64,000 bases of DNA, from assembly GCF_023015905.1 (NCBI RefSeq), contig NZ_JALKBD010000007.1, positions 124,001-188,000 of the forward strand, written 5' to 3'. Positions 1 to 64,000 of this stretch are shown here, in pieces. Under the pieces are notes generated by a model, which saw only the letters and a list, made by a program, of their open reading frames with translations, was not told the origin of the DNA and ran no database searches. The DNA comes from Arenibacter sp. F20364. Its GTDB lineage: Bacteria > Bacteroidota > Bacteroidia > Flavobacteriales > Flavobacteriaceae. Position 1 is the stretch's first letter; each line of letters opens with the position of its first letter. The translations under genes were made by a program, and so were the position numbers.

Positions 1-1
1 A

Positions 2-475
2 GGAAGTATTGAACCTGATAGAACACAATATTTTGATTCTTCGGGAAAACAACACGGATTTGCCGGGTTTTGGACTCGGATAATCAATGAAACTACTTTA
101 CCGTTAGAACTAAATATTAATTTTCCTGCTGATTCCTTTGCAATTTTTACTCCACCTGACTCCTACTTAAAATTATTTTTACCAACGGAAACAGTCTCAT
201 TTGATAAACTTTCAAAGTTTAACTATGGTTTAACTGAATTAAAATCCTATTTCGATGATAATTTTAATAAACCTACAATCTTAAAAAAAACAATTAACCC
301 TAATGAAGAACATATTTTCTATATAATAGTACTCTCTTATCAAGCAGGGGGTACTCCAAGAGGAGGTCTTATTTTGAAAGGACAAGACCTTTATTACAGA
401 ATGAGCATAGAACCAAATGGTTATGGAATAATTCCTTGTGGACAGATTACTTTCAAAAATGAATCTGGTAATTAA
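2..475 (+). CDS. Hypothetical protein, 3' part only
   Basis: An open frame enters from the left edge and runs 157 codons to a TAA at 473-475; the start lies outside the window. The product is soluble-looking, rich in Asn, Pro and aromatic residues, with no membrane segment or recognisable catalytic motif. It ends in a segment with a Gly-rich turn (AGGTPRGG) followed by an IPCG motif. I do not recognise the family. The unbroken frame and normal codon use argue that it is real. It heads a row of small plus-strand genes in a degraded accessory strip. Confidence 0.6.
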   Translation, partial: GSIEPDRTQYFDSSGKQHGFAGFWTRIINETTLPLELNINFPADSFAIFTPPDSYLKLFLPTETVSFDKLSKFNYGLTELKSYFDDNFNKPTILKKTINPNEEHIFYIIVLSYQAGGTPRGGLILKGQDLYYRMSIEPNGYGIIPCGQITFKNESGN

Positions 476-843
476 CATGGATCAATTTTTGCTTTTTCCG
501 TTGTTATAATATTTTACTGACGGACAACTTTGAAGGAGAGTTAGAAGGGGTGAAAAATGAAAAGCCAGCTCACAACACAACCTATAAACAATACGGGCTT
601 CGGGCCTAATCGCGGGGTCTGTGTATATTTATATTGTCGCTAAATCTTATAGATTTAGCCTTAGAAAAGAAAAAATAAAACTAAACCCGCCCGAACGCCC
701 GCCTAAATGATAAAGTCGGGCAGGTAACAGTTCGGTACTGGCGGGCAATAAGCTTTAGCTTCGTGCGCAGACGGAAACGAAAATTTCCTTTCCACCGCAC
801 TGTGCACAGCCGAGACCGAAGGGCGCATTATGGCAGACGTGGG
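476..843. other. Structured intergenic spacer, possibly attC-like or decayed repeat
   Basis: No credible gene. The stretch is more GC-rich than its flanks and full of short inverted repeats: a perfect 9-bp arm pair GCTAAATCT/AGATTTAGC at 639-647 and 651-659, a GGGCTTCGGGCC mini-hairpin at 595-606, and repeated CCCGCC/GGCGGG tracts at 688-748. It begins near ACAACACAACCTATAAAC (about 571) and ends near GGCAGACGTGGG (832-843). Spacers of this look separate small unrelated genes in many Flavobacteriaceae; whether this is an integron attC-type site is inference. Confidence 0.35.
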
Positions 844-1105
844 ATGAACTATAGAAATATGAAAATATTAGGAATCATTATATTGGGACCCCTTTCTTGC
901 CTTTCGTATGGACAAAGAAGTTTTAATGTGGATAGCAGCTTTGTTAATTCAGACATGGAAATAAGTATCAGCACAAAGACCGTTTGGTTTCTCAAAGTGC
1001 ATTACGCTTATAATTAAGCATGTTAGCTTTAAGCAGGAATTTGATAGTAATTACCTAACATTTGTAATTGAAGATGAATCCAGTGCAAAAAAGAAATCTC
1101 ATTAA
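844..1105 (+). pseudogene. Small secreted protein, frameshifted
   Basis: A start at 844 (or 859, MKILG) opens a protein with a clear signal peptide (hydrophobic run, then SYGQ cleavage-like site) that stops at 1015-1017 after about 58 codons. The next reading frame picks up at 1010 and continues with normal-looking coding sequence to a TAA at 1103-1105 (tail FDSNYLTFVIEDE then KKKSH). One small indel near 1005-1015 would join them into a protein of about 86 residues. I read this as a broken gene; the alternative is a 58-residue secreted peptide. Family unknown. Confidence 0.4.
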
Positions 1106-1147
1106 AATAAAACCTTAAGAAGTATAAAGCACTTTGCCATCATATAG

Positions 1148-1339
1148 TGCTTCTTAATTGCGACATCAAGACTCTACATAAGGATATTTCAAAATAAAGA
1201 AGGCGACCCTGCTGGTTTTCTTCCGATGTGTGTCCTAATAACCTTTATTTCTATTGTAGTTACAATTGCTATGGCAATGCTTGAAAAAATCTTACAAAAC
1301 GCAATAGATATGAAATCTGAAAACGAACTAACAATTTAA
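1148..1339 (+). pseudogene. C-terminal remnant of a DUF2975-type membrane protein
   Basis: From about 1202 to the TAA at 1337-1339 the frame encodes a hydrophobic helix followed by the tail LEKILQNAIDMKSENELTI, which matches the usual end of small DUF2975 membrane proteins that precede a YozG-like HTH gene in Bacteroidota. An in-frame TAG at 1145-1147 closes the frame upstream and no N-terminal membrane helices are found, so only the last third survives. The HTH gene begins 3 bases downstream, the normal spacing for this pair. The family call rests on recall of the tail and the pairing. Confidence 0.5.
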
Positions 1340-1342
1340 ACT

Positions 1343-1556
1343 ATGCCCATTATTGTACACATGAACGTAATTACGGCAAAGCAAAAAATTTCACTGAATG
1401 AACTTTCTGAAAGAGTTGAGTTGACCTTGTCCAACCTTTCTATCTTGAAGACTGGATAAGCGAAAGCAATTCGTTTTTAGTAACTTAGAGGCAATTTGCA
1501 AAGCCTTGGAGTGGCAAGCAGGTGACATTTTGGAATATGTAAATGACGAACATTAA
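1343..1556 (+). pseudogene. YozG-like HTH (XRE/Cro) regulator, inactivated
   Basis: The first 38 codons give a typical short DUF739/YozG-like Cro-type regulator (MPIIV start, then SLNELSERVELTLSNLSILK, the recognition-helix region). Codon 39, expected to be Lys in GKAKAIRF, is TAA at 1457-1459. A run of five T at 1474-1478 then shifts the frame by one. Beyond the shift the rest of the family is intact (LEAICKALEWQAGDILEYVN) to a TAA at 1554-1556. Two independent lesions mark this as a true pseudogene. With the truncated DUF2975 partner it is a dead two-gene operon. Confidence 0.8.
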
Positions 1557-1725
1557 ACAACGAACATATTGAAAAACAATCAACATTGCTGGTCGAAAAA
1601 AACACAGATTTAATTTTTTTGTCAATCCCCATAGCCGTGGTCCTGCATATATATGGAAAACCAGGAATAACACAGAATAAAATGATGGTTCTGGGTTGAG
1701 CTAAAAACAGAAAAAAATATAGCAT

Positions 1726-2004
1726 ATGGAGTATCGAAAACTGAAAAATCTTGGAATCGTTCTTTTCTTGATACAATTAATTGGTATGGGGATATGGTTC
1801 TATGTAAAACGGCCAGTAATGGATTTTTCAATGGATATGCTCATATTAATTCCGATTCTGTTTGGGGGCAACCTACTAGTCGGATTGGTATTGTATTTGT
1901 CAAAAAAAAAGGACATATCGATATTAATTTTTGGAAATTCGCTTATTTGCCCCCTGATTTTTTATGCTTGGTGGATTTTATGGTTTACCTATTATGCCCA
2001 GTAA
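1726..2004 (+). CDS. Small integral membrane protein (92 aa)
   Basis: Predicted product of 92 residues with three hydrophobic helices, at roughly 8-27, 35-58 and 66-88, separated by short charged loops (VKRP, SKKKD). No enzymatic or binding motif. The ATG at 1726 puts the first charged residues (EYRKLKN) just before helix 1, consistent with an inner-membrane topology. A second frame (1794-2009) overlaps but has no membrane or family logic. It stands alone between the dead HTH operon and the AraC gene. Function unknown. Confidence 0.65.
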   Translation: MEYRKLKNLGIVLFLIQLIGMGIWFYVKRPVMDFSMDMLILIPILFGGNLLVGLVLYLSKKKDISILIFGNSLICPLIFYAWWILWFTYYAQ

Positions 2005-2163
2005 ATTAACCCCATATACCACATGAAATTGGAAACAAATTCCCACTAACACTGCAGATAGGAAATAAGGCATAAAGCGCTAAATTTAAAGGCCAAATTT
2101 GCCAACCCGATGAGTTGAATTCTATGCAGAAAAACAATAATAAATTTAAGTCTTGGCAAGCAT

Positions 2164-3045
2164 ATGACAAAGGACATACCCCATATAGAATTTAACCCGG
2201 AAACACCTAACAATTTCGGTTTTGAAATTGTCCCTATTGAAAAAATAGCACAATACAAAGGCCAACACGATCACAATCCGGAATTACCCCACCAACTTAA
2301 ATTTTACAATTTCATTTTTTTTACTGAAGGTTCGGGCAGACATTTTATTGATTTTAAATGGTACCCCGTGCAACAAAACAGTTTGGTTTATCTAACCAAG
2401 GAGCAGGTTAATGCATTCGATTTTTCAGAAAGCTTAAAGGGTTTTTGTATCATATTTACGGAGGAGTATTTTGTGGATTGTTTTTCCAATTTAACGGAAG
2501 AACTAGTGTTTCGGTTGTTTAATCCACAATTGTTCTCCCCTATTCTGCAAATCCCAAAAGAATCCGATTTTGAAAATTATTTTAAATTGTTGCAAAAAGA
2601 ATACAACAACCCTGAAACATTCAACCAAAGAAGCATTGTTAATTCACTTTTTATAATCCTAATATCGAAAGCTGAAAACATAAAGCAAAAACAAACCTAT
2701 CATATTAAGGATACTTCAAAAATTGTGCTTTTCCATAATTTTACTTCACTTATAGAGCATAATTATTCTAAAAGTAGAAGTGCAAATTTTTATGCCGATA
2801 AACTGGCTGTAACATACAAACACTTAAATACCATCTGTAAAGAATTAGTGAACAAAACAGCCAAAAATGTCATTGACGACTTCATTATTCTTCAAGCCAA
2901 AAGGAATTTGATTAATTCCCCTATAAAAAGCACAGAATTGGCTTATAAACTGGGATTTGAGGACCCAACCAACTTTACCAAATATTTTAAAAAAAATACA
3001 GGTTTAACCCCAAATTCCTTTATAAAATCACTTTTGAACAACTAA
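2164..3045 (+). CDS. AraC-family transcriptional regulator
   Basis: A 293-residue one-component regulator. Residues 1-130 form a cupin-like sensing domain typical of Bacteroidota AraC proteins (FFTEGSGRHFIDFKWYPV, then QNSLVYLTKEQ). Residues about 190-290 carry the two helix-turn-helix motifs (ADKLAVTYKHLNTICKEL and ELAYKLGFEDPTNFTKYFKK, then TGLTP). Length is usual for the family. It lies just upstream of, and co-directional with, the operon starting at 3128, and is separated from it by a hairpin, so it is a candidate regulator of the egtB-egtD operon. That link is inferred from position only. Confidence 0.9.
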   Translation: MTKDIPHIEFNPETPNNFGFEIVPIEKIAQYKGQHDHNPELPHQLKFYNFIFFTEGSGRHFIDFKWYPVQQNSLVYLTKEQVNAFDFSESLKGFCIIFTEEYFVDCFSNLTEELVFRLFNPQLFSPILQIPKESDFENYFKLLQKEYNNPETFNQRSIVNSLFIILISKAENIKQKQTYHIKDTSKIVLFHNFTSLIEHNYSKSRSANFYADKLAVTYKHLNTICKELVNKTAKNVIDDFIILQAKRNLINSPIKSTELAYKLGFEDPTNFTKYFKKNTGLTPNSFIKSLLNN

Positions 3046-3067
3046 TGGTTCAACTTTAACCATTTTT
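3044..3067 (+). terminator. Hairpin terminator after the AraC gene
   Basis: Perfect 7-bp stem AATGGTT/AACCATT with a 7-nt loop, running into a short T tract. It overlaps the stop codon of the AraC gene and would separate it from the operon starting at 3128. Confidence 0.55.
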
Positions 3068-3127
3068 ACACCATTTTTCATCTTTTATTGGGCTAATACT
3101 TTCTTCATCTTTGTATTAAACAAAAAA

Positions 3128-3640
3128 ATGAAGAAAATGAACTTTTCAAGGAAAAATCACGAACACAAGAAAAACAATAGAAATCTTCTGAGTAAAACAA
3201 AATTGGTCACTTTTATTTGTCTTGCTATTTTCAGTATTGGACCTAATTTCGGCCAAAGTACCACTATGGAAGAAAACAAATTTCAATTTGGCGAGCCCGA
3301 ACATTTTTTGGATGGGTACTCTCTTAACTTCCAGTATCAAAATGGCACGGCCATACACATGGATTTTAACGATGGCATAGCCCAATATGAATGGGTTGCC
3401 GGACCTGCAAAAGGAAATGGAAATGCGGACATTCCTTATCGCTCGCGTAAAATTGGTGATAATCTTTATTTGATCAATTGGCACGAAACAGAAATAAATG
3501 ACTATTTGACCATTGTTTTTGATTTTGAAAAAATGATGGTACATAGCTCTATAATAATCGGCTATGCAAACAAGCCTGAAAGAACACTGAAAACGGTATT
3601 TCGCAGTGGGATTATAGATCATTTAAAAAAATCAAATTAA
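3128..3640 (+). CDS. MoaF-like (lipocalin-fold) secreted protein
   Basis: 170 residues: a basic N-terminus, a hydrophobic segment at about 26-42 ending in FGQ (signal-peptide-like), then one beta-rich domain of about 110 residues. The domain pattern (GYSLNFQYQNGTAIHMDF, WVAGPAKG, YRSRKIGDNLYLINWHE, LTIVFDFEKMMVHSS) resembles the MoaF/phenolic-acid-decarboxylase-like lipocalin family, here a single-domain form. No molybdenum-cofactor genes are nearby, so the MoaF name says nothing about function. It is the first gene of a tight operon leading to egtB and egtD. The start may instead be the Met at residue 4. Confidence 0.65.
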   Translation: MKKMNFSRKNHEHKKNNRNLLSKTKLVTFICLAIFSIGPNFGQSTTMEENKFQFGEPEHFLDGYSLNFQYQNGTAIHMDFNDGIAQYEWVAGPAKGNGNADIPYRSRKIGDNLYLINWHETEINDYLTIVFDFEKMMVHSSIIIGYANKPERTLKTVFRSGIIDHLKKSN

Positions 3641-3662
3641 TAAGAATTAAAGTGTAAGCAGT

Positions 3663-3860
3663 ATGAGTCAAGTAGCAGATTGCCCCACTTGTGGCAGTAA
3701 ATCAAAAATTAACAAAAGCAATGGCGAAACTACCTATAAGGCTATTCAAGATGACGAAGTGTTCAAGAAAGTAGGCCAACTAAAAAAAGCCATGGAAAAA
3801 TTTAAAGCACGGGCAGAAGTTTTGGAAAAAGAATTAAAAACATTAAAATCCTCGAAATAA
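3663..3860 (+). CDS. CxxC mini-protein with coiled-coil tail
   Basis: A 65-residue protein with a single CPTCG knuckle at residues 7-11 followed by a Lys/Glu-rich amphipathic helix (about 33-63) that could be a coiled coil. One CxxC pair alone cannot complete a tetrahedral zinc site, so metal binding would need a dimer; a redox-active disulfide is the alternative. It sits 22 bases after the MoaF-like gene and 1 base before the membrane reductase gene, so it is clearly part of the operon. Function unknown. Confidence 0.6.
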   Translation: MSQVADCPTCGSKSKINKSNGETTYKAIQDDEVFKKVGQLKKAMEKFKARAEVLEKELKTLKSSK

Positions 3861-3861
3861 G

Positions 3862-4494
3862 ATGTCATTTTTAAAAAGAAATTATGGTTGGATAATAGTG
3901 GCCATCTTGGCGATTCTACCAATATTTATCATATTAAATATGACAAATATTGACTTTACAGATGGGGTTTCAATTACTTTAATTGAAAGCGCAGGTAACA
4001 ATGGCATGACCACTTTGGAAATGTTGTACCACATCTCCGGCGAATTTGCCATACGATGGATGACTGCTGTATTGACTTGCACACCATTCTTTATACTTTT
4101 TGGAGTTAACAATCTTTTTGTAAGGCAAGCCATGGGTATTGCGACTGCAATATGGAGTTTCCTCCACTTTATTATCTTTTTAGTGGCAGAAGGCTTTTTG
4201 GAAACCTTTGCGCAAGTGAATTATGTAGCAGGATTTATTGCCGTTTTAATTTTAATTCCATTGTTTTTTACTTCCAATAGAAAATCAATGAAAAAACTAA
4301 AAATGAATTGGAAGAAACTACAAAGCTTGTCCTATGCGGCAATTTTTCTTAGCTTGTTACATGTGGCCCTTTTGGAAAAAACCTGGTTGATTTATGCTGT
4401 AATTGTGGGTATTGGATTTCTTATCAGGCTACCGTTGGTGAAAGATAAAATCATCAAATTTAGAATAAACAGAAGAAGATTAAACGCTCTATAA
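3862..4494 (+). CDS. Ferric-reductase-like heme membrane subunit (MsrQ/YedZ-like)
   Basis: 210 residues with about six membrane helices (near 10-28, 65-82, 92-110, 122-138, 156-171, 175-190). Histidines at 57, 102 and 167 lie in or beside helices, and the WKKLQSLSYAAIFLSLLHVAL-like segment (residues 150-170) matches the WRRLHRLxYxxxxLxxLH pattern of MsrQ and ferric-reductase-like membrane domains, which bind b-type heme. Such proteins move electrons across the membrane from a flavin or quinone donor. The next gene encodes an FAD oxidoreductase 2 bases away, a natural electron donor. No MsrP (molybdopterin methionine sulfoxide reductase) is nearby, so the acceptor is unknown. Confidence 0.7.
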   Translation: MSFLKRNYGWIIVAILAILPIFIILNMTNIDFTDGVSITLIESAGNNGMTTLEMLYHISGEFAIRWMTAVLTCTPFFILFGVNNLFVRQAMGIATAIWSFLHFIIFLVAEGFLETFAQVNYVAGFIAVLILIPLFFTSNRKSMKKLKMNWKKLQSLSYAAIFLSLLHVALLEKTWLIYAVIVGIGFLIRLPLVKDKIIKFRINRRRLNAL

Positions 4495-4496
4495 AA

Positions 4497-5225
4497 ATGG
4501 GTCTACTTGAAACCATATTAAAAAATGTTGTATTGCAAGATGCAAGCATTGAAAAAAAGACCAAGATTTCAGAATCTGTTTATAAAATCCGCCTTAAAAG
4601 TGAAAGCATCAAAAAAGCAGAATTTGTTCCTGGCTATTTTTTACGCCTAGGTATCGGCATTGGCAATGATGACCTATCTTTTAAAGACAAAGTAAGAAGT
4701 TATAGCGTATGGAACATTAACAAAACCGAAGGGTATTTAGATTTGGCCATCGCAACAGATAGTAAAGGAATTGGGGCGCAATGGGCTGTGGCTTGCAAGG
4801 AAAATGAAACAGTTTATTTTAAATGGAAAAAAGGAAATTTTCTCCTTGATGAAACCGCAGATAGCTATTTAATGATTGGAGACTTATCTGCATTGTCCCA
4901 TTTATATATTCTGAAAAGAAATTTACCGCACAACAAGCAAGTTGAAGGCTTGGTATATGCCCAAAATTCAAATGATTACTTTGAAGATGTAGATGGATCC
5001 AGACCCTTTAATTTTCATACCTTAAAACAAAACCCAATTTCGGAGATTTTAAATATTATAAAAGAGATCTCGCCAAAACTTAAAGGTAAGATAATGGTTT
5101 ATATAGCTGGAGATAGCAGAGTCTGCATAGCTTTAAACCAATATTTCAGAAATGAGTTAAATTGGAATACCAAGCAGATCAAGACAAAACCATTCTGGAA
5201 CCCAGACAAAAAAGGATTGGAATAA
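4497..5225 (+). CDS. FAD-binding oxidoreductase, siderophore-interacting (SIP) family
   Basis: 242 residues. The N-terminal half is a flavin-binding beta barrel with the RSYSVW motif at 67-72 (RxYS/T FAD phosphate-binding pattern). The C-terminal half resembles the SIP nucleotide-binding domain (YLMIGDLSALSHLY; then KIMVYIAGDSRVCIALNQYF). Family members are NAD(P)H-dependent ferric-siderophore reductases in the cytoplasm. Here it follows a heme membrane subunit and precedes egtB by 1 base, and there is no siderophore transporter, so its partner is more likely the membrane protein or a thiohistidine intermediate than a siderophore. That last step is inference. Confidence 0.8.
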   Translation: MGLLETILKNVVLQDASIEKKTKISESVYKIRLKSESIKKAEFVPGYFLRLGIGIGNDDLSFKDKVRSYSVWNINKTEGYLDLAIATDSKGIGAQWAVACKENETVYFKWKKGNFLLDETADSYLMIGDLSALSHLYILKRNLPHNKQVEGLVYAQNSNDYFEDVDGSRPFNFHTLKQNPISEILNIIKEISPKLKGKIMVYIAGDSRVCIALNQYFRNELNWNTKQIKTKPFWNPDKKGLE

Positions 5226-5226
5226 A

Positions 5227-6381
5227 ATGAAAATAAGTGACAAGTACGCACACATAAGACAGGAAACGGTTACGTTTTGTAGCCATTTACAAGTTGAAGA
5301 TTATTCCATACAAGTGGTTCAATTTGCAAGTCCACCAAAGTGGCATTTGGCCCATACCACTTGGTTCTTTGAAACATTTGTTCTGATTCCGTATTTACAG
5401 GACTACACACCATTTAATTCCAATTATAATTTCCTTTTTAATAGCTATTACAACAATGCCGGAGAAAGAATATTACAAGCAAATAGAGGCAATATGTCCC
5501 GTCCAAGTACCGAGAATATCTATGGGTACCGAGAATACGTGGATGCCAAAATGCAAGAATTATTAAAGAACAATTATGACCAAAAAATAATCGACTTGGT
5601 TATTTTAGGGTTGAATCACGAGCAACAACACCAAGAATTATTGATTACCGATGTAAAATACATGTTGGGAAACAATCCCCTTTTTCCTGTTTTTAATGAA
5701 GGATTCAACTTGGTGAATGATAAAAATACAAAGACAGAAAGCATAAAAATAAATGCTGGGGTTTATGAAATTGGCTACCAAGGAACCGCCTTTTGTTACG
5801 ATAACGAATTAGGAGTGCACAATGTGTATGTTAATGACTTTGAGATAAATAATTATTTAGTTACCAACGGTGACTTTATAGAATTTATGGAAGATGGTGG
5901 TTATTCCGATTTCAATCTTTGGTTGGACGAAGGTTGGTCTTGGGTAAATACCCATAAAATCACCTCTCCCCTGTATTGGCATAAAATTAAGGGAGAATGG
6001 CACTATTACAGCCTTTCGGGATTACAAAAAGTAGATAAAAATGCCATTTTAAGTCATATTGGTTATTATGAAGCCAATGCTTATGCCGAATGGAAAGGCA
6101 TGCGATTACCAACCGAATTTGAATGGGAAATTGCGGCACCACGGATGGCATGGGGAAAACGGTGGGAATGGACGAACAGTGCCTATTTGCCCTACCCAAA
6201 TTTCAAAAAAGAAAATGGCGCCCTGGGTGAATACAACGGAAAATTTATGAGCAACAAAATGGTTTTAAGAGGCGCTTCGGTTGCTACATCAAAAAACCAT
6301 AGCCGATCAACGTATCGAAATTTTTTTAATCCAACGGAAAGATGGCAATTTACCGGAATAAGACTAACTAAATCATTATGA
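5227..6381 (+). CDS. egtB: Ergothioneine biosynthesis protein EgtB (iron-dependent sulfoxide synthase)
   Basis: 384 residues. The N-terminal DinB-like bundle carries the iron site: WHLAHTTWFFE at 39-49 (His43 likely) and HEQQHQE at 131-137 (His131 and His135). The C-terminal part is a formylglycine-generating-enzyme-type domain (GMRLPTEFEWEIAAPR, RGASVAT, YRNFFNPTERWQFTGIRL). EgtB joins a thiol donor to trimethylhistidine (hercynine) with O2 to give the sulfoxide. No C-terminal methyltransferase is fused, which separates it from OvoA. Slightly short against many EgtB proteins of about 420 residues. It overlaps egtD by 4 bases. No egtA, egtC or egtE is in the window, so the thiol donor may be cysteine itself. 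Confidence 0.92.
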   Translation: MKISDKYAHIRQETVTFCSHLQVEDYSIQVVQFASPPKWHLAHTTWFFETFVLIPYLQDYTPFNSNYNFLFNSYYNNAGERILQANRGNMSRPSTENIYGYREYVDAKMQELLKNNYDQKIIDLVILGLNHEQQHQELLITDVKYMLGNNPLFPVFNEGFNLVNDKNTKTESIKINAGVYEIGYQGTAFCYDNELGVHNVYVNDFEINNYLVTNGDFIEFMEDGGYSDFNLWLDEGWSWVNTHKITSPLYWHKIKGEWHYYSLSGLQKVDKNAILSHIGYYEANAYAEWKGMRLPTEFEWEIAAPRMAWGKRWEWTNSAYLPYPNFKKENGALGEYNGKFMSNKMVLRGASVATSKNHSRSTYRNFFNPTERWQFTGIRLTKSL

Positions 6382-7379
6382 TCGAAACAATTAAAACTAA
6401 GGTCGAAAACCAGTATAAGCAAAACCTCAGCATGCTGGAGATGTTTAAAAGCGAAGTAGAGAGCGGGCTAAATTCATCGCCTAAAACGCTTCCTTCAAAA
6501 TATTTTTACGATAAAAAAGGCGATGCGCTTTTTGTTGAAATCATGAATTTGCCAGAATACTATCTAACCCGTAGCGAGTTGGATATTTTTCAAAATAAAA
6601 CGCAACAATTAATCGATGTCCTGGATTTGAATCCTGATACTTATTTTGAATTAATAGAATTGGGAGCTGGTGATGGGTTGAAAACCAAAAAGCTATTGAG
6701 GTCCTTGGATGCACAAAATTTTAAGTTCGACTATATCCCAATCGATATTTCCGTGAATGCTTTAAAGCTTCTGGAGCAGGACTTGGACAGGGCTTTGCCC
6801 AATGTGTCCGTAAAAACAAAACACGGCGATTATTTTGAAGTTTTAGGGTCTTTAAAAAAGAGCAAAAAACCTAAAGTTATCTTATTTCTCGGTTCCAATA
6901 TTGGAAATATGACGGACGAATTGGCCACACAGTTTATTTATAATTTGGGAACAAATCTACAAAATGGCGATAAATTATTATTAGGTGTGGATTTGATAAA
7001 ACCTAAAAAAATAGTTCTGCCTGCCTATAATGACAGTAAAGGAATTACGGCAGAATTCAATCTTAATCTTTTGAAAAGAATCAATAAGGAACTAGGAGGG
7101 GATTTTAACCTGGATAATTTTGAACATCGGCCAGAATACAATGAAGCAGAAGGAATAGCCAAAAGTTTTATTGTGAGTACCGTTCATCAAAAAGTAGAAA
7201 TAAAAGCATTAAAAAAAACCTATGAATTTGCCAAGGGAGAAAGCATTCATACAGAAATATCCAGAAAATATAATGATCCCATTATTGAGAAAATAATTTC
7301 CAAAACCGATTTTGGTCTTAAAACCAAAATAATGGATGGCAAAGAATATTTTGCAGACTACATCCTTACTAGACACTGA
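6378..7379 (+). CDS. egtD: L-histidine N-alpha-methyltransferase EgtD
   Basis: 333 residues, the usual EgtD length. SAM-binding features: ELGAGDGLKTKKLL (motif I, about 93-106), IPIDIS (motif II) and LFLGSNIGNM. The N-terminal GLNSSPKTLPSKYFYDKKGDALFVEIMNLPEYYLTRSE-like region (about 31-69) is the typical EgtD substrate lid. The enzyme methylates histidine three times to hercynine, the EgtB substrate. The ATGA overlap with egtB implies translational coupling. It is the last gene of the operon. Confidence 0.93.
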   Translation: MIETIKTKVENQYKQNLSMLEMFKSEVESGLNSSPKTLPSKYFYDKKGDALFVEIMNLPEYYLTRSELDIFQNKTQQLIDVLDLNPDTYFELIELGAGDGLKTKKLLRSLDAQNFKFDYIPIDISVNALKLLEQDLDRALPNVSVKTKHGDYFEVLGSLKKSKKPKVILFLGSNIGNMTDELATQFIYNLGTNLQNGDKLLLGVDLIKPKKIVLPAYNDSKGITAEFNLNLLKRINKELGGDFNLDNFEHRPEYNEAEGIAKSFIVSTVHQKVEIKALKKTYEFAKGESIHTEISRKYNDPIIEKIISKTDFGLKTKIMDGKEYFADYILTRH

Positions 7380-7725
7380 AAAATAGAGAAGTCAACGCGT
7401 TGCTCCTTGGGCCATGAAGCAAAGCCACCCATTTTGTGCAAGAAGGACAGTTCGATTGATATTAAATTGTTATTGAATTGTTTAGGGCAATGTTGTCCCA
7501 ATGAGAGTCCAGGCTTATCAGGTCGAGTGCTGTCGAGACCTTATTATAGATATATCGTCGTCAAAACCTTTCGACCGCACCTGTCACCCGAGTGGCCCTT
7601 GGAGAATAAAAATTAATTATAATAAACTGATAACCAGTTAATGATGTGTTTTTTTGAAATAAAAAACACCTTAAGTACGTAAAATATAATTTATAACACT
7701 CACCCTTTTTAATTAATCCAATATC
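7380..7725. other. Intergenic region, no supported gene
   Basis: 346 bases between egtD and the SDR gene. A 69-codon frame at 7407-7616 has no family logic. The centre (7518-7540) holds an imperfect GGTCGAG/CGAGACC inverted repeat. The last 80 bases are AT-rich and presumably hold the promoter of the gene at 7726. No clear terminator for the egt operon was seen. Confidence 0.4.
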
Positions 7726-8583
7726 ATGAAAATAGCAGTAACATCGGCAAGTGGAAAACTAGGTGCTTCAATCATAAAACACTTGACACCGCTAATAGGA
7801 AAAGACAATGTAATCGGGATTGCCCGTACGCCTGCAAAAGCAAAACATCTCGGTGTGGAAATCCGGGAAGGCGACTACAACAGTCGTGAGCATTTTGACA
7901 AGGCATTGCAAGGGGTTGACGCAGTTCTTTTGGTGTCGGGAATGGATGATCCAAAAAAAAGGATACAACAACACCAAAATGTAATTGAAGCAGCCAAGGC
8001 CAATGGCGTTAAAAAAATAGTCTACACAAGTATTGTTGGAGATGAAAATAAGAACACCTTTAGCCCTATTGTTCAAAGCAATAGACAAACTGAAGCCGAC
8101 GTACAAAACTCAGGGCTTGATTGGGTGATTGGCCGAAATGGAATTTACATAGAACCAGATTTGGAATATCTGGACACCTACGTCAAAGATGGTGAAATTA
8201 GAAACTCCGCCGGAGATGGTCTATGTCCTTATACCAGCAGGGAAGAATTAGGATATGCATACAGCAAAATGCTAACGGAGGAAAAACACAATGGACATAT
8301 TTACAACCTTGTTGGGAAGCCCATAACCCAAAGTCAACTTGCAGATTATATAAATCAGATTTTTAATACAAAGCTTGTATACAACCCCATGACGGCTGAA
8401 GCCTATGCAGCAGAAAGAAAAGCGGCCTTGGGCGATTTTTTGGGAACCATAATAGCTGGAATTTATGAAGGCATCAAAACAGGTGCAAATAATGTAAGTT
8501 CAGACTATGAAAAGGCTGCGGGAAGAGAACATAAGGCACCTCTAGAAATGATTAAAGCCACAACAAACACCAATGAAAACTAG
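7726..8583 (+). CDS. NAD(P)H-binding SDR, QOR2/NmrA-type oxidoreductase
   Basis: 285 residues. The N-terminal Rossmann signature TSASGKLGASI, the GDYNSREHFDKALQGVDAVLLVSG segment and VKKIVYTSIVGD are typical of atypical SDRs of the QOR2 (YtfG)/TMR group, which reduce quinones or triphenylmethane dyes with NADPH. The TEADVQNSGLDWVIGRNGIYIE segment matches the substrate-side loop of that group. Cytoplasmic. Its 3' end overlaps the next frame by 11 bases if that gene starts at 8573. Confidence 0.85.
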   Translation: MKIAVTSASGKLGASIIKHLTPLIGKDNVIGIARTPAKAKHLGVEIREGDYNSREHFDKALQGVDAVLLVSGMDDPKKRIQQHQNVIEAAKANGVKKIVYTSIVGDENKNTFSPIVQSNRQTEADVQNSGLDWVIGRNGIYIEPDLEYLDTYVKDGEIRNSAGDGLCPYTSREELGYAYSKMLTEEKHNGHIYNLVGKPITQSQLADYINQIFNTKLVYNPMTAEAYAAERKAALGDFLGTIIAGIYEGIKTGANNVSSDYEKAAGREHKAPLEMIKATTNTNEN

Positions 8584-8635
8584 AAAAAATCAAGCAGTAG
8601 ATCTATATTCAAGAGGTGCTAACAGTTATAAAACA

Positions 8636-10015
8636 ATGATAAGAGCCAGTATCATTTTATTGGGAATTGTCTTTTTACAGGCTTGCCAAAATTCCCCGGA
8701 AAAAAATAGCGTTATCAAGTCGGAATTAGGACAGGAACACCCTAATATTACCAAACTTAAAGACCAGAGTGCTGAATTTACGCCGGAAATTATCAAATTA
8801 AATGAAAACGTTTATGTGGCCGTAGGATATGATGGTTCCAATACTTCAATGGTAATTGGAGAGCATGGAGTAGTCATAATAGATGCCCTTCGTGCCCTTG
8901 GTGCGGCAGAAACAGTTGCAGAAAAGTTCAGGGAAATAACCACTAAACCTGTACAGGCACTAATTTATACGCATGGACATAACGATCATACCGGGGGTGC
9001 CTCTGCTTTTGTTGGCAATGGCAAAAACGCTAAGATAATTGCAAGAAAAGGGTTTAAAGAGGAGTTGGAAGGAAAATCTCCCGTAGAGCCCATCTTAAAA
9101 AAGCGAAACGCGCGACAGTTTGGGCGGAATTTACCGGCCAAAGATATTATCAATAGAGGAGTTGCATCTGGTAGCACCTCAACGGACAGGGTTGGAGAAG
9201 GATATTTAGAACCAAATATTACATTTAAAGATTCTATATCAATTACCCTTGCAGGCATAAATTTTGAATTGTTCGCTGCCAATGGTGAAACCAATGACGC
9301 GCTTTTTGTATGGATACCATCTTTAGAATCCCTGTTCACCGGAGATAATTATTACAAGTCATTTCCTAACCTTTATGCCATTAGAGGTTCTCAATATAGG
9401 GATGTTAAATCATGGGGTGAATCCATAAAAAAAATGGGGAGTCTTCCTGTGCAATATTTGATCCCGGGCCATACACGCCCTCTCTCTGGAAAATCGATTA
9501 TCCACAATAATCTAAACAACTATTCCACAGCAATTTTAAGTGTTTACCAGCAAACAATTGATGCCATGAACAAGGGATATACGCTACAACAAACCGTTGA
9601 TAGTGTTAAGGTGGCAGATTCTCTATTACAGCAATCCAATTTACAAGAGTTCTATGGTTCGGTTCCATGGGGAGTTCGTTCTGTATTTCTCCATTATGTA
9701 GGTTGGTTTGATGGAAACCCAACTAACCTTTACCCACTTTCTTCCTCCTCGGAGGCCAAACATATTATTGAACTTGCAGGAGGTGGGAATCAGGTATTGA
9801 CACAACTCAATCAAGCGATTAATAAAGGTGATTATCAATGGGGGCTACAATTAGCTGATTATCTGCTTCAAACTGATTTTAAAAGAACGAAAGTTATAAA
9901 TGCGAAGATAGCGCTGTTAAGGGCTTTAGCAGCACAACAAATAAATGCCCCGGCAAGAAACTATTACCTCTCTTTTGCATATGAACTGGAGAAAAACAAC
10001 CTTGAACCTCACTAA
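8636..10015 (+). CDS. Alkylsulfatase-type metallo-beta-lactamase-fold lipoprotein
   Basis: I start at the ATG at 8636 because it opens directly into a lipoprotein signal (MIRASIILLG, then a lipobox ending in LQAC); a longer start at 8573 adds 21 non-hydrophobic residues and overlaps the SDR gene. The zinc motif THGHNDHTGG is intact, followed by downstream ligands in GETNDAL and IPGHTRPL. An alkylsulfatase dimerisation-like helical region follows (WFDGNPTNLYPL, LAGGGNQVL). At about 459 residues it lacks the C-terminal SCP2-like domain of SdsA1/BDS1 alkylsulfatases. Probably a periplasmic hydrolase of alkyl sulfates or a related ester. Confidence 0.8.
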   Translation: MIRASIILLGIVFLQACQNSPEKNSVIKSELGQEHPNITKLKDQSAEFTPEIIKLNENVYVAVGYDGSNTSMVIGEHGVVIIDALRALGAAETVAEKFREITTKPVQALIYTHGHNDHTGGASAFVGNGKNAKIIARKGFKEELEGKSPVEPILKKRNARQFGRNLPAKDIINRGVASGSTSTDRVGEGYLEPNITFKDSISITLAGINFELFAANGETNDALFVWIPSLESLFTGDNYYKSFPNLYAIRGSQYRDVKSWGESIKKMGSLPVQYLIPGHTRPLSGKSIIHNNLNNYSTAILSVYQQTIDAMNKGYTLQQTVDSVKVADSLLQQSNLQEFYGSVPWGVRSVFLHYVGWFDGNPTNLYPLSSSSEAKHIIELAGGGNQVLTQLNQAINKGDYQWGLQLADYLLQTDFKRTKVINAKIALLRALAAQQINAPARNYYLSFAYELEKNNLEPH

Positions 10016-10118
10016 TCATCGATTATGTTAATAGGTGGTATGGTCTTAAACCATTAAAATCAAATATATTCTAATAAAAAGCGAAACAGCTAAAAGCAGA
10101 ACCATTTTAGTGTCCCAT

Positions 10119-10256
10119 AAAAGCAAACTACCTCGGGGCAAGGCATTGAAAGGAACCTTATATTAGATTTCGAAGCCCGCTTGAATGGAACGGGCAGGCA
10201 ATCGTCGGAACACCTGCCTTCGGTAGGCAGGTTAAAATCTCGATTATCGAGTAAAA
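10119..10256 (+). repeat. Dispersed intergenic repeat, copy 1
   Basis: Shares its left end (AAACTACCTCGGGGCAAG) and right end with the sequence at 30845-30950, and its right end with the reverse strand at 49816-49850. The right end contains the hairpin CCTGCCttcgGTAGGCAGG, then TTAAAATCTCGATTATCGAG with the palindrome CTCGATTATCGAG. All three copies are intergenic. Confidence 0.75.
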
Positions 10257-10258
10257 GT

Positions 10259-10296
10259 AAAAAACGGTCCGAGTTTAAACTCGGACCGTTTTTATT
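10259..10296. terminator. Long perfect palindromic terminator
   Basis: Perfect inverted repeat ACGGTCCGAGTTT/AAACTCGGACCGT flanked by A and T runs, so it could end transcription in both directions. It follows the dispersed repeat and lies about 245 bases after the alkylsulfatase gene. Confidence 0.8.
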
Positions 10297-10466
10297 TTAA
10301 ATGGGTAAAAATGCTATCTTTAAATCCAATTATTAAACACTTGGGCTATAGTCTAAAAATAGCGTTCATATTTCGATAGATAAAAAAAACTAATATTCTG
10401 AACCGTCTCCCATTGAGAAAATTCAGTTATTCCATTAAGGGTCAGGGCAAATTAATCTAATTTTCT

Positions 10467-10532
10467 GTCTTTTGGTGCTGCCCCCTCCCTAAAGCCTGCC
10501 TGAACCGTTTTCGGGCAGGGGTGCCAAAAGAC
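10467..10532. repeat. Large imperfect inverted repeat
   Basis: Outer arms GTCTTTTGG (10467-10475) and CCAAAAGAC (10524-10532) enclose a second pair, GCCTGCC and GGGCAGG. The transcript could form a two-stage hairpin. No T run follows, so it is not an obvious terminator. Confidence 0.5.
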
Positions 10533-10672
10533 CTAAAAATTTTAGTTTTCGAGCCTAATAGCCATTTTAAACCAAAGCTATCATTCGAGCCGAAGTATTG
10601 CCCCCTAATATTAAGAGAATATGAACAACAAACATTTACTGGTGTATTGATCGCGAAAAATAAATTAAAAAA

Positions 10673-11257
10673 ATGAGTTCAAAACTAGTTGATAGGTTTT
10701 TGAATAGAGCTAATAAATGGAAAGCGGAAATGGTTTTATTGAGGGAAACCTGCCTTGATTGTGGATTAACGGAAGAATTTAAATGGATGCACCCCTGTTA
10801 TACGTTTCAAAGAAAAAATATTGTTTTAATTCACGAATTTAAAGAATATTGCGCCCTTCTTTTTCATAAAGGAGCCCTTTTGAAAGACTCCGATAATATT
10901 TTAATTCAACAAACGGAAAATGTACAAACGGCCCGACAAATTCGGTTTACAGACCCGCAGCAAATCATTGATTTAAAATCGACCATCACTGCCTACATAT
11001 TTGAAGCCATTGAAGTAGAAAAAGCAGGATTGGAAGTAAAAATGAAAAAGACTTCCGAATATATGATGCCAGATGAATTTAAAAAGGCCTTAAAAAGTAA
11101 TACCGATTTAAAAACGGCCTTCGAAGCATTAACACCTGGACGACAAAGAGGGTATTTACTACATTTTTCACAGGCCAAACAATCCAAAACAAGAGCGTCC
11201 AGAGTTGAAAAATACATACAGCATATTCTACAAGGAAAGGGATTAAACGACCAATAA
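10673..11257 (+). CDS. YdeI/OmpD-associated family protein with DUF1801-like domain
   Basis: 194 residues. The N-terminal part (EEFKWMHPCYTFQRKNIVLIHEFKEYCALLFHKGALL) is the DUF1801/YdhG-like fold. The C-terminal part (MPDEFKKALKSNTDLKTAFEALTPGRQRGYLLHFSQAKQSKTRASRVEK, residues about 127-180) is the YdeI tail, including the TPGRQRGY segment typical of the family. Cytoplasmic; biochemical role not established for the family. A related DUF1801 protein is encoded at 13733. Confidence 0.85.
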   Translation: MSSKLVDRFLNRANKWKAEMVLLRETCLDCGLTEEFKWMHPCYTFQRKNIVLIHEFKEYCALLFHKGALLKDSDNILIQQTENVQTARQIRFTDPQQIIDLKSTITAYIFEAIEVEKAGLEVKMKKTSEYMMPDEFKKALKSNTDLKTAFEALTPGRQRGYLLHFSQAKQSKTRASRVEKYIQHILQGKGLNDQ

Positions 11258-11374
11258 AAGAAGATGGAACAACCATGTCCCGACAAAAAATATGCCATAA
11301 AGGAAAACCATCCTGCTACCGGTCGGAGCCTCTTTCTCTAGCTTGGCCAAAAGTCTGGGTATTAAACCGAAAAA

Positions 11375-11875
11375 ATGAAAGCATTGGATAAAATCATTAT
11401 TCAGATCGAGCCATTGTCATCAGAAGATAGCAAAGCTGTTTACGACCTATTTAATAATGAAAAAGTGCTTAAGTCCTATCCAGAAAGACCAATCAAAGAA
11501 TTGGGCCTTACCAAGGGGTTTATAAAAAGAATAACCTCCAAAGGCAACTGGACCTGGAAAATTTGTGAGGAAAATAAGCCTGAATCATTTTTGGGCATTT
11601 GCGCTTTGCACCATCTGGACAGGAAAAACTACAGTATAGAAATTGGGGGCACCCTTCATCCCGACTACTGGGGAATGGGCCTAATGCTACAAGCCTTTGA
11701 ATTGATCATTGAAATTGCCAGGAATGATTTGAAAGTAGATCAAATAATTGGAAAAACCTCAACACAGAATAAACAGGCTATAAGACTGGTGGAGAAACTT
11801 GGATTTACCATAACCAAGACAAACCAAACTGAGACCCTTCTAATAAAAACAATGATCGGCAAAAAAATTCCATAA
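11375..11875 (+). CDS. GNAT-family N-acetyltransferase (RimJ/RimL-like)
   Basis: 166 residues. The pattern LGICALHHLDRKNYSIEIGGTLHPDYWGMGLMLQAFELIIEIA, followed by IIGKTSTQNKQAIRLVEKLGF, is that of acetyltransferase_3 (RimJ/RimL-like) proteins; WGMGLM replaces the acetyl-CoA P-loop consensus WGKGYA. The substrate (protein N-terminus, aminoglycoside or small amine) cannot be told from sequence. Single gene, closed by the terminator at 11906. Confidence 0.85.
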   Translation: MKALDKIIIQIEPLSSEDSKAVYDLFNNEKVLKSYPERPIKELGLTKGFIKRITSKGNWTWKICEENKPESFLGICALHHLDRKNYSIEIGGTLHPDYWGMGLMLQAFELIIEIARNDLKVDQIIGKTSTQNKQAIRLVEKLGFTITKTNQTETLLIKTMIGKKIP

Positions 11876-11905
11876 TAAACCTGCAAGCCGAAAGACCTTT
11901 ATAAA

Positions 11906-11945
11906 TAAACAATGCCCAGAATCCAAGACCCTGGGCATTGTTTTC
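11906..11945. terminator. Hairpin terminator between convergent genes
   Basis: Stem AACAATGCCCAG/CTGGGCATTGTT (11908-11919 and 11931-11942) followed by a T run on the plus strand. It lies between the acetyltransferase (plus) and the Gfo/Idh gene (minus), so it probably serves at least the plus-strand gene. Confidence 0.8.
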
Positions 11946-11996
11946 ACTCCACCGAACCATATGATTAAAATGGTTATTTCATGGAGTTACCTCTTA

Positions 11997-13334
11997 TTAT
12001 ACATTCTCTGGAACCTCAAAACCTTCACGATAATCACGTCTCAACATTCTATCCGCTTCAGCATCATTTATGAATGATTCAGATTTTGGATTAAAGGTCA
12101 ATACGCGATCCAATCTATAGGCAATATTGCCCAAGTGAGCCAAGCCAGAAGAAAGGTGTGCAGTTTCCACAGGACCGTTCAATATGGTTTTATCGCGCTT
12201 GCGAACCGCTTCTATAAAGTTGGCAAAATGTCCGTCTGTACCACCGGCACCACGGTCCATTCCTGTTCCTGACTCTCCTCCATCTTCACCAGATTTACCT
12301 GGCGTTCTGTCCTGTCCCAAGTACGTCTTATACTTATCATAACCATCTACGACCAAGATACCCTTATCGCCATAGAAAATATTACCTACTGTAGCACCTT
12401 CTTCGGTATTGGTACACCAAGGTCGTACTTCAAATTGTATGATCTTTCTTTCTTCTGGGTAGTTATAGACCGAAGTAAGTACTTCAGGTACTTCCTTACA
12501 ATCGTCCCAAAGAAATTTACCGCCCATGGAGGTAATCTTTGTTGGAAGCCCTACATCCAATCCCCACATACAAAGATCGGTTTCATGGATACCTTGGTTT
12601 CCAACATCACCATTACCGTAATCCCAGTGCCAGTGCCAATTGTAGTGCACCAAATTTCTTGTAAAAGGACGTTTTGGCGCCGGTCCTGTCCAAAGATCAT
12701 AATCTACACCGGCAGGAACAGGGGAGAAACCCTGATCACCAATATCACCTCTCCATCTAAAAACAATACCTCTTGCCATATAAACCCTTCCAATATACCC
12801 ATCGCGCATAAGGTTGATAGCCTCGTTAACCGCGGGTGAACTTCTTAATTGAACCCCATGCTGTACAATACGATCATATTTCGCAGCTGCTTCCACCATT
12901 TTACGGCCTTCCCAGATATTATGTGATCCCGGTTTTTCAACATAGGCATCCTTTCCAGCCTGACAGGCCCAAATTACCGAAAGAGCATGCCAGTGGTTTG
13001 GAGATGCGATACTAACTACATCTATATCCTTATTATCCATTACCCTACGAAGATCCTGCTCCAGTGCAACATCTTTATTGTAAGTTTCCTTAAAGGTTTT
13101 CTGGCGCTCCCGTAAAAGGTTCATATCAGGATCACATAAGGTGGTAACCTGGACATTCTTTTGCGCCATAAGGCCTTTGATATGGCTTTTTCCACGTCCA
13201 TTGACACCCAAAACAGCCGCATTGATACGGTCGTTGGCCCCGAAGACAGTGGAAGATATTATGGTCGGGGCAGCAATAACCGCCGATCCGGCCACAGCCG
13301 TTCTTTTAATAAAGGATCTTCTCGTTGATTTCAT
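11997..13334 (-). CDS. Gfo/Idh/MocA-family oxidoreductase, Tat-exported
   Basis: 445 residues. The N-terminus has a twin-arginine signal (TRRSFIKRTAVAGSAVIAAPTI). A Rossmann NAD(P) domain follows (AAVLGVNGRGKSHIKGL), with the family's EKP signature (DAYVEKPGSHNIWEGRKMVEA), then the C-terminal alpha/beta substrate domain (HWHWDYGNGDVGNQGIHETDLCMWGLD). Tat export of a folded, cofactor-loaded dehydrogenase is common for Bacteroidota members that act on polysaccharide-derived sugars in the periplasm. It stands alone; a LacI-type palindrome lies 230 bases upstream. The paralogue at 43532 has the same architecture. Confidence 0.9.
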   Translation of the reverse strand: MKSTRRSFIKRTAVAGSAVIAAPTIISSTVFGANDRINAAVLGVNGRGKSHIKGLMAQKNVQVTTLCDPDMNLLRERQKTFKETYNKDVALEQDLRRVMDNKDIDVVSIASPNHWHALSVIWACQAGKDAYVEKPGSHNIWEGRKMVEAAAKYDRIVQHGVQLRSSPAVNEAINLMRDGYIGRVYMARGIVFRWRGDIGDQGFSPVPAGVDYDLWTGPAPKRPFTRNLVHYNWHWHWDYGNGDVGNQGIHETDLCMWGLDVGLPTKITSMGGKFLWDDCKEVPEVLTSVYNYPEERKIIQFEVRPWCTNTEEGATVGNIFYGDKGILVVDGYDKYKTYLGQDRTPGKSGEDGGESGTGMDRGAGGTDGHFANFIEAVRKRDKTILNGPVETAHLSSGLAHLGNIAYRLDRVLTFNPKSESFINDAEADRMLRRDYREGFEVPENV

Positions 13335-13732
13335 TTGACTCTATATTTATATTAACTCTATTTACACTATTATTTTCACCAAAATTCCATTTTCCTGATT
13401 AAACCTTTAAGCCAAAAGTAAGGTATTCCTATTTTTCGTGAATAGTTCAGCCCCGATCCCTTCCGAAATCGGAGATACTTTTACCCGAACAAGGTGATAA
13501 GACCTTGGCCTCTAAAACAAAAGCTATTTATTTGTGCAATGAAAGTTAGCATATTTTTTTTATTCGTTAACGTTAACAAACAAACTTTTTTGTTATTTTT
13601 TTAACTTTATTGAATTATTCCGTAGAAAACGCTGCGTTTTTATCAATTGCTTCATAAATTAAAAGTGTACTTCTCTAGGAATAAATTGAAACAAATACTA
13701 GTTGAAGCATTATAACCTCCTAATTAAAAGCT
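13335..13732. other. Divergent intergenic region
   Basis: 398 bases between the minus-strand Gfo/Idh gene and the plus-strand DUF1801 gene. Apart from the palindrome at 13566-13577 I see only AT-rich leader sequence and no supported gene. Confidence 0.5.
13566..13577. promoter_or_regulatory. LacI-type operator candidate, perfect 12-bp palindrome
   Basis: GTTAACGTTAAC is a perfect palindrome with the central CG typical of LacI/GalR-family operators. It lies in the divergent region, 232 bases from the Gfo/Idh start and 156 from the DUF1801 start. No LacI-family gene is in the window, so the regulator would act from elsewhere. Confidence 0.4.
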
Positions 13733-14161
13733 ATGGCCAATTTACGCTTAAAGATAGATCCCAGAGTTGAATCCGTTTTCGACAATTACCCACCTGAAAT
13801 TAGACAAAAATTGGAATATCTGCGCAAATTGATCATTGACACCGCCCAAAAAACGGATGGACTAACACTACTTCAAGAAACCTTGAAATGGAGTGAACCC
13901 AGTTATCTTACCAAAAACGGAAGTACCATTAGGATAGATTGGAAACCCAAAAATCCTGATCAATATGCCATGTACTTCCAATGTACCACTAAGTTGGTCC
14001 CGACCTTTAAAATGATGTACCAAAATATGTTTCGGTTCGAAGGCAGCAGGGCCATTATTTTTCACATGAACGAAAGCGTCCCAACAGAAGAACTGGTAGC
14101 CTGTATTACCGCTGCCCTAACCTATCATAAGGTTAAGCATTTACCTAATTTGGGAATGTAA
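13733..14161 (+). CDS. DUF1801 domain-containing protein
   Basis: 142 residues. VFDNYPPEIRQKLEYLRKLIIDTA near the N-terminus and LKWSEPSYLTKNGSTIRIDWKPKNPDQYAMYFQC in the centre are typical of DUF1801 (YdhG-like, Nfu-unrelated) proteins. No catalytic residues are known for the family. Cytoplasmic single-domain protein, monocistronic. Confidence 0.85.
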   Translation: MANLRLKIDPRVESVFDNYPPEIRQKLEYLRKLIIDTAQKTDGLTLLQETLKWSEPSYLTKNGSTIRIDWKPKNPDQYAMYFQCTTKLVPTFKMMYQNMFRFEGSRAIIFHMNESVPTEELVACITAALTYHKVKHLPNLGM

Positions 14162-14543
14162 TTTTTGAATCAACTTAGAACACCTTAATATTGACACGCT
14201 TTGGGTTTCTGGAACACCTGAAAATTATGAGGAAAAATGTACACCGGGGAATTTTCAGAAGTATTTAAGTTGAGCCTATTTAAGTAAAATATAATGCCGA
14301 ACCAAAATAATTCCCTTCAAAAAACTGTAATTCCAATATTGGTACAAAATAATTACATAAAATATTAGAAAAAATAACGAAAGGCCACCCTTATATAGAG
14401 AACTTAAGCTAGATAGTAGTAAATTAGAGGGTTTCAGCTACACCTCTATATTGGTGTAGATTTACAGGAAATTGCTACTAAAACACATGCTTTTTATATA
14501 CTCAATGTTTATACTCAATGTTGACTATCATAAAATAAACATC
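14162..14543. other. Intergenic region with an imperfect stem-loop
   Basis: 382 AT-rich bases. A stem-loop at about 14414-14479 has an inner perfect arm pair CTACACC/GGTGTAG (14438-14444, 14453-14459) and an outer imperfect pair TAGTAGTAAATT/AAATTGCTACTA. It ends just before the pseudouridine synthase leader. No gene is supported. Confidence 0.4.
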
Positions 14544-15410
14544 ATGAAGCCGACCGAATCCCATACTGTTCCCGAACTACTTACTCCTATTCGCCTCCAA
14601 GAGTATGGTGTAGGTATATTCAATGCAGTTCAAACTAAATCAGCGTTAAAGAAAGCATTAAAGAAACAGTATATAACGGTTAATGATGTTATTGCTACTA
14701 CGGCCACTTTTGTAAATGGTGGAGAATGTATTGAATTATCCATTTCAAAAGAAGTCGCAACGAAGAAAAAACTGCACTTTCAACTTCAAGTCTTATTTGA
14801 AGACGATTACTTAGCAGTGATTCATAAACCTGCCGGTATAGTGGTCAGCGGCAATAGTTTTAAAACCATCGCCAATGCTCTACCTCAAAACATAAAGGAA
14901 AGTAATCTTCCAGATGCAACAACACCACAACCTGTTCACCGATTGGATTTTGCAACAACAGGTATTTTATTGGTTGGAAAAACGAGCAGTGGCATTCGTG
15001 CCCTTAATAAAATATTTGAAAATAGAGAGATTAAGAAAACCTATTATGCAGTTGCTATTGGTGAAATTAAGAATAGAGGAAAAATCACTTTAGAAGTTGA
15101 TGGCAAGAAATCACAATCGAATTATACGCTTTGCGAATCCGTCCCTTCAGAAAAATTCGGAAAACTCAATTTGGTTAAATTAGAGCCTGAAACAGGAAGA
15201 AGACATCAATTACGCAAACATCTATCGTATATTGGAAATCCGATATTGGGCGATAAAGAATATGGCATTGAAAATCTGATTTTATACGGAAAAGGCTTGT
15301 ATTTGCACGCCTATTCTTTAAAATTCATACATCCAATTACAAATGAAGAAGTCTACTTAACAGATGACTTTCCTCAAAGTTTTAAAAAAATATTTATTCA
15401 ATTAAAATAG
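14544..15410 (+). CDS. RluA-family RNA pseudouridine synthase
   Basis: The start is placed at 14544 (MKPTESH) because a longer start at 14472 only adds a repetitive AT-derived leader. About 288 residues: an S4-like N-terminal region (LTPIRLQEYGVGIFNAVQTKSALKKALKKQYITVN, residues about 13-48), then the catalytic domain with LYEDDYLAVIHKPAG-type motif, HRLDFATTGILLVGK (catalytic Asp in RLD) and LEPETGRRHQLRKHL. It isomerises uridine in rRNA or tRNA; the exact target site cannot be told. Monocistronic. Confidence 0.9.
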   Translation: MKPTESHTVPELLTPIRLQEYGVGIFNAVQTKSALKKALKKQYITVNDVIATTATFVNGGECIELSISKEVATKKKLHFQLQVLFEDDYLAVIHKPAGIVVSGNSFKTIANALPQNIKESNLPDATTPQPVHRLDFATTGILLVGKTSSGIRALNKIFENREIKKTYYAVAIGEIKNRGKITLEVDGKKSQSNYTLCESVPSEKFGKLNLVKLEPETGRRHQLRKHLSYIGNPILGDKEYGIENLILYGKGLYLHAYSLKFIHPITNEEVYLTDDFPQSFKKIFIQLK

Positions 15411-15504
15411 CGAAAACCATTGCCAATCGAGTAGAGGGATCAGCCATTTGCGGGTGAAGCCTACACTCAGGTGCCAAAGCATTCAAGAAAACATAACACC
15501 ATAT

Positions 15505-15984
15505 ATGAAAAACAAGATTAAAATAAAATTGGCCAGCACGGCGACTGATTTCTCAAATGCCAAAGAATTGATATTGGAATATGTTGCCTGGCTGGGTATT
15601 GATCTGTCCTTTCAAAATTTTGAAAAAGAAATGGAAGGCCTACCCCAAATGTACAGCCCTAGCGAAGGGGGGTTATTTATTGCCTATAAAGATGGGGATG
15701 CCGTTGGGATTGCAGGGCTCAGAAAATTTAGCGAACTGGATGGAGAGCTTAAAAGAATGTATGTAAAACCCAACAGTAGAGGTTTGGGATTAGGAGCGCT
15801 ATTACTAACAGCTTGTTTAGATGCTGCTAAAAAACTAAAATACCAAACTGTAAAGCTCGACACCGCCGATTTCATGAAATCGGCTATTAAAATATATACG
15901 GACAATGGTTTTGTGGAAATACCGGCATATCGCCATAATCCCCATGAATCTGCACGGTATTATGAACTAAGCCTAAAAAAGTAG
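15505..15984 (+). CDS. GNAT-family N-acetyltransferase
   Basis: The start at 15505 (MKNKIKIK) is preferred over an in-frame start at 15448, whose extra 19 residues have no family support. 159 residues with GGLFIAYKDGDAVGIAGLR, then ELKRMYVKPNSRGLGLGALLL, the R-G-x-G-x-G/A acetyl-CoA loop, and KLDTADFMKSAIKIYTDNGFVEIPAY. Closest in pattern to small YafP/MarR-associated acetyltransferases; substrate unknown. Confidence 0.88.
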   Translation: MKNKIKIKLASTATDFSNAKELILEYVAWLGIDLSFQNFEKEMEGLPQMYSPSEGGLFIAYKDGDAVGIAGLRKFSELDGELKRMYVKPNSRGLGLGALLLTACLDAAKKLKYQTVKLDTADFMKSAIKIYTDNGFVEIPAYRHNPHESARYYELSLKK

Positions 15985-16084
15985 ATATCTCCTATTGGGG
16001 TACTTCATAAAACACCTAAACTAGACAACATCATTCTTCTTTATAGAGTAATGTTGCACAATTTTCAATAATTATTTTTTATTG

Positions 16085-16100
16085 TTAGGAATCCTTACTA
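16085..16100. promoter_or_regulatory. Operator-like site 1 (thiol/MarR module)
   Basis: TTAGGAATCCTTACTA, overlapping the -7 box TATATTTG (16099-16106) of the gene at 16142. It differs from site 3 (reverse strand) at 2 of 16 positions and shares its core with site 2. Likely bound by the MarR-family protein encoded at 16755; inference from position and repetition. Confidence 0.6.
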
Positions 16101-16141
16101 TATTTGTGAGGCAATAGTGCAATAACCTAAATTTAATAACA

Positions 16142-16375
16142 ATGAAAAAATCGGTTTTTTATCACGCAGGATGCCCAGTTTGCATAAGTGCGGAACATGA
16201 AATCTTAGAACTCGTAGGAAAGGACAATGTAGACATTGTACATATCGGAACGAGCAAATCCCGTATTCCCGAAGCAGAAAAAGCAGGGGTTAAATCGGTC
16301 CCCGCCCTGGTCACACCCACAGGCAATGTACTTCACATCAATTTTGGCGCCTCCATGGCAGATGTAAAAGGATAA
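16142..16375 (+). CDS. Thioredoxin/glutaredoxin-like mini-protein (CPVC)
   Basis: 77 residues with a CPVC active-site motif at 11-14 directly after the first strand (KKSVFYHAGCPVC), and VKSVPALVTPTGN, the cis-Pro loop of the thioredoxin fold. It is shorter than thioredoxin (about 105) and near glutaredoxin/NrdH size. Predicted to be a cytoplasmic dithiol oxidoreductase. First of three genes that share operator-like sites and all encode Cys-pair proteins (with the DUF2024 protein and the MarR regulator). Confidence 0.75.
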   Translation: MKKSVFYHAGCPVCISAEHEILELVGKDNVDIVHIGTSKSRIPEAEKAGVKSVPALVTPTGNVLHINFGASMADVKG

Positions 16376-16392
16376 AAATTTATCCCAAATTG

Positions 16393-16408
16393 TTAGGATT
16401 CCTACTAA
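16393..16408. promoter_or_regulatory. Operator-like site 2 (thiol/MarR module)
   Basis: TTAGGATTCCTACTAA, 29 bases before the DUF2024 start. It has the TTAG...CTAA outer symmetry of the other two sites with one base fewer in the centre. Confidence 0.5.
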
Positions 16409-16436
16409 AATATATTAAAAATAAATAAAGAACACC

Positions 16437-16700
16437 ATGAAAATATCGGTTTGGGACACTTATGTGACCCGCAAAGACGGCACAATCATGCATTTCGATA
16501 TACTTGTACCCAATAATTTGGAGGACGAGCATACTATTTTTAATTATGGACGTGAATTCCTAACCGGCAAACCTTTCAATACTAAAGGAATATCATCCAC
16601 GCAATGTTCCTTCTGCCATATGGAGCAGGCCAACGATGCCATATCGGCAGCCATAAATAAGAGGGGATACTATATTATCGAAATGGAAAATTGCCAATAA
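16437..16700 (+). CDS. DUF2024 family protein
   Basis: 87 residues. MKISVWDTYVTRKDGTIMHFDILVP and the central GREFL segment fit the DUF2024 family. A CSFCH motif at 57-61 plus a Cys at 86 suggest metal or redox chemistry. Function of the family is unknown to me. It lies 61 bases after the thioredoxin-like gene, with its own operator-like site between. Confidence 0.8.
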   Translation: MKISVWDTYVTRKDGTIMHFDILVPNNLEDEHTIFNYGREFLTGKPFNTKGISSTQCSFCHMEQANDAISAAINKRGYYIIEMENCQ

Positions 16701-16702
16701 TT

Positions 16703-16718
16703 TAATAAGGATTACTAA
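16703..16718. promoter_or_regulatory. Operator-like site 3 (thiol/MarR module)
   Basis: TAATAAGGATTACTAA; its reverse complement TTAGTAATCCTTATTA matches site 1 at 14 of 16 positions. It overlaps the -7 box TAACTTTG (16716-16723) of the MarR gene, the layout expected for autorepression. Confidence 0.6.
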
Positions 16719-16754
16719 CTTTGCCTGTCGGACAATCCCCGGCAGGCTTTTTAT

Positions 16755-17366
16755 ATGGACAAAAGTATTTTCAACCCAAACCACCAAGAATCGGATGTTT
16801 CCAGCAAAATTGTTGCCGGTCTGGAACGCATTTCGGAAGCATTCAAAGTCTTGCTTTGGGATAAGGCCAAACTATTAGGCTTGAGTCCTATTCAAATCCA
16901 GATCTTAATTTTTATTGCTTACCACAAAACCGAATTCTGTAATGTAAGTCACTTGGCCAAGGAATTCAATATTACCAAGCCAACCATTAGCGACGCCATT
17001 AGGGCGTTGGACAAAAAGGGACTAATTACCAAAGAATTTTCCTCCCGTGATAGTAGAAGCTATTCCATAGGATTGTCATTAACCGGAAAGGATATTGTAG
17101 TACAAACATCCGATTTTGCCAATCCCTTACAAGCTCAATTGAAATCTGTTGATCAGCGGGACCTGGAACTCCTGTTTGGCACTTTGAGCAAGCTTATTTA
17201 TCAACTGAACAGGAGCGGAATTCTATCGGTACAGCGCACCTGTTACGGCTGTAAATTCTATAGCCAAAAAGAAACCGAGCATTATTGCAATTTGCTGGAC
17301 AAAGAATTATTGAATACCGATATCCGTTTGGACTGTCCAGAATTTGAAGTAAGACACGCTCAATAA
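16755..17366 (+). CDS. MarR-family regulator with C-terminal four-cysteine domain
   Basis: 203 residues. Residues about 30-125 form the MarR winged helix (LSPIQIQILIFIAYH, VSHLAKEFNITKPTISDAIRALDKKGLI, then the wing FSSRDSRSYSIGLSLTGK). Residues 160-197 add four Cys at 163, 166, 178 and 194 (C-x2-C-x11-C-x15-C, ending DCPEF), a pattern able to hold a zinc or an iron-sulfur cluster. So this is probably a metal- or redox-responsive repressor. Its own promoter and the two preceding genes carry matching operator-like sites, suggesting autoregulation and a three-gene local regulon. Confidence 0.88.
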   Translation: MDKSIFNPNHQESDVSSKIVAGLERISEAFKVLLWDKAKLLGLSPIQIQILIFIAYHKTEFCNVSHLAKEFNITKPTISDAIRALDKKGLITKEFSSRDSRSYSIGLSLTGKDIVVQTSDFANPLQAQLKSVDQRDLELLFGTLSKLIYQLNRSGILSVQRTCYGCKFYSQKETEHYCNLLDKELLNTDIRLDCPEFEVRHAQ

Positions 17367-17550
17367 AGCCCATAGGACAACTCAGCTGTCCATATCCGAG
17401 AACTGTTTTTCACTAAAGTCGCATCCGCCGTATAACTTTCACCTTCAATCTTGGGAGAGTTATTAAGTTTTTGGATATTTACCACATCAATATTACATGT
17501 AAACAGCTAAACCAAACCTAAGATCACTTAAGGCTTATAACAAATAGAAC

Positions 17551-19923
17551 ATGAAAAACAATTGGCTGCTCTACGGGGCATTTCTACTATCCCTTTCCAT
17601 CAGTTTTGCCCAACACGGGAACAAATCCAGCTTATCCATAAAAAAAATAATGCAGGGCGATGACTTTGTAGGCCATCTTCCTTCAAATCCCCAATGGTCC
17701 TTGGACGGCCAGACCCTGTATTTTGATTGGAATCCAGAAAAAGCCCAAAACGATTCCCTTTATGCCTACCATTTAAAATCGGCCAAGACTATAAAAACCG
17801 ATTTTGAGACCTCCTACTCCCTACCCAGTACCAATGGTGTTTATAACCCGGATAGATCACTAAAAGTATATTCCAAAAGAGGCGACATATTTCTTTTAAA
17901 TCTTAAGACCCGAGGCCTAATCCCAATAACCCAGACCGAAGAATACGAAAGTGCTCCCCATTTTACCGATAATGGTACCAAGATAGCCTACCGACAGGGC
18001 AAAAATCTATTTACTTGGGATATAGCCAATGGTAGTACGGTACAACTCACCAAAATTAAATCGGCAAAATCAGAGGACGAAAAAAGTGCAAAAGACCAAT
18101 GGCTGTATGAAGATCAATTAGGACTATTTGAGGTACTGCGCGAACGTAAGAAAAAAAAGGACAATGCGGAGGAGATGAAAAAACGCTTTGAGGCCAAGGG
18201 TCCCATACCTTTAGACCCAGATGACAAATCAATATACAATCAACGGATAAGTCCAACAGGAAATTACATTACTTACTTAGCCACAAAATCGCCTACAAAT
18301 AAAGGTACCATTGTTCCACATTATGTTACCGAATCCGGATATACGGAGGATGAAAGCACAAGATCCAAGGTGGGCAACGAACCCTACGAATATGAAATGT
18401 TCGTTTATGACATTGCCAACAAAAAGGCCTATCCAGTGGTTTTGGACAGTCTGCAGGGGTTAGATTACGTACCTGAGTACACCAAGGACTATCCGGATAA
18501 AACTTATGAAAATAAAAACAGACTGGGCTATATTGATGGGCCACTTTGGAGCGAAGACGGGAAATATGCCTTGCTGGACATTAATAGCAACGACTATAAG
18601 GACCGATGGATAGTACTTCTGGATCCAAAAGATGGCAGTGTTTCTCTTTTGGACCATCAACATGACGAAGCTTGGATTGCCGGCCCGGGTATTGGAGGAT
18701 ACGACGGGGGTGAAAAGGGCTGGATGCCCGATGGAAAAAGTATCTGGTTCCAATCGGAAAAAACAGGCTATTCACATCTCTATGTTATAGATGTTTCTAC
18801 CAAAAAAATAAAGGCTTTGACCTCGGGTGAATTTGAAATCTACGACCCACGAATATCAAAGGATAAAAAACGTTGGTATTTTACAGCCAATAAAAACCAT
18901 CCAGGAGACCGACAATTTTATAGTATGCCCATTGGAGGTGGAAAACTGCGCCAGCTGACCCAGATGACCGGGTCCAATGAGGTTACCTTATCTCCTGACG
19001 AGCGCAAAATGGCCATTTTGCATTCGTACACCAACAAGCCCACAGAACTTTACATACAGGACAATCCCATTTGGGCAAGATCCACAGCAACGGCAAAACG
19101 CATAACCAATTCTACCACCAACGATTTTAACGCCTACGAATGGCGCGATCCCCAAATAATTACCTTTAAGGCCGAGGATGGCGAGGCAGTACACGCCCGC
19201 CTGTACAAGCCCAGTTCCGACGTAAAAAATAAGGCGGCCATTATTTTTGTCCATGGAGCCGGCTATTTACAGAACGCCCATAAATGGTGGAGCACCTATT
19301 TTAGGGAATATATGTTCCACAACCTCTTAGTGGACAATGGCTATACCGTCTTGGACATAGATTATAGGGGCAGTGCCGGTTACGGCAGGGACTGGCGTAC
19401 CGGAATTTACAGACATATGGGCGGAAAGGACTTGTCCGACCATGTGGATGGGGCTAAATATTTAATTGATGAACTCGCGATCGATCAGGATAAAATTGGC
19501 ATTTATGGAGGCTCCTATGGTGGATTTATCACCTTAATGGCAATGTTCAACGCCGCTGACACCTTTAAGGCGGGCGCCGCCATACGATCTGTGGGCGATT
19601 GGGCCGCTTACAGCCATGGTTATACAGCCCGTATCCTGAACACCCCGGTCACGGATAGCTTGGCTTACAGAAGAAGCTCCCCTATCTATTTTGCCGAAGG
19701 CTTAAAGGGCGATTTGTTGATCTTACATGGAATGATAGATGACAACGTACATTTTCAGGATATGGTGCGTCTCTCACAACGCCTGATCGAATTGGAAAAA
19801 CACAATTGGGAAATGGCGGTGTACCCTGTAGAACGCCATAGTTTTGTGGAGCCCAGTAGCTGGACAGATGAATACACCCGTATCTATAAACTATTCCAGG
19901 AAAGTTTACTGGACAAAAAGTAG
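17551..19923 (+). CDS. S9-family (DPP IV-like) prolyl peptidase, secreted
   Basis: 790 residues. Signal peptide at 1-20 (LLSLSISFAQ). Residues about 40-540 form a beta-propeller with repeated WSxDGK/DG motifs; residues 545-790 are the alpha/beta hydrolase domain. Catalytic triad visible: Ser655 in GGSYGG, Asp731 in DDNVHF, His763 in ERHSF; the Ser-Asp-His spacing matches DPP IV. It cleaves short peptides, often after Pro or Ala, in the periplasm. Monocistronic. Confidence 0.92.
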   Translation: MKNNWLLYGAFLLSLSISFAQHGNKSSLSIKKIMQGDDFVGHLPSNPQWSLDGQTLYFDWNPEKAQNDSLYAYHLKSAKTIKTDFETSYSLPSTNGVYNPDRSLKVYSKRGDIFLLNLKTRGLIPITQTEEYESAPHFTDNGTKIAYRQGKNLFTWDIANGSTVQLTKIKSAKSEDEKSAKDQWLYEDQLGLFEVLRERKKKKDNAEEMKKRFEAKGPIPLDPDDKSIYNQRISPTGNYITYLATKSPTNKGTIVPHYVTESGYTEDESTRSKVGNEPYEYEMFVYDIANKKAYPVVLDSLQGLDYVPEYTKDYPDKTYENKNRLGYIDGPLWSEDGKYALLDINSNDYKDRWIVLLDPKDGSVSLLDHQHDEAWIAGPGIGGYDGGEKGWMPDGKSIWFQSEKTGYSHLYVIDVSTKKIKALTSGEFEIYDPRISKDKKRWYFTANKNHPGDRQFYSMPIGGGKLRQLTQMTGSNEVTLSPDERKMAILHSYTNKPTELYIQDNPIWARSTATAKRITNSTTNDFNAYEWRDPQIITFKAEDGEAVHARLYKPSSDVKNKAAIIFVHGAGYLQNAHKWWSTYFREYMFHNLLVDNGYTVLDIDYRGSAGYGRDWRTGIYRHMGGKDLSDHVDGAKYLIDELAIDQDKIGIYGGSYGGFITLMAMFNAADTFKAGAAIRSVGDWAAYSHGYTARILNTPVTDSLAYRRSSPIYFAEGLKGDLLILHGMIDDNVHFQDMVRLSQRLIELEKHNWEMAVYPVERHSFVEPSSWTDEYTRIYKLFQESLLDKK

Positions 19924-20165
19924 TTAAATAGGACTTTTGCCTTCTAATGAGTTATCCCTAGAAATGGGCTAGCATATATGGCCAAGTAATACATTCTGCC
20001 ATAAGCTGTCCTATTGAGGAAACCTTACAAAATAGCCCACTTCAGCAAATTAGAGGAAGTTTAATATGAATTAAGTTTATAGGTTTTCAGTTTTAAGGAA
20101 TAACTTAAAAATCCACAACTTTTCTTTTGACTAAAATTAGCCTATTTTTATCAAAAATTAGCCCA

Positions 20166-21680
20166 ATGGACATCCAAGACAAATTCTTTGAACATATACA
20201 GAAAGGATACACCACAAAAGGAGACTTTATTACAATGGGGGCGGCCATGTTGAATGGCGAAACCATAACCAATGCCCATGTAAAGATACCTTTAAAAACA
20301 CTTAACAGACATGGTCTTATCGCCGGGGCAACAGGTACTGGTAAAACCAAGACCCTTCAGGTAATTGCCGAGAACTTGTCGGAAAAAGGAATTCCAGTAT
20401 TGCTTATGGACCTTAAAGGTGACCTAAGTGGTCTGGCACAACCCAGTCCAGGGCATGCAAAAATTGATGAACGGCACAACAAAATAGGTCTACCGTTTAC
20501 GCCTACGGCTTTCCCGGTGGAAATACTTTCGCTCTCCGAGCAGGACGGCGTAAAATTACGGGCCACGGTTTCTGAATTTGGTCCAGTACTTTTAAGCCGT
20601 ATTTTAGACCTTTCCAAAACACAGGAAGGTATTGTGGCCGTCGTTTTTAAATATTGCGATGATAACAAGCTACCGTTGCTGGACCTTAAGGACTTCAAAA
20701 AGGTGTTACAATACGCCACGGAGGAGGGCAAAAAAGAATTCTCCGAGTCCTATGGCCGAATATCCACCAGTTCTACGGGTACCATTCTAAGAAAAGTAAT
20801 AGAACTGGAACAGCAAGGTGCCGAACTATTCTTCGGGGAAAAATCCTTTGATGTAGAGGATCTTACCCGTATAGACGAAAATGGTAGAGGTTACATCAAC
20901 ATTATTCGCTTGACCGATATACAGGACCGTCCAAAATTGTTTTCCACCTTCATGCTCAGCCTCTTGGCAGAAATTTACGATATTTTTCCAGAGCAAGGCG
21001 ATACGGGGAGACCAGAATTGGTCCTTTTTATAGATGAAGCCCACCTTATTTTCAATGAGGCCTCAAAGGCGCTACTAAATCAAATAGAGAGCATTGTAAA
21101 ACTAATACGCTCCAAAGGAATCGGTTTATATTTTGTAACCCAAAACCCTACCGATGTTCCAGATGCCGTATTATCCCAATTGGGATTAAAGGTGCAGCAT
21201 GCCTTACGTGCATTTACCGCAAAGGACAGGAAAGCCATAAAGCTAACCGCAGAAAATTATCCCATTTCAGAATATTACGACACCAAGGAAGTCTTAACGT
21301 CCTTGGGAATTGGGGAGGCTCTGATCTCGGCCCTGGATGAAAAAGGAAGGCCAACCCCTCTTGCTGCCACCATGTTAAGGGCCCCAATGAGCCGAATGGA
21401 CGTGCTAACGGACAGTGAACTAAAGGAGGTGATAGGCAGTTCAAAATTGGTTAGAAAATACAACGAAACCATTGACAGGGAAAGTGCCTACGAGATGCTT
21501 AACGTTAAGATAGAAAGGGCAGAGAAACTGGCCGAAGAAGAAAAGGCCTCTTCCAGTAGAAAATCAACCCGATCAACTACCAGAAGAACCAGTACCCGCC
21601 AAAACCCCGTAATAAAAGTACTGACCAGCGCAACTTTTATCAGGGGCGTATTGGGCGTATTAAAGAAAGTTATGCGATAG
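20166..21680 (+). CDS. HerA-like ATPase/helicase (DUF853 family)
   Basis: The start at 20166 (MDIQDKFF) is chosen over 20127, which adds 13 residues not typical of the family. 504 residues of the HerA/FtsK ATPase superfamily: Walker A GATGTGKT near residue 55, the LMDLKGDLSGLA motif, Walker B LFIDEAH and the sensor-like VTQNPTDVPDAVLSQLG. A basic Ser/Arg-rich linker near the C-terminus (SSRKSTRSTTRRTSTR) may contact DNA. DUF853 proteins are usually encoded alone, without NurA nuclease, as here. Role in DNA processing is inferred from family. Confidence 0.88.
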   Translation: MDIQDKFFEHIQKGYTTKGDFITMGAAMLNGETITNAHVKIPLKTLNRHGLIAGATGTGKTKTLQVIAENLSEKGIPVLLMDLKGDLSGLAQPSPGHAKIDERHNKIGLPFTPTAFPVEILSLSEQDGVKLRATVSEFGPVLLSRILDLSKTQEGIVAVVFKYCDDNKLPLLDLKDFKKVLQYATEEGKKEFSESYGRISTSSTGTILRKVIELEQQGAELFFGEKSFDVEDLTRIDENGRGYINIIRLTDIQDRPKLFSTFMLSLLAEIYDIFPEQGDTGRPELVLFIDEAHLIFNEASKALLNQIESIVKLIRSKGIGLYFVTQNPTDVPDAVLSQLGLKVQHALRAFTAKDRKAIKLTAENYPISEYYDTKEVLTSLGIGEALISALDEKGRPTPLAATMLRAPMSRMDVLTDSELKEVIGSSKLVRKYNETIDRESAYEMLNVKIERAEKLAEEEKASSSRKSTRSTTRRTSTRQNPVIKVLTSATFIRGVLGVLKKVMR

Positions 21681-21743
21681 TCCCAGGATTATTGAAAAAC
21701 AAAAACCCATAAAAATATAATACGAATACCTTTTAATTATAAA

Positions 21744-22289
21744 ATGATAAGAAAATCGATTTTTGTCCTAGCGCTAAGCTCGCTACTCTTTATTCAATGT
21801 AACACCAATACAGATTTTGTGATTGCCAAAGATCAGGTAGGCAAACTGCATAAATCCAATACCATTGATGAAATTGAAACCATATTTGCCAGTGATTCCA
21901 TAGTAAGTGATACGGCAATTACCAGGATTGGCACCCCTGCAAAAAAAATTAGTATCTATGAAAAAGGAGGCAAACAATTGCTGACCCTTTCCCCCAATAC
22001 CGATAGTATTCCAAGTATTGAGATCATACGTATTTATGACCCCAGGTTTGTTACCGAAAAGGGAGTTGGGCTCAATAGCACCTTTAAAGATATTAAGGAC
22101 AAGCACGCCATCAAAAAAATTATAACCGCCCTTAATAATGTAGTCATCTTCCTAAAAGACTCTGATGCCTACTTCACCATAGCCAAGACCGAACTTCCCA
22201 GTAATTTGCAATACGGCAATAGCGATATTGAAGCTGTACAGATACCGGACAAGGCAAAAATAAAATACATGATGGTGGGCTGGGAATAG
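21744..22289 (+). CDS. Lipoprotein of unknown function
   Basis: 181 residues with an N-terminal lipoprotein signal ending in a lipobox (LLFIQC, Cys19). The mature part is alpha/beta with a repeated DSIxSDTAIT-like element and a segment (KGVGLNSTFKDIKDKHAI) suggestive of a substrate- or ligand-binding fold shared by small Flavobacteriaceae lipoproteins. No enzyme motif. It is followed 13 bases later by a hydrolase gene, so the two may be co-transcribed. Confidence 0.75.
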   Translation: MIRKSIFVLALSSLLFIQCNTNTDFVIAKDQVGKLHKSNTIDEIETIFASDSIVSDTAITRIGTPAKKISIYEKGGKQLLTLSPNTDSIPSIEIIRIYDPRFVTEKGVGLNSTFKDIKDKHAIKKIITALNNVVIFLKDSDAYFTIAKTELPSNLQYGNSDIEAVQIPDKAKIKYMMVGWE

Positions 22290-22302
22290 CCATATCTATC
22301 CT

Positions 22303-23142
22303 ATGCAAAAATTTTTATACCACGTTCTAGCACGATCCTACGGTGCCTACTTTAATTCCACCGCTCTCTTCTCCGAAAAAGAAGCGGGAAAAAAAGCGTT
22401 CAAACTTTTTAGCACCCCAAGAAAAGGCAGGGTTTTACCCCTTCAGGAAGAATACTTAAAAATGTTCTTGGGGAAAAAGATATTTGTAAAAAACACAGGC
22501 CTACAGACCTATGAATGGCCGGGAAGCAAGGAAACCGTTCTCTTGCTGCACGGTTGGGAAAGCAACGCCTTTAGGTGGCGGAATCTCATAGAAAAATTAC
22601 AGGAAAGGGAATTCAACATCATTGCCTTTGATGCACCAGGTCACGGATATTCTGAAGGCACAAGTTTAAATGTAGTCACCTATGCAGAGCATGCCCAACA
22701 CCTCATCGAATTATATAGTCCTAAATATATTATTGGTCATTCCATGGGCGGATTGGCCACTATACACAACCAATATCAAAACCCGAATACTTCCATTGAA
22801 AAAATTGTGACTCTGGGCGCACCGGCAGAACTTGCGGAGTTAATGGAGCATTACCAGAACCTTTTGAAGTTTAACAAAAAAGTTTTACAGGGGCTGGACA
22901 AGCATATATATGAACACTTTAAATTTAAAATAGACGACATATCCACTCCCAAATTTGCCAAGTCCATTTCCAAACCAGGGCTGATAATACATGATGAATG
23001 GGACCCGATAACTCCCTTTAGTGCCTCTTCCAGACTGCATGAAAACTGGAAAAATAGCAGGTTGATAAAAACCACTGGTCTTGGCCACTCCTTACATCAA
23101 GAAGACCTATACCGTGAAATCGCAGATTTTTTAAAGTCGTAA
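22303..23142 (+). CDS. Alpha/beta hydrolase
   Basis: 279 residues. Features: oxyanion-side LLLHGWESNAFRWR, nucleophile elbow GHSMGG, acid region HDEWDPITPF and the C-terminal GLGHSL His. A typical cytoplasmic alpha/beta hydrolase; the substrate (ester, thioester or epoxide) cannot be read from sequence. Probably in one unit with the preceding lipoprotein gene. Confidence 0.88.
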   Translation: MQKFLYHVLARSYGAYFNSTALFSEKEAGKKAFKLFSTPRKGRVLPLQEEYLKMFLGKKIFVKNTGLQTYEWPGSKETVLLLHGWESNAFRWRNLIEKLQEREFNIIAFDAPGHGYSEGTSLNVVTYAEHAQHLIELYSPKYIIGHSMGGLATIHNQYQNPNTSIEKIVTLGAPAELAELMEHYQNLLKFNKKVLQGLDKHIYEHFKFKIDDISTPKFAKSISKPGLIIHDEWDPITPFSASSRLHENWKNSRLIKTTGLGHSLHQEDLYREIADFLKS

Positions 23143-23244
23143 TATCTTCTACAATTTTTACTCCAACCCAATATACTCCTTTAAAAATGCCTATTTTTAT
23201 CCGTAAGGGCTTGACCCTAATTCTGAAAATTAACACTTTAAAAT

Positions 23245-23670
23245 ATGTCTCAAATAACACCCTTCCATATCGCCATCCCCGTTCATAATTTGGCTGAATG
23301 CCGTACCTTTTATGGAGAGATATTAAATTGCGAAGAAGGAAGAAGCAGTGACCATTGGGTAGATTTCAATCTGTTCGGTCACCAATTGGTAATTCATTAC
23401 AAACCCAAGGAACAGGAAGAAGAGTTGCATGTTAACCCTGTAGATGGCAAGGATGTTCCCGTACCACATTACGGGGTAGTCCTTCCCTGGGACACCTTTA
23501 AAACCTTTTCGGAAGAACTTATTGCCAAAGGGGTCGACTTTGTTATTGAGCCTTATATCCGTTTTAAGGGAGAAGTTGGGGAACAAGCTACTATGTTCTT
23601 TATGGACCCAGCAGGAAATGCCTTGGAATTCAAGGCCTTTAAGGATATGGGACAATTATTCGCAAAATAA
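23245..23670 (+). CDS. VOC-family (glyoxalase-like) protein
   Basis: 141 residues with two beta-alpha-beta-beta-beta modules. Candidate metal ligands: His in [12 protein letters not shown], His in HYGVVL and Glu in ALEFKAF. The GNALEFKAF ending is typical of the dioxygenase/glyoxalase superfamily. Substrate unknown. Convergent with the TIM-barrel gene; the shared hairpin at 23713 ends both. Confidence 0.88.
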
Positions 23671-23712
23671 GTATTCCCATACCCATAAACTTATATTATT
23701 CTAATCTTTGGT

Positions 23713-23745
23713 GTTCATAAAAACCTTTACAGGTTTTTCATGAAC
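23713..23745. terminator. Bidirectional terminator between convergent genes
   Basis: Stem AAAAACCT/AGGTTTTT with loop TTAC, extended outward by GTTCAT/ATGAAC. The minus-strand gene's stop codon lies inside it. A and T runs are built into the stem, so it could work in both directions. Confidence 0.75.
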
Positions 23746-24563
23746 TTCATATTGTGGGTCATACTCTCAAAAGGGGTACTGGCATATTCCTCCTGCTCTA
23801 TAAATATGTACTTTAAACCAGATTCCTTCTTGTACTGCAGCATTTGGGCAATATTTAGACCGCCTTTTCCAAACTCGGTGCTTTCCTTTTTCGTCATGTC
23901 CATATCCTTCAAATGCCATAACGGAAATCTGCCCTCATATCTTTTAAAATAATCCAAAGGATCCTTTCCTGCTACAACTACCCACCCTAGGTCAAGTTCC
24001 ATATGCACAAGGTCTGCTTGGGTGTTGCTCAATAGAATGTCGTAAAACACCTCCCCGTTTTCGGATTCAAATTCATATTCATGATTGTGGTATCCGAACT
24101 TAATGTTTCTACTCTTGCATTCTTCCCCAGCCTTATTGAAGGCCTCGGCCACTGCCTTATAATTATCGGCTGTTTGTCCCTCGGTAGGCATGGAGGAACA
24201 AATTAGATATTCCTGTCCGGACTCTGCGGCCTGATCCATTGTCTCCTTCCAGTGTTCGTCCAAGGCAACATGCCCACTCCTGAGGGTCATACCGAGATCT
24301 TCACAAACGTTTTTCATTTCCTTTGGTGCCAACCCGTAATAAAGTCCCTCGGTACTTCTTGCCGATTCAATTTGCTTAATTCCCAAGGCTGCTATTCTCT
24401 TTAAAGTACCCACGCCATCTTCCAACATTTCCTTGCGAAAGGTATACAGTTGTACCCCTAAATTCTTTTGGGGATTCTTATAGGGCAAGGTAAACGATGG
24501 CAGCAATACCACTCCTGCCGCCAACATGCCCGACTGGACCAAAAAATCTTTTCTTGTTGTCAT
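23727..24563 (-). CDS. TIM-barrel sugar isomerase/epimerase-like protein, exported
   Basis: 278 residues with a short export signal (RKDFLVQSGMLAAGVVLLPSF; only one Arg precedes the helix, so Sec or non-canonical Tat). The rest is an AP-endonuclease-2/xylose-isomerase-like TIM barrel: GVQLYTFRKEM, GYHNHEYEF (metal His/Glu), MELDLGWVVVAG and LWHLKDMD. Such proteins act as epimerases or as eliminases on keto-sugars alongside Gfo/Idh and DUF1080 proteins. 17 bases downstream of the aldo/keto reductase gene, so probably co-transcribed. Confidence 0.88.
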   Translation of the reverse strand: MTTRKDFLVQSGMLAAGVVLLPSFTLPYKNPQKNLGVQLYTFRKEMLEDGVGTLKRIAALGIKQIESARSTEGLYYGLAPKEMKNVCEDLGMTLRSGHVALDEHWKETMDQAAESGQEYLICSSMPTEGQTADNYKAVAEAFNKAGEECKSRNIKFGYHNHEYEFESENGEVFYDILLSNTQADLVHMELDLGWVVVAGKDPLDYFKRYEGRFPLWHLKDMDMTKKESTEFGKGGLNIAQMLQYKKESGLKYIFIEQEEYASTPFESMTHNMKFMKNL

Positions 24564-24580
24564 TTTATCTACACTTTATG

Positions 24581-25552
24581 TTACTGTGACCAAGAGGTGG
24601 GTTTTCTATCCCATCTATGCAACTTCAATTCTTGATATAACTCCTTGGGCAAACCTTTGCCATCACTTAAGGCCGTATTCATTAAAACGTTCCTTTCCTT
24701 CCGCATTCCAGGGATAATGGTACTTACCGTTTTGTTCATGGTAATAAATCGCAAAGCCATTTCCGCCATGGCCATACCTTCAGGAACCACCGGTCTCAGC
24801 AGATCTGCCTTTTCCGCACTTGCTATTAAATTCTCGGGAACAAAATATGTCCCTCTCCAATCCCCTTCCGGAAAGGTGGTCTCCTTGGTTATATTCCCCG
24901 TCAAGGTGCCTTCGTCAAAAGGAACCCTGGCAATGACAGCAATATCCAAAGCTGCACATAATGGAAAAAGAACATCCTCCGGAGCTTGATCAAAAATATT
25001 ATATATAACCTGTACCGCATCGAAGGCTCCTGTCTTAAGGGCCTTGATACCATTTTCTGGTTCCCAGCGATTTACACTTATACCCATGGCGGCTACCTTG
25101 CCCGACTTTTTTAAATCTTCCACCGCTCTTTGCCATTCTTCACGATCGGACCAACTGTCGTCCCAGGTATGGAACTGCATCAAATCTATTTGCTCCCTGC
25201 CTAAATTCTGAAGGGTCTTTTCGGTATAATCCACTATATGGGACGTAGGATAGGACTCCTCCAAACTATATTCCGGTTTTGCCGGCCATTTAAAATTTTT
25301 AGCTGGGATCTTACTGGCCGTATAAAGCTTTTTATTGGGAAACCTTCGCAGCAATTCGCCCAATAATTTTTCACTGTGCCCATGACCATAGGCCCAAGCG
25401 GTATCGAAAAAATTAACTCCGTTTTCCACAGCCAGATCCAACGACTTGGCAGACAATAGGTCGTCGGACTCGGTCCATCCCCCCATGCCCCACATTCCAT
25501 ATCCTATTTCACCTACATCCCACTGGGTTCTACCAAATTTTCTTATAATCAT
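24581..25552 (-). CDS. Aldo/keto reductase
   Basis: 323 residues, the usual AKR length. (beta/alpha)8 signatures: FFDTAWAYGHGHSEKLLGE (catalytic Asp and Tyr), the Lys in YTASKIP, and LMQFHTWDD (His). The cofactor end has STIIPGMRKERNVLMN. Cytoplasmic NAD(P)H-dependent reductase or dehydrogenase of sugars or aldehydes. It heads the pair with the TIM-barrel gene. Confidence 0.9.
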   Translation of the reverse strand: MIIRKFGRTQWDVGEIGYGMWGMGGWTESDDLLSAKSLDLAVENGVNFFDTAWAYGHGHSEKLLGELLRRFPNKKLYTASKIPAKNFKWPAKPEYSLEESYPTSHIVDYTEKTLQNLGREQIDLMQFHTWDDSWSDREEWQRAVEDLKKSGKVAAMGISVNRWEPENGIKALKTGAFDAVQVIYNIFDQAPEDVLFPLCAALDIAVIARVPFDEGTLTGNITKETTFPEGDWRGTYFVPENLIASAEKADLLRPVVPEGMAMAEMALRFITMNKTVSTIIPGMRKERNVLMNTALSDGKGLPKELYQELKLHRWDRKPTSWSQ

Positions 25553-25604
25553 ATTTAATCTTTAATACTTTCTTGCTATTAGGAATACTGGTAATCATTA
25601 TTGA

Positions 25605-26465
25605 TCAATACTGATGAAACGCATCGGAAACAAACTCCAAAACCACTGGCAGGGATTCCCGCCAATAGGTCCAACTATGTCGCCCTTCCCTTACCCTATA
25701 TTCATGGGGCACCTCTTTCTTTTTCATGGCAATATGTACCAGACTATTGCCTTCATAAAGAAAATCGTCATCTCCGCAGTCTATAAACCATCTAACGGAC
25801 TTCATGGCATCGACCGATGAGGACTCAATTAAGGAGAGGGCATTGTGTTTTTCATAATACGCACTTACTAGGCTATCCTCATAATTTTCGTTATTGCTTT
25901 TCAGCCTTTGCTTAAAATCTTCCAAACTTAAGGCCCCAACATAGGCACTTAAAGGGCAGGCCGAGGAAAATAATTCCGGATGGTGTAGGGCGTACATGAA
26001 CGTTCCACCACCACCCATGGAAAGGCCTGCTATTGCCCTATACCTTTTCTCTCCCTTAATGCGATATTTTTTTTCCACATAGGGCATTAATTCCTCAAAA
26101 AAGAAATCTTCATAACGCCAATCCCCTTTTATGGAATTAAAATAACCCCTAGTTCCGGTATTGGCATCTGGCATTATAATGATCATAGGTGTAGCTGTCC
26201 CCTCCTTTATAGCGTTATCCGTAAGACGCAGCACTTCCCCGAATTGTACCCAGCCGGTTTGATCATCGCCAGCACCATGCAGTAAATACAAAACAGGATA
26301 GCTCCTAATGGACGTTTCATAATCCGGAGGCAGATACACCGCAAATTCCCTTTCACTTTTAAGAATTTCACTCTTCATGCTTAGTGCGTCGAACACTTTT
26401 CCGGTCTGTCCCATAATCGGATTTCCGAAAAGGAGCGCCAATAACAATAAAATGTAGTTTTTCAT
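25605..26465 (-). CDS. Secreted esterase, PF00756 (esterase D/feruloyl-esterase-like)
   Basis: Start placed at 26465 (MKNYILLLLALLFG) because it opens directly into a signal peptide ending at GQT; a longer start at 26522 adds a non-hydrophobic leader. About 286 residues. Alpha/beta hydrolase with YLLHGAGDDQTGW, nucleophile GLSMGGGG, acid in IDCGDDDF and catalytic His in EGRHSWTYW. Related periplasmic proteins are acetyl-xylan or feruloyl esterases, or act on other carbohydrate esters. Its 3' gap of 52 bases to the aldo/keto reductase suggests co-transcription. Confidence 0.88.
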   Translation of the reverse strand: MKNYILLLLALLFGNPIMGQTGKVFDALSMKSEILKSEREFAVYLPPDYETSIRSYPVLYLLHGAGDDQTGWVQFGEVLRLTDNAIKEGTATPMIIIMPDANTGTRGYFNSIKGDWRYEDFFFEELMPYVEKKYRIKGEKRYRAIAGLSMGGGGTFMYALHHPELFSSACPLSAYVGALSLEDFKQRLKSNNENYEDSLVSAYYEKHNALSLIESSSVDAMKSVRWFIDCGDDDFLYEGNSLVHIAMKKKEVPHEYRVREGRHSWTYWRESLPVVLEFVSDAFHQY

Positions 26466-26523
26466 TTTATCAAGTTTATCTATAATATTTAATGAATTCA
26501 TAAAGAGCGATTGTATATACACT

Positions 26524-27711
26524 TTATTGAAGTCCAGGAATTTCCACCATTTCGTTTACGTCCTCATCATAGTCTACCCCTTCTACCATAAACCCGAACA
26601 GATTGAAAAAATCTTTTTCATAGCCCTTAAGATCCCCAATGTTTGGTAAGGTCTCCGTGGTGGCCTCCTTCCAAAGTGCTGCGACCCGGGCCTGAACATC
26701 ATCACGCATTTCCCAATCATCTATCCTTATTCTTCCTTTATCATCAGTAGGTGTTTTGTCCGCATACAATCTATCTTGGAACAAGCGCTGAATCTGTTCT
26801 ATACATCCTTCGTGTATACCTTCTGCCTTCATTACCTTGTACAAAAGGGAAATATATAATGGAATTACCGGTATAGCAGAACTCGCTTGGGTTACCAATG
26901 CCTTGTTTACGGAAACATAGGCTTTGCCATTTATCGGTTTTAAACTATCAGATATAGTAAAAGCAGTAGCCTCCAAATGATCCTTGGCACGGCCAATGGT
27001 TCCTTTTCTATACACCGCTTCCGTAAGTGAAGGGCCTATATAAGAGTAGGCTATTGTAGTAAACCCTTCTGATAGTAGTCCTTCCTTTTTTAAATCATCT
27101 ATCCACATTTTCCAGTCGTCACCTCCCATGACGGCCACTGTATTTTCTATGTCATCCCCTTGGGCTGGTTCTATGGATACTTCGGATACTACCCCACTGT
27201 GAAAGTCCACAGTTTTATTTTTAAATTTGCCCCCTATAGGCTTTAAGACCGATTTATATTTTACACCCGTATCTGGATGTGTCCGCACAGGGGAAGCCAA
27301 ACTATAGATAACCATATCTACTTGGCCTAGATCGGCTTTGATCAGATCCAAGGTTTGCTTTTTAACTTCATGGGAAAAAGCGTCCCCATTTATACTTTTT
27401 GCGTACAATCCGGTCTTATGCGCTTCTTTTTCAAAGGCGGCACTGTTGTACCAACCTGGTGAGGCAGGTCTGCCCTCTGAGGGTGGTTTTTCAAAAAATA
27501 CCCCAATGGTAGATGCCCCGGCACCAAAGGCACCAGTAATTCTGGAAGCCAAGCCAAAACCGGTGGAAGCTCCTATAACCAGCACTTTTTTTGCCCCATC
27601 TATGGCTCCCTTGGACTTAATATATTCAATTTGATCAATAACATTTTGTTCGCATCCCTTAGGATGGGAGGTAAGGCAAATAAATCCACGTGTTCTAGGC
27701 TCTATTATCAT
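26524..27711 (-). CDS. fabV: Enoyl-ACP reductase FabV (trans-2-enoyl-CoA reductase)
   Basis: 395 residues, typical FabV length. Near the N-terminus RGFICLTSHPKGCEQNV, then the nucleotide loop VIGASTGFGLASRI. The catalytic Y-x8-K motif is present as YRKGTIGRAK. FabV performs the last reduction of fatty-acid elongation, using NADH, and is naturally insensitive to triclosan. Its stop is close to the esterase start region, but function does not link the two. Confidence 0.95.
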   Translation of the reverse strand: MIIEPRTRGFICLTSHPKGCEQNVIDQIEYIKSKGAIDGAKKVLVIGASTGFGLASRITGAFGAGASTIGVFFEKPPSEGRPASPGWYNSAAFEKEAHKTGLYAKSINGDAFSHEVKKQTLDLIKADLGQVDMVIYSLASPVRTHPDTGVKYKSVLKPIGGKFKNKTVDFHSGVVSEVSIEPAQGDDIENTVAVMGGDDWKMWIDDLKKEGLLSEGFTTIAYSYIGPSLTEAVYRKGTIGRAKDHLEATAFTISDSLKPINGKAYVSVNKALVTQASSAIPVIPLYISLLYKVMKAEGIHEGCIEQIQRLFQDRLYADKTPTDDKGRIRIDDWEMRDDVQARVAALWKEATTETLPNIGDLKGYEKDFFNLFGFMVEGVDYDEDVNEMVEIPGLQ

Positions 27712-27873
27712 TTCTTAATTTATTTTTTGCACTCTCCCAACATGGGGTGTGTTATAGTGCATATTATTTATAATTTTCCCAATTATCGAAGATATATAAA
27801 AGATTCAAAAGACAAAGTTGTAGTGACTAAAATTGTATCTTATAATGCGGATTTAGATAAAAGTATCCTGATT

Positions 27874-29037
27874 CTAGGGTAATTGTTCCATTAAAAACCG
27901 TTTGACATTCTCGCCCATAATGGCTCTGATCTCCACTTCCGAAAATCCTTGGTCCATTAATTCCTGAACAATAAAAGGTAGTCCGGTTACATCTATGGGC
28001 GTGGTGGCCGCACCATCAAAATCGGACCCTAGGGCCACATGTTCAATGCCCACCAAATCACGGACATACTTCATAGCCTCCACAATGTCCTTGATTTCAC
28101 CTTTTATGGCCCCCTTAAAAAACCCAATACCTATAAGTCCGCCCGTGGCTGCAATTCTCTTTATATGCCGGTCCGATATGTTGCGGGGGCTGTCCTTAGT
28201 ACCTTTTACTCCCGTATGTGATACCAAAACTGGTTTGTTGGAAATGTCTAAAATATCATCTATCATTTTTGGGGAGACATGTGCCAAATCGATAATAATA
28301 CCCAATCTATTCATCTCGTGAATTACTTCCCCACCGAAATCGGTAAGCCCTTCTCCGGAAAGACCGTGTGCTGATCCTCCTATTTCGTTGTCAAAAAAAT
28401 GGGTAGGGGCCAACATTCTAACCCCTTCGTAATAGATTTTTTGCAAATTTTCCAATTTCCCTTCTAGGCAATGTGCTCCTTCAATTCCCAAAAAACCACC
28501 AATAACCTCGGGATCCGCTATTTTTAGATTTATCAAGTTTTTTAAATCTTGGCGCGATTTTACCAATATGAACTTACTGTCATTCTTCCCCTGATAGTTC
28601 TGCAAAGCTCTTGCCTGATACTCGGCCCGCTTGTACAAACTAAACCACTTATCCGGGAACCGGCCCTGCACGAAATTCAACATCGTAATTTTATCGAAGG
28701 CGTCTGCACTATTGCTCTTAAAATTCTGCCCTTTGGGAGATTTCGTAACTATGGTAAACGCCTGCAAACTCATTTTGGCCTGTCGCATACGTGGAAAATC
28801 CAAATGGGCATAATCCAAGCGTTTGGTCAAATCACGATCCCACAATAAGGCATCGCAATGTAAGTCTGCTATGAACTCAAGCGAACTGTACAATTCCTTC
28901 GCTTCGTCCCCTAACACCCTGGGATCATTATATTCAACAAGGTTCATCTGTTTGTCCAAAATGGGAGATACTAGAAGCGTTGCAATGAAATATAGAATGA
29001 GCACAACGGCCAAAGCGTATCTAAAAATTTTTTTCAT
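27874..29037 (-). CDS. Membrane dipeptidase (peptidase M19, renal dipeptidase family)
   Basis: 387 residues with an N-terminal membrane anchor or signal (RYALAVVLILYFIATLLV, about 5-22). Binuclear zinc site residues: DLHCD (His, Asp), GIEGAHCLEG (bridging Glu), IDLAHVSPK and VSHTGVKG (His) and GSDFDG (Asp). It hydrolyses dipeptides, including those with a D-amino acid, at the periplasmic face. Divergent from the small lipoprotein gene at 29424. Confidence 0.92.
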   Translation of the reverse strand: MKKIFRYALAVVLILYFIATLLVSPILDKQMNLVEYNDPRVLGDEAKELYSSLEFIADLHCDALLWDRDLTKRLDYAHLDFPRMRQAKMSLQAFTIVTKSPKGQNFKSNSADAFDKITMLNFVQGRFPDKWFSLYKRAEYQARALQNYQGKNDSKFILVKSRQDLKNLINLKIADPEVIGGFLGIEGAHCLEGKLENLQKIYYEGVRMLAPTHFFDNEIGGSAHGLSGEGLTDFGGEVIHEMNRLGIIIDLAHVSPKMIDDILDISNKPVLVSHTGVKGTKDSPRNISDRHIKRIAATGGLIGIGFFKGAIKGEIKDIVEAMKYVRDLVGIEHVALGSDFDGAATTPIDVTGLPFIVQELMDQGFSEVEIRAIMGENVKRFLMEQLP

Positions 29038-29423
29038 GCAATCCCCCCATTTTAATGAGCTAAAAATTAATCAAAATAAATTAAAACAACTATAACGCCT
29101 GTCGATTTATTATTTGCAAATATCCCTACTACCTTGCTTTTTGCAGTTTAGGGAAATCTAACAACGGAAATATCTTGGGGAAAGCCCGTGAGATATGACA
29201 GGAACAAAAAAATTGAATTCTCGCAGTTAGCATAATGCTTGGAATTCCTTGAAAAGCAACTTTCTAATACAGAAACCCCACCAAAATGGTCGGATTCGTT
29301 TGTCCAACGCATTTCATTGAGCCTGCAACTTTTGAAATGCGGATCTCACGAACAAAACAAAAATGAAAATAAAACGTTATAAGATTAAATTGAATTTGGA
29401 TACACCTACTAAACTCTGAACTC
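29038..29423. other. Intergenic region, no gene seen
   Basis: 386 bases between the divergent dipeptidase and small lipoprotein genes. Both edges are AT-rich as expected for promoters. The centre is of mixed composition, with no open frame or strong inverted repeat that I can support. Confidence 0.4.
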
Positions 29424-29573
29424 ATGAAAAAAGTAATCTATTTTGCCACAGTCATCTTTTGCGTCCTAACCCTAAGCAGTTGTACCAATGATGAAGACGA
29501 AGAAAAAATTGATGTCCTCACCCCGACAGACGGTTCTCAAACCGAACAAACCATTGTAGAGCCGTCCATTTAG
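29424..29573 (+). CDS. Tiny lipoprotein (49 aa)
   Basis: Starts at ATG 29424 and stops at TAG 29571-29573. A lipoprotein signal (MKKVIYFATVIFCVLTLSSC, Cys20) is followed by only 29 mature residues, acidic at first (NDEDEEK), then Thr/Gln-rich and disordered-looking. A good terminator follows at once, which supports a real monocistronic gene below the usual length cut-off. Function unknown. Confidence 0.65.
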   Translation: MKKVIYFATVIFCVLTLSSCTNDEDEEKIDVLTPTDGSQTEQTIVEPSI

Positions 29574-29579
29574 ATTAGG

Positions 29580-29630
29580 AAAAAAGATCTATTTGAAGCA
29601 CATCAGGCTTTAAATAGATCTTTTTTGTTT
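29580..29630 (+). terminator. Hairpin terminator after the tiny lipoprotein gene
   Basis: Perfect 15-bp arms AAAAAAGATCTATTT (29580-29594) and AAATAGATCTTTTTT (29612-29626), loop of 17 nt, ending in a T run. The A/T-run stem could also act on the minus strand. Confidence 0.85.
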
Positions 29631-29682
29631 CTAATCCGTTTCTTATAAAGACCTTTGGCAGCCCTGCTATAAGGTAACCTTC

Positions 29683-30753
29683 TTATGATTTAAACGTAAT
29701 GGTAAAAGTAGTCCCCTTATCGACCTCACTATCCACGGTAATTTTCCCCCCTAGGTTATTAATATGATTGTATACCAAATATAGGCCAACACCTTTACTG
29801 TCCCCGTTATGGTGGAATTTCTGATTTAACCCAAAGATTTTACCCCCAACTTTCTCCATATCAAAACCAAGTCCGTTGTCCGTATATACCAACTGTTGCA
29901 GACCATTTAAAACCCGCGAAGTAATGGAAATAACCGGTGGAACATCTGGCCTTGCATATTTTATGGAATTGGTCAACAAGTTCAGGAAAACGCTTTCCAT
30001 GTAATTTATATTGTGCTTTACGCCCCTAAGGGCCGAAAAATCGACCTTAAAGGTTACATTGGCATTACCCAGCAGGGAATTGATGGAGGACTTAACCTGT
30101 TGAAGAGTTGATTCAAAATCTACCTCTTCCAAGTCAATATTCGAGCTGTCCTTCTTACTTAGCAGGTCTACATATTTATTGAGGGAATTATTGAGTCCCT
30201 CAGTTGCTTTCTTCATATAATCCAAGGTTTCCAATATTTCGGCATCATCAATTTTGCTAAAATCCAAAAACTCAAATATGGACAACAAATTGTTTACCGG
30301 TGACCTTAGATCATGCGATGTGGTATAATTGAGCTGTTTTAATTCTTGATTCCTATTCACCAAGTTAATAAGATGTTCTATCCGTTCCTTTTCCAACTTT
30401 TTTTTGTGGGTAATATTTTTAGCAATGGCATAGATCAAATTTTGGTCCTCCAATGGAATTGAAGTCCAATGCAACCAAACCAAATCCCCGGATTTACAAA
30501 CATATCTGTTTTCATAATTGACCAAGGGTACATTATTTTTCAAATTTTCCCTATATCTGGCCGTTAGATCCATATCTTCGGGATAGATAAACTCTTTAAT
30601 TGGTCTAGAAAACAACTCTTCCTCCGTGTAGCCCAAAAGTTCGACGACAGCCGGATTCACTTTTTTAAAATACCCGTCATATCCTGCAATGCACAATAGG
30701 TCCATAGAAAGATTAAAAAACGGTTCAAGACTGGGATTTTCGGTATTCCGCAT
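29683..30753 (-). CDS. PAS-domain sensor histidine kinase, soluble
   Basis: 356 residues with no membrane segment. PAS/PAC at about 10-130 (LLCIAGYDGYFKKVNPAVVELLGYTEEEL, then ENRYVCKSGDLVWLHWTSIPL). The dimerisation/phosphoacceptor helix is at about 147-170 (TTSHDLRSPVNNLLS, His in SHD). The HATPase_c domain carries the N box (LLTNSIKYARP), G1 (DNGLGFD) and G2 (KGVGLYLV). No response regulator is adjacent, so it is an orphan kinase sensing an internal signal. Signal and partner are unknown. Confidence 0.9.
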   Translation of the reverse strand: MRNTENPSLEPFFNLSMDLLCIAGYDGYFKKVNPAVVELLGYTEEELFSRPIKEFIYPEDMDLTARYRENLKNNVPLVNYENRYVCKSGDLVWLHWTSIPLEDQNLIYAIAKNITHKKKLEKERIEHLINLVNRNQELKQLNYTTSHDLRSPVNNLLSIFEFLDFSKIDDAEILETLDYMKKATEGLNNSLNKYVDLLSKKDSSNIDLEEVDFESTLQQVKSSINSLLGNANVTFKVDFSALRGVKHNINYMESVFLNLLTNSIKYARPDVPPVISITSRVLNGLQQLVYTDNGLGFDMEKVGGKIFGLNQKFHHNGDSKGVGLYLVYNHINNLGGKITVDSEVDKGTTFTITFKS

Positions 30754-30844
30754 TTGGTTTTTTAGGATTGTGGCAATATACGTTTTTTAATTAATGGATA
30801 TATTAAACTATTTTGGTCGATTCCCAACCACTATTCTACACATG

Positions 30845-30950
30845 AAAGTAAACTACCTTGGGGCAAGCCCGCCTGGATGGGTACGGGCAGGCCCGCGTCA
30901 GAACACCAGGCTGCAGTAGGCAGGTTAAAATCTCGATTATCGAGTAAAAA
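30845..30950 (+). repeat. Dispersed intergenic repeat, copy 2
   Basis: Left end AAACTACCTTGGGGCAAG and right end GTAGGCAGGTTAAAATC plus the palindrome CTCGATTATCGAG match copy 1 at 10119-10256 in the same order. The interior is shorter and more diverged. A 69-codon frame across it is an accident of the repeat. Confidence 0.75.
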
Positions 30951-30992
30951 CATGGGAGCCTTCGTTTTCAAAATTGCCACAGGCAACTTAAT

Positions 30993-31030
30993 AAAACAAA
31001 AAAAAACCGCAGATCAAATGACCTGCGGTA
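30993..31030 (-). terminator. Terminator of folD
   Basis: On the minus strand an ACCGCAG/CTGCGGT stem is followed by a run of nine T, just downstream of the folD stop codon. Confidence 0.85.
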
Positions 31031-31038
31031 TTCTACCA

Positions 31039-31923
31039 TTATTTTTGGCTTCTATGCCTCTCTCTTGCCAACAAGGTATTTTTTAACAACATGGCAATAG
31101 TCATTGGCCCTACTCCTCCGGGAACCGGGGTAATATACGAAGCCTTCTTGCTCACGTTTTCAAAATCTACATCCCCGGTGATATAATAACCCTTTTCCTT
31201 GGTATCGTCCGGTACTCTTGTAATGCCCACATCGATAATTACTGCATCGTCCTTCACCATTTCAGCTTTTAAAAAGTTGGGTACTCCCAAAGCGGAAATA
31301 ACAATATCAGCCTGTGAAATTATCTGAGTAATATTTTTGGTATGGCTATGGGTCAAGGTAACCGTAGAGTTACCAGGCCAGCCCTTTCTTCCCATCAGGA
31401 TACTCATAGGCCTACCCACAATATGGCTACGACCAATAACCACAGTGTGCTTCCCCTTGGTTTCTACCTTATATCTTTCCAAAAGTTCCAAAATCCCAAA
31501 TGGGGTTGCAGGAATAAAAGTACTCATGTCCAAGGCCATTTTTCCAAAGTTGGTAGGATGAAATCCGTCCACATCCTTATCGGGATCCACCGCCAACAAA
31601 ACACGCTGTGTATTGATCTGCTCCGGTAAAGGCAATTGAACAATAAATCCGTCTATATCCTCATCTTCGTTAAGCTCTTCTATCTTGTTCAACAACTCCT
31701 GCTCCGAGGTGGTGCTTGGCAACTGTACCAAGGTAGACTCGAATCCTACTTTCTCACAGGACCTTACCTTACTACCAACATAGGTAAGGCTGGCACCGTC
31801 GTTCCCAACGATTACCGCTGCCAAATGCGGCACCTTTTCTCCACGCTCCCTCATTTTAGCCACCTCAGCGGCTATTTCCTCCTTAATTTGATTCGATACT
31901 TTTTTACCGTCCAGTATTTCCAT
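31039..31923 (-). CDS. folD: FolD bifunctional methylenetetrahydrofolate dehydrogenase/cyclohydrolase
   Basis: 294 residues, usual length. Catalytic Lys in YVGSKVRSCEKVGF; family signatures DGFIVQLPLP and PGGVGPMTIAML; cofactor loop VIGRSHIVGRPM. It interconverts methylene-, methenyl- and formyl-tetrahydrofolate in one-carbon metabolism. It lies downstream of ffh on the same strand, with the four-helix-bundle element inserted between them. Confidence 0.96.
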   Translation of the reverse strand: MEILDGKKVSNQIKEEIAAEVAKMRERGEKVPHLAAVIVGNDGASLTYVGSKVRSCEKVGFESTLVQLPSTTSEQELLNKIEELNEDEDIDGFIVQLPLPEQINTQRVLLAVDPDKDVDGFHPTNFGKMALDMSTFIPATPFGILELLERYKVETKGKHTVVIGRSHIVGRPMSILMGRKGWPGNSTVTLTHSHTKNITQIISQADIVISALGVPNFLKAEMVKDDAVIIDVGITRVPDDTKEKGYYITGDVDFENVSKKASYITPVPGGVGPMTIAMLLKNTLLARERHRSQK

Positions 31924-31942
31924 TTTTTAGTATTCAGTTCCC

Positions 31943-32373
31943 AGTTGCAGTTGGCAGTCCTTTAAACACCAAACTTGCCCAGGTTGTTAATCATGTATTG
32001 CAATAATCTTCCTATTTCCAAACTTCCCTAGATAAGGTTCCGTTTCTCATCCACTGATATATATTGACAAGATTCGGCAAATTCCAACCAAACCTGAGTT
32101 TCGGAATTTTCACTATCAGCATCTGTCAATTTGCTGATAAAATGCTTTTCATATCTCCTTTTTCTATAGGCCTCCGAAATATTGGCACAAACAGATCGGG
32201 AAGATCTTCTAATTTGGTCTGTCAAAGCATAGGTTTCTTCTTTAGGAAAGGATTTTGACACTTCAAAAATGTCCATTGCTATTTTAAATCCTTTCTGATA
32301 GGCCAACAATTTTTTGTATCCCATGTCCTATAGTTTGCGATCCAGCTTTTTAAATTAACTGCCAACTGCCACT
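31943..32373. mobile_element. Inverted-repeat unit carrying a four-helix-bundle gene
   Basis: Imperfect terminal inverted repeats of about 24 bp bound the gene. The left arm 31943-31966 reads AGTTGCAGTTGGCAGT then CCTTTAAA; the right arm (32349-32373, reverse strand) reads AGTGGCAGTTGGCAGT then TAATTTAAA. The shared core is CAGTTGGCAGT. The unit is about 431 bp with no transposase, so if mobile it would depend on another enzyme. It sits in the folD-ffh gap. Mobility is inferred from the structure and has not been shown. Confidence 0.5.
31962..32324 (-). pseudogene. Four-helix-bundle (S23/IVP-like) protein with in-frame stop
   Basis: The ATG at 32324 opens a typical S23/rRNA-intervening-sequence-type protein (YKKLLAYQKGFKIAMDIFEVSK, LTDQIRRSSRSVCANISEAY, TDADSENSETQVWLEFA). 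A TAG at 32028-32030 ends it after 98 residues. In the same frame, coding continues beyond the TAG for 21 more codons with the family's usual C-terminal helix (IGRLLQYMIN, then a KFGV end) to a TAA at 31962-31964. Full length of about 120 residues matches the family. So this is a nonsense mutation, or the 98-residue form still folds. Function of the family is unclear. Confidence 0.75.
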
Positions 32374-32402
32374 GAAAACTGTTAACCAAATCGACAACAG
32401 TA

Positions 32403-33740
32403 TTACTTCATCCCCTTCATGGCCCCCATCATCTGCATCATCTTTTTGCCACCGCCACCTTGCATCATTTTCATCATCTTGCTCATTTGATCAAACTGCT
32501 TCAACAATTGGTTTATTTCCTGTATGCTAGTACCACTTCCCTTGGCTATTCGCTTTTTGCGGCTGGCATTTAATTTGGCCGGGGTAGAACGTTCATCAGG
32601 GGTCATGGAGTGTATAATGGCTTCTATATGTTTAAAGGCATCATCGTCTATATCCAACCCTTTTAAAGCCTTGCCTGCTCCTGGAATCATCCCCATAAGA
32701 TCTTTAAGACTACCCATTTTTTTAATCTGCTGGATCTGGCTTAAAAAGTCATCGAAACCAAATTTGTTCTTGGCTATCTTCTTTTGGATTTTTCTGGCCT
32801 CTTCCTCATCAAACTGTTCTTGTGCCCTTTCCACCAAAGAAACCACATCTCCCATACCAAGAATCCGCTCGGCCATACGGGAAGGATAGAAGACATCTAT
32901 GGCATCCATCTTTTCCCCGGTTCCTATAAACTTGATGGGTTTGTTTACGACCGACTTAATAGAAATAGCGGCACCACCACGGGTATCCCCATCCAGTTTA
33001 GTCAGTATTACCCCATCAAAATTAAGTACATCGTTAAATGATTTTGCGGTATTAACAGCATCCTGACCAGTCATGGAATCGACTACAAACAGGGTTTCCT
33101 GAGGTTTAATGGCTTTATGGATATTGGCAATTTCATTCATCATTTGCTCATCCACTGCCAAACGACCTGCCGTATCTATGATAACTACATTATATCCGTT
33201 GGCCTTTGCATGTGCGATACCTGCCTGTGAAATGGCCACGGGATCCGTATTTCCACGGTCCGAAAACACCTCAACACCAATCTGCTCCCCAACAACATGA
33301 AGTTGGTCTATTGCCGCTGGCCTATACACATCACAAGCCACCAACAATGGATTTTTTGACTTTTTGGTTTTCAGGTAATTGGCCAATTTCCCTGAAAAGG
33401 TTGTTTTACCAGAACCCTGCAAACCGGACATTAGGATAATGGAAGGTGCACCGGACAAATTGATGCCCTCGGCATCACCACCCATAAGTTCCGTCAGTTC
33501 GTCCTTTACCAATTTCACCATTAATTGGCCCGGCTGAAGGGAGGTCAATACATCTTGTCCCAATGCCTTTTCTTTGACCTTGTTGGTAAACTCCTTGGCT
33601 ATTTTAAAGTTGACATCCGCATCCAAAAGCGCTCTTCGCACTTCCTTTAAGGTTTCCGCAACATTGATCTCTGTAATTTGCCCATGCCCTTTTAGAACAT
33701 GTAACGCCTTATCCAACTTTTCACTTAAATTATCAAACAT
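32403..33740 (-). CDS. ffh: Signal recognition particle protein Ffh
   Basis: 445 residues. N domain, then the G domain with GLQGSGKTT (G1), the DVYRPAA element, DTAGR (G3) and TKLDGD (G4). The methionine-rich M domain at the C-terminus ends in MMQGGGGKKMMQMM. Ffh binds 4.5S RNA and signal sequences and targets ribosomes to the SecYEG translocon, whose secY lies at the right edge of the window. Housekeeping gene, upstream of folD. Confidence 0.97.
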   Translation of the reverse strand: MFDNLSEKLDKALHVLKGHGQITEINVAETLKEVRRALLDADVNFKIAKEFTNKVKEKALGQDVLTSLQPGQLMVKLVKDELTELMGGDAEGINLSGAPSIILMSGLQGSGKTTFSGKLANYLKTKKSKNPLLVACDVYRPAAIDQLHVVGEQIGVEVFSDRGNTDPVAISQAGIAHAKANGYNVVIIDTAGRLAVDEQMMNEIANIHKAIKPQETLFVVDSMTGQDAVNTAKSFNDVLNFDGVILTKLDGDTRGGAAISIKSVVNKPIKFIGTGEKMDAIDVFYPSRMAERILGMGDVVSLVERAQEQFDEEEARKIQKKIAKNKFGFDDFLSQIQQIKKMGSLKDLMGMIPGAGKALKGLDIDDDAFKHIEAIIHSMTPDERSTPAKLNASRKKRIAKGSGTSIQEINQLLKQFDQMSKMMKMMQGGGGKKMMQMMGAMKGMK

Positions 33741-33820
33741 AGTCTTACTTATTATCAGGAAAGCGCAAATTTAAGAATAACTGCCGTAAGTCCGAAGTTT
33801 GGGATGAAAAATATAAGCGT

Positions 33821-33856
33821 AAAAAAAGGGCAACTTCATAAAGAAGTCACCCTTTT
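33821..33856 (-). terminator. Terminator of the repeat lipoprotein gene
   Basis: On the minus strand an imperfect stem (AAAGGGTGACTTC with GAAGTTGCCCTTT) is followed by seven T, just after the stop codon of the lipoprotein gene. Confidence 0.8.
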
Positions 33857-33877
33857 CCAAAAATTGGGGCAAATTTG

Positions 33878-35644
33878 TTATTTCTTTTCGAAGACCAGAA
33901 TTTCTATACTGTTCTCATTAATCATCTTTAACTCAATTCGCTCATTGGTAATGGAGACAATTTTCCAGTCATCCATTAAAACCTGCATAGCCGTGGCCAA
34001 GCCAAAATTAAGATAGCATTTCAACTCTCCTTCACTATCCCGGATGATTCTCCAAAGTCCTGGATAAGTAGGTCCGGTTTCCCCTGTTGTAACATTAACG
34101 GCAAGTTCTGCCTGGAAAGCAAAGGTAAAAGCGGCATAATTTTGGGTTTCATCATTATCACCCTCCGTATATTTTGCTATCATCCATTCGCCGCCCATCA
34201 TAATATTCCTTATTTCGGCAACATCGTCATCATCGGAATTATTATCACAAACCCTTTCCAAAATAAGTTCATAATTGGAATCCTCAATACTAAATCCTAA
34301 GCGTTTGTCCCTAAGATCGGACAACAACCATTCAAAGCTTACCCCTGGTTCGTCTCCCATGGTAATGGCCATTACCAAACGTCCTTGGGCATTGGTCGTA
34401 ATGGCCCACTCACCTTCGGAAATATTGGATTCGCTGCTCAAGGTAACCACTCCCTCGGCGTGAAAATTAAACTCATATCCCAAAAGTCTGTCAATATCTT
34501 CGTTATTGAGCTTCACTTTTTTAATCACCCAGCTACATTCCTTCAATATTTCCCTCAAAGTATCAGGGGTATTGTCCACAATATCACATGCCTTCTTCAT
34601 TATGATCCTCTCTCCTTCACCGGCATACAATTTAATTTTACCATCTTCGAGGTCATATACAAACCACTCCAGATCAAAATCGGCCAAGGCTTCGAACTCC
34701 AAGTTCAACAACACCCTGTTCTCTCCAATTCTAGTACTCCAAGTTCCCATTAAACTGTTACCGACCCTATCTTTCATTACTACATTTCCGTCTTCGGTAA
34801 AATTCATTACGTAGTCAAAATACTGACCTGTATTGTCTACATTGGCCCTTATTACTTCATTTACCAACCATGGACAGGCAACAAGATATTCTTCCAAACG
34901 CTCTTGGGTAAAGTCATCGTCATAATCATCGTCATAATCATCATCATCGTCCTCATCACATTCACTTTTGGCAGTTTCAATTGCATTGGCCAATTCGGCA
35001 TTATTACTTACGCTAACCTTGGTATCATCATACAACTCCAATGTAATGGGGAAATCAAAACTAAGTAGGTCATCATCACCGCGTTCCGCAAAATAGCGTC
35101 TTAACTGCATATCATTTTCTACGGTTACATTACCGGTTTGCTGCAAATTAATATCAAAGGAGTATACTACTATTGGATAGACAAAATCTATACATTCTAT
35201 ATCATCGTCATCCCCACCTTCAATACATTCCTCGACCTTTTCACGAAGTTGTTCCTTGCTACTAATAGTGATTTCAGTGTAATCCGACAAGGTTATCTGT
35301 ACAGGAAAGATAATTTCCAAGATATCATCATCTACCTCTACCTCATTAAAAATCTGCTTTATCAACTTTAAATCTTCAACAGCATCTATATTAACATCCA
35401 AGCCGTTTACATTTACCACATAAGGAAAATTAATTGCAATACAGCTAGCTCCATCCACTATATTATCATAGGAACCATCTTTGGAGGAGGTTCTTTTTAT
35501 TAATTGTGCCGTACTGGAACTTGCCAATATGGCTTCTTGGCTATCCTCTCCAGGTAATTCTTCAAATTCTTCCTGACAAGAGGTAAAACTTAATGCCACA
35601 AGAAGTAGGCTCGAGAACATTAAATAAGACATAAACTTTTTCAT
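33878..35644 (-). CDS. Large repeat-built lipoprotein
   Basis: 588 residues. Lipobox at LSFTSC (Cys23). The N-terminal part (about 68-225) repeats a unit of the form FPVxLxxYDxTxVxxxxxLxxxV three to four times. An Asp-rich linker (about 228-246) follows, then three repeats of about 105 residues (about 248-352, 362-470, 477-588). Each starts with a (E/D)C-x-W(V/L)I-like strand and contains an F-N-F-x-x-x-G and a G-x-W pattern, as in lipocalin-like folds. It diverges from the ECF sigma gene and shares a 14-base promoter motif with fecR. Probably a surface lipoprotein working with the TonB receptor; ligand unknown. Confidence 0.85.
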   Translation of the reverse strand: MKKFMSYLMFSSLLLVALSFTSCQEEFEELPGEDSQEAILASSSTAQLIKRTSSKDGSYDNIVDGASCIAINFPYVVNVNGLDVNIDAVEDLKLIKQIFNEVEVDDDILEIIFPVQITLSDYTEITISSKEQLREKVEECIEGGDDDDIECIDFVYPIVVYSFDINLQQTGNVTVENDMQLRRYFAERGDDDLLSFDFPITLELYDDTKVSVSNNAELANAIETAKSECDEDDDDDYDDDYDDDFTQERLEEYLVACPWLVNEVIRANVDNTGQYFDYVMNFTEDGNVVMKDRVGNSLMGTWSTRIGENRVLLNLEFEALADFDLEWFVYDLEDGKIKLYAGEGERIIMKKACDIVDNTPDTLREILKECSWVIKKVKLNNEDIDRLLGYEFNFHAEGVVTLSSESNISEGEWAITTNAQGRLVMAITMGDEPGVSFEWLLSDLRDKRLGFSIEDSNYELILERVCDNNSDDDDVAEIRNIMMGGEWMIAKYTEGDNDETQNYAAFTFAFQAELAVNVTTGETGPTYPGLWRIIRDSEGELKCYLNFGLATAMQVLMDDWKIVSITNERIELKMINENSIEILVFEKK

Positions 35645-35676
35645 AATGATTTGGTTTTTATTTGTTCATATATCTC

Positions 35677-35705
35677 TAAAACAACTCACTTTTAAAATAC
35701 CCTAC
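35677..35705 (-). promoter_or_regulatory. ECF-type promoter of the lipoprotein gene
   Basis: Minus strand: GTAGGGTATTTTAA, 6 bases, GTTGTTTTA, 3 bases, ATATAT. The same blocks with the same spacing occur at 36467-36504 before fecR. Probably recognised by the sigma factor encoded at 35759. Confidence 0.7.
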
Positions 35706-35728
35706 CCAATTTTTCATTTTTTTTAAAA

Positions 35729-35736
35729 TATCTTTG
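35729..35736 (+). promoter_or_regulatory. Housekeeping -7 box of the ECF sigma gene
   Basis: TATCTTTG fits the Bacteroidota TAnnTTTG element and lies 22 bases before the start codon. No strong -33 element is visible. It suggests that the sigma gene is expressed from the primary sigma rather than from its own target promoter. Confidence 0.45.
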
Positions 35737-35758
35737 AAAAAATTAAAAACAAGCAGGC

Positions 35759-36271
35759 TTGAAAGCTATCAAAGAAGAACATGTTTGCAAGGACGATGTC
35801 TACGCCTCAATCTTCAGCACTTATTCCAAAACGGTCTTTAACTATATATATTATAAGTTTGGCAATGAAGAAAAAGCGTATGATGTTGTACAGGAAGCAT
35901 TTATAAAATTATGGGAAAACTGTTCCAAGGTTTCTCCGGATAAGGCAAAGTCATATGTATATACCATTGCCAATAATTTATACCTGAATGTGCTAAAGGC
36001 GGAAAAGGTAAGATTAAAATACGCCCCGGATACCAGTGCAGTGGTACATGAGTCCCCAGACTTTATAATGGAAGAACAGGAATATAAAGAGAAATTGGAA
36101 CGGGCATTGTCGGCATTGCCCGAAAACCAACGAACTACCTTTTTATTAAATAGGATCGACGGAAAGAAGTATGCGGAAATAGCGGAAATGGAGGGGGTTA
36201 GCGTAAAAGCAATTGAAAAAAGAATGCACTTGGCCTTAAAAACACTAAGGGAACAGATTGAAGGGATATAA
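35759..36271 (+). CDS. ECF RNA polymerase sigma factor (sigma-70 family)
   Basis: 170 residues. Region 2 (VFNYIYYKFGNEEKAYDVVQEAFIKLWEN) and region 4 (ALSALPENQRTTFLLNRIDGKKYAEIAEMEGVSVKAIEKRMHLAL) are clear. The start is TTG at 35759: the frame is closed by a TAA 15 bases upstream and no ATG occurs before region 2. It is followed by fecR and a TonB receptor gene, the usual arrangement in which FecR holds the sigma factor until the outer-membrane receptor binds its ligand. Confidence 0.9.
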   Translation: MKAIKEEHVCKDDVYASIFSTYSKTVFNYIYYKFGNEEKAYDVVQEAFIKLWENCSKVSPDKAKSYVYTIANNLYLNVLKAEKVRLKYAPDTSAVVHESPDFIMEEQEYKEKLERALSALPENQRTTFLLNRIDGKKYAEIAEMEGVSVKAIEKRMHLALKTLREQIEGI

Positions 36272-36273
36272 AA

Positions 36274-36447
36274 AATAGAATTGAGTACAGAGTATTAAGT
36301 AATGAGCTATATGGCTTTAATGTGGTATGGAATTAAACGAATTAGCGGTTTGGAAACTGTTTTTTCCCTGTTTAAGGTTATTGAGTTTTCGTTCTATGAA
36401 ACAGTTCCAATCCCAATACTCAATACTAATATCTCAATTCTAACAAT
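36274..36447. repeat. Short inverted-repeat unit between sigma and fecR genes
   Basis: Left arm near 36277: TAGAATTGAG, 5 bases, AGTATT, 1 base, AGTA. The right arm, read on the reverse strand and ending near 36442, has the same blocks and spacing. The interior (about 120 bases) contains ATGGAATTAAACGAATTA, encoding MELNELAVWK, which resembles the start of four-helix-bundle proteins. Possibly a collapsed relative of the element at 31943. Confidence 0.4.
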
Positions 36448-36466
36448 AATTATTATTAATTAAAAA

Positions 36467-36504
36467 GTAGGGTATTTTAATTTCTGATTGTTATACCTAT
36501 ATAT
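36467..36504 (+). promoter_or_regulatory. ECF-type promoter of the fecR-TonB receptor operon
   Basis: GTAGGGTATTTTAA (36467-36480), 6 bases, ATTGTTATA (36487-36495), 3 bases, ATATAT. Same blocks and spacing as on the minus strand at 35705-35668, before the lipoprotein gene. The fecR start is at 36518. Confidence 0.7.
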
Positions 36505-36517
36505 AAAGCTAGAAACC

Positions 36518-37426
36518 ATGCAAGAAAATTATTTGGCAAAATGGCTCAACAACGAACTTTCCGAAGAGGAAGTCAAGAAATTTAAGGAGTCCAAGGAATA
36601 CGCCTCGTACAAAAGGTTACGGGATGCCACTGATAATTTGGCAGGTGCGGATTTTGACATGGCAAAAGCTTGGAAAGACCTCAACAATCGCAAAGCTACC
36701 ACTGAGAGCAAAGTCATTAAACTAATTCCGTTTAAAAAATACTTAAGCATTGCTGCGGCAATCGCCTTTATTGTTGTGGGGTCCTTTCTATATTATGGTA
36801 GCCTGAACGAAGAAATTAGCACACAATATGCCGAAAGAGCTGAAATAGTGCTCCCAGATGCTTCGGAGGTTCAATTAAACGCAGACTCCCAAATTTCATA
36901 CAGTAAAAAGAATTGGGATAAAAAACGGGATATAGCGCTAAATGGGGAAGCTTTTTTTAAAGTTGCCAAAGGAAAGCGTTTTACGGTAACCACAGAGAAT
37001 GGAACCGTTACGGTCTTGGGGACACAATTTAATGTAGAAAACAGAAAAGGTTATTTCGAAGTAGCCTGTTATGAAGGATTGGTGAGTGTCTTATACAACA
37101 AAAAGGAAGTTAAACTACCTGCAGGTAATTCTTTGGTAGTCATAAATGGCGAAGTAAAGTCATTGAAAATACCAAACACCAAAGAACCTTCTTGGATAAG
37201 GAACGAAAGTAATTTTAAGAGTATTCCCCTGAAATATGTTTTGGACGAATTTCAGAGACAATTTAATATAGAGGTCTCCACTCAAAATATTGATACCGAT
37301 CAATTATTTACAGGATCCTTTAGCAATACCGACAAGGAATTAGCGTTGCAAAGTATAAGTACTCCTTCTCAGATCAAGTTCAAATTAGAGGGGAATAAAG
37401 TGCTATTCTATGCTGAAACACCATAA
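36518..37426 (+). CDS. FecR-family anti-sigma factor
   Basis: The start at 36518 (MQENYLAKWLNNELSEEEV) is the first ATG; an upstream TTG at 36488 lies inside the promoter motif. 302 residues: a cytoplasmic N-terminal part that contacts sigma, one membrane helix near 75-93 (YLSIAAAIAFIVVGSFLYYG), then the periplasmic FecR domain (RAEIVLPDASEVQLNADSQISY, GEAFFKVAKGKRFTVTTENGTVTVLGTQFNV) and a C-terminal secretin/STN-like segment. It transmits the receptor signal to the ECF sigma factor. Its end overlaps the receptor gene by 17 bases. Confidence 0.9.
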   Translation: MQENYLAKWLNNELSEEEVKKFKESKEYASYKRLRDATDNLAGADFDMAKAWKDLNNRKATTESKVIKLIPFKKYLSIAAAIAFIVVGSFLYYGSLNEEISTQYAERAEIVLPDASEVQLNADSQISYSKKNWDKKRDIALNGEAFFKVAKGKRFTVTTENGTVTVLGTQFNVENRKGYFEVACYEGLVSVLYNKKEVKLPAGNSLVVINGEVKSLKIPNTKEPSWIRNESNFKSIPLKYVLDEFQRQFNIEVSTQNIDTDQLFTGSFSNTDKELALQSISTPSQIKFKLEGNKVLFYAETP

Positions 37427-39968
37427 ATACGTTGTATTTCTTATTGCCCTATATTTATTTCTTGTTCCCTATTCCAATTGGGCACAAGAAAATAGTACGC
37501 AAAAAGCGAATCTAATTAGCTATTTGGAAGAACTGGAGCGGGAATTCAACGTTAAGTTTTCCTTTGTGGATGAAGACTTACAAGGCCAGAAGTTTTCCGT
37601 TCCCAACTCCAAGACACTTCCAGAAATACTTGAGGAACTCCGCGGACAGACCAAACTTAATATAACCAAGCTCAGTGACCGTTATTTTGCCATATCCAAA
37701 AGTAACTTCGTAGATATCTGTGCCAATATTGTGGACAATTTTGAGAACAGTACCATAATGAGTGCTACCGTAGAAGTTTTGGGTAGTAACATATCCCAAA
37801 TCACCGATATTGAAGGACAGTTTTATTTAAAGGAAGTTCCAAGAAATGCCAATATCGCGATAAAACACCTTGGGTTTAAGACCAAATATTTGAGTGCGGA
37901 AGAACTGACTGGCAGTAATCCATGCAAGACTATCCTAATGTCTCCGAACTATCAGCAGCTGGAAGAAGTGGTGGTATATCAATTCCTAACTACGGGTATT
38001 ACCAAAAAACCGGATGCCAGCATTGAACTTAACACGGATAAATTTGGGATTTTACCCGGACTTATAGAACCTGATGTACTACAGACCATACAAGCATTGC
38101 CAGGTATAAAGAGCGTAGATGAAACGGTGTCCGACATTAACGTTAGGGGAGGAACCAATGACCAAAATCTAGTTTTATGGGATGGTATAAAAATGTATCA
38201 CTCAGGACATTTTTTCGGTTTGATTTCAGCCTTTAATCCTTATTTGATAGATTATGTAAACATTACAAAAAATGGCACCAGTGCTCAATATGGCGATGGA
38301 GTTAGCAGTGTTATCAATATTCACACTAGAAATAAAATAACTGATTCGTTCATTGGCGGGGCGGGATTCAACTTATTAAGTGGCGATGTTTATGGACATC
38401 TCCCCATTTCCGAAAAGGTTTCGGTTCAATTTTCGGGTAGACGTTCTACCACCGATTTTATAAATACCCCAACCTACAATAGATTTTTTGACAAGGTATT
38501 CCAAGATAGTGAAGTAAAGGACAATGACAATTCCTCAAATGAGAACATAGAGAGAAACGAAGATTTTTACTTTTACGATTTTACGGGAAAATTGCTCTAT
38601 GATATCAATGACAACCAAAAAATAAGACTGAGTTTTATCAACACCAGCAACCACCTCAAGTATACAGAAAAAACAGAGGACGGCAAAGCTGAGAGTCTAT
38701 TGGAACAAACCAATCTTTCCTTTGGTGGCAGTCTGGAAAGTGTATGGACCCCTAAATGGAGTACCCATTTAAACCTTTACTATACACGTTACAATCTAGA
38801 CTCGGAAAACATTCCTTCGGAATCCCAGCAGCTTTTCCAGAATAACCAAGTTTTGGAAAAAGCACTAAAGCTGAATTCCAATTACAAATTGGACAACAAC
38901 CTTAATTGGCTAAATGGATACCAACTGAACGAAGTTGGTATAACCAACTATACCCAAGTTACCCAACCCGCGTACAAAAGCAATATAAAAGGGGTAATAA
39001 TGACCCATTCCCTGTTTTCCGAGTTGGATTATAGATCGAAAAATGAAAAATTCAATGCCAGGGGCGGACTTAGATTAAATTATATAAAAAACCTCAAGAC
39101 CTTTAAAACTTTTGATGAAGTTATTCTGGAGCCTAGATTAAACCTAAATTATGCCTTGACCGATGGTCTTAAGACCGAGCTGTTAGGTGAATTTAAAAGT
39201 CAGACCACCAACCAAATCATCGATCTGGAACAAAATTTTCTGGGGATTGAAAAAAGGCGATGGACATTATCGGACAACGAAAAATTGCCCATTACAAAAA
39301 GTAAACAAATATCCTTAGGACTAAATTATGACAAAAACACGCTCTATGTAGGCGTGGAAGGATTTTACAAAAAAGTAAACGGAATAAGCACCTCTACCCA
39401 AGGCTTTCAAAACCAAGACCAATTTAGTGGCGAAATCGGCAAGTACGATGTCTCTGGAATAGAATTCTTGATCAACAAAAAAACAGCTACCTATAGCACC
39501 TGGTTTAGCTATGCCTATAACACCAACAATTATACTTTTGAAAACATATCGCCCAACCACTTCCCAAATAATTTGGACATTAGGCACACCATAACCTTTG
39601 CAGGTACCTATACTTATAAGAGTTTTAGAATGGGACTTGGTGCCAACTATCATACGGGAAGGCCCTACACCAAGCCTCAGGAGGGCAACAATGCCATTGT
39701 CCTTAATGTTTTCCCCAACCAAATCAACTACGAGGAACCCAACAGCAGTAGACTACCTGCTTACCTAAGGGCCGACGCCTCCTTTATCTACAATTTCAAA
39801 ATAAGCCAAGGGATAAAATCTTCGGTCGGAGCTTCGGTATTGAATATATTGAACAAAAAGAATATTTTGAACACCTATTACAGAATAAACGACCAAAACG
39901 AAATTGAAACGATTGAAAGGGTTTCCTTGGGCATTACTCCCAACTTCAGCTTCCGAATGAACTTTTAG
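37410..39968 (+). CDS. TonB-dependent outer-membrane receptor with STN signalling domain
   Basis: 852 residues. Signal peptide (1-25, ending NWAQ). An STN-like domain follows at about 30-100 (LEREFNVKFSFVDEDLQGQKFSV, TLPEILEEL), then a CarboxypepD_reg-like/CNA-B strand domain (about 110-190), a plug domain (DVLQTIQALPGIKSVDETVSDINVRGGTNDQNLVLWDG) and a 22-strand-type beta barrel ending in FSFRMNF. It imports an unknown ligand using TonB energy and signals through FecR. No SusD gene follows, so glycan import of the SusCD type is unlikely. Confidence 0.92.
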   Translation: MLKHHKYVVFLIALYLFLVPYSNWAQENSTQKANLISYLEELEREFNVKFSFVDEDLQGQKFSVPNSKTLPEILEELRGQTKLNITKLSDRYFAISKSNFVDICANIVDNFENSTIMSATVEVLGSNISQITDIEGQFYLKEVPRNANIAIKHLGFKTKYLSAEELTGSNPCKTILMSPNYQQLEEVVVYQFLTTGITKKPDASIELNTDKFGILPGLIEPDVLQTIQALPGIKSVDETVSDINVRGGTNDQNLVLWDGIKMYHSGHFFGLISAFNPYLIDYVNITKNGTSAQYGDGVSSVINIHTRNKITDSFIGGAGFNLLSGDVYGHLPISEKVSVQFSGRRSTTDFINTPTYNRFFDKVFQDSEVKDNDNSSNENIERNEDFYFYDFTGKLLYDINDNQKIRLSFINTSNHLKYTEKTEDGKAESLLEQTNLSFGGSLESVWTPKWSTHLNLYYTRYNLDSENIPSESQQLFQNNQVLEKALKLNSNYKLDNNLNWLNGYQLNEVGITNYTQVTQPAYKSNIKGVIMTHSLFSELDYRSKNEKFNARGGLRLNYIKNLKTFKTFDEVILEPRLNLNYALTDGLKTELLGEFKSQTTNQIIDLEQNFLGIEKRRWTLSDNEKLPITKSKQISLGLNYDKNTLYVGVEGFYKKVNGISTSTQGFQNQDQFSGEIGKYDVSGIEFLINKKTATYSTWFSYAYNTNNYTFENISPNHFPNNLDIRHTITFAGTYTYKSFRMGLGANYHTGRPYTKPQEGNNAIVLNVFPNQINYEEPNSSRLPAYLRADASFIYNFKISQGIKSSVGASVLNILNKKNILNTYYRINDQNEIETIERVSLGITPNFSFRMNF

Positions 39969-40042
39969 TGCACCTCTAGCCATTTTTGCCACAAAAGTTT
40001 GTCGAACTCACTTCAAAAAAATATGGCCCTTGGCTATAGCCA

Positions 40043-40083
40043 CAAAAAAACCGGAAGCTTTGGAACCTATCCAAAACTTCCGG
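40043..40083 (-). terminator. Terminator of the HEAT/DUF1080 gene
   Basis: Minus strand: CCGGAAGTTTTGG/CCAAAGCTTCCGG near-perfect stem followed by seven T, 25 bases after the stop codon. Confidence 0.85.
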
Positions 40084-40107
40084 CACATAAATAAATAATC
40101 AATCAAA

Positions 40108-43100
40108 TTATTTGCTCAAATCCTTTATTCTAATATTCCTAAAAGCCAATTCGGCTCCATGGCCCAAGAAACCAATATGACCTGTATTCCTTTCCAGGCC
40201 TGGGTGTTCCTTATGATCGGCTGTCCCGTTCTTGGACGCTTCCTTCCAGTCTCCATCCACAATTACAGTTCCATTTAAGGTAATTTTAATGTGATTCCCC
40301 TTAACGATTACCTCTTGTGAATTCCACTCCCCTACCGGGTTCAGAGCACCTCTTTTGGCTGCAATAATTCCGTATACGGACCCATGGTACTGGTAAGGTT
40401 GTAGATTGGCATATATTTCTGCCGTATCGTCCAAAATCTGCAATTCTTTACCCTCATAGGCGGCATCTCCGTCCAATGGAGCATGGATACCCAAACCATT
40501 ATTGGCGCCAGGTGTCAATTTAAAATCGAATCTAAAAATGAAATCCGAATATTCCTCAGCTGTAAACAAGTTACCATGTCCACCTCTTTTAGGTCGTACC
40601 AACAACTCGTTGTTTTCCATGACATAGTCGGTCTTATTTCCTACCCAATGATCCAAATCCTTTCCATTCAACAGGGATTTAAAACCCTCCTTCTTTTCCT
40701 CTTCCGTCAACTGCTCATCACCGGAACCAATTTCCCTCACATAAATATTCCTAAAGCCCAAATCCTCACCATGCGCCTGCAGTTCAATGGCCTCTTTTGC
40801 AAAAATAGCCTGTTTGCGATCCCAGTAGTTTTCCAAAACTACATTGTCCGTTACCAAAACTCCATTTAAGTGTACGGTAACGCGTTCACCTACCATTTTA
40901 ATTCTAAAGGTATTCCACTCATCAATAGGGTTATCCGCCACTTGTAGCGGCTTGCTCTCATGCTTCTGATTGTTGTACAATCCGCCTGAACCCACTTGGG
41001 CACCAGCATCTACTCTAGCAATGTCCCATATTTGAACCTGGGGCGTACCTCTCAAATAAATACCACTATCCCCGCCATTGGTAATCTTCCAATCAACCAG
41101 CATTTCAAAATCGCCATAATCCTTTATTGTACAGATATTATTATATCCTTCCCCTTTAAATCCAATTACCCCATTCTCTATATACCAATCCTGCATCATC
41201 TGCTCGTTGGCCTTGGCCTGTTCAGCTGCTAATTTTCTGGAGGACATTTTGGAACGCGCAATTGGGTTTTGAACCAAGCCTTCCCATCCTGTAAAGTCCT
41301 TTCCGTTAAAGATGGACACAAAACCTTTATCTGAAGGCATTTTATCCAAAAACTCCTTCACATCAATTTTTATATACTGACTATCGGGACCTGTAAGGTT
41401 GTCCACGCTTCTAGATACTATATCCCTAACTACCGCTCCGCTTAAACCATCTTGTACTCCTGGTGTTGGGAGAGCTATGGCAATAGCTGCATTGGAAGCG
41501 GTGGTCAACAATTCTTGGTCGTTTAAATATTCCGAAACAAAAACCAAGGAAAGAAAAGTTTTTATATTCCTGGCCGCAGAAAGTACCTGCTTCTTTTCCC
41601 CGAGAGTTTTGGCTTCCGGCATTAACTTCCTCACCAAGAGTAATTTCTGATCAGCTGGATAATCCGATTTTCTCACTTTGGCCAAATAGTTCCCAAAAGC
41701 ATTTTTTCTGATTTCACTAGCAGCACTGCCTTGGACCGTTTCAAATAGATAAGGCAAGGCATCGTTGTTTTTCCAATTGGACAAGGCATCCAAAGCTATC
41801 ATTTTTTCATTCCCATTGCCTGTTGCAAGTCTTTGTGACACCAATTCCAAGGCCTCCTTACTGCTCAAGGAGGCCAATACCGGTAGTAATTTGGATTTAT
41901 CGGCAGCACCATTATAAGCCTTATACACAGCATCGGAATACTTGCCATTGCCTTCATTTATAATGTTCACTAGGGCCGTCTGGGCACTACTGATGTTTTC
42001 TTGGCCATCCGTTTTTCCCAATAGATCGATTAAGGTGGGAAAATCCTTTTCGGATGAAATATAAGGCAAAGCCCCATACACCGCACTGGCCACTTTATCA
42101 CTTCCGGCCTCGATATAGGCCACTAGCGTATTAAATTGGTCCGTAGCGTTCCTGGCAGCCAAGACATTTATCAATACTTCCTTGCCGGCCTCATTTGCAT
42201 TGGCAAGTTCACTGGCTAATAATTGACTATCCTTGGCGTCGCACAATCGCAACAATGTTTCTTCTATGGCAGCATACTCTTGGGGGTAGGTAGCCGATTT
42301 TAAACTGTTAAACAAAACAGGCAAGGCCTTATTCTTATCTTGATAGGACAGAGATTTTATACCGGCCTCACGAACCGCAACATCCTTATATGCTACTGCA
42401 TTCAATACAACCTTATCAAAGACTACCGTTTCATCGCTTTTGCTGAGCATTCTTATAATAAGGGGCTTAATTTCTGAGCTCGACTTTTTATACTGCTTGG
42501 CCCAAAGAGCCACTTCATCCGGTGTAAGTTCAGTTCCAGCTGCATCCAACACGGCACCCACATAGTTCTTATTGTCGTTCTTGGATTCCTTTAGCAAGGT
42601 CTTGGTAAAAGAGCCACCCTCATTAGCACTTAAGATATGAATCCCCGCAGAGCGATAGTGCAATTGACCCTCCATCTTGCAATTTTTAAGTAAGGCTTTG
42701 GCCAAAGTATTGCTTAAGGCCTTATTGCCTTCCTTTTGTAATCTATTGCCATAGTGAATAAAGGCAAGTATACTTTTAGTGTCATCCAATTGATAATTGG
42801 AATTCCCAACAGCCTTTTCAAGAACTTCATAAGAACTGGGACTGGCTATTTCTGCCAATGCCATCAAGGCCCTTTGTTGAACACTTTTTGAAGACGAGTT
42901 TACACTAGCTTTCAAAACTTCTTCCGCCGGAGCAAATTGCAAGGCTCCCAAAGCCTCTATAAAAGCAGCTTGTTTATTTACATCCCCAACCTCTGTAGCT
43001 TCTAAAATAGCTAAGGAAGCATCCGTTGTACCTATAGAGATCAAAGCGGCCAATGCAGGCTTAAACAAATCTTTATTGGACAAATATTCAGATAGAACAG

Positions 43101-43509
43101 GAACACTTACGTCTGTTCCACTATAGATCAGACGATCCATTAAAAAGGTCTTTACTTCATTGTTTGATGCGGATTCCAAGGCATTTAGCAGGGCATTTTC
43201 AACTACACTGTTATGAATTGTGGATTGTTGCCCACCACTGTAAATGGCCACACTTTGGATCGCGTATCTCGCTTGGGTGTCATCCCCACTACCAAGCGGT
43301 ACAAGCTTATCGGTAATTTTTAGTATTCCTTCCTGACCTAAATCAATGATCTCCTGCATTAACTGGTCGGAATGCCCAAGATCTTCTGTTGGCAACTGCA
43401 TCAAAATATCGGCCACCTTGGTATCCAAGGTTCTATTGTCCTGAGCGCTAATGACAAGTGTGCCCACAAATAGCATTAGCACACTAATGTTTCTATATAA
43501 TCTATTCAT
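40108..43509 (-). CDS. HEAT-repeat protein with two DUF1080 (3-keto-glycoside hydrolase-like) domains
   Basis: 1133 residues. Signal peptide (1-22, ending ISAQ). Residues about 30-700 are a long array of HEAT-like helical repeats. Then two DUF1080 beta-sandwich domains: first about 723-925 (FVSIFNGKDFTGW, GDSGIYLRGTPQVQIWD), second about 940-1133 (FKSLLNGKDLDHW, ANNGLGIHAPLDGDAAYEGKELQILDD). DUF1080 proteins act on 3-keto sugars made by Gfo/Idh/MocA dehydrogenases, hydrolysing or eliminating the glycosidic bond in the periplasm. A Gfo/Idh gene lies 22 bases upstream. The twin catalytic domains on a HEAT scaffold make this an unusually large member. Confidence 0.88.
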   Translation of the reverse strand: MNRLYRNISVLMLFVGTLVISAQDNRTLDTKVADILMQLPTEDLGHSDQLMQEIIDLGQEGILKITDKLVPLGSGDDTQARYAIQSVAIYSGGQQSTIHNSVVENALLNALESASNNEVKTFLMDRLIYSGTDVSVPVLSEYLSNKDLFKPALAALISIGTTDASLAILEATEVGDVNKQAAFIEALGALQFAPAEEVLKASVNSSSKSVQQRALMALAEIASPSSYEVLEKAVGNSNYQLDDTKSILAFIHYGNRLQKEGNKALSNTLAKALLKNCKMEGQLHYRSAGIHILSANEGGSFTKTLLKESKNDNKNYVGAVLDAAGTELTPDEVALWAKQYKKSSSEIKPLIIRMLSKSDETVVFDKVVLNAVAYKDVAVREAGIKSLSYQDKNKALPVLFNSLKSATYPQEYAAIEETLLRLCDAKDSQLLASELANANEAGKEVLINVLAARNATDQFNTLVAYIEAGSDKVASAVYGALPYISSEKDFPTLIDLLGKTDGQENISSAQTALVNIINEGNGKYSDAVYKAYNGAADKSKLLPVLASLSSKEALELVSQRLATGNGNEKMIALDALSNWKNNDALPYLFETVQGSAASEIRKNAFGNYLAKVRKSDYPADQKLLLVRKLMPEAKTLGEKKQVLSAARNIKTFLSLVFVSEYLNDQELLTTASNAAIAIALPTPGVQDGLSGAVVRDIVSRSVDNLTGPDSQYIKIDVKEFLDKMPSDKGFVSIFNGKDFTGWEGLVQNPIARSKMSSRKLAAEQAKANEQMMQDWYIENGVIGFKGEGYNNICTIKDYGDFEMLVDWKITNGGDSGIYLRGTPQVQIWDIARVDAGAQVGSGGLYNNQKHESKPLQVADNPIDEWNTFRIKMVGERVTVHLNGVLVTDNVVLENYWDRKQAIFAKEAIELQAHGEDLGFRNIYVREIGSGDEQLTEEEKKEGFKSLLNGKDLDHWVGNKTDYVMENNELLVRPKRGGHGNLFTAEEYSDFIFRFDFKLTPGANNGLGIHAPLDGDAAYEGKELQILDDTAEIYANLQPYQYHGSVYGIIAAKRGALNPVGEWNSQEVIVKGNHIKITLNGTVIVDGDWKEASKNGTADHKEHPGLERNTGHIGFLGHGAELAFRNIRIKDLSK

Positions 43510-43531
43510 TTTGTTAATTCTAAGTATTTGG

Positions 43532-44800
43532 TTAATAAGCCCAAGAGGACCTCATTGGTTGATCTATTAATCTATTGGCCTCCTCATCATTGATAAATTC
43601 CTGTTTTACCGGATCAAACTCCAACGTACGTCCTAATCTCAAGGCGATAATACCCATGTTTACAACGGTGGCCGAACGATGGCCATTCTCTTCATTAAGC
43701 GCAAATTTCTGTCTGGTTTTTACAGATTCGGAGAATACGGTAATCTGTTCTTCTGGATCTGGAAGACTGTTTATCAAGCCCTCTATGTTTGGAATGGTAG
43801 ATTTAAATCCGTTGTATATTTTCCCATCGGGCCCTTCAATATAAGCAGCATCCTTATCACTATTTTCACCATCCAAAATAATTTGGCAACCATCGGCATA
43901 GGTATAAATAATTCTTCTCCAAGTACCAATAGCATCGTAGTGCTGCTCTGGGGCGTCCACTTCCACTTTAACAGGACTGGTGTTATCCTTACCTAAAAAA
44001 TATTGTACTGGGTCAATATAATGCTGGCCCATATCCCCCAGTCCTCCACCATCGTAATCCCAATATCCCCTGAAGGTTCCATGAACCCTATGCGGATGAT
44101 ATGGCTTCTCCGGTGCCGGTCCCAGCCACATATTATAGTCCAACTCTGCTGGTACGGGTTGTGGCGTTAGATTTTCCTTGCCTACCCAATAAAATTTCCA
44201 GTTAAATCCCGTAACCCCGCTAATGGTAACTTTTAATGGCCACCCTAGGGCACCACTATCAACCACTTTCTTTAATTTCTTTACGGGAGTACCCATTCCG
44301 TAAAAATTATCCTTAAAACGGAACCAAGTATTTAAACGGAACATCTTCCCATGCAGCTGCATTGCCTCCACTACCTTTTTACCTTCACCTATAGTCCTGG
44401 TCATTGGTTTTTCACACCATACATCCTTACCTGCTTCAGCCGCCATAATGGACATAAGACCATGCCAGTGCGGAGGAGTTGCAATATGAACGATATCAAC
44501 ATCCGGCCTCTGTAAAACTTCCCTAAAATCCCTATACCCCTTTACGCTGCTTCCAACTTTCTGAAGGGTACTGGACAAATGATTGGCATCCGCATCACAA
44601 ATGGCCAACAATCGTGTTCCTTCATAATCCAAATGTCCCTGACCCATGCCCCCTACACCAATTACTGCTTTTGTTAATTGATCGCTGGGCGGTATAAAGT
44701 TGGTTCCACCCATTACATGTCTCGGAATAATGCTGATACCTGCAGCTGCCACAAGGGACCTTTTTACAAAATCCCTACGGCTGGTTGATTTTTTCTCCAT
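43532..44800 (-). CDS. Gfo/Idh/MocA-family oxidoreductase, Tat-exported
   Basis: 422 residues. Twin-arginine signal (TSRRDFVKRSLVAAAGISIIP). Rossmann core (KAVIGVGGMGQGHLDY), EKP signature (DVWCEKPMTRTIGEGKKVVEAM) and C-terminal substrate domain (RGYWDYDGGGLGDMGQHYIDPVQYFLG). It probably oxidises a sugar hydroxyl to a 3-keto sugar in the periplasm, supplying the DUF1080 protein encoded next. It is the first gene of the pair; the regulator gene lies 144 bases further upstream. Confidence 0.9.
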   Translation of the reverse strand: MEKKSTSRRDFVKRSLVAAAGISIIPRHVMGGTNFIPPSDQLTKAVIGVGGMGQGHLDYEGTRLLAICDADANHLSSTLQKVGSSVKGYRDFREVLQRPDVDIVHIATPPHWHGLMSIMAAEAGKDVWCEKPMTRTIGEGKKVVEAMQLHGKMFRLNTWFRFKDNFYGMGTPVKKLKKVVDSGALGWPLKVTISGVTGFNWKFYWVGKENLTPQPVPAELDYNMWLGPAPEKPYHPHRVHGTFRGYWDYDGGGLGDMGQHYIDPVQYFLGKDNTSPVKVEVDAPEQHYDAIGTWRRIIYTYADGCQIILDGENSDKDAAYIEGPDGKIYNGFKSTIPNIEGLINSLPDPEEQITVFSESVKTRQKFALNEENGHRSATVVNMGIIALRLGRTLEFDPVKQEFINDEEANRLIDQPMRSSWAY

Positions 44801-44944
44801 CTATACTTATTATATTAATTATTTGAAGTTTTGATATTTATTCCAACAAAGAAACACAAGGATGCGTAAAAAAAGGGGTAACGTTTGGGGTAATGGATTT
44901 GAAAAATAAAGAAATATGGACCTAATCCTATGCAATTCGGAGTA

Positions 44945-47266
44945 TTATAAGGTGTGTCCCACAACCATGTCCTCAAATTTCATAGCATAGGTCTCACCGT
45001 ATATCTTTTCATAAAGCTTGGCAAAATTGTCGTAAACCGTATGCGCCAAGCTCAATTTTCCTTGTCTGATGAGAATTTGTAATTTTATTTGAAGTGCATT
45101 CTCGTTTAAATCGTCATAGATATACATCACGGACGCAAGATCGTACATTAAGGAACTGTGCTTTTCCATGTCCAGAACTTTGGAGACATCATAACAAAAC
45201 TCTATGATTCTATTACTCATTGTCTCTACAATGGGATCTAACCAGGAGTCACTCATATTAACAAAAAATCGATCTTCTTTTAATATAGACAACAACCTGG
45301 GCAATTGTTCTTCCAAATAGGCCACCGTTACCCCGCTTCTACCCAGATCACTTAAATAAATTAAAACGTCCTGATAATCACAAAAACAATCCTTCCCAAT
45401 TTCCAGTAACCAGTTTTTATCACGAAATGCCAAATTCATTTCCTTGGCAGCCGACAAAATGGTCCTCAGGTTCTGTATATTGGTCCCTCTGGTGTTCTTG
45501 GCGTTCTTTGGACTCATCCCGGGCCAAAGTGCTTCTGTAAGTTTTTTTGTGCTTATTCCATCCTTGTCTGACAGACTGTTTAACAAGACAATAACAAATA
45601 ACTGTTTTAACTTGGGGGACAATTTTTTGGCAATATCGACACCTTCAGAGTTTATTATCCGAAGTGGTCCAAAACAAAGTATTTTTTCAGAGTAAGTATC
45701 GGCACCTGTCAACGCCGTATTGACCAATTCATTTTCAAGGTCAGGAGACACAGACTTCTCCTTGGATTTGACCTCTCTTTTTTTCCAAAACTTAAGACCG
45801 AGAAAAATAAGAAAAATAGCGGCAATCGCTATTCCCAGTTTACTATAAAAAGATAATCCTTCAGGATTATACACGTCTATTTTATGGTATTCCTTGGCAA
45901 TTTCAAAAGCGTTTAGTTCACGTTTCCAAATTTTAATATTGGCTAGGTATCCCATAAAAAACTCTTGCCATAAATTACTTCCTATTACGATATTATAGTC
46001 GGACGTATCATAATCCTCAATGAGTTTTATCTTATCCGTCTGTACGCCATTTATAAAAAATAAAAGTTCATTGTTCAATTTGGAATGCACCAAAGCAACA
46101 TGGGTCCATTCGTTTAAGGGCACTGGGGACGTCTGCGATATATAATCCTTAATATCGGCCATGGTAAAGGTTAAAAGACCTTCGTGCAACTTAAGAACAA
46201 AATTATCCCCTTTCCCTAGTATACTGTTGTTACTCTTTAGGACGGTTGGCCTAACCCAGGCCGATATGGTAAAACTCCCCTCCAAGGCCGACCTACTGTC
46301 CAAACCAGCATCTACATAAGCTCCTTCATCAAAATAACCCACCTTTCCATGAATTTCATCATCTAGTATCTTTATGTTATTTACGATAAGTTCTTTATTG
46401 TTTTTCCTAATAGTGTTTTTAATCGTTGCACCAAAAGTAAAATGGTCTGTTAGACCGTATTCAAAATCCAAGGGAAAACCGATAAACTCCTTAAGATTAT
46501 CACGATTTTCCGGAGTGGTATAAATAATATCCGGAGAAAAATAATACCCGGCTTTATGCGGTATAAAAACCGGCAGGCTCTCATCTAGGTAAATTGGAAG
46601 ACTAAAATGCCCGTTGACAACAAGGTTGCTTTGGTTTTTGAAGCTTACTCCAAACAATATTCCTTCTTTGGACCTTACCGTTCCAAATACCTTGTTCTTC
46701 TTATTCAGGCCAAAGACAATACTATCTGCTACAGGAAAAAACTCAGGGTCAATTTGAATAAAATTGGGCATCTTTCCAGATTGCCTCCAAATATCCGTAA
46801 AAACACTATCATTTAAATATTCCTGATCCCACACTCTAACCGCCCCCAATTCCTTCTTGGTACCAAATTTCGAAGAAACTTGCCCATTAGGCAAGGTATC
46901 CAATTGAATGGCTTCTACATTTTGCATTGGTATCTGTGGAACCCATGCCTGAGGAAAGAAGTCCTTTGCAAAAACATTATCGCTTACCAATATGAGCGAA
47001 TCATTTTTTCCAATTAATTGTTTTAAAAGAGGATCGTAATTTTCCCGATACTTTGAAATATAAAGAGCTATAGAAGTTTTACCATTAAGAAGAACAGGTA
47101 AATTATCAGTGGTAATCCGATCAATATCTATTAAAACGTGGGAATTTAGGCGTATAGTCCATTTATCCTCTTCTGGAAGAAGTTGATACTCCTGTGCTGT
47201 TCCCACTTCCCACAAAAGAAGTAAAAACAACAAGTAAAATTTAGAAAGTGGACTTCTTCTTTGCAA
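44945..47266 (-). CDS. Membrane-spanning LamG / winged-helix regulator
   Basis: 773 residues. Signal peptide (1-24, ending GTAQ), a periplasmic region of unknown fold (25-300), a LamG/concanavalin-like domain (about 305-460: GSFTISAWVRPTVLKSNNSILGKGDNFVLKL, LANIKIWKRELNAFEIA), one membrane helix (about 475-493), and a cytoplasmic SARP-like part: a winged helix (about 527-605, CFGPLRIIN, LSPKLKQLFVIVLL) and a BTAD-like helical domain (about 610-770). This reads as a one-component sensor that binds carbohydrate outside and DNA inside. The start is TTG at 47266: a TAA lies 6 bases upstream and the signal peptide follows at once. Candidate regulator of the neighbouring sugar genes. Confidence 0.75.
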   Translation of the reverse strand: MQRRSPLSKFYLLFLLLLWEVGTAQEYQLLPEEDKWTIRLNSHVLIDIDRITTDNLPVLLNGKTSIALYISKYRENYDPLLKQLIGKNDSLILVSDNVFAKDFFPQAWVPQIPMQNVEAIQLDTLPNGQVSSKFGTKKELGAVRVWDQEYLNDSVFTDIWRQSGKMPNFIQIDPEFFPVADSIVFGLNKKNKVFGTVRSKEGILFGVSFKNQSNLVVNGHFSLPIYLDESLPVFIPHKAGYYFSPDIIYTTPENRDNLKEFIGFPLDFEYGLTDHFTFGATIKNTIRKNNKELIVNNIKILDDEIHGKVGYFDEGAYVDAGLDSRSALEGSFTISAWVRPTVLKSNNSILGKGDNFVLKLHEGLLTFTMADIKDYISQTSPVPLNEWTHVALVHSKLNNELLFFINGVQTDKIKLIEDYDTSDYNIVIGSNLWQEFFMGYLANIKIWKRELNAFEIAKEYHKIDVYNPEGLSFYSKLGIAIAAIFLIFLGLKFWKKREVKSKEKSVSPDLENELVNTALTGADTYSEKILCFGPLRIINSEGVDIAKKLSPKLKQLFVIVLLNSLSDKDGISTKKLTEALWPGMSPKNAKNTRGTNIQNLRTILSAAKEMNLAFRDKNWLLEIGKDCFCDYQDVLIYLSDLGRSGVTVAYLEEQLPRLLSILKEDRFFVNMSDSWLDPIVETMSNRIIEFCYDVSKVLDMEKHSSLMYDLASVMYIYDDLNENALQIKLQILIRQGKLSLAHTVYDNFAKLYEKIYGETYAMKFEDMVVGHTL

Positions 47267-47427
47267 TATTTACGTAATAATCCCGCGCAGGGCATTTCTA
47301 TCAACTACGCAATTTACTAAGAATAAATAAAATTTCGCCTCAGGAAATTATCCTAAGTATATCCATACCGAACAATTCAATTTCGAGGCCTAGAAGTACC
47401 CTCTCCTTTACGAAAGCTGCGAACGGC

Positions 47428-49212
47428 TTACATCCTTTCGGGCACCTGAATCCCCAAAAGATTAAAAGCAGATTTGATGACCTCACCAACTTTCTTGGCC
47501 AATTGAATCCTAAATATTTTTTTACTCCTATCCTGCTCCCCTAATATGGATACATTTTGATAAAAAGAATTGAACTCTTTAACCAAATCATAAGTGTAAT
47601 TGGCAATGAGAGCCGGACTATAGTTATCGGCTGCCAATTGGATAGTTTCGGGAAACAACTGCAATTGTTTTAACAACTCTTTCTCCTTTTCATGCAAATC
47701 AATCAAGGTTTGGGAGCTGTTCAAGTTTTGTTCCAATTCTTCCGCCTTTCTTAGAATAGATTGAATCCGAGCATAGGTATATTGAATAAAAGGCCCCGTA
47801 TTTCCCTGAAAATCCACAGACTCCTCCGGATTGAACAAGATCCTCTTCTTTGGATCCACCTTAAGTATATAGTACTTTAACGCCCCGAGCCCAATAATTT
47901 TATAAAGTTCTTTTTTCTCCTCCAAGGAGTAATCTTCCAACTTGCCCAATTCCTCAGAAATATCAGCTGCAGTTTGGGTCATATCGTCCATTAACTCATC
48001 GGCATCTACTACGGTACCTTCCCTGCTCTTCATTTTTCCACTTGGCAAGTCTACCATACCATAACTTAGGTGGTACAGCTTTTCCGCCCAAGAAAATCCT
48101 AATTTCTGTAGAATAAGAAACAATACTTTAAAGTGGTAATCCTGCTCATTGCCCACAGTATAGACCATACCGCCAACATCAGGGTTATCCTTTACCCTTT
48201 GTATGGCCGTTCCTATATCCTGGGTCATATACACTGCCGTACCATCTGAACGGAGTACAATTTTTTCATCCAGACCCTCGTCCGTTAAATCTATCCAAAC
48301 ACTGCCATCTTCCTTTTTATAAAAGACCCCCCTTTGCAACCCATCCTCCACAAAATCCTTGCCCAACAAATAGGTATTGCTCTCGTAATACAGTTGATCA
48401 AAATCAACTCCCATGTTTTTGTAGGTTACGTCAAAACCATCATATACCCACTGGTTCATTTTTTTCCACAACCCTACCACCTCTTCATCGCCGGCCTCCC
48501 ATTTCCTGAGCATTTCCTGTGCTTCCAACAGGATGGGCGCCTCCTTTTGTGCTACTTTTTCATCTATTCCATTGGAAATCATGGCAGCAATTTCCGCCTT
48601 ATAGGCCTTGTCAAAAGCCACGTAATAGTTTCCCACCAATTTATCCCCTTTAAGCCCTGAACTCTCTGGTGTTTCCCCATTGCCAAAACGCTTCCAAGCC
48701 AACATACTTTTACAAATATGTATACCCCTGTCATTAATGATCTGCGTCTTATACACCTTCTTCCCGGAAGCCTTGAGGATTTCTGCCACGGAATATCCCA
48801 ACAAATTGTTTCGGACATGTCCCAAATGCAGAGGCTTATTAGTATTGGGCGAAGAATATTCCACCATTATCGCCTCCTTTTCCCCTTGGGCTACCAATCC
48901 AAAATCTTGTCGATTCCTTATACCGTCAAAAAAATCAAGGTAATATTTATTACTTATAGTGATATTTAAAAATCCTTTGACCACATTAAAATCGGTCACC
49001 TCTTCCACTTCATCTCTTAAAAATTGCCCTATTTGTTCCCCTATTTGAACAGGATTTCCTTTTACAAATCGCAACATGGGAAAAATAACCGCAGTTATAT
49101 CGCCCGCAAAATCTTTTCGTGTGGGTTGAAATTCTACCGTTGGCAAATCAACTTTATAAATAGAGGCAACGGCTTCTTTTACCTTTAGGGTAAGGACTTC
49201 TTGAATGTTCAT
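47428..49212 (-). CDS. argS: Arginyl-tRNA synthetase
   Basis: 594 residues, normal length. The N-terminal additional domain (TRKDFAGDITAVIFPMLRF), HIGH box as HLGHVRNN, KMSK-like loop KMKSREG and the C-terminal DALR helical domain are all present. It charges tRNA-Arg in the cytoplasm. Single gene, divergent from the hypothetical gene at 49369. Confidence 0.97.
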   Translation of the reverse strand: MNIQEVLTLKVKEAVASIYKVDLPTVEFQPTRKDFAGDITAVIFPMLRFVKGNPVQIGEQIGQFLRDEVEEVTDFNVVKGFLNITISNKYYLDFFDGIRNRQDFGLVAQGEKEAIMVEYSSPNTNKPLHLGHVRNNLLGYSVAEILKASGKKVYKTQIINDRGIHICKSMLAWKRFGNGETPESSGLKGDKLVGNYYVAFDKAYKAEIAAMISNGIDEKVAQKEAPILLEAQEMLRKWEAGDEEVVGLWKKMNQWVYDGFDVTYKNMGVDFDQLYYESNTYLLGKDFVEDGLQRGVFYKKEDGSVWIDLTDEGLDEKIVLRSDGTAVYMTQDIGTAIQRVKDNPDVGGMVYTVGNEQDYHFKVLFLILQKLGFSWAEKLYHLSYGMVDLPSGKMKSREGTVVDADELMDDMTQTAADISEELGKLEDYSLEEKKELYKIIGLGALKYYILKVDPKKRILFNPEESVDFQGNTGPFIQYTYARIQSILRKAEELEQNLNSSQTLIDLHEKEKELLKQLQLFPETIQLAADNYSPALIANYTYDLVKEFNSFYQNVSILGEQDRSKKIFRIQLAKKVGEVIKSAFNLLGIQVPERM

Positions 49213-49368
49213 GAATTTCGGCGTTTACGGCTGCAAAATTAAGCATTTTTTATTCTTTACCCTTTAAGTTCACGAGAAGTAGACCACAAAGAGTCAAGTT
49301 TTTTTTAACTTTATATTCCTTGATGGGTACAAGTACAATAATTAACTTGATTTATTACTAACTAATTT

Positions 49369-49794
49369 ATGCTTTTAAACGTTTCCTATAATAACAAAGA
49401 GATCACTAGAAAAATTGATGAAGAAGTAGGAAAACCTTTTACTTTAAAGGAACGCTTTGCCTTGGATGGAATTGGATCTCCAAAATTGTTCATTGTGGAC
49501 AGTAGCCCTGAAATTAACAACCTTTTGTTATTGGACAACAACACCGATACTTGCAACATAGAATTGCGCCCAAAAGGAATCATAATCCGTTTTAGATCCC
49601 TATTGGAAACTTTTGGACTTGTCATTCCCTATTACAAGTTTACCCTTTACAAGACCGATCTAGGCATCTACACTATTTACAGGGACCAATACTTTATCAA
49701 GGTAAGATCCGATACCAAGGCCGTACAGAAATTTTTCACAAAATTATTGGGGCACAGGGCAGACAATGCCCCGACCAACATTGAGGATATTTAA
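49369..49794 (+). CDS. Conserved hypothetical protein (141 aa)
   Basis: 141 residues, soluble, alpha/beta, no signal peptide. Visible segments: LKERFALDGIGSPKLFIVD, NIELRPKGIIIRFRSLLETFGLVIPYYK and AVQKFFTKLLGHR. No catalytic motif. The size and mid-protein strands recall a small PH- or lipocalin-like fold, but I do not recognise the family. It starts 156 bases from argS on the other strand. Confidence 0.7.
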   Translation: MLLNVSYNNKEITRKIDEEVGKPFTLKERFALDGIGSPKLFIVDSSPEINNLLLLDNNTDTCNIELRPKGIIIRFRSLLETFGLVIPYYKFTLYKTDLGIYTIYRDQYFIKVRSDTKAVQKFFTKLLGHRADNAPTNIEDI

Positions 49795-49815
49795 TACTTT
49801 ATTTATGTTTGACTA

Positions 49816-49850
49816 TTACTCGATAATCGAGATTAAAACCTGCTTGCCAG
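49816..49850 (-). repeat. Dispersed intergenic repeat, copy 3 (partial, reverse)
   Basis: The reverse strand reads CTGGCAAGCAGG then TTTTAATC and the palindrome CTCGATTATCGAG, matching the right end of copies 1 and 2. The left end of the repeat is missing. Confidence 0.65.
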
Positions 49851-50020
49851 ACTTTAGATATGATGTATAAATATTAGTTATAGAATGGCCACAATAACTG
49901 CCCTACCCAATATTTAGCTTTTTATTACCTTGTCCCAAAATCCATATTATCAAAATAATTAATTCCTACCGTAAAAACCCACTACTAACGATTTCCATAG
50001 GAATTCTGTCAATATCTACT

Positions 50021-51445
50021 TTGGTTGTATTCGTAGCTACGCAAGCTACATATAACACCATTGAACTGGCCTCTCTTTGGGTCAGGAATTATTTTGGCCA
50101 TTTCTATTTATATCTTGGTCTGGGGTGCGTTCTACTTTTATTGGGCATTGCAGCATCACCATTGGGAAAAATTAAATTAGGCAAGAAAAACCAAAAACCG
50201 GAATATACCGTCTGGGCCTGGACTGCCATGTTATATAGTGCCGGAATGGGATCGGGAATCTTGTTAAGGGCTGTGCAAGAACCTGTTTATATGAGGCAAA
50301 ATCCCCCTTATCCTTCGGGTTTGCCCCCAGAAATCCTTTCCTTGGAATTTACCTTTTATCAATGGGGCTTTACCGCTTGGGCCTTTTATGGCTTATTTGC
50401 TATGATTATTGGTTACTATCTTTTTGTAAGAAAGAAAAAAGTGCTTATCAGTTCAACCATAGAAAACAAAATTACAAACAAAACAGCAAGGACAAGTGTC
50501 GACATAATGACCGTTATGACCACAGTCTTTGGCTTGGTTGCGGCCATTGGACTGGGAACAACCCAGATTATGGGAGGAATAAATCACATTTCCTCCTCCA
50601 ATTTTGGCTTGTCCGCTACACTTTTTCTCACCACCATTATTTCGACCTTGGCACTCTTCTCTGCGTGGAAAGGTGTCAATAAAGGAATACAAGTATTGTC
50701 CAAAGTAAATATCCTTATCACTTTGGCAGTGCTAACTTTTACTTTTGCCCAAAGCGACATACCGTCCGTCTTGAGAAATTTTTTCAGTGCTACCCTCCAC
50801 TATATAACAGACTTTATCCCATTGAGCTTGGCATATGGAAGTTTCGATCCCGGTATTGACTTCCTTACGGAATGGACCTTCTACTATTGGGCTTTTTGGT
50901 TGGCATGGGCACCCTTTACAGGAATATTTATTGCCAGAATATCCAAAGGGCGTAGTCTAAGGCAGCTGCTACTGGGGGTATTGATCATTCCAAGTATGGG
51001 TACTTTTTTTTGGTTTTCGGTATTCGGCACATCGGCCTTTAAGCTTATTGAAGGTTGGGGTAAATACAACAGGGAATTTGACGGGGTGTTTTCCTCTATC
51101 TTTGTGTTTTTCGGCAATTATCCCTATGCCACCTTTTTAAATATTACCACGGTTATATTATTGATCGGCTTTTTGGTAACCTCCGTGGATTCGGCTGTTT
51201 TTGTATTGAGCATGTTTTCGGATAAGGGCAAAAAAGACCCTAGCAAGAAACATCGGCTAATTTGGTCTGTTTTTATTTTTTTGGCCGCAATTGCATTAAT
51301 TCTATTGGGCCATGCAAAACCTGAGGTAAATGTTTTGATTGCTGCTCAAAAATTATTGATCATCACATCTTTACCCTTTGCTTTTTTTATGGTTTTCATG
51401 GCGTATTTATTCCTAAAGGAACTTATGGGGCACCAAAAACACTAA
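50021..51445 (+). CDS. BCCT-family (betaine/choline/carnitine) transporter
   Basis: 474 residues from the TTG at 50021, with about 11 membrane helices. BCCT features: FSAGMG-type segment (YSAGMGSGILLRAVQEP), WAFYGLFAMIIGYYLF and the WTFYYWAFWLAWAPFTGIFIARISKGR signature. The frame stays open upstream to 49898 and encodes the first half of membrane helix 1 (INSYRKNPLLTISIGILSIS), but contains no ATG. ATT at 49946 (IIKIINSYRKN) would give the expected N-terminus. So the true start is probably a non-ATG codon near 49946, or the start was mutated. Substrate: a quaternary-ammonium osmolyte, by family. Confidence 0.88.
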   Translation: MVVFVATQATYNTIELASLWVRNYFGHFYLYLGLGCVLLLLGIAASPLGKIKLGKKNQKPEYTVWAWTAMLYSAGMGSGILLRAVQEPVYMRQNPPYPSGLPPEILSLEFTFYQWGFTAWAFYGLFAMIIGYYLFVRKKKVLISSTIENKITNKTARTSVDIMTVMTTVFGLVAAIGLGTTQIMGGINHISSSNFGLSATLFLTTIISTLALFSAWKGVNKGIQVLSKVNILITLAVLTFTFAQSDIPSVLRNFFSATLHYITDFIPLSLAYGSFDPGIDFLTEWTFYYWAFWLAWAPFTGIFIARISKGRSLRQLLLGVLIIPSMGTFFWFSVFGTSAFKLIEGWGKYNREFDGVFSSIFVFFGNYPYATFLNITTVILLIGFLVTSVDSAVFVLSMFSDKGKKDPSKKHRLIWSVFIFLAAIALILLGHAKPEVNVLIAAQKLLIITSLPFAFFMVFMAYLFLKELMGHQKH

Positions 51446-51485
51446 CCCCTTAGCAAAAAATAAGCCCCTTAAAAAGTGTTAGAAT

Positions 51486-52430
51486 TTATTGATTTTTAGG
51501 AAGAAATACCTCGGCCATCATACATCGCGCACTTCCTCCTCCACAAGTTTCAATAGTATCCAAGGAGCTATGGATAATGGCACAGTGCTTTTCTATAGTT
51601 TGAATCTGTTGTGGTTTTAAACTATTGTATGCCGCCGTGCTCATTACCAAATATCGTTTTTCTCCCATTCCCAAGACTTGTAACATATTCCCTGCAAAAT
51701 GGTGCATTTGCTTTTCAGTAATAGCTATAATCTCTTTATCGTCTTGTTTTAAATGGTTCACTACATTCTTTTTTTCCTTTTTATCGTCGATGGAATCCAG
51801 ACAGATAACGGCAAAAGTTTCGGCCAAGCACATCATTACATTGGTATGATAAATAGGTTTTCGGGTGCCTGCCACGGATTGGTTGGCCGTGAAAACGATA
51901 GGAGTATATTCAAAATCTTCACAAAATTCTATAAATAAATCCTCGTCCGCCCTGTCCGAAAGTGCGCAATAGGCCTTCTCATTTACCCTATCCAATATAA
52001 CACTGCCGGTACCTTCCAAAAAATAACCCTCTTCCTCCGCCGAGGTATAATCCATTACATTTTCTATAACAAAGCCCCGCTGCTCCAAAAGGGCAAGAAT
52101 ATCTTCCCTGCGTTCATTTCTTCTATTCTCGGCGAACATAGGATATAGCCCCACTGTTCCATCGGCATGGAAGGAAACCCAATTATTTGGAAATATGGAA
52201 TCTGGGGTATCCAGATCCTTCTTATCATCCACCACTATAACATTTACTCCCTTTTCCCTTAAAGCCAAAACAAAGGCATCAAACTCCTGCTGTGCCTTTA
52301 CATTTATTTCCTGATTTTTTAAATCGAGGTCTTCCTGAAAGTAGTTGTTTACTGCGGTTTGCTCGTTCATTCGAAAATTCACTGGACGCACCATCAAAAT
52401 TGTATTGGTAATTTGCATTTTATTATTCAC
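51486..52430 (-). CDS. ctlX: Citrulline utilization hydrolase CtlX-type amidinohydrolase
   Basis: 314 residues of the arginine-deiminase (GME) fold: FPNNWVSFHADGTVGLYPMFAENRRNERR near residues 80-110 (substrate Asn/Asp/Arg), HTNVMMCL (catalytic His) and the nucleophile Cys in GGGSARCMMAEVF at the C-terminus. CtlX proteins hydrolyse citrulline or related ureido/guanidino compounds. The next gene upstream, at 52530, has the same fold, suggesting a shared arginine/citrulline route. Confidence 0.85.
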   Translation of the reverse strand: MNNKMQITNTILMVRPVNFRMNEQTAVNNYFQEDLDLKNQEINVKAQQEFDAFVLALREKGVNVIVVDDKKDLDTPDSIFPNNWVSFHADGTVGLYPMFAENRRNERREDILALLEQRGFVIENVMDYTSAEEEGYFLEGTGSVILDRVNEKAYCALSDRADEDLFIEFCEDFEYTPIVFTANQSVAGTRKPIYHTNVMMCLAETFAVICLDSIDDKKEKKNVVNHLKQDDKEIIAITEKQMHHFAGNMLQVLGMGEKRYLVMSTAAYNSLKPQQIQTIEKHCAIIHSSLDTIETCGGGSARCMMAEVFLPKNQ

Positions 52431-52529
52431 TTTTTACCTTAGGTATTACAAAACACTATCACATTAATCTGTGCAAAATTAGTTTATTTATTTTCCAATA
52501 TGGGTCCATATGGAAAATTTGGAAATGCA

Positions 52530-53444
52530 TCAGTCCCTAACCAAGGGCAAAGTGCTACACCTTAAAAGACCTTCTTGTTTAGCTATCTCGGAGTAAGCGA
52601 TTTCTTCGACCGTAAAACCGTGTTCCCGCAACCAGTTATTCAATCTTGTAAAATTACGTTCGGAAACCACAATACTGGAGGAAATGGAAAAAACATTGCT
52701 CATCATATTGTACATCTCCTCCTTGGTTATCTCAAAAACATTATCGCTCCCAAAGAAATCCAGCAACCACTGATACTCCTCTTCCCTTAAAAAACCATTC
52801 TTATGCAAAATGGCTTTATTTGTTCCCACTGGCTGAAAACAACAATCCAAATGGAGGGCGTTTTCCTTGGCATTGGTATTCGACTTTCGAAGTTCAAAAG
52901 CCATAACCTTTTTATTCGGAAATTGTTGAGCAATAAATTCTACGGCCTCTTTATTGGTACGGGCCGTAATATAATCCGCGTAGTCTTCCCCTGTATAAGT
53001 TCCCATGAAAATATAATCTCCCCATGGCATAACATCGCCTCCTTCAATATGAACCTCGTTTGGGGGGTAAATTATCTGATCTTCATCAATTTTGTTAAGC
53101 ACATACTTAATAGCCTGAAATTCCTTTTCCCTATCTGGAAGAATATTGGCTTTCACCAGCTTATTATCTATAACAAAAGCAATATCCCTAGTAAATATCT
53201 GATTGCAATCCTTTAAGACTCTAGGTCTAAAGACTTGGACATCGTATTTTGCAAATACTTCGGCAAAACCGTCCATTTCCCTTACCATATCCTCTTCTTT
53301 TGGATAGGTGCCGGCCCTTATATGTTCCAATGATTTGGGATCATAGGCCTCTTCAGGTTTTGGAATGGGGCCGCAGCTTTTAGCAGTTCCCAGCACCACT
53401 GATCTTAACCGTGAAGTTTCATCCTGTACATTCAACTTTAGCAT
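52530..53444 (-). CDS. Arginine deiminase-fold hydrolase (amidinotransferase/DDAH-like)
   Basis: 304 residues. N-terminal VVLGTAKSCGP, then NQIFTRDIAFVIDNKLV (Asp), EVHIEGGDVMPWGDYIFMGTY (Glu-Gly-Gly-Asp), LHLDCCFQPV (His) and the C-terminal nucleophile Cys in GLLRCSTLPLVRD. Members hydrolyse arginine, methylarginine or peptidyl-arginine derivatives, or transfer amidino groups. Exact substrate unknown. It is 99 bases upstream of ctlX on the same strand. Confidence 0.85.
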   Translation of the reverse strand: MLKLNVQDETSRLRSVVLGTAKSCGPIPKPEEAYDPKSLEHIRAGTYPKEEDMVREMDGFAEVFAKYDVQVFRPRVLKDCNQIFTRDIAFVIDNKLVKANILPDREKEFQAIKYVLNKIDEDQIIYPPNEVHIEGGDVMPWGDYIFMGTYTGEDYADYITARTNKEAVEFIAQQFPNKKVMAFELRKSNTNAKENALHLDCCFQPVGTNKAILHKNGFLREEEYQWLLDFFGSDNVFEITKEEMYNMMSNVFSISSSIVVSERNFTRLNNWLREHGFTVEEIAYSEIAKQEGLLRCSTLPLVRD

Positions 53445-53481
53445 ACCTGAATTTTACTCAAAGATAGAAATACTTGTTATC

Positions 53482-53524
53482 ATAAATAAAAACTGCCCTT
53501 CGTATATTTCACACAAAGGGCAGT
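53482..53524 (-). terminator. Terminator of gltA
   Basis: Minus strand: CTGCCCTTT/AAGGGCAGT stem with about a 14-nt loop, followed by TTTTT, 22 bases after the citrate synthase stop. Confidence 0.8.
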
Positions 53525-53545
53525 CACAAATCCTTTATAGATTAC

Positions 53546-54829
53546 CTATCTCTTGTCCAGAGGAACAAATTCTCTTGCGGTAGCTCCTATATACACTTGT
53601 CTTGGTCGACCGATAGGCTCATTTTTCAATCTCATTTCCCTCCATTGGGCAATCCAGCCCGGTAGGCGTCCCAAAGCGAACATTACGGTGAACATTTCTG
53701 TTGGTATACCTAAAGCCCTATATATTATTCCCGAGTAAAAATCCACATTTGGATATAATTTTCTATCTACAAAATATTTATCCTCCAAAGCCTCTTTGGC
53801 CAATCCCTTGGCTATATCCAAAATGGGATCATCTATGCCCAAATCGCCCAAAACTTCCTCTGCTGCCTGCTTAATAATCTTAGCTCTAGGATCAAAATTC
53901 TTGTATACCCTATGTCCAAAGCCCATTAAGCGGAATGGATCGTTCTTGTCCTTGGCCTTGGCCATATATTTTTTGGTATCCCCACCATCGGCCTCAATAG
54001 CCTCCAGCATTTCCAAAACTGCCTGATTGGCTCCTCCATGAAGAGGACCCCAAAGCGCACAGATACCAGCTGAAATAGAGGCGAATAAACCAGCATGTGA
54101 AGACCCTACTATTCGAACAGTAGAAGTAGAACAGTTTTGCTCGTGGTCTGCGTGTAAGATCAATAATTTATCCAGTGCATCTATGACGATCTTATTCTTT
54201 TTGTATTCTTGGTTGGGTTTTTTGAACATCATTTTATGGATATTCTCAACATAACCCAAAGAGTCATCACCATAATCCAATGGCAATCCTTTTTTCTTCC
54301 TCAAGGTCCAAGCCACCAAAACGGGGAATTTTGCCAAAATCCTTACAATAGCCCAATACATTTCCTTTTCAGAAGATACGTTTACAGACGTTGGATTAAA
54401 GGCAATAAGAGCACTGGTTAAACTGGACAGCACACCCATTGGATGCGCCGATTTTGGAAAACCATCCAAAATCTTCTTCATCTCCTCATCTACATGGGAC
54501 TCAGCTTTTATATCTTGGTGGAATTTATCCAATTGCTCTTGATCTGGCAGTGACCCAAAAATCAACAAATAGGCTACCTCCAAGAAATCGGCCTTCTCTG
54601 CCAGTTCCTCGATAGAATATCCACGATACCTCAAAACTCCCTTTTCGCCATCCAAAAAAGTAATGGCACTCTCGCAGGAGCCCGTATTCTTAAACCCAGG
54701 ATCTATGGTTATCATTCCTGATTGGGCCCTCATAGTTTTGATATCTATGGCCAACTCGTTTTCGGTACCTTCAACTACTGGAAATTCAAATTTATTTCCT
54801 TTGTATTCTAATGTTGCGTTATTCGACAT
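53546..54829 (-). CDS. gltA: Citrate synthase
   Basis: 427 residues. Type II citrate synthase: the N-terminal beta-strand domain and DPGFKNTGSCESAITFLDGEKGVLRYRGY, His in LHADHEQNCSTSTVR, GPLHGGANQAVLEML (second His) and MGFGHRVYKNFDPRA (third His/Asp region). It condenses acetyl-CoA and oxaloacetate in the TCA cycle. Gene order with eno and carA is typical of Flavobacteriaceae. Confidence 0.97.
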   Translation of the reverse strand: MSNNATLEYKGNKFEFPVVEGTENELAIDIKTMRAQSGMITIDPGFKNTGSCESAITFLDGEKGVLRYRGYSIEELAEKADFLEVAYLLIFGSLPDQEQLDKFHQDIKAESHVDEEMKKILDGFPKSAHPMGVLSSLTSALIAFNPTSVNVSSEKEMYWAIVRILAKFPVLVAWTLRKKKGLPLDYGDDSLGYVENIHKMMFKKPNQEYKKNKIVIDALDKLLILHADHEQNCSTSTVRIVGSSHAGLFASISAGICALWGPLHGGANQAVLEMLEAIEADGGDTKKYMAKAKDKNDPFRLMGFGHRVYKNFDPRAKIIKQAAEEVLGDLGIDDPILDIAKGLAKEALEDKYFVDRKLYPNVDFYSGIIYRALGIPTEMFTVMFALGRLPGWIAQWREMRLKNEPIGRPRQVYIGATAREFVPLDKR

Positions 54830-54955
54830 TTCTTATATTCCTGTTTTGTTCGATTCTTCGTAAAAATACTAAAAACCCCCAAGGTTAACAATTGAAGGTT
54901 TTTTAATTTATTGAATAATTATTAAATACTCACGAAACCTGATATGATTGTGATT

Positions 54956-56497
54956 CTATTGGTTAATCGAATATAGATATTTGTAGTAGTCATCTACCGA
55001 TTTTTCCCATGTGAACCTCATCTTTTTGGCATTATCCTGAATCTCCTTCCACTTTGGCTTGTCATTTACAAAAACATCCAATGCCTGATCCAGAACCAGA
55101 ATCATGTTTTTAATTTTATCGTCATAGGTCTTACCATCAAAACTAAAGCCGGTTTTCATATGTTCCACGGTATCCCTTAAACCCCCGGTATTATGCACCA
55201 GACATGGGTTGCCATTACGCATGGCCAACATTTGGCTAATGCCACAGGGCTCAAACAAACTGGGCATAAAATAAAGATCGGTCTCCAAATATATGGAATC
55301 GATCAAATCCTCGGATTGACCGTTGGTAAAAATAAAGTTCTTATGTTCATAGCTCAATTGACGAAATAACTCCTCATATTCAGGTGCACCTGTACCCAAG
55401 AGCATGAAAATTCCATCGATTTTCTTCAGTCGGTTCAAAATCTCAACGAATGCTTCAGGCGAACGTTTAAAGAAATAAAACTTCTGCTCTGTTAAACGGG
55501 CCACACTTGACACTATAAACTTAGGCTTCTCGGTAACATACTCCATTACCTTTTCACCGGTATGCGCCAGAAAATCGGCCTTGTATTTCTTGGATTCCTC
55601 CTGTAGCCACCTAAAAAGTGCCTTAACAATGTTTCTATATAAAAATCCCTTTTCGGCCGCTCGAATATTTTTGTAATTGGAACCATTGAGAATCCCAAAT
55701 AACCTCCCTTGATTATTTGCTTCCTGTAAATCCATTTCCAAACTTTCCCCTCCAATAAACTCAGGGGGATTACTAGGCCTGAGCACATCCTCCTTATATG
55801 AAGGGGACACGGTATGTACGGCATCCGCCAACCGGATACCTACGGCCATAAGGTTAATACAATCCTGGTACCTATAATCCATCAACCTCTTAACGTCTAT
55901 TGGCACATTGGGAAACCAATTCCCCAGTGATGAGTAATTGTCGTAAAACGGACGTATACCCTGAATGGCCAAATTATGAATGGTATAGACATAGCGCATT
56001 TTTTTCAAGGCCTGATACTCGGGATGGTATGTCTTTAAAAACAAAACTAGGCTAGAATGCCAATCGTGCGTATGAACAATATCCAAATCCCCAAATGCCC
56101 CGACCTTGATTGCTTCTGCCACGGCAGTACAGAAAATGGTAAACTTGATATTATCCGTATAAAAAGCTTCTTCCGGATCATCGTGGTATATATGTCCTAT
56201 TTCCCCAGCGGTAATTTCTGGGTGATGTATTACGTAATGATGTAAATTAGCAAATTCCTTTTTTGGGGGTACTTCGTAGAGCTCCGCAACATAGACCGTT
56301 CCCCGTAGATTTAAATCAAGATTGGTAATGAAAGTTCCATTTTGATGCAATCTCGAATAGGATGGCACAACAATGTGCGCCATATCCCCCCTTTCGGAAA
56401 TCTGCCGAGGTACATCCCTAACCACATCGCCCATACCACCTGCCTTACATTTTGGAATACCGTCATTCTCAGCAGCTACAAATAGAAAGTTATTCAT
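54956..56497 (-). CDS. glgA: Glycogen/starch synthase, GT5 family
   Basis: 513 residues. ADP-glucose-binding loop near the N-terminus (KCKAGGMGDVVRDVP), DIVHTHDWHSSL, the YTIHNLAIQG motif, and the C-terminal GT-B domain with the substrate-site EPCGISQMLAMRNGNPCLVHNTGGLRDTV. It extends alpha-1,4-glucan from a nucleotide sugar in the cytoplasm. It differs from the shorter (about 270-residue) GT5-like proteins also found in Bacteroidota. No glgC or glgB is near, and it is its own transcription unit. Confidence 0.9.
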   Translation of the reverse strand: MNNFLFVAAENDGIPKCKAGGMGDVVRDVPRQISERGDMAHIVVPSYSRLHQNGTFITNLDLNLRGTVYVAELYEVPPKKEFANLHHYVIHHPEITAGEIGHIYHDDPEEAFYTDNIKFTIFCTAVAEAIKVGAFGDLDIVHTHDWHSSLVLFLKTYHPEYQALKKMRYVYTIHNLAIQGIRPFYDNYSSLGNWFPNVPIDVKRLMDYRYQDCINLMAVGIRLADAVHTVSPSYKEDVLRPSNPPEFIGGESLEMDLQEANNQGRLFGILNGSNYKNIRAAEKGFLYRNIVKALFRWLQEESKKYKADFLAHTGEKVMEYVTEKPKFIVSSVARLTEQKFYFFKRSPEAFVEILNRLKKIDGIFMLLGTGAPEYEELFRQLSYEHKNFIFTNGQSEDLIDSIYLETDLYFMPSLFEPCGISQMLAMRNGNPCLVHNTGGLRDTVEHMKTGFSFDGKTYDDKIKNMILVLDQALDVFVNDKPKWKEIQDNAKKMRFTWEKSVDDYYKYLYSINQ

Positions 56498-56594
56498 TTA
56501 ATCTAGAATTTGGTTATTTATATTTGGTATTTTGATAAAACTAGGATAATATAATTATTTATTTCTGATAAGTAAACAAACCTCCATGATATTT

Positions 56595-56632
56595 AAAAAA
56601 AAAAGCCATTCTACACAGAATGGCTTTTTTAG
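56595..56632. terminator. Terminator between eno and glgA
   Basis: Stem AAAAAGCCATTCT/AGAATGGCTTTTTT with loop ACAC, 19 bases after the enolase stop. A and T runs on both sides allow function in either direction; it serves eno on the minus strand. Confidence 0.85.
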
Positions 56633-56650
56633 GACAATAATTATCTTGTT

Positions 56651-57961
<1,311 letters not shown>

Positions 57962-58063
57962 TTAGTTAATTTAATATGCAAATATAGCAAAGGAAGTGCT
58001 TTTAACCCCACTATTATTGGCTTTAATGACCTATTGATAACAATAAATTAAAACTATAACGTT

Positions 58064-59176
58064 TTAGTTTGCCGTAGCTTGGATCATTTCGAAAAATTGG
58101 TCGAACAGATAATCTGCATCATGTGGTCCAGGACTCGCCTCAGGGTGATATTGAACAGAAAATACATTCTTGTCTTTCATTTTAATCCCAGCTACCGTTT
58201 GGTCATTTAGATGAAGATGGGTTATCTCCAAATCCGAATTTGCCTCGGCCTCTTCCCTATTAATGGCAAAACCGTGATTTTGGGAAGTAATTTCTCCTTT
58301 TCCAGTAACCAAATTCATAACAGGGTGATTTATACCCCTATGCCCATTGTGCATTTTATAGGTAGAAACCCCATTGGCCAACGCCAAAACTTGGTGCCCT
58401 AGACAAATCCCGAACAATGGCTTGTCCGATTTTATAATTTCTTTGGCCGAAGCTATTGCCTCGTGCAATGGATCTGGATCGCCAGGACCATTGGAAATAA
58501 AATAGCCATCAGGGTTCCAAGAACTCATTTCCTCAAAAGTGGCATTGTAAGGAAAAACTTTTATGTACGCATCCCTTTTTGCCAAGTTTCGAAGTATATT
58601 TTTCTTAATTCCGATATCCAATGCAGATACTTTGTATTTTGCATTCTTATCCCCATAATAATATGGTTCTTTGGTAGAAACCTTGGAAGAAAGCTCCAAA
58701 CCTTCCATGCTAGGCACTTCTGCCAATTTCTTTTTTAACTCCTCAATATTATCCACATCCGTAGATATTACGGCATTCATGGCCCCATTGTCCCTTATAT
58801 ATCCCACCAAAGCTCTGGTGTCCACGTCGGAAATAGCAAACAGATTATTTTTGTCCAGAAATTCCTGCAAACTTAAGTCCGCATTGGGCCTGGAGTAATT
58901 GTAACTAAAATTTTTACAAACCAAACCAGATATCTTCACGGAATCCGATTCAATTTCTTCATCATTTGCCCCGTAATTCCCTATATGGGCATTTGCAGTT
59001 ACCATGATTTGTCCAAAATAGGACGGATCCGTAAATATTTCCTGATAACCGGTCATTCCTGTGTTAAAACAAGCCTCTCCAAAGGCAGTTCCTTCTTTGT
59101 CCCCTACAGCCTTACCGTGAAAAATGGTCCCATCGGCAAGCAACAATATTGCTTTTTTTCTTGTTTGATACTTCAT
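58064..59176 (-). CDS. carA: Carbamoyl-phosphate synthase small subunit
   Basis: 370 residues. The N-terminal small-subunit domain (LLLADGTIFHGKAVG, NTGMTGYQEIFTDPSYFGQIM) and the C-terminal class-I glutamine amidotransferase with the nucleophile Cys in GICLGHQVLALA and the His/Glu in VQYHPEASPGP. It supplies ammonia to the large subunit for pyrimidine and arginine synthesis. No carB is adjacent. It lies downstream of rplQ but is separated from it by a terminator. Confidence 0.97.
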   Translation of the reverse strand: MKYQTRKKAILLLADGTIFHGKAVGDKEGTAFGEACFNTGMTGYQEIFTDPSYFGQIMVTANAHIGNYGANDEEIESDSVKISGLVCKNFSYNYSRPNADLSLQEFLDKNNLFAISDVDTRALVGYIRDNGAMNAVISTDVDNIEELKKKLAEVPSMEGLELSSKVSTKEPYYYGDKNAKYKVSALDIGIKKNILRNLAKRDAYIKVFPYNATFEEMSSWNPDGYFISNGPGDPDPLHEAIASAKEIIKSDKPLFGICLGHQVLALANGVSTYKMHNGHRGINHPVMNLVTGKGEITSQNHGFAINREEAEANSDLEITHLHLNDQTVAGIKMKDKNVFSVQYHPEASPGPHDADYLFDQFFEMIQATAN

Positions 59177-59212
59177 TTTTGGCGTTACAATTTTTCGTTT
59201 TGCAAAATAACA

Positions 59213-59246
59213 TAAAAAAAGGATAAGCTTTTAGGCTTATCCTTTT
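59213..59246 (-). terminator. Terminator at the end of the ribosomal-protein operon
   Basis: AAGGATAAGC/GCTTATCCTT stem with a TTTTAG loop and flanking A/T runs, 27 bases after the rplQ stop and before the carA start. Confidence 0.8.
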
Positions 59247-59272
59247 ACAATTATTAATATTTAATAACAATT

Positions 59273-59830
59273 TTACTCTTGAGCATCATCAGCTTTTTTT
59301 TCTGCCTTTGGCTCTTCTACTTTTGGTTCTTCAGCCTTTGCACTTTCAGCTTTTGCCGTTTCTTCGACAACAGCCGTAGTATCATCAGCTTTTTTGCTTC
59401 TACCCCTTCTTGTAGACTTTTGCTTTTTAGGCTTACCAGCGTTGTAGATTTCGTTAAAATCAACAAGCTCTATCATGGCCATATCAGCATTATCCCCAAG
59501 ACGATTCCCTAATTTGATAATTCGGGTATATCCTCCAGGTCTGTCAGCTACCTTTTCGGCAACACTGCCAAAAAGCTCGGTAACCGCATACTTGTCACGA
59601 AGACTTTTGAAAACAATACGTCTATTGTGAGTACCCTTCTCTACTGTTTGATTATTCTCCGTCTTTGATTTGGTAATCAATGGCTCCACAAACTGCTTTA
59701 AAGCTTTTGCTTTTGCAACAGTTGTATTAATTCTCTTGTGCTCTATTAATGAACAGGCCATGTTTGCCAACATAGATTTTCTATGGGCTGCCTTTCTTCC
59801 TAAATGATTAACTTTCTTACCGTGTCTCAT
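59273..59830 (-). CDS. rplQ: 50S ribosomal protein L17 with acidic/basic C-terminal tail
   Basis: 185 residues. Residues 1-130 are canonical L17 ([69 protein letters not shown]). A tail of about 55 residues rich in Lys, Ala and Glu follows ([20 protein letters not shown] and more). E. coli L17 is 127 residues; tails like this are common in Flavobacteriaceae. Last gene of the operon. Confidence 0.97.
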
Positions 59831-59887
59831 TGTTCTTTTCTATAGTCTTTCTTAGTTTTGGTATTCCCAATTCCTCTGAAAGTTCAA

Positions 59888-60880
59888 TTAATCTTTATCC
59901 AATTTATATTTTGACAAATCCATTCCAAAGCTCAAACCTTTGTTGATGACCAATTCTTCCAACTCGGTCAAAGATTTTTTACCAAAGTTTCTAAACTTCA
60001 TCAAATCGTTCTTATTAAAAGAAACCAGATCACCAAGTGTATCAACTTCCGCAGCTTTCAAACAGTTCAATGCTCTTACAGAAAGATCCATATCAACCAA
60101 TTTGGTCTTCAATAGCTGACGCATATGCAATGATTCCTCATCATAAGTCTCTGTCTGTGCTATCTCGTCCGCCTCCAAGGTAATACGCTCATCGGAGAAC
60201 AACATAAAATGGTGTATTAAAACCTTGGCACCTTCTGTCAACGCTTCTTTTGGATGAATAGAACCGTCGGTTGCGATTTCAAAAACCAATTTTTCATAAT
60301 CGGTCTTTTGCTCTACACGAAAGTTTTCTATACTGTACTTTACATTTTTTATAGGAGTAAAGATAGAATCCACTGCTATGGTACCTAATGGTGCGTTGGA
60401 TTTTTTGTTTTCCTCTGCAGGTACATATCCTCTACCTTTATCTATAGTAATCTCCATGTTAATGCTAACCTTGGGATCCATGTTACAAATAACCAAATCT
60501 GGGTTCAATACTTGGTAACCAGAAATGAATTTTTGAAAATCACCTGCAGTCAATTGTTCCTTTCCACTAACAGTGATAGATACTGTCTCACTATCAACAT
60601 CGTCTATCTGTCTTTTGAAACGAACTTGTTTAAGATTTAGAATGATTTCGGTAACATCTTCCACAACACCGGAAATTACAGAGAACTCATGTTCCACCTT
60701 ATCAATTCTAACAGAAGTGATAGCAAAACCTTCCAAGGACGAAAGCAAAACTCTTCTTAATGCGTTCCCGACAGTTAAGCCATAACCTGGTTCCAAAGGA
60801 CGAAATTCGAATTTACCTTCGAAATCGGAGGAATCAATCATTATAACTTTATCGGGCTTCTGAAAATTTAATAATGCCAT
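59888..60880 (-). CDS. rpoA: DNA-directed RNA polymerase subunit alpha
   Basis: 330 residues. Alpha-NTD ([28 protein letters not shown]) for dimerisation and core assembly, and alpha-CTD ([45 protein letters not shown]) for UP-element and activator contacts. Normal position between rpsD and rplQ. Confidence 0.98.
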
Positions 60881-60899
60881 AATTGGATCAGTGTTGTTT

Positions 60900-61505
60900 T
60901 TATTTAGAGTATAACTCGACTATTAATTGTTCTTTGATATTCTCTGGAATTTGCATTCTTTCTGGAACGGCCACAAAATTACCTTCCATTTTTTCAGAAT
61001 TCCAAGTGATCCACTCATACACACTGCTATTGGCAGAAAGAGCATCATCGATCGCTTTTAAAGACTTTGATTTTTCCCTAACACCTACAACATCACCCGC
61101 TTTCAAGGTATAGGATGGTATGTTCACCAACTCACCGTTAACCGTAATATGTCTATGGGAAACCAATTGTCTTGCTCCGCTTCTAGAAGGAGAAATACCC
61201 ATTCTGTAAACAACGTTGTCCAAACGTGATTCACACAATTGAAGTAGAACCTCACCAGTTACTCCTTTACTTCTATTTGCCTTTGCAAATATGTTACGGA
61301 ATTGTTTTTCCAAAATACCGTAAGTGTATTTTGCTTTTTGCTTTTCCATTAACTGGATAGCATATTCAGACTTTTTACCACGACGTCTGTTATTACCGTG
61401 TTGTCCCGGAGGATAATTTCTTTTCTCAAAAGATTTGTCATCTCCGAAAATCGCTTCACCGAATTTACGGGCGATCTTTGTTTTTGGTCCTGTATATCTT
61501 GCCAT
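60900..61505 (-). CDS. rpsD: 30S ribosomal protein S4
   Basis: 201 residues. [21 protein letters not shown] start, [29 protein letters not shown], and the S4 RNA-binding domain ([32 protein letters not shown]). No zinc-binding Cys cluster at the N-terminus, so it is the Cys-free form. It helps nucleate 30S assembly and in many bacteria also represses its own operon. Confidence 0.98.
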
Positions 61506-61608
61506 TTTCTTTTAGTTTGGAAACGTGATCATGAATTAAGGCTTATCCTTCGATAATCGTAACTACATCTCCTTGAAACACCCCATTGGGGCAATTGATT
61601 ACTATTAA

Positions 61609-62001
61609 TTAAACTCTTCTTCTTTTTGGTGGTCTACAACCATTGTGCGGCATTGGAGTTACATCGATAATCTCTGTAACCTCAATTCCTGAATTATGTA
61701 TGGAACGAATAGCAGATTCCCTACCATTTCCCGGTCCTTTTACATAAACCTTTACCTTTCTTAAACCAGCTTCATGAGCAACCTTAGCACAATCCTCAGA
61801 AGCTATCTGAGCTGCATAAGGAGTGTTCTTTTTAGAACCCCTAAAACCCATTTTACCTGCTGAAGACCAAGAAATTACATCACCCTTCTTGTTGGTTAAA
61901 GAAATAATAATATTATTAAAAGAAGCAGTAACATGGGCTTCACCCACAGACTCTACTATAACTTTACGCTTCTTTGCCGCTTTTGCACTTGCCTTTGCCA
62001 T
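61609..62001 (-). CDS. rpsK: 30S ribosomal protein S11
   Basis: 130 residues. [58 protein letters not shown] and [18 protein letters not shown] are the family signatures. Forms part of the 30S platform near the mRNA exit. It lies 13 bases after rpsM. Confidence 0.98.
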
Positions 62002-62014
62002 AATATCCTAATTA

Positions 62015-62389
62015 TTATTTAGTTGCCTTCTTCTTGTTAGCAACTGTTTTCCTCTTACCTTTTCTTGTCCTAGAGTTGTTTTTGGTACGCTGACCTCTTA
62101 AAGGCAGACCAGATCTATGGCGAATACCCCTGTAACAACCTATATCCATTAAACGCTTAATGTTCAATTGGTTTTCAGAACGCAATTCTCCTTCAATTGT
62201 CAAAGAAGAAACTGCCTCACGAATACGACCAATCTCATCATCGTTCCAGTCAGATACCTTGGTATCCTCACTTACTTGGGCATTCGATAAAATATCCTTT
62301 GCCCTACTTTTTCCTATACCAAAGATATAGGTTAGGGCTATTACCCCTCTTTTCTGTTTTGGTATGTCTACACCTGCAATTCTTGCCAT
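62015..62389 (-). CDS. rpsM: 30S ribosomal protein S13
   Basis: 124 residues. [34 protein letters not shown] and [28 protein letters not shown] are typical. It sits in the head of the 30S subunit and contacts the 50S subunit. It follows rpmJ by 2 bases. Confidence 0.98.
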
Positions 62390-62391
62390 AA

Positions 62392-62508
62392 TTACCCTTG
62401 TCTTTGTTTAAATCTAGGATTCTTTTTATTAATTACGTACAATCTGCCTTTTCTACGTACAATCTTGCACTCGGCACTTCTTTTCTTTATTGATGCTCTA
62501 ACTTTCAT
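62392..62508 (-). CDS. rpmJ: 50S ribosomal protein L36
   Basis: 38 residues, read directly from the gap between infA and rpsM: start at 62508 ([15 protein letters not shown]), stop TAA at 62392-62394. Sequence is canonical except that only one of the usual zinc-binding Cys remains (Cys14), so this is the zinc-independent (C-minus) form. Normal position in the operon. Confidence 0.95.
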
Positions 62509-62517
62509 CCTATTTAC

Positions 62518-62733
62518 TTAATATCTATATGTAATTCTTGCTTTACTTAAATCGTAAGGGCTCATTTCGAGCTTAACCTTATCCCCTGGAAGTAACTTAA
62601 TATAATGCATACGCATTTTTCCAGAGATGTGCGCCGTTACAACGTGACCGTTTTCCAACTCCACGCGAAACATGGCATTTGACAATGCCTCAATTATGCT
62701 TCCATCTTGCTCTATTGCTGATTGTTTAGCCAT
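62518..62733 (-). CDS. infA: Translation initiation factor IF-1
   Basis: 71 residues, one S1/OB-fold domain ([47 protein letters not shown]). It binds the 30S A site during initiation. It lies 3 bases after the secY stop and 9 bases before rpmJ. Confidence 0.97.
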
Positions 62734-62736
62734 AAT

Positions 62737-63999
62737 CTATGCTACCTTTCTATTTTTACCTGATTTCATCAATCCGTCGTAATGTCTGTTCAACAAATAA
62801 GAATTTACCTGTTGCACCGTATCGATCGCCACACCCACCATAATCAACAATGACGTTCCTCCGTAAAACAATGCCCAACCAGCCTGTACATCCATAAGCT
62901 TCACAATAACTGCAGGCAACACCGCCAACAAAGCAAGGAATACCGACCCTGGCAAAGTAATCAATGACATTATCTTATCCAAGAAATCTCCAGTTTCCTT
63001 ACCTGGTCTAATTCCAGGAATAAAACCACCACTTCTTTTTAAATCATCGGCCATTTTATTGGTAGGTACTGTAATCGCCGTATAAAAATAGGTGAATATA
63101 ATGATCAAGAACCCGAACAAAAGGTTGTAGGCCAGTCCAAATATGTCTTGGAATTGAACTTCCATCCACTGCCCAACAGCCGTATTGTTAAAAGTCTTGC
63201 CCAACAATCCAGGTGCAAACATAATGGCCTGCGCAAAGATAATAGGCATTACTCCAGAAGCATTCAATTTTAAAGGAATGTACTGTCTAGATCCCATGAT
63301 ATTTTTTTCATATCCACCAGAAGCTGTCCTTCTTGCATACTGCACCGGAATCTGACGGGTAGCCATTACCAATAATACACATAACAATATTACCACGAAC
63401 CAGATAATAACCTCAATAAGCATAAACATAAGCCCACCATTGTTATTTGCCGTTCTAGATATGAATTCCTGAACAAAATTTTGCGGCATATTGGCTATAA
63501 TACCAACCATGATCAACAGGGAAATACCGTTACCGATTCCTTTATCAGTAATTTTTTCTCCCAACCACATCGCAAATATTGTTCCAGCAACCAAAATTAT
63601 TACCGATGGCACAATAAAATCGAGTCCTTTACCAAATACAAAGGCACTATCAGGAACACCTAAAGCTCCTAAACTGTACAAGTAGGCAGGAGCCTGAACA
63701 ATACAAATACCGATAGTAAGCCATCTAGTAATTTGATTGATCGTTTTTCTTCCGCTTTCACCTTCCTTTTGCAACTTTTGAAGATAAGGAATGGCTATTC
63801 CCATTAACTGTACCACAATGGAAGCAGAAATATAAGGCATAATTCCCAACGCAAATACCGAGGCATTGGACAATGCTCCTCCGGTAAAGGCATTCAATAT
63901 ACCCAAAATACCACTATCCGTACTGGATGCCAAACCAGCCAACTGGGTAGAATCAATACCAGGAAGAACTACCTGGGCACCAAAACGGTACACCAATAG
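62737..63999 (-). CDS. secY: Protein translocase subunit SecY (5' end outside window)
   Basis: 421 codons are present and the frame stays open to the right edge, with LLVYRFGAQVVLPG just inside it, so the first 25-30 residues including the N-terminal cytoplasmic helix lie beyond the window. Signatures: ALGIMPYISASIVVQLM, the TM7-8 region and RPGKETGDFLDKIMS. SecY forms the protein-conducting channel. It is upstream of infA, as in other Bacteroidota. Confidence 0.97.
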   Translation of the reverse strand, partial: LLVYRFGAQVVLPGIDSTQLAGLASSTDSGILGILNAFTGGALSNASVFALGIMPYISASIVVQLMGIAIPYLQKLQKEGESGRKTINQITRWLTIGICIVQAPAYLYSLGALGVPDSAFVFGKGLDFIVPSVIILVAGTIFAMWLGEKITDKGIGNGISLLIMVGIIANMPQNFVQEFISRTANNNGGLMFMLIEVIIWFVVILLCVLLVMATRQIPVQYARRTASGGYEKNIMGSRQYIPLKLNASGVMPIIFAQAIMFAPGLLGKTFNNTAVGQWMEVQFQDIFGLAYNLLFGFLIIIFTYFYTAITVPTNKMADDLKRSGGFIPGIRPGKETGDFLDKIMSLITLPGSVFLALLAVLPAVIVKLMDVQAGWALFYGGTSLLIMVGVAIDTVQQVNSYLLNRHYDGLMKSGKNRKVA

Positions 64000-64000
64000 C

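Follow-up and report, generated by a model that had tools for sequence, protein, structure and literature searches.

Ergothioneine genes egtB and egtD within a recurring gene island with a putative flavin/haem electron conduit in Arenibacter sp. F20364 and other Bacteroidota

Introduction

The systems closest to the locus described here come from bacterial electron transfer and from ergothioneine synthesis. MsrQ and Fre interact, and electrons pass from NADPH via flavin to haem, as far as the accessible text of PMC11031084 describes it. The EgtB of Chloracidobacterium thermophilum prefers cysteine according to the accessible part of PMC10903977.

Here we analyse a 64,000-nucleotide stretch of Arenibacter sp. 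F20364 (assembly GCF_023015905.1, contig NZ_JALKBD010000007.1, positions 124,001–188,000, forward strand). The whole stretch is referred to as the window, and coordinates are counted from its first letter. An earlier note on this DNA had read six of its genes as a putative electron-transfer operon in which egtB and egtD are embedded, and had proposed that the flavin/haem pair may power the last step of ergothioneine synthesis.

Results

Layout of the locus

The six genes of the core, from the MoaF-like gene to egtD, all lie on the plus strand, and every reading frame is open at its coordinates (Table 1). The recomputed intergenic gaps of 22, 1, 2, 1 and -4 bases and the family assignments by profile search agree with the order and spacing given in the earlier note. 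The extent of the cluster was confirmed in part. The six genes do recur together, but they make up only the central part of a larger island: the AraC gene upstream and the NmrA and metallo-hydrolase genes downstream recur alongside, so that the boundaries had been drawn too narrowly on both sides.

Table 1. Features of the island in the window.
Feature	Coordinates	Strand	Evidence
AraC-family regulator (HTH_18; HpaA-like), head of the island	2164..3045	+	PF12833 E=4e-16
MoaF-like protein, probably secreted, optional cargo	3128..3640	+	PF22036 E=8e-9
65-aa CxxC protein, island frame	3663..3860	+	conservation in relatives
MsrQ-like haem membrane subunit, ferric-reductase-domain family, island frame	3862..4494	+	NF003831 E=4e-12
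SIP-family FAD/NAD(P)H oxidoreductase, presumably paired with the haem subunit	4497..5225	+	PF04954 E=1e-10, PF00970 E=8e-7
EgtB sulfoxide synthase	5227..6381	+	TIGR03440 517 bits; best PDB matches 8qf6/6qki
EgtD-type histidine methyltransferase	6378..7379	+	PF10017 328 bits; PDB 4uy6 E=2e-52
Spacer; site of a racemase-fold gene in relatives, none here	7380..7725	+	own-genome search, tblastn
NmrA-family reductase near triphenylmethane reductase/QOR2 (ytfG), island frame	7726..8583	+	PDB matches
Metallo-beta-lactamase-fold protein with alkylsulfatase dimerisation domain, optional cargo	8573..10015	+	PF00753, PF14863

The MoaF-like protein scores 35.7 against a PF22036 cut-off of 27 and has an N-terminal hydrophobic segment (residues 20–38). 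The CxxC protein stays under every family cut-off in the profile search, yet it is conserved in relatives, with CPTCGSK invariant in all four aligned sequences. The NmrA gene overlaps the metallo-beta-lactamase-fold gene by 11 bases; the product of the latter appears by eye to be a lipoprotein (LQAC). Between egtD and the NmrA gene lies a spacer of 346 bases, so the NmrA and metallo-beta-lactamase-fold genes may sit outside a shared transcript.

EgtB, EgtD and the search for a lyase

EgtB lies well over the TIGR03440 cut-off (517.1 vs 360 bits). SenA and OvoA were considered as alternative assignments and rejected, as both score lower and under their own cut-offs (SenA 335.5 vs 420). EgtD exceeds PF10017 (327.9 vs 23 bits) and falls just under the TIGR03438 equivalog (289.0 vs 290.9 bits). 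This cut-off is also missed by 45 of the 63 family genomes with a match and is therefore strict for this family. In the alignment with 4uy6, the FLGSxIGN and GExxxTExS motifs coincide.

The closest EgtB of known structure is the Chloracidobacterium enzyme (8qf6/6qki, E=3e-108), whereas the mycobacterial enzyme is matched with E=6e-29. His40/43, His131, His135 and Tyr74-Tyr75, which we take to be catalytic positions, are all present; the Tyr-Tyr pair aligns with that of Chloracidobacterium EgtB and is presumably relevant to the cysteine-using type. Judged by its closest relative and this pair, the window EgtB is probably of the cysteine-using type with free cysteine as donor, in line with a possibility raised in the earlier note. 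With such a preference EgtA and EgtC would be dispensable.

The locus shows no egtA, egtC or egtE, and the search for egtA and egtC was confined to it. EgtE was also not recognised in the whole genome, where the best match reaches 83.6 bits against a cut-off of 400. No recognised EgtE thus accompanies the operon, as reported earlier, but this is no mark of the operon, since it holds across the family: none of 149 family genomes has an EgtE over the curated cut-off. Weak matches occur in 148 of the 149 and in 14 of 14 controls, none of which is known to hold EgtE.

In relatives, Lutibacter and Flavicella among them, a racemase-fold gene follows egtD (egtB-egtD-race). Its product lacks one of the two catalytic cysteines of an Asp/Glu racemase, as the first position is Pro in 21/21 sequences and only the second Cys is kept (21/21). 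This protein may be a candidate substitute for EgtE in these relatives. A more specific reading, which we regard as rather unlikely, is that it acts as a PLP-free C-S lyase: the remaining Cys would abstract the alpha proton from hercynylcysteine sulfoxide, with the sulfenate as leaving group. Glutamate racemase with one Cys left still eliminates beta-substituted substrates, and these eliminations provide a precedent for such chemistry. For organisms in which EgtE is unrecognised, the triplet offers a concrete candidate lyase. The gene is absent from the window island and from other egtB islands (8/19), it has no match in the Arenibacter genome, and tblastn gave no convincing trace of a relic in the spacer (best E=0.024). 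Without a copy, this genome would have to use another lyase.

Haem subunit and SIP oxidoreductase

The haem subunit scores under both the MsrQ equivalog cut-off (NF003831, 46.2 vs 130 bits) and the gathering cut-off of PF01794 Ferric_reduct (E=1e-5, 26.0 vs 28). By these scores it is MsrQ-family-like and not an MsrQ equivalog. His57, His102 and His167, singled out in the earlier note, are invariant in 67/67 aligned sequences (the window protein and 66 relatives of 191–229 aa). They align with H45, H91 and H164 of E. coli MsrQ, which we take to be haem-ligand positions, and a Gln occupies the position of MsrQ His151. In a predicted-structure search the best PDB match was the NOX5 membrane domain, with an E-value of 0.06 that is not significant (probability 0.99, TM 0.51). 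A sensory rhodopsin, the sole PDB match of the haem alignment (E=0.0015), was judged to be an artefact of membrane helices.

Sequence family and His alignment would fit a true MsrQ working with the methionine-sulfoxide reductase MsrP. However, E. coli MsrP, used as a single-sequence query that a very divergent MsrP could escape, went unmatched in 19 of the 20 haem genomes searched, that of Arenibacter included, and gave only one weak partial match, in G129. For this genome an MsrPQ system is mostly refuted by the missing MsrP, and we consider such a function extremely unlikely, although some unrelated acceptor might play a comparable part.

The SIP protein is over the PF04954 cut-off, and its RSYS and GDLSALSH motifs are invariant in 6/6 homologues. 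Solved-structure searches with the SIP alignment and with the single sequence gave no match. The 149 family genomes contain six full SIP homologues, each with a haem-type membrane partner in its locus, a pairing as in MsrQ/Fre. The partner is MsrQ-like in G000, G002, G063 and G129; in G001 and G119 a DUF4405 protein takes this place, with an overlapping gene and a score below the cut-off of the cytochrome-b561 model. In Flammeovirga the haem/SIP pair stands alone without other island genes, and in 4/5 loci the two genes overlap by 4 bases.

Recurrence of the island

A search for proteins closely related to the haem subunit yielded 77 loci, all Bacteroidota by title, 63 of them with full flanks. 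In these 63 loci an AraC gene was found in 50 (same strand, within 7 kb on the upstream or 6 kb on the downstream side of the haem gene, mostly upstream), an NmrA gene in 48 and the CxxC gene in 41. Together with the haem subunit they form the common frame, while other genes come and go: SIP and OMT in 30 loci each, egtB in 19 (21 of all 77), MoaF in 16 and the metallo-beta-lactamase-fold gene in 8. The gene set recurs in other genera and is therefore more than chance, which rules out a linkage unique to the Arenibacter genome and bears out the earlier view of a flavin/haem electron-transfer pair in a real cluster. The idea that egtBD is a mere passenger, suggested by its presence in 2/6 SIP genomes, gave way in the 77-locus set to that of a recurring optional cassette. 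Algibacter pacificus, for example, has egtBD inside the island, whereas in Zobellia egtD is located elsewhere.

This mosaic character invites the explanation that unrelated mobile genes without a common function have hitch-hiked together. The haem gene is sporadic (intact in 4 of 149 family genomes, broken in one), cargo types are many, and on the best haem tree the egtB label requires 12 changes, three of them forced by well-supported branches. Against this, strand, order and near-zero gaps are kept or similar in genera of several families, and the frame genes are conserved. The island EgtBs also fall together in a single group with support 98, in which they account for 22 of the 25 rows, and this argues against random imports. 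Hence we regard a purely hitch-hiking assembly as unlikely. When egtB was tested against other cargo by independent pairs on this tree, only three pairs fell on well-supported branches, which left the tests without power.

Ergothioneine and the electron-transfer pair

The tight operon of the window, with gaps of one to two bases, would fit a SIP/haem pair that supplies the reductant for C-S cleavage or sulfenate reduction in ergothioneine synthesis, as the earlier note had suggested. SIP is present in 9 of the 19 full-flank egtB loci, directly before egtB in 8 of these 9, and the release step of the fungal lyase Egt2 is reductant-dependent according to the accessible text of PMC10805701. However, loci with egtB are no richer in SIP than those lacking it (9/19 vs 21/44 full-flank haem loci without egtB, p=1, not corrected for ancestry); within haem loci its occurrence is independent of egtB. 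Among 64 egtD places in the 149 family genomes, haem and SIP genes are nearby in only two (G000 and G002) and both are missing in 62. Consequently, the pair is not a general reductant of ergothioneine synthesis, and the family-wide co-occurrence on which the suggestion depended is largely lacking. EgtB and the C-S lyase are taken to be cytosolic from their families. Ferric-reductase-domain proteins send electrons outwards, as the accessible part of PMC11031084 describes. We consider it very unlikely that the pair powers the last step.

At genome level a looser association does remain, in that most genomes with the haem gene also have egtD, including those where it lies outside the haem locus: egtD is found in 35/39 genomes with an egtB-free haem locus against 59/144 in the background, a comparison in which the haem genomes span families beyond those of the background. 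Among genomes of at least 3.8 Mb the figures are 33/36 vs 20/41. The within-genus tests, which are small, involve strains that are not independent and count some haem copies that are broken or have an in-frame stop, agree: in Maribacter egtD accompanies the haem gene in 13/13 genomes (11/13 unlinked) vs 15/23 (p=0.03), in Flavobacterium in 2/3 vs 23/196 (p=0.04), and a stratified permutation over both genera gave 0.0008. The island thus seems to go with ergothioneine rather than ergothioneine with the island.

This asymmetry, together with the failure of the reverse relation at the egtD places, could mean that ergothioneine is of service to the island: it would be used, protected or regenerated, for example in its oxidised form, by the conduit or the periplasmic acceptor of the conduit, and the haem gene would be kept mainly in ergothioneine makers. 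However, 4 of the 39 genomes lack egtD, some of the haem copies counted are damaged, and the association could stem from shared ancestry. A literature search, with most subscription papers outside it, found no paper joining MsrQ and ergothioneine. Such a role appears improbable. The same search found no paper joining EgtB, EgtD and Bacteroidetes, and no relevant one joining ergothioneine, racemase and EgtB.

Discussion

As the moderately probable explanation we favour an AraC-headed mosaic redox/detoxification island of Bacteroidota that serves a shared stress response and is not a dedicated electron supply for ergothioneine. Haem subunit and SIP would act as a two-component conduit for electrons, similar in kind to MsrQ/Fre or NOX. 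In it, electrons would pass from NAD(P)H to FAD on SIP and on to b-type haem in the membrane subunit, and would presumably exit at the periplasmic face to reach an acceptor. EgtD would make hercynine and EgtB hercynylcysteine sulfoxide, probably with free cysteine, and a lyase presumably coded elsewhere would complete ergothioneine; the conduit would feed neither EgtB nor the lyase. These genes, the NmrA reductase of quinone/dye type and the hydrolase would be kept together because one stress calls for all of them, probably redox-active aromatic or electrophilic compounds, a class of inducer suggested by enzyme resemblance. Co-regulation is assumed from the layout and the AraC gene. Several observations stand against this explanation: no SIP gene is nearby in 33/63 haem loci, the haem subunit is under the MsrQ and Ferric_reduct cut-offs and its structural match to NOX5 is not significant, the spacer after egtD may end the transcript, and the company of haem gene and egtD could reflect common descent.

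Within the family, ergothioneine genes are thus found in two or more distinct settings, the AraC-headed redox island with its putative membrane electron conduit being one. The tie is one-way: conduit genomes mostly have egtD, whereas ergothioneine makers rarely have the conduit. This makes a physiological role of bacterial ergothioneine testable.

Comparison with known systems

The pair shares with MsrQ-Fre of E. coli a separate ferric-reductase-domain haem membrane subunit, a soluble flavin/NAD(P)H protein and the three aligned His residues. In contrast, the flavoprotein of the window is of the SIP type instead of Fre, its gene is a neighbour of the haem gene, no MsrP was found, Gln replaces His151, and the subunit scores below the MsrQ equivalog cut-off. 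The MsrQ-like clusters of a flavinylation survey, as far as the accessible text of PMC8238504 describes them, likewise pair an MsrQ-like protein and a partner on the NAD(P)H side. They differ from the window island, which belongs to Bacteroidota and contains ergothioneine genes; a scan of nine window proteins showed neither an ApbE nor an FMN-binding domain. The NmrA-type protein matches both triphenylmethane reductase (2vrb, E=2e-35) and QOR2 (2zcu, E=2e-31), but is coded in this island. Finally, Chloracidobacterium thermophilum provides the EgtB of known structure closest to the window protein, whereas the egtB and egtD genes of the window are embedded in an AraC redox island in a genome with no EgtE over the cut-off.

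Conservation of the gene set

The strand, order and spacing of the six open reading frames were recomputed and agree with the earlier note. The family assignments also hold, with limits for three proteins: the haem protein is MsrQ-like but scores below both the Ferric_reduct and the MsrQ equivalog cut-offs, EgtD falls 1.9 bits short of a strict cut-off, and the CxxC protein scores below every family cut-off. The set is taken to extend to the upstream AraC gene and to the downstream genes for NmrA and the metallo-hydrolase, since these are grouped alike in relatives.

The arrangement is real and recurring. A scan with the haem-protein alignment over contigs of 84,980 species gave 77 loci, all from Bacteroidota by title; because the scan relies on two conserved peptide patterns, this number is a lower bound covering close relatives. 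Three of the loci, from Flavicella (G002), Ulvibacter (G063) and Kriegella aquimaris (G129), are also in our sample of 149 Flavobacteriaceae genomes. egtB is present at 21 of the 77 loci and egtD at 20. For counting, 72 loci with a haem reading frame above 60% of the query were retained, and of these the 63 whose flanks reach 4.5 kb or more upstream and 5.5 kb or more downstream. They contain genes for AraC (50), NmrA (48), CxxC (41), SIP (30), OMT (30), SnoaL-like (28), EgtB (19), MoaF (16), racemase-fold (13), MBL1 (9) and MBL2 (8) proteins. Tested members of the SnoaL-like group, a single-linkage cluster, match SnoaL_2, with one exception (Table). Gene order is variable, and SIP is found at 9 of 19 loci with egtB vs 21 of 44 without (uncorrected for ancestry). 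The best account is a putatively co-regulated redox and detoxification island that is able to carry an ergothioneine cassette. A non-exhaustive literature search found no paper on the arrangement.

Two Arenibacter genomes (loci L051 and L068; L052 and L067) each possess two differing haem islands, one with egtBD and one without. Broken haem gene copies (genome G050, contig C40; locus L126; genome G403, contig C10) suggest loss in some lineages.

Table. Gene orders and features of the island and its relatives
Feature	Location	Remarks
haem-SIP-egtB-egtD-racemase-fold-NmrA		Flavicella, Wenyingzhuangia, Aureibaculum, Algibacter pacificus
haem-NmrA-SIP-egtB-egtD		four Arenibacter
haem-SIP, other genes missing		five Flammeovirga loci
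Racemase-fold gene	L014:10446-11108	directly after egtD; 20 further sequences in alignment A4
SnoaL-like group member	L103:7427-8299	no Pfam family
Rieske + glutamate-synthase-like fusion (~540 aa) and ~245-aa protein	L099:10685-13081	replace SIP between haem gene and egtB; also L096, L085; ~245-aa protein without Pfam match (Pfam on L099 copies only)
SIP + DUF4405 membrane protein	L016:8623-10163	overlapping frames, replacing the MsrQ-like protein
SIP + DUF4405 membrane protein	L018:9414-10899	as L016
Decayed remnant (G121)	L019:9315-9430	AraC start (13 residues, 77%) and final 21 SIP residues (95% identity); ~1 Mb from egtD

Association of the haem gene with egtD

The earlier note had proposed that the flavin/haem pair may power the last step of ergothioneine synthesis. 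In the family sample (149 genomes, tallied as 149 genera) a full SIP homologue occurs in 6 genomes, with short or weak matches in 7 more, and the haem gene is intact in 4 and broken in 1 (G050); a weak match of 57 bits in G075 was counted as a paralogue. egtD is present in 63 genomes at 64 places, and co-occurrence with the haem and SIP genes is confined to two of them (G000 and G002). Around the other 62, some ending at contig ends, neighbours on the same strand within 6.5 kb were egtB (61), DUF427 (25), the racemase-fold gene (9), NmrA (2), and AraC, CxxC and MoaF (1 each), while the haem and SIP genes were found at none. In the family's other egtBD lineage (loci L138-L199) a DUF427 gene is often close by (25 of 62 loci), and L157 has the order egtD-egtB.

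Of 56 haem loci without egtB, 2 were removed because their genome has a second, egtB-bearing island, as were 14 MAGs by title; 39 of the remaining 40, which include a haem gene fragment (L127), were searched. egtD is present in 35 of the 39 genomes and missing in 4. With shared ancestry not removed, this compares with 59 of 144 family genomes without the haem gene (p=2e-8); likewise uncorrected are the values for genomes of 3.8 Mb or larger (33/36 vs 20/41, p=5e-5), Maribacter (genus of G156; 13/13 vs 15/23, two weak 64-66-bit haem matches scored absent), Flavobacterium (genus of G173; 2/3 vs 23/196) and both genera combined (permutation 0.0008). The distance between the two genes was examined by contig only in Maribacter and G173, and egtD is unlinked to the haem gene in 11 of 13 Maribacter. 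Several of these 13 haem copies carry a stop, and that of G403 is broken.

The link is one-way, as the conduit is rare among ergothioneine makers. This counts against the conduit as reductant for ergothioneine synthesis, and the pair is an unlikely power source for its last step. The conduit may instead depend on ergothioneine, or the two may be responses to a common stress.

EgtB and a candidate EgtE substitute

The EgtB of the window is nearest to the Chloracidobacterium enzyme, for which PMC10903977 describes a preference for cysteine. In a tree of 83 rows (one from the window, 21 from islands, 61 from the family) the window and island rows, 22 in all, fall into one group of 25 (SH-aLRT 98) together with family rows L148, L159 and L166. 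Ten family rows adjoin this group, six of them with the racemase-fold gene, and the remaining 48 are placed apart. L148 (genome G119) contains AraC, MoaF, CxxC, egtBD, racemase-fold and NmrA genes and no haem gene; therefore, island-type egtBD can do without the haem/SIP pair.

No family genome has an EgtE match over the cut-off (0/149), and weak matches occur in 148 of 149 and in 14 of 14 controls. Since the control set has no known EgtE holder, this means no recognised EgtE rather than lack of a lyase.

The racemase-fold gene matches in 40 of 149 family genomes; the 10 strong matches (264-340 bits; next best 99) all lie immediately 3' of egtD, and G121 has a decayed copy after egtD. At haem loci it is commoner with egtB (11/19 with vs 2/44 without, Fisher p=7e-6, uncorrected for ancestry). 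The predicted structure (pLDDT 91) has an Asp/Glu-racemase fold (best match 5ell, E=1e-12), in which 21 of 21 sequences have proline at the position of the first catalytic cysteine and retain the second. Cofactor-independent racemases are able to eliminate, according to a review (PMC8142540): glutamate racemase that retains either one of its cysteines eliminates chloride from 3-chloroglutamate, glutamate racemase forms pyruvate from 3-chloroalanine, and a Cys-to-Thr change turns a proline-type epimerase into a dehydratase. By analogy with such eliminations, the protein may be a lyase and is a candidate EgtE substitute. At loci L102 and L115 this gene lies next to the haem gene, and egtBD is missing. 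The lyase role would not extend to the Arenibacter genome of the window, which has no copy, nor to the larger EgtB group, which has no such neighbour by BLAST.

The flavin/haem pair

A haem-type membrane partner accompanies each of the 6 full SIP homologues in the family sample. It is MsrQ-like and at the same locus in G000, Flavicella, Ulvibacter (~3 kb off) and K. aquimaris; in G001 and G119 it is an overlapping DUF4405 protein with a cytochrome-b561 match below that model's cut-off. Such pairing is in line with a flavin/haem conduit of the kind known from MsrQ-Fre or NOX. MsrP had no match in 19 of 20 haem genomes searched, including that of the window. The best PDB match of the predicted haem subunit (mean pLDDT 79) is the NOX5 membrane domain (E=0.06, not significant). 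The haem subunit has three histidines that are conserved without exception in 67 of 67 sequences and align with H45, H91 and H164 of E. coli MsrQ.
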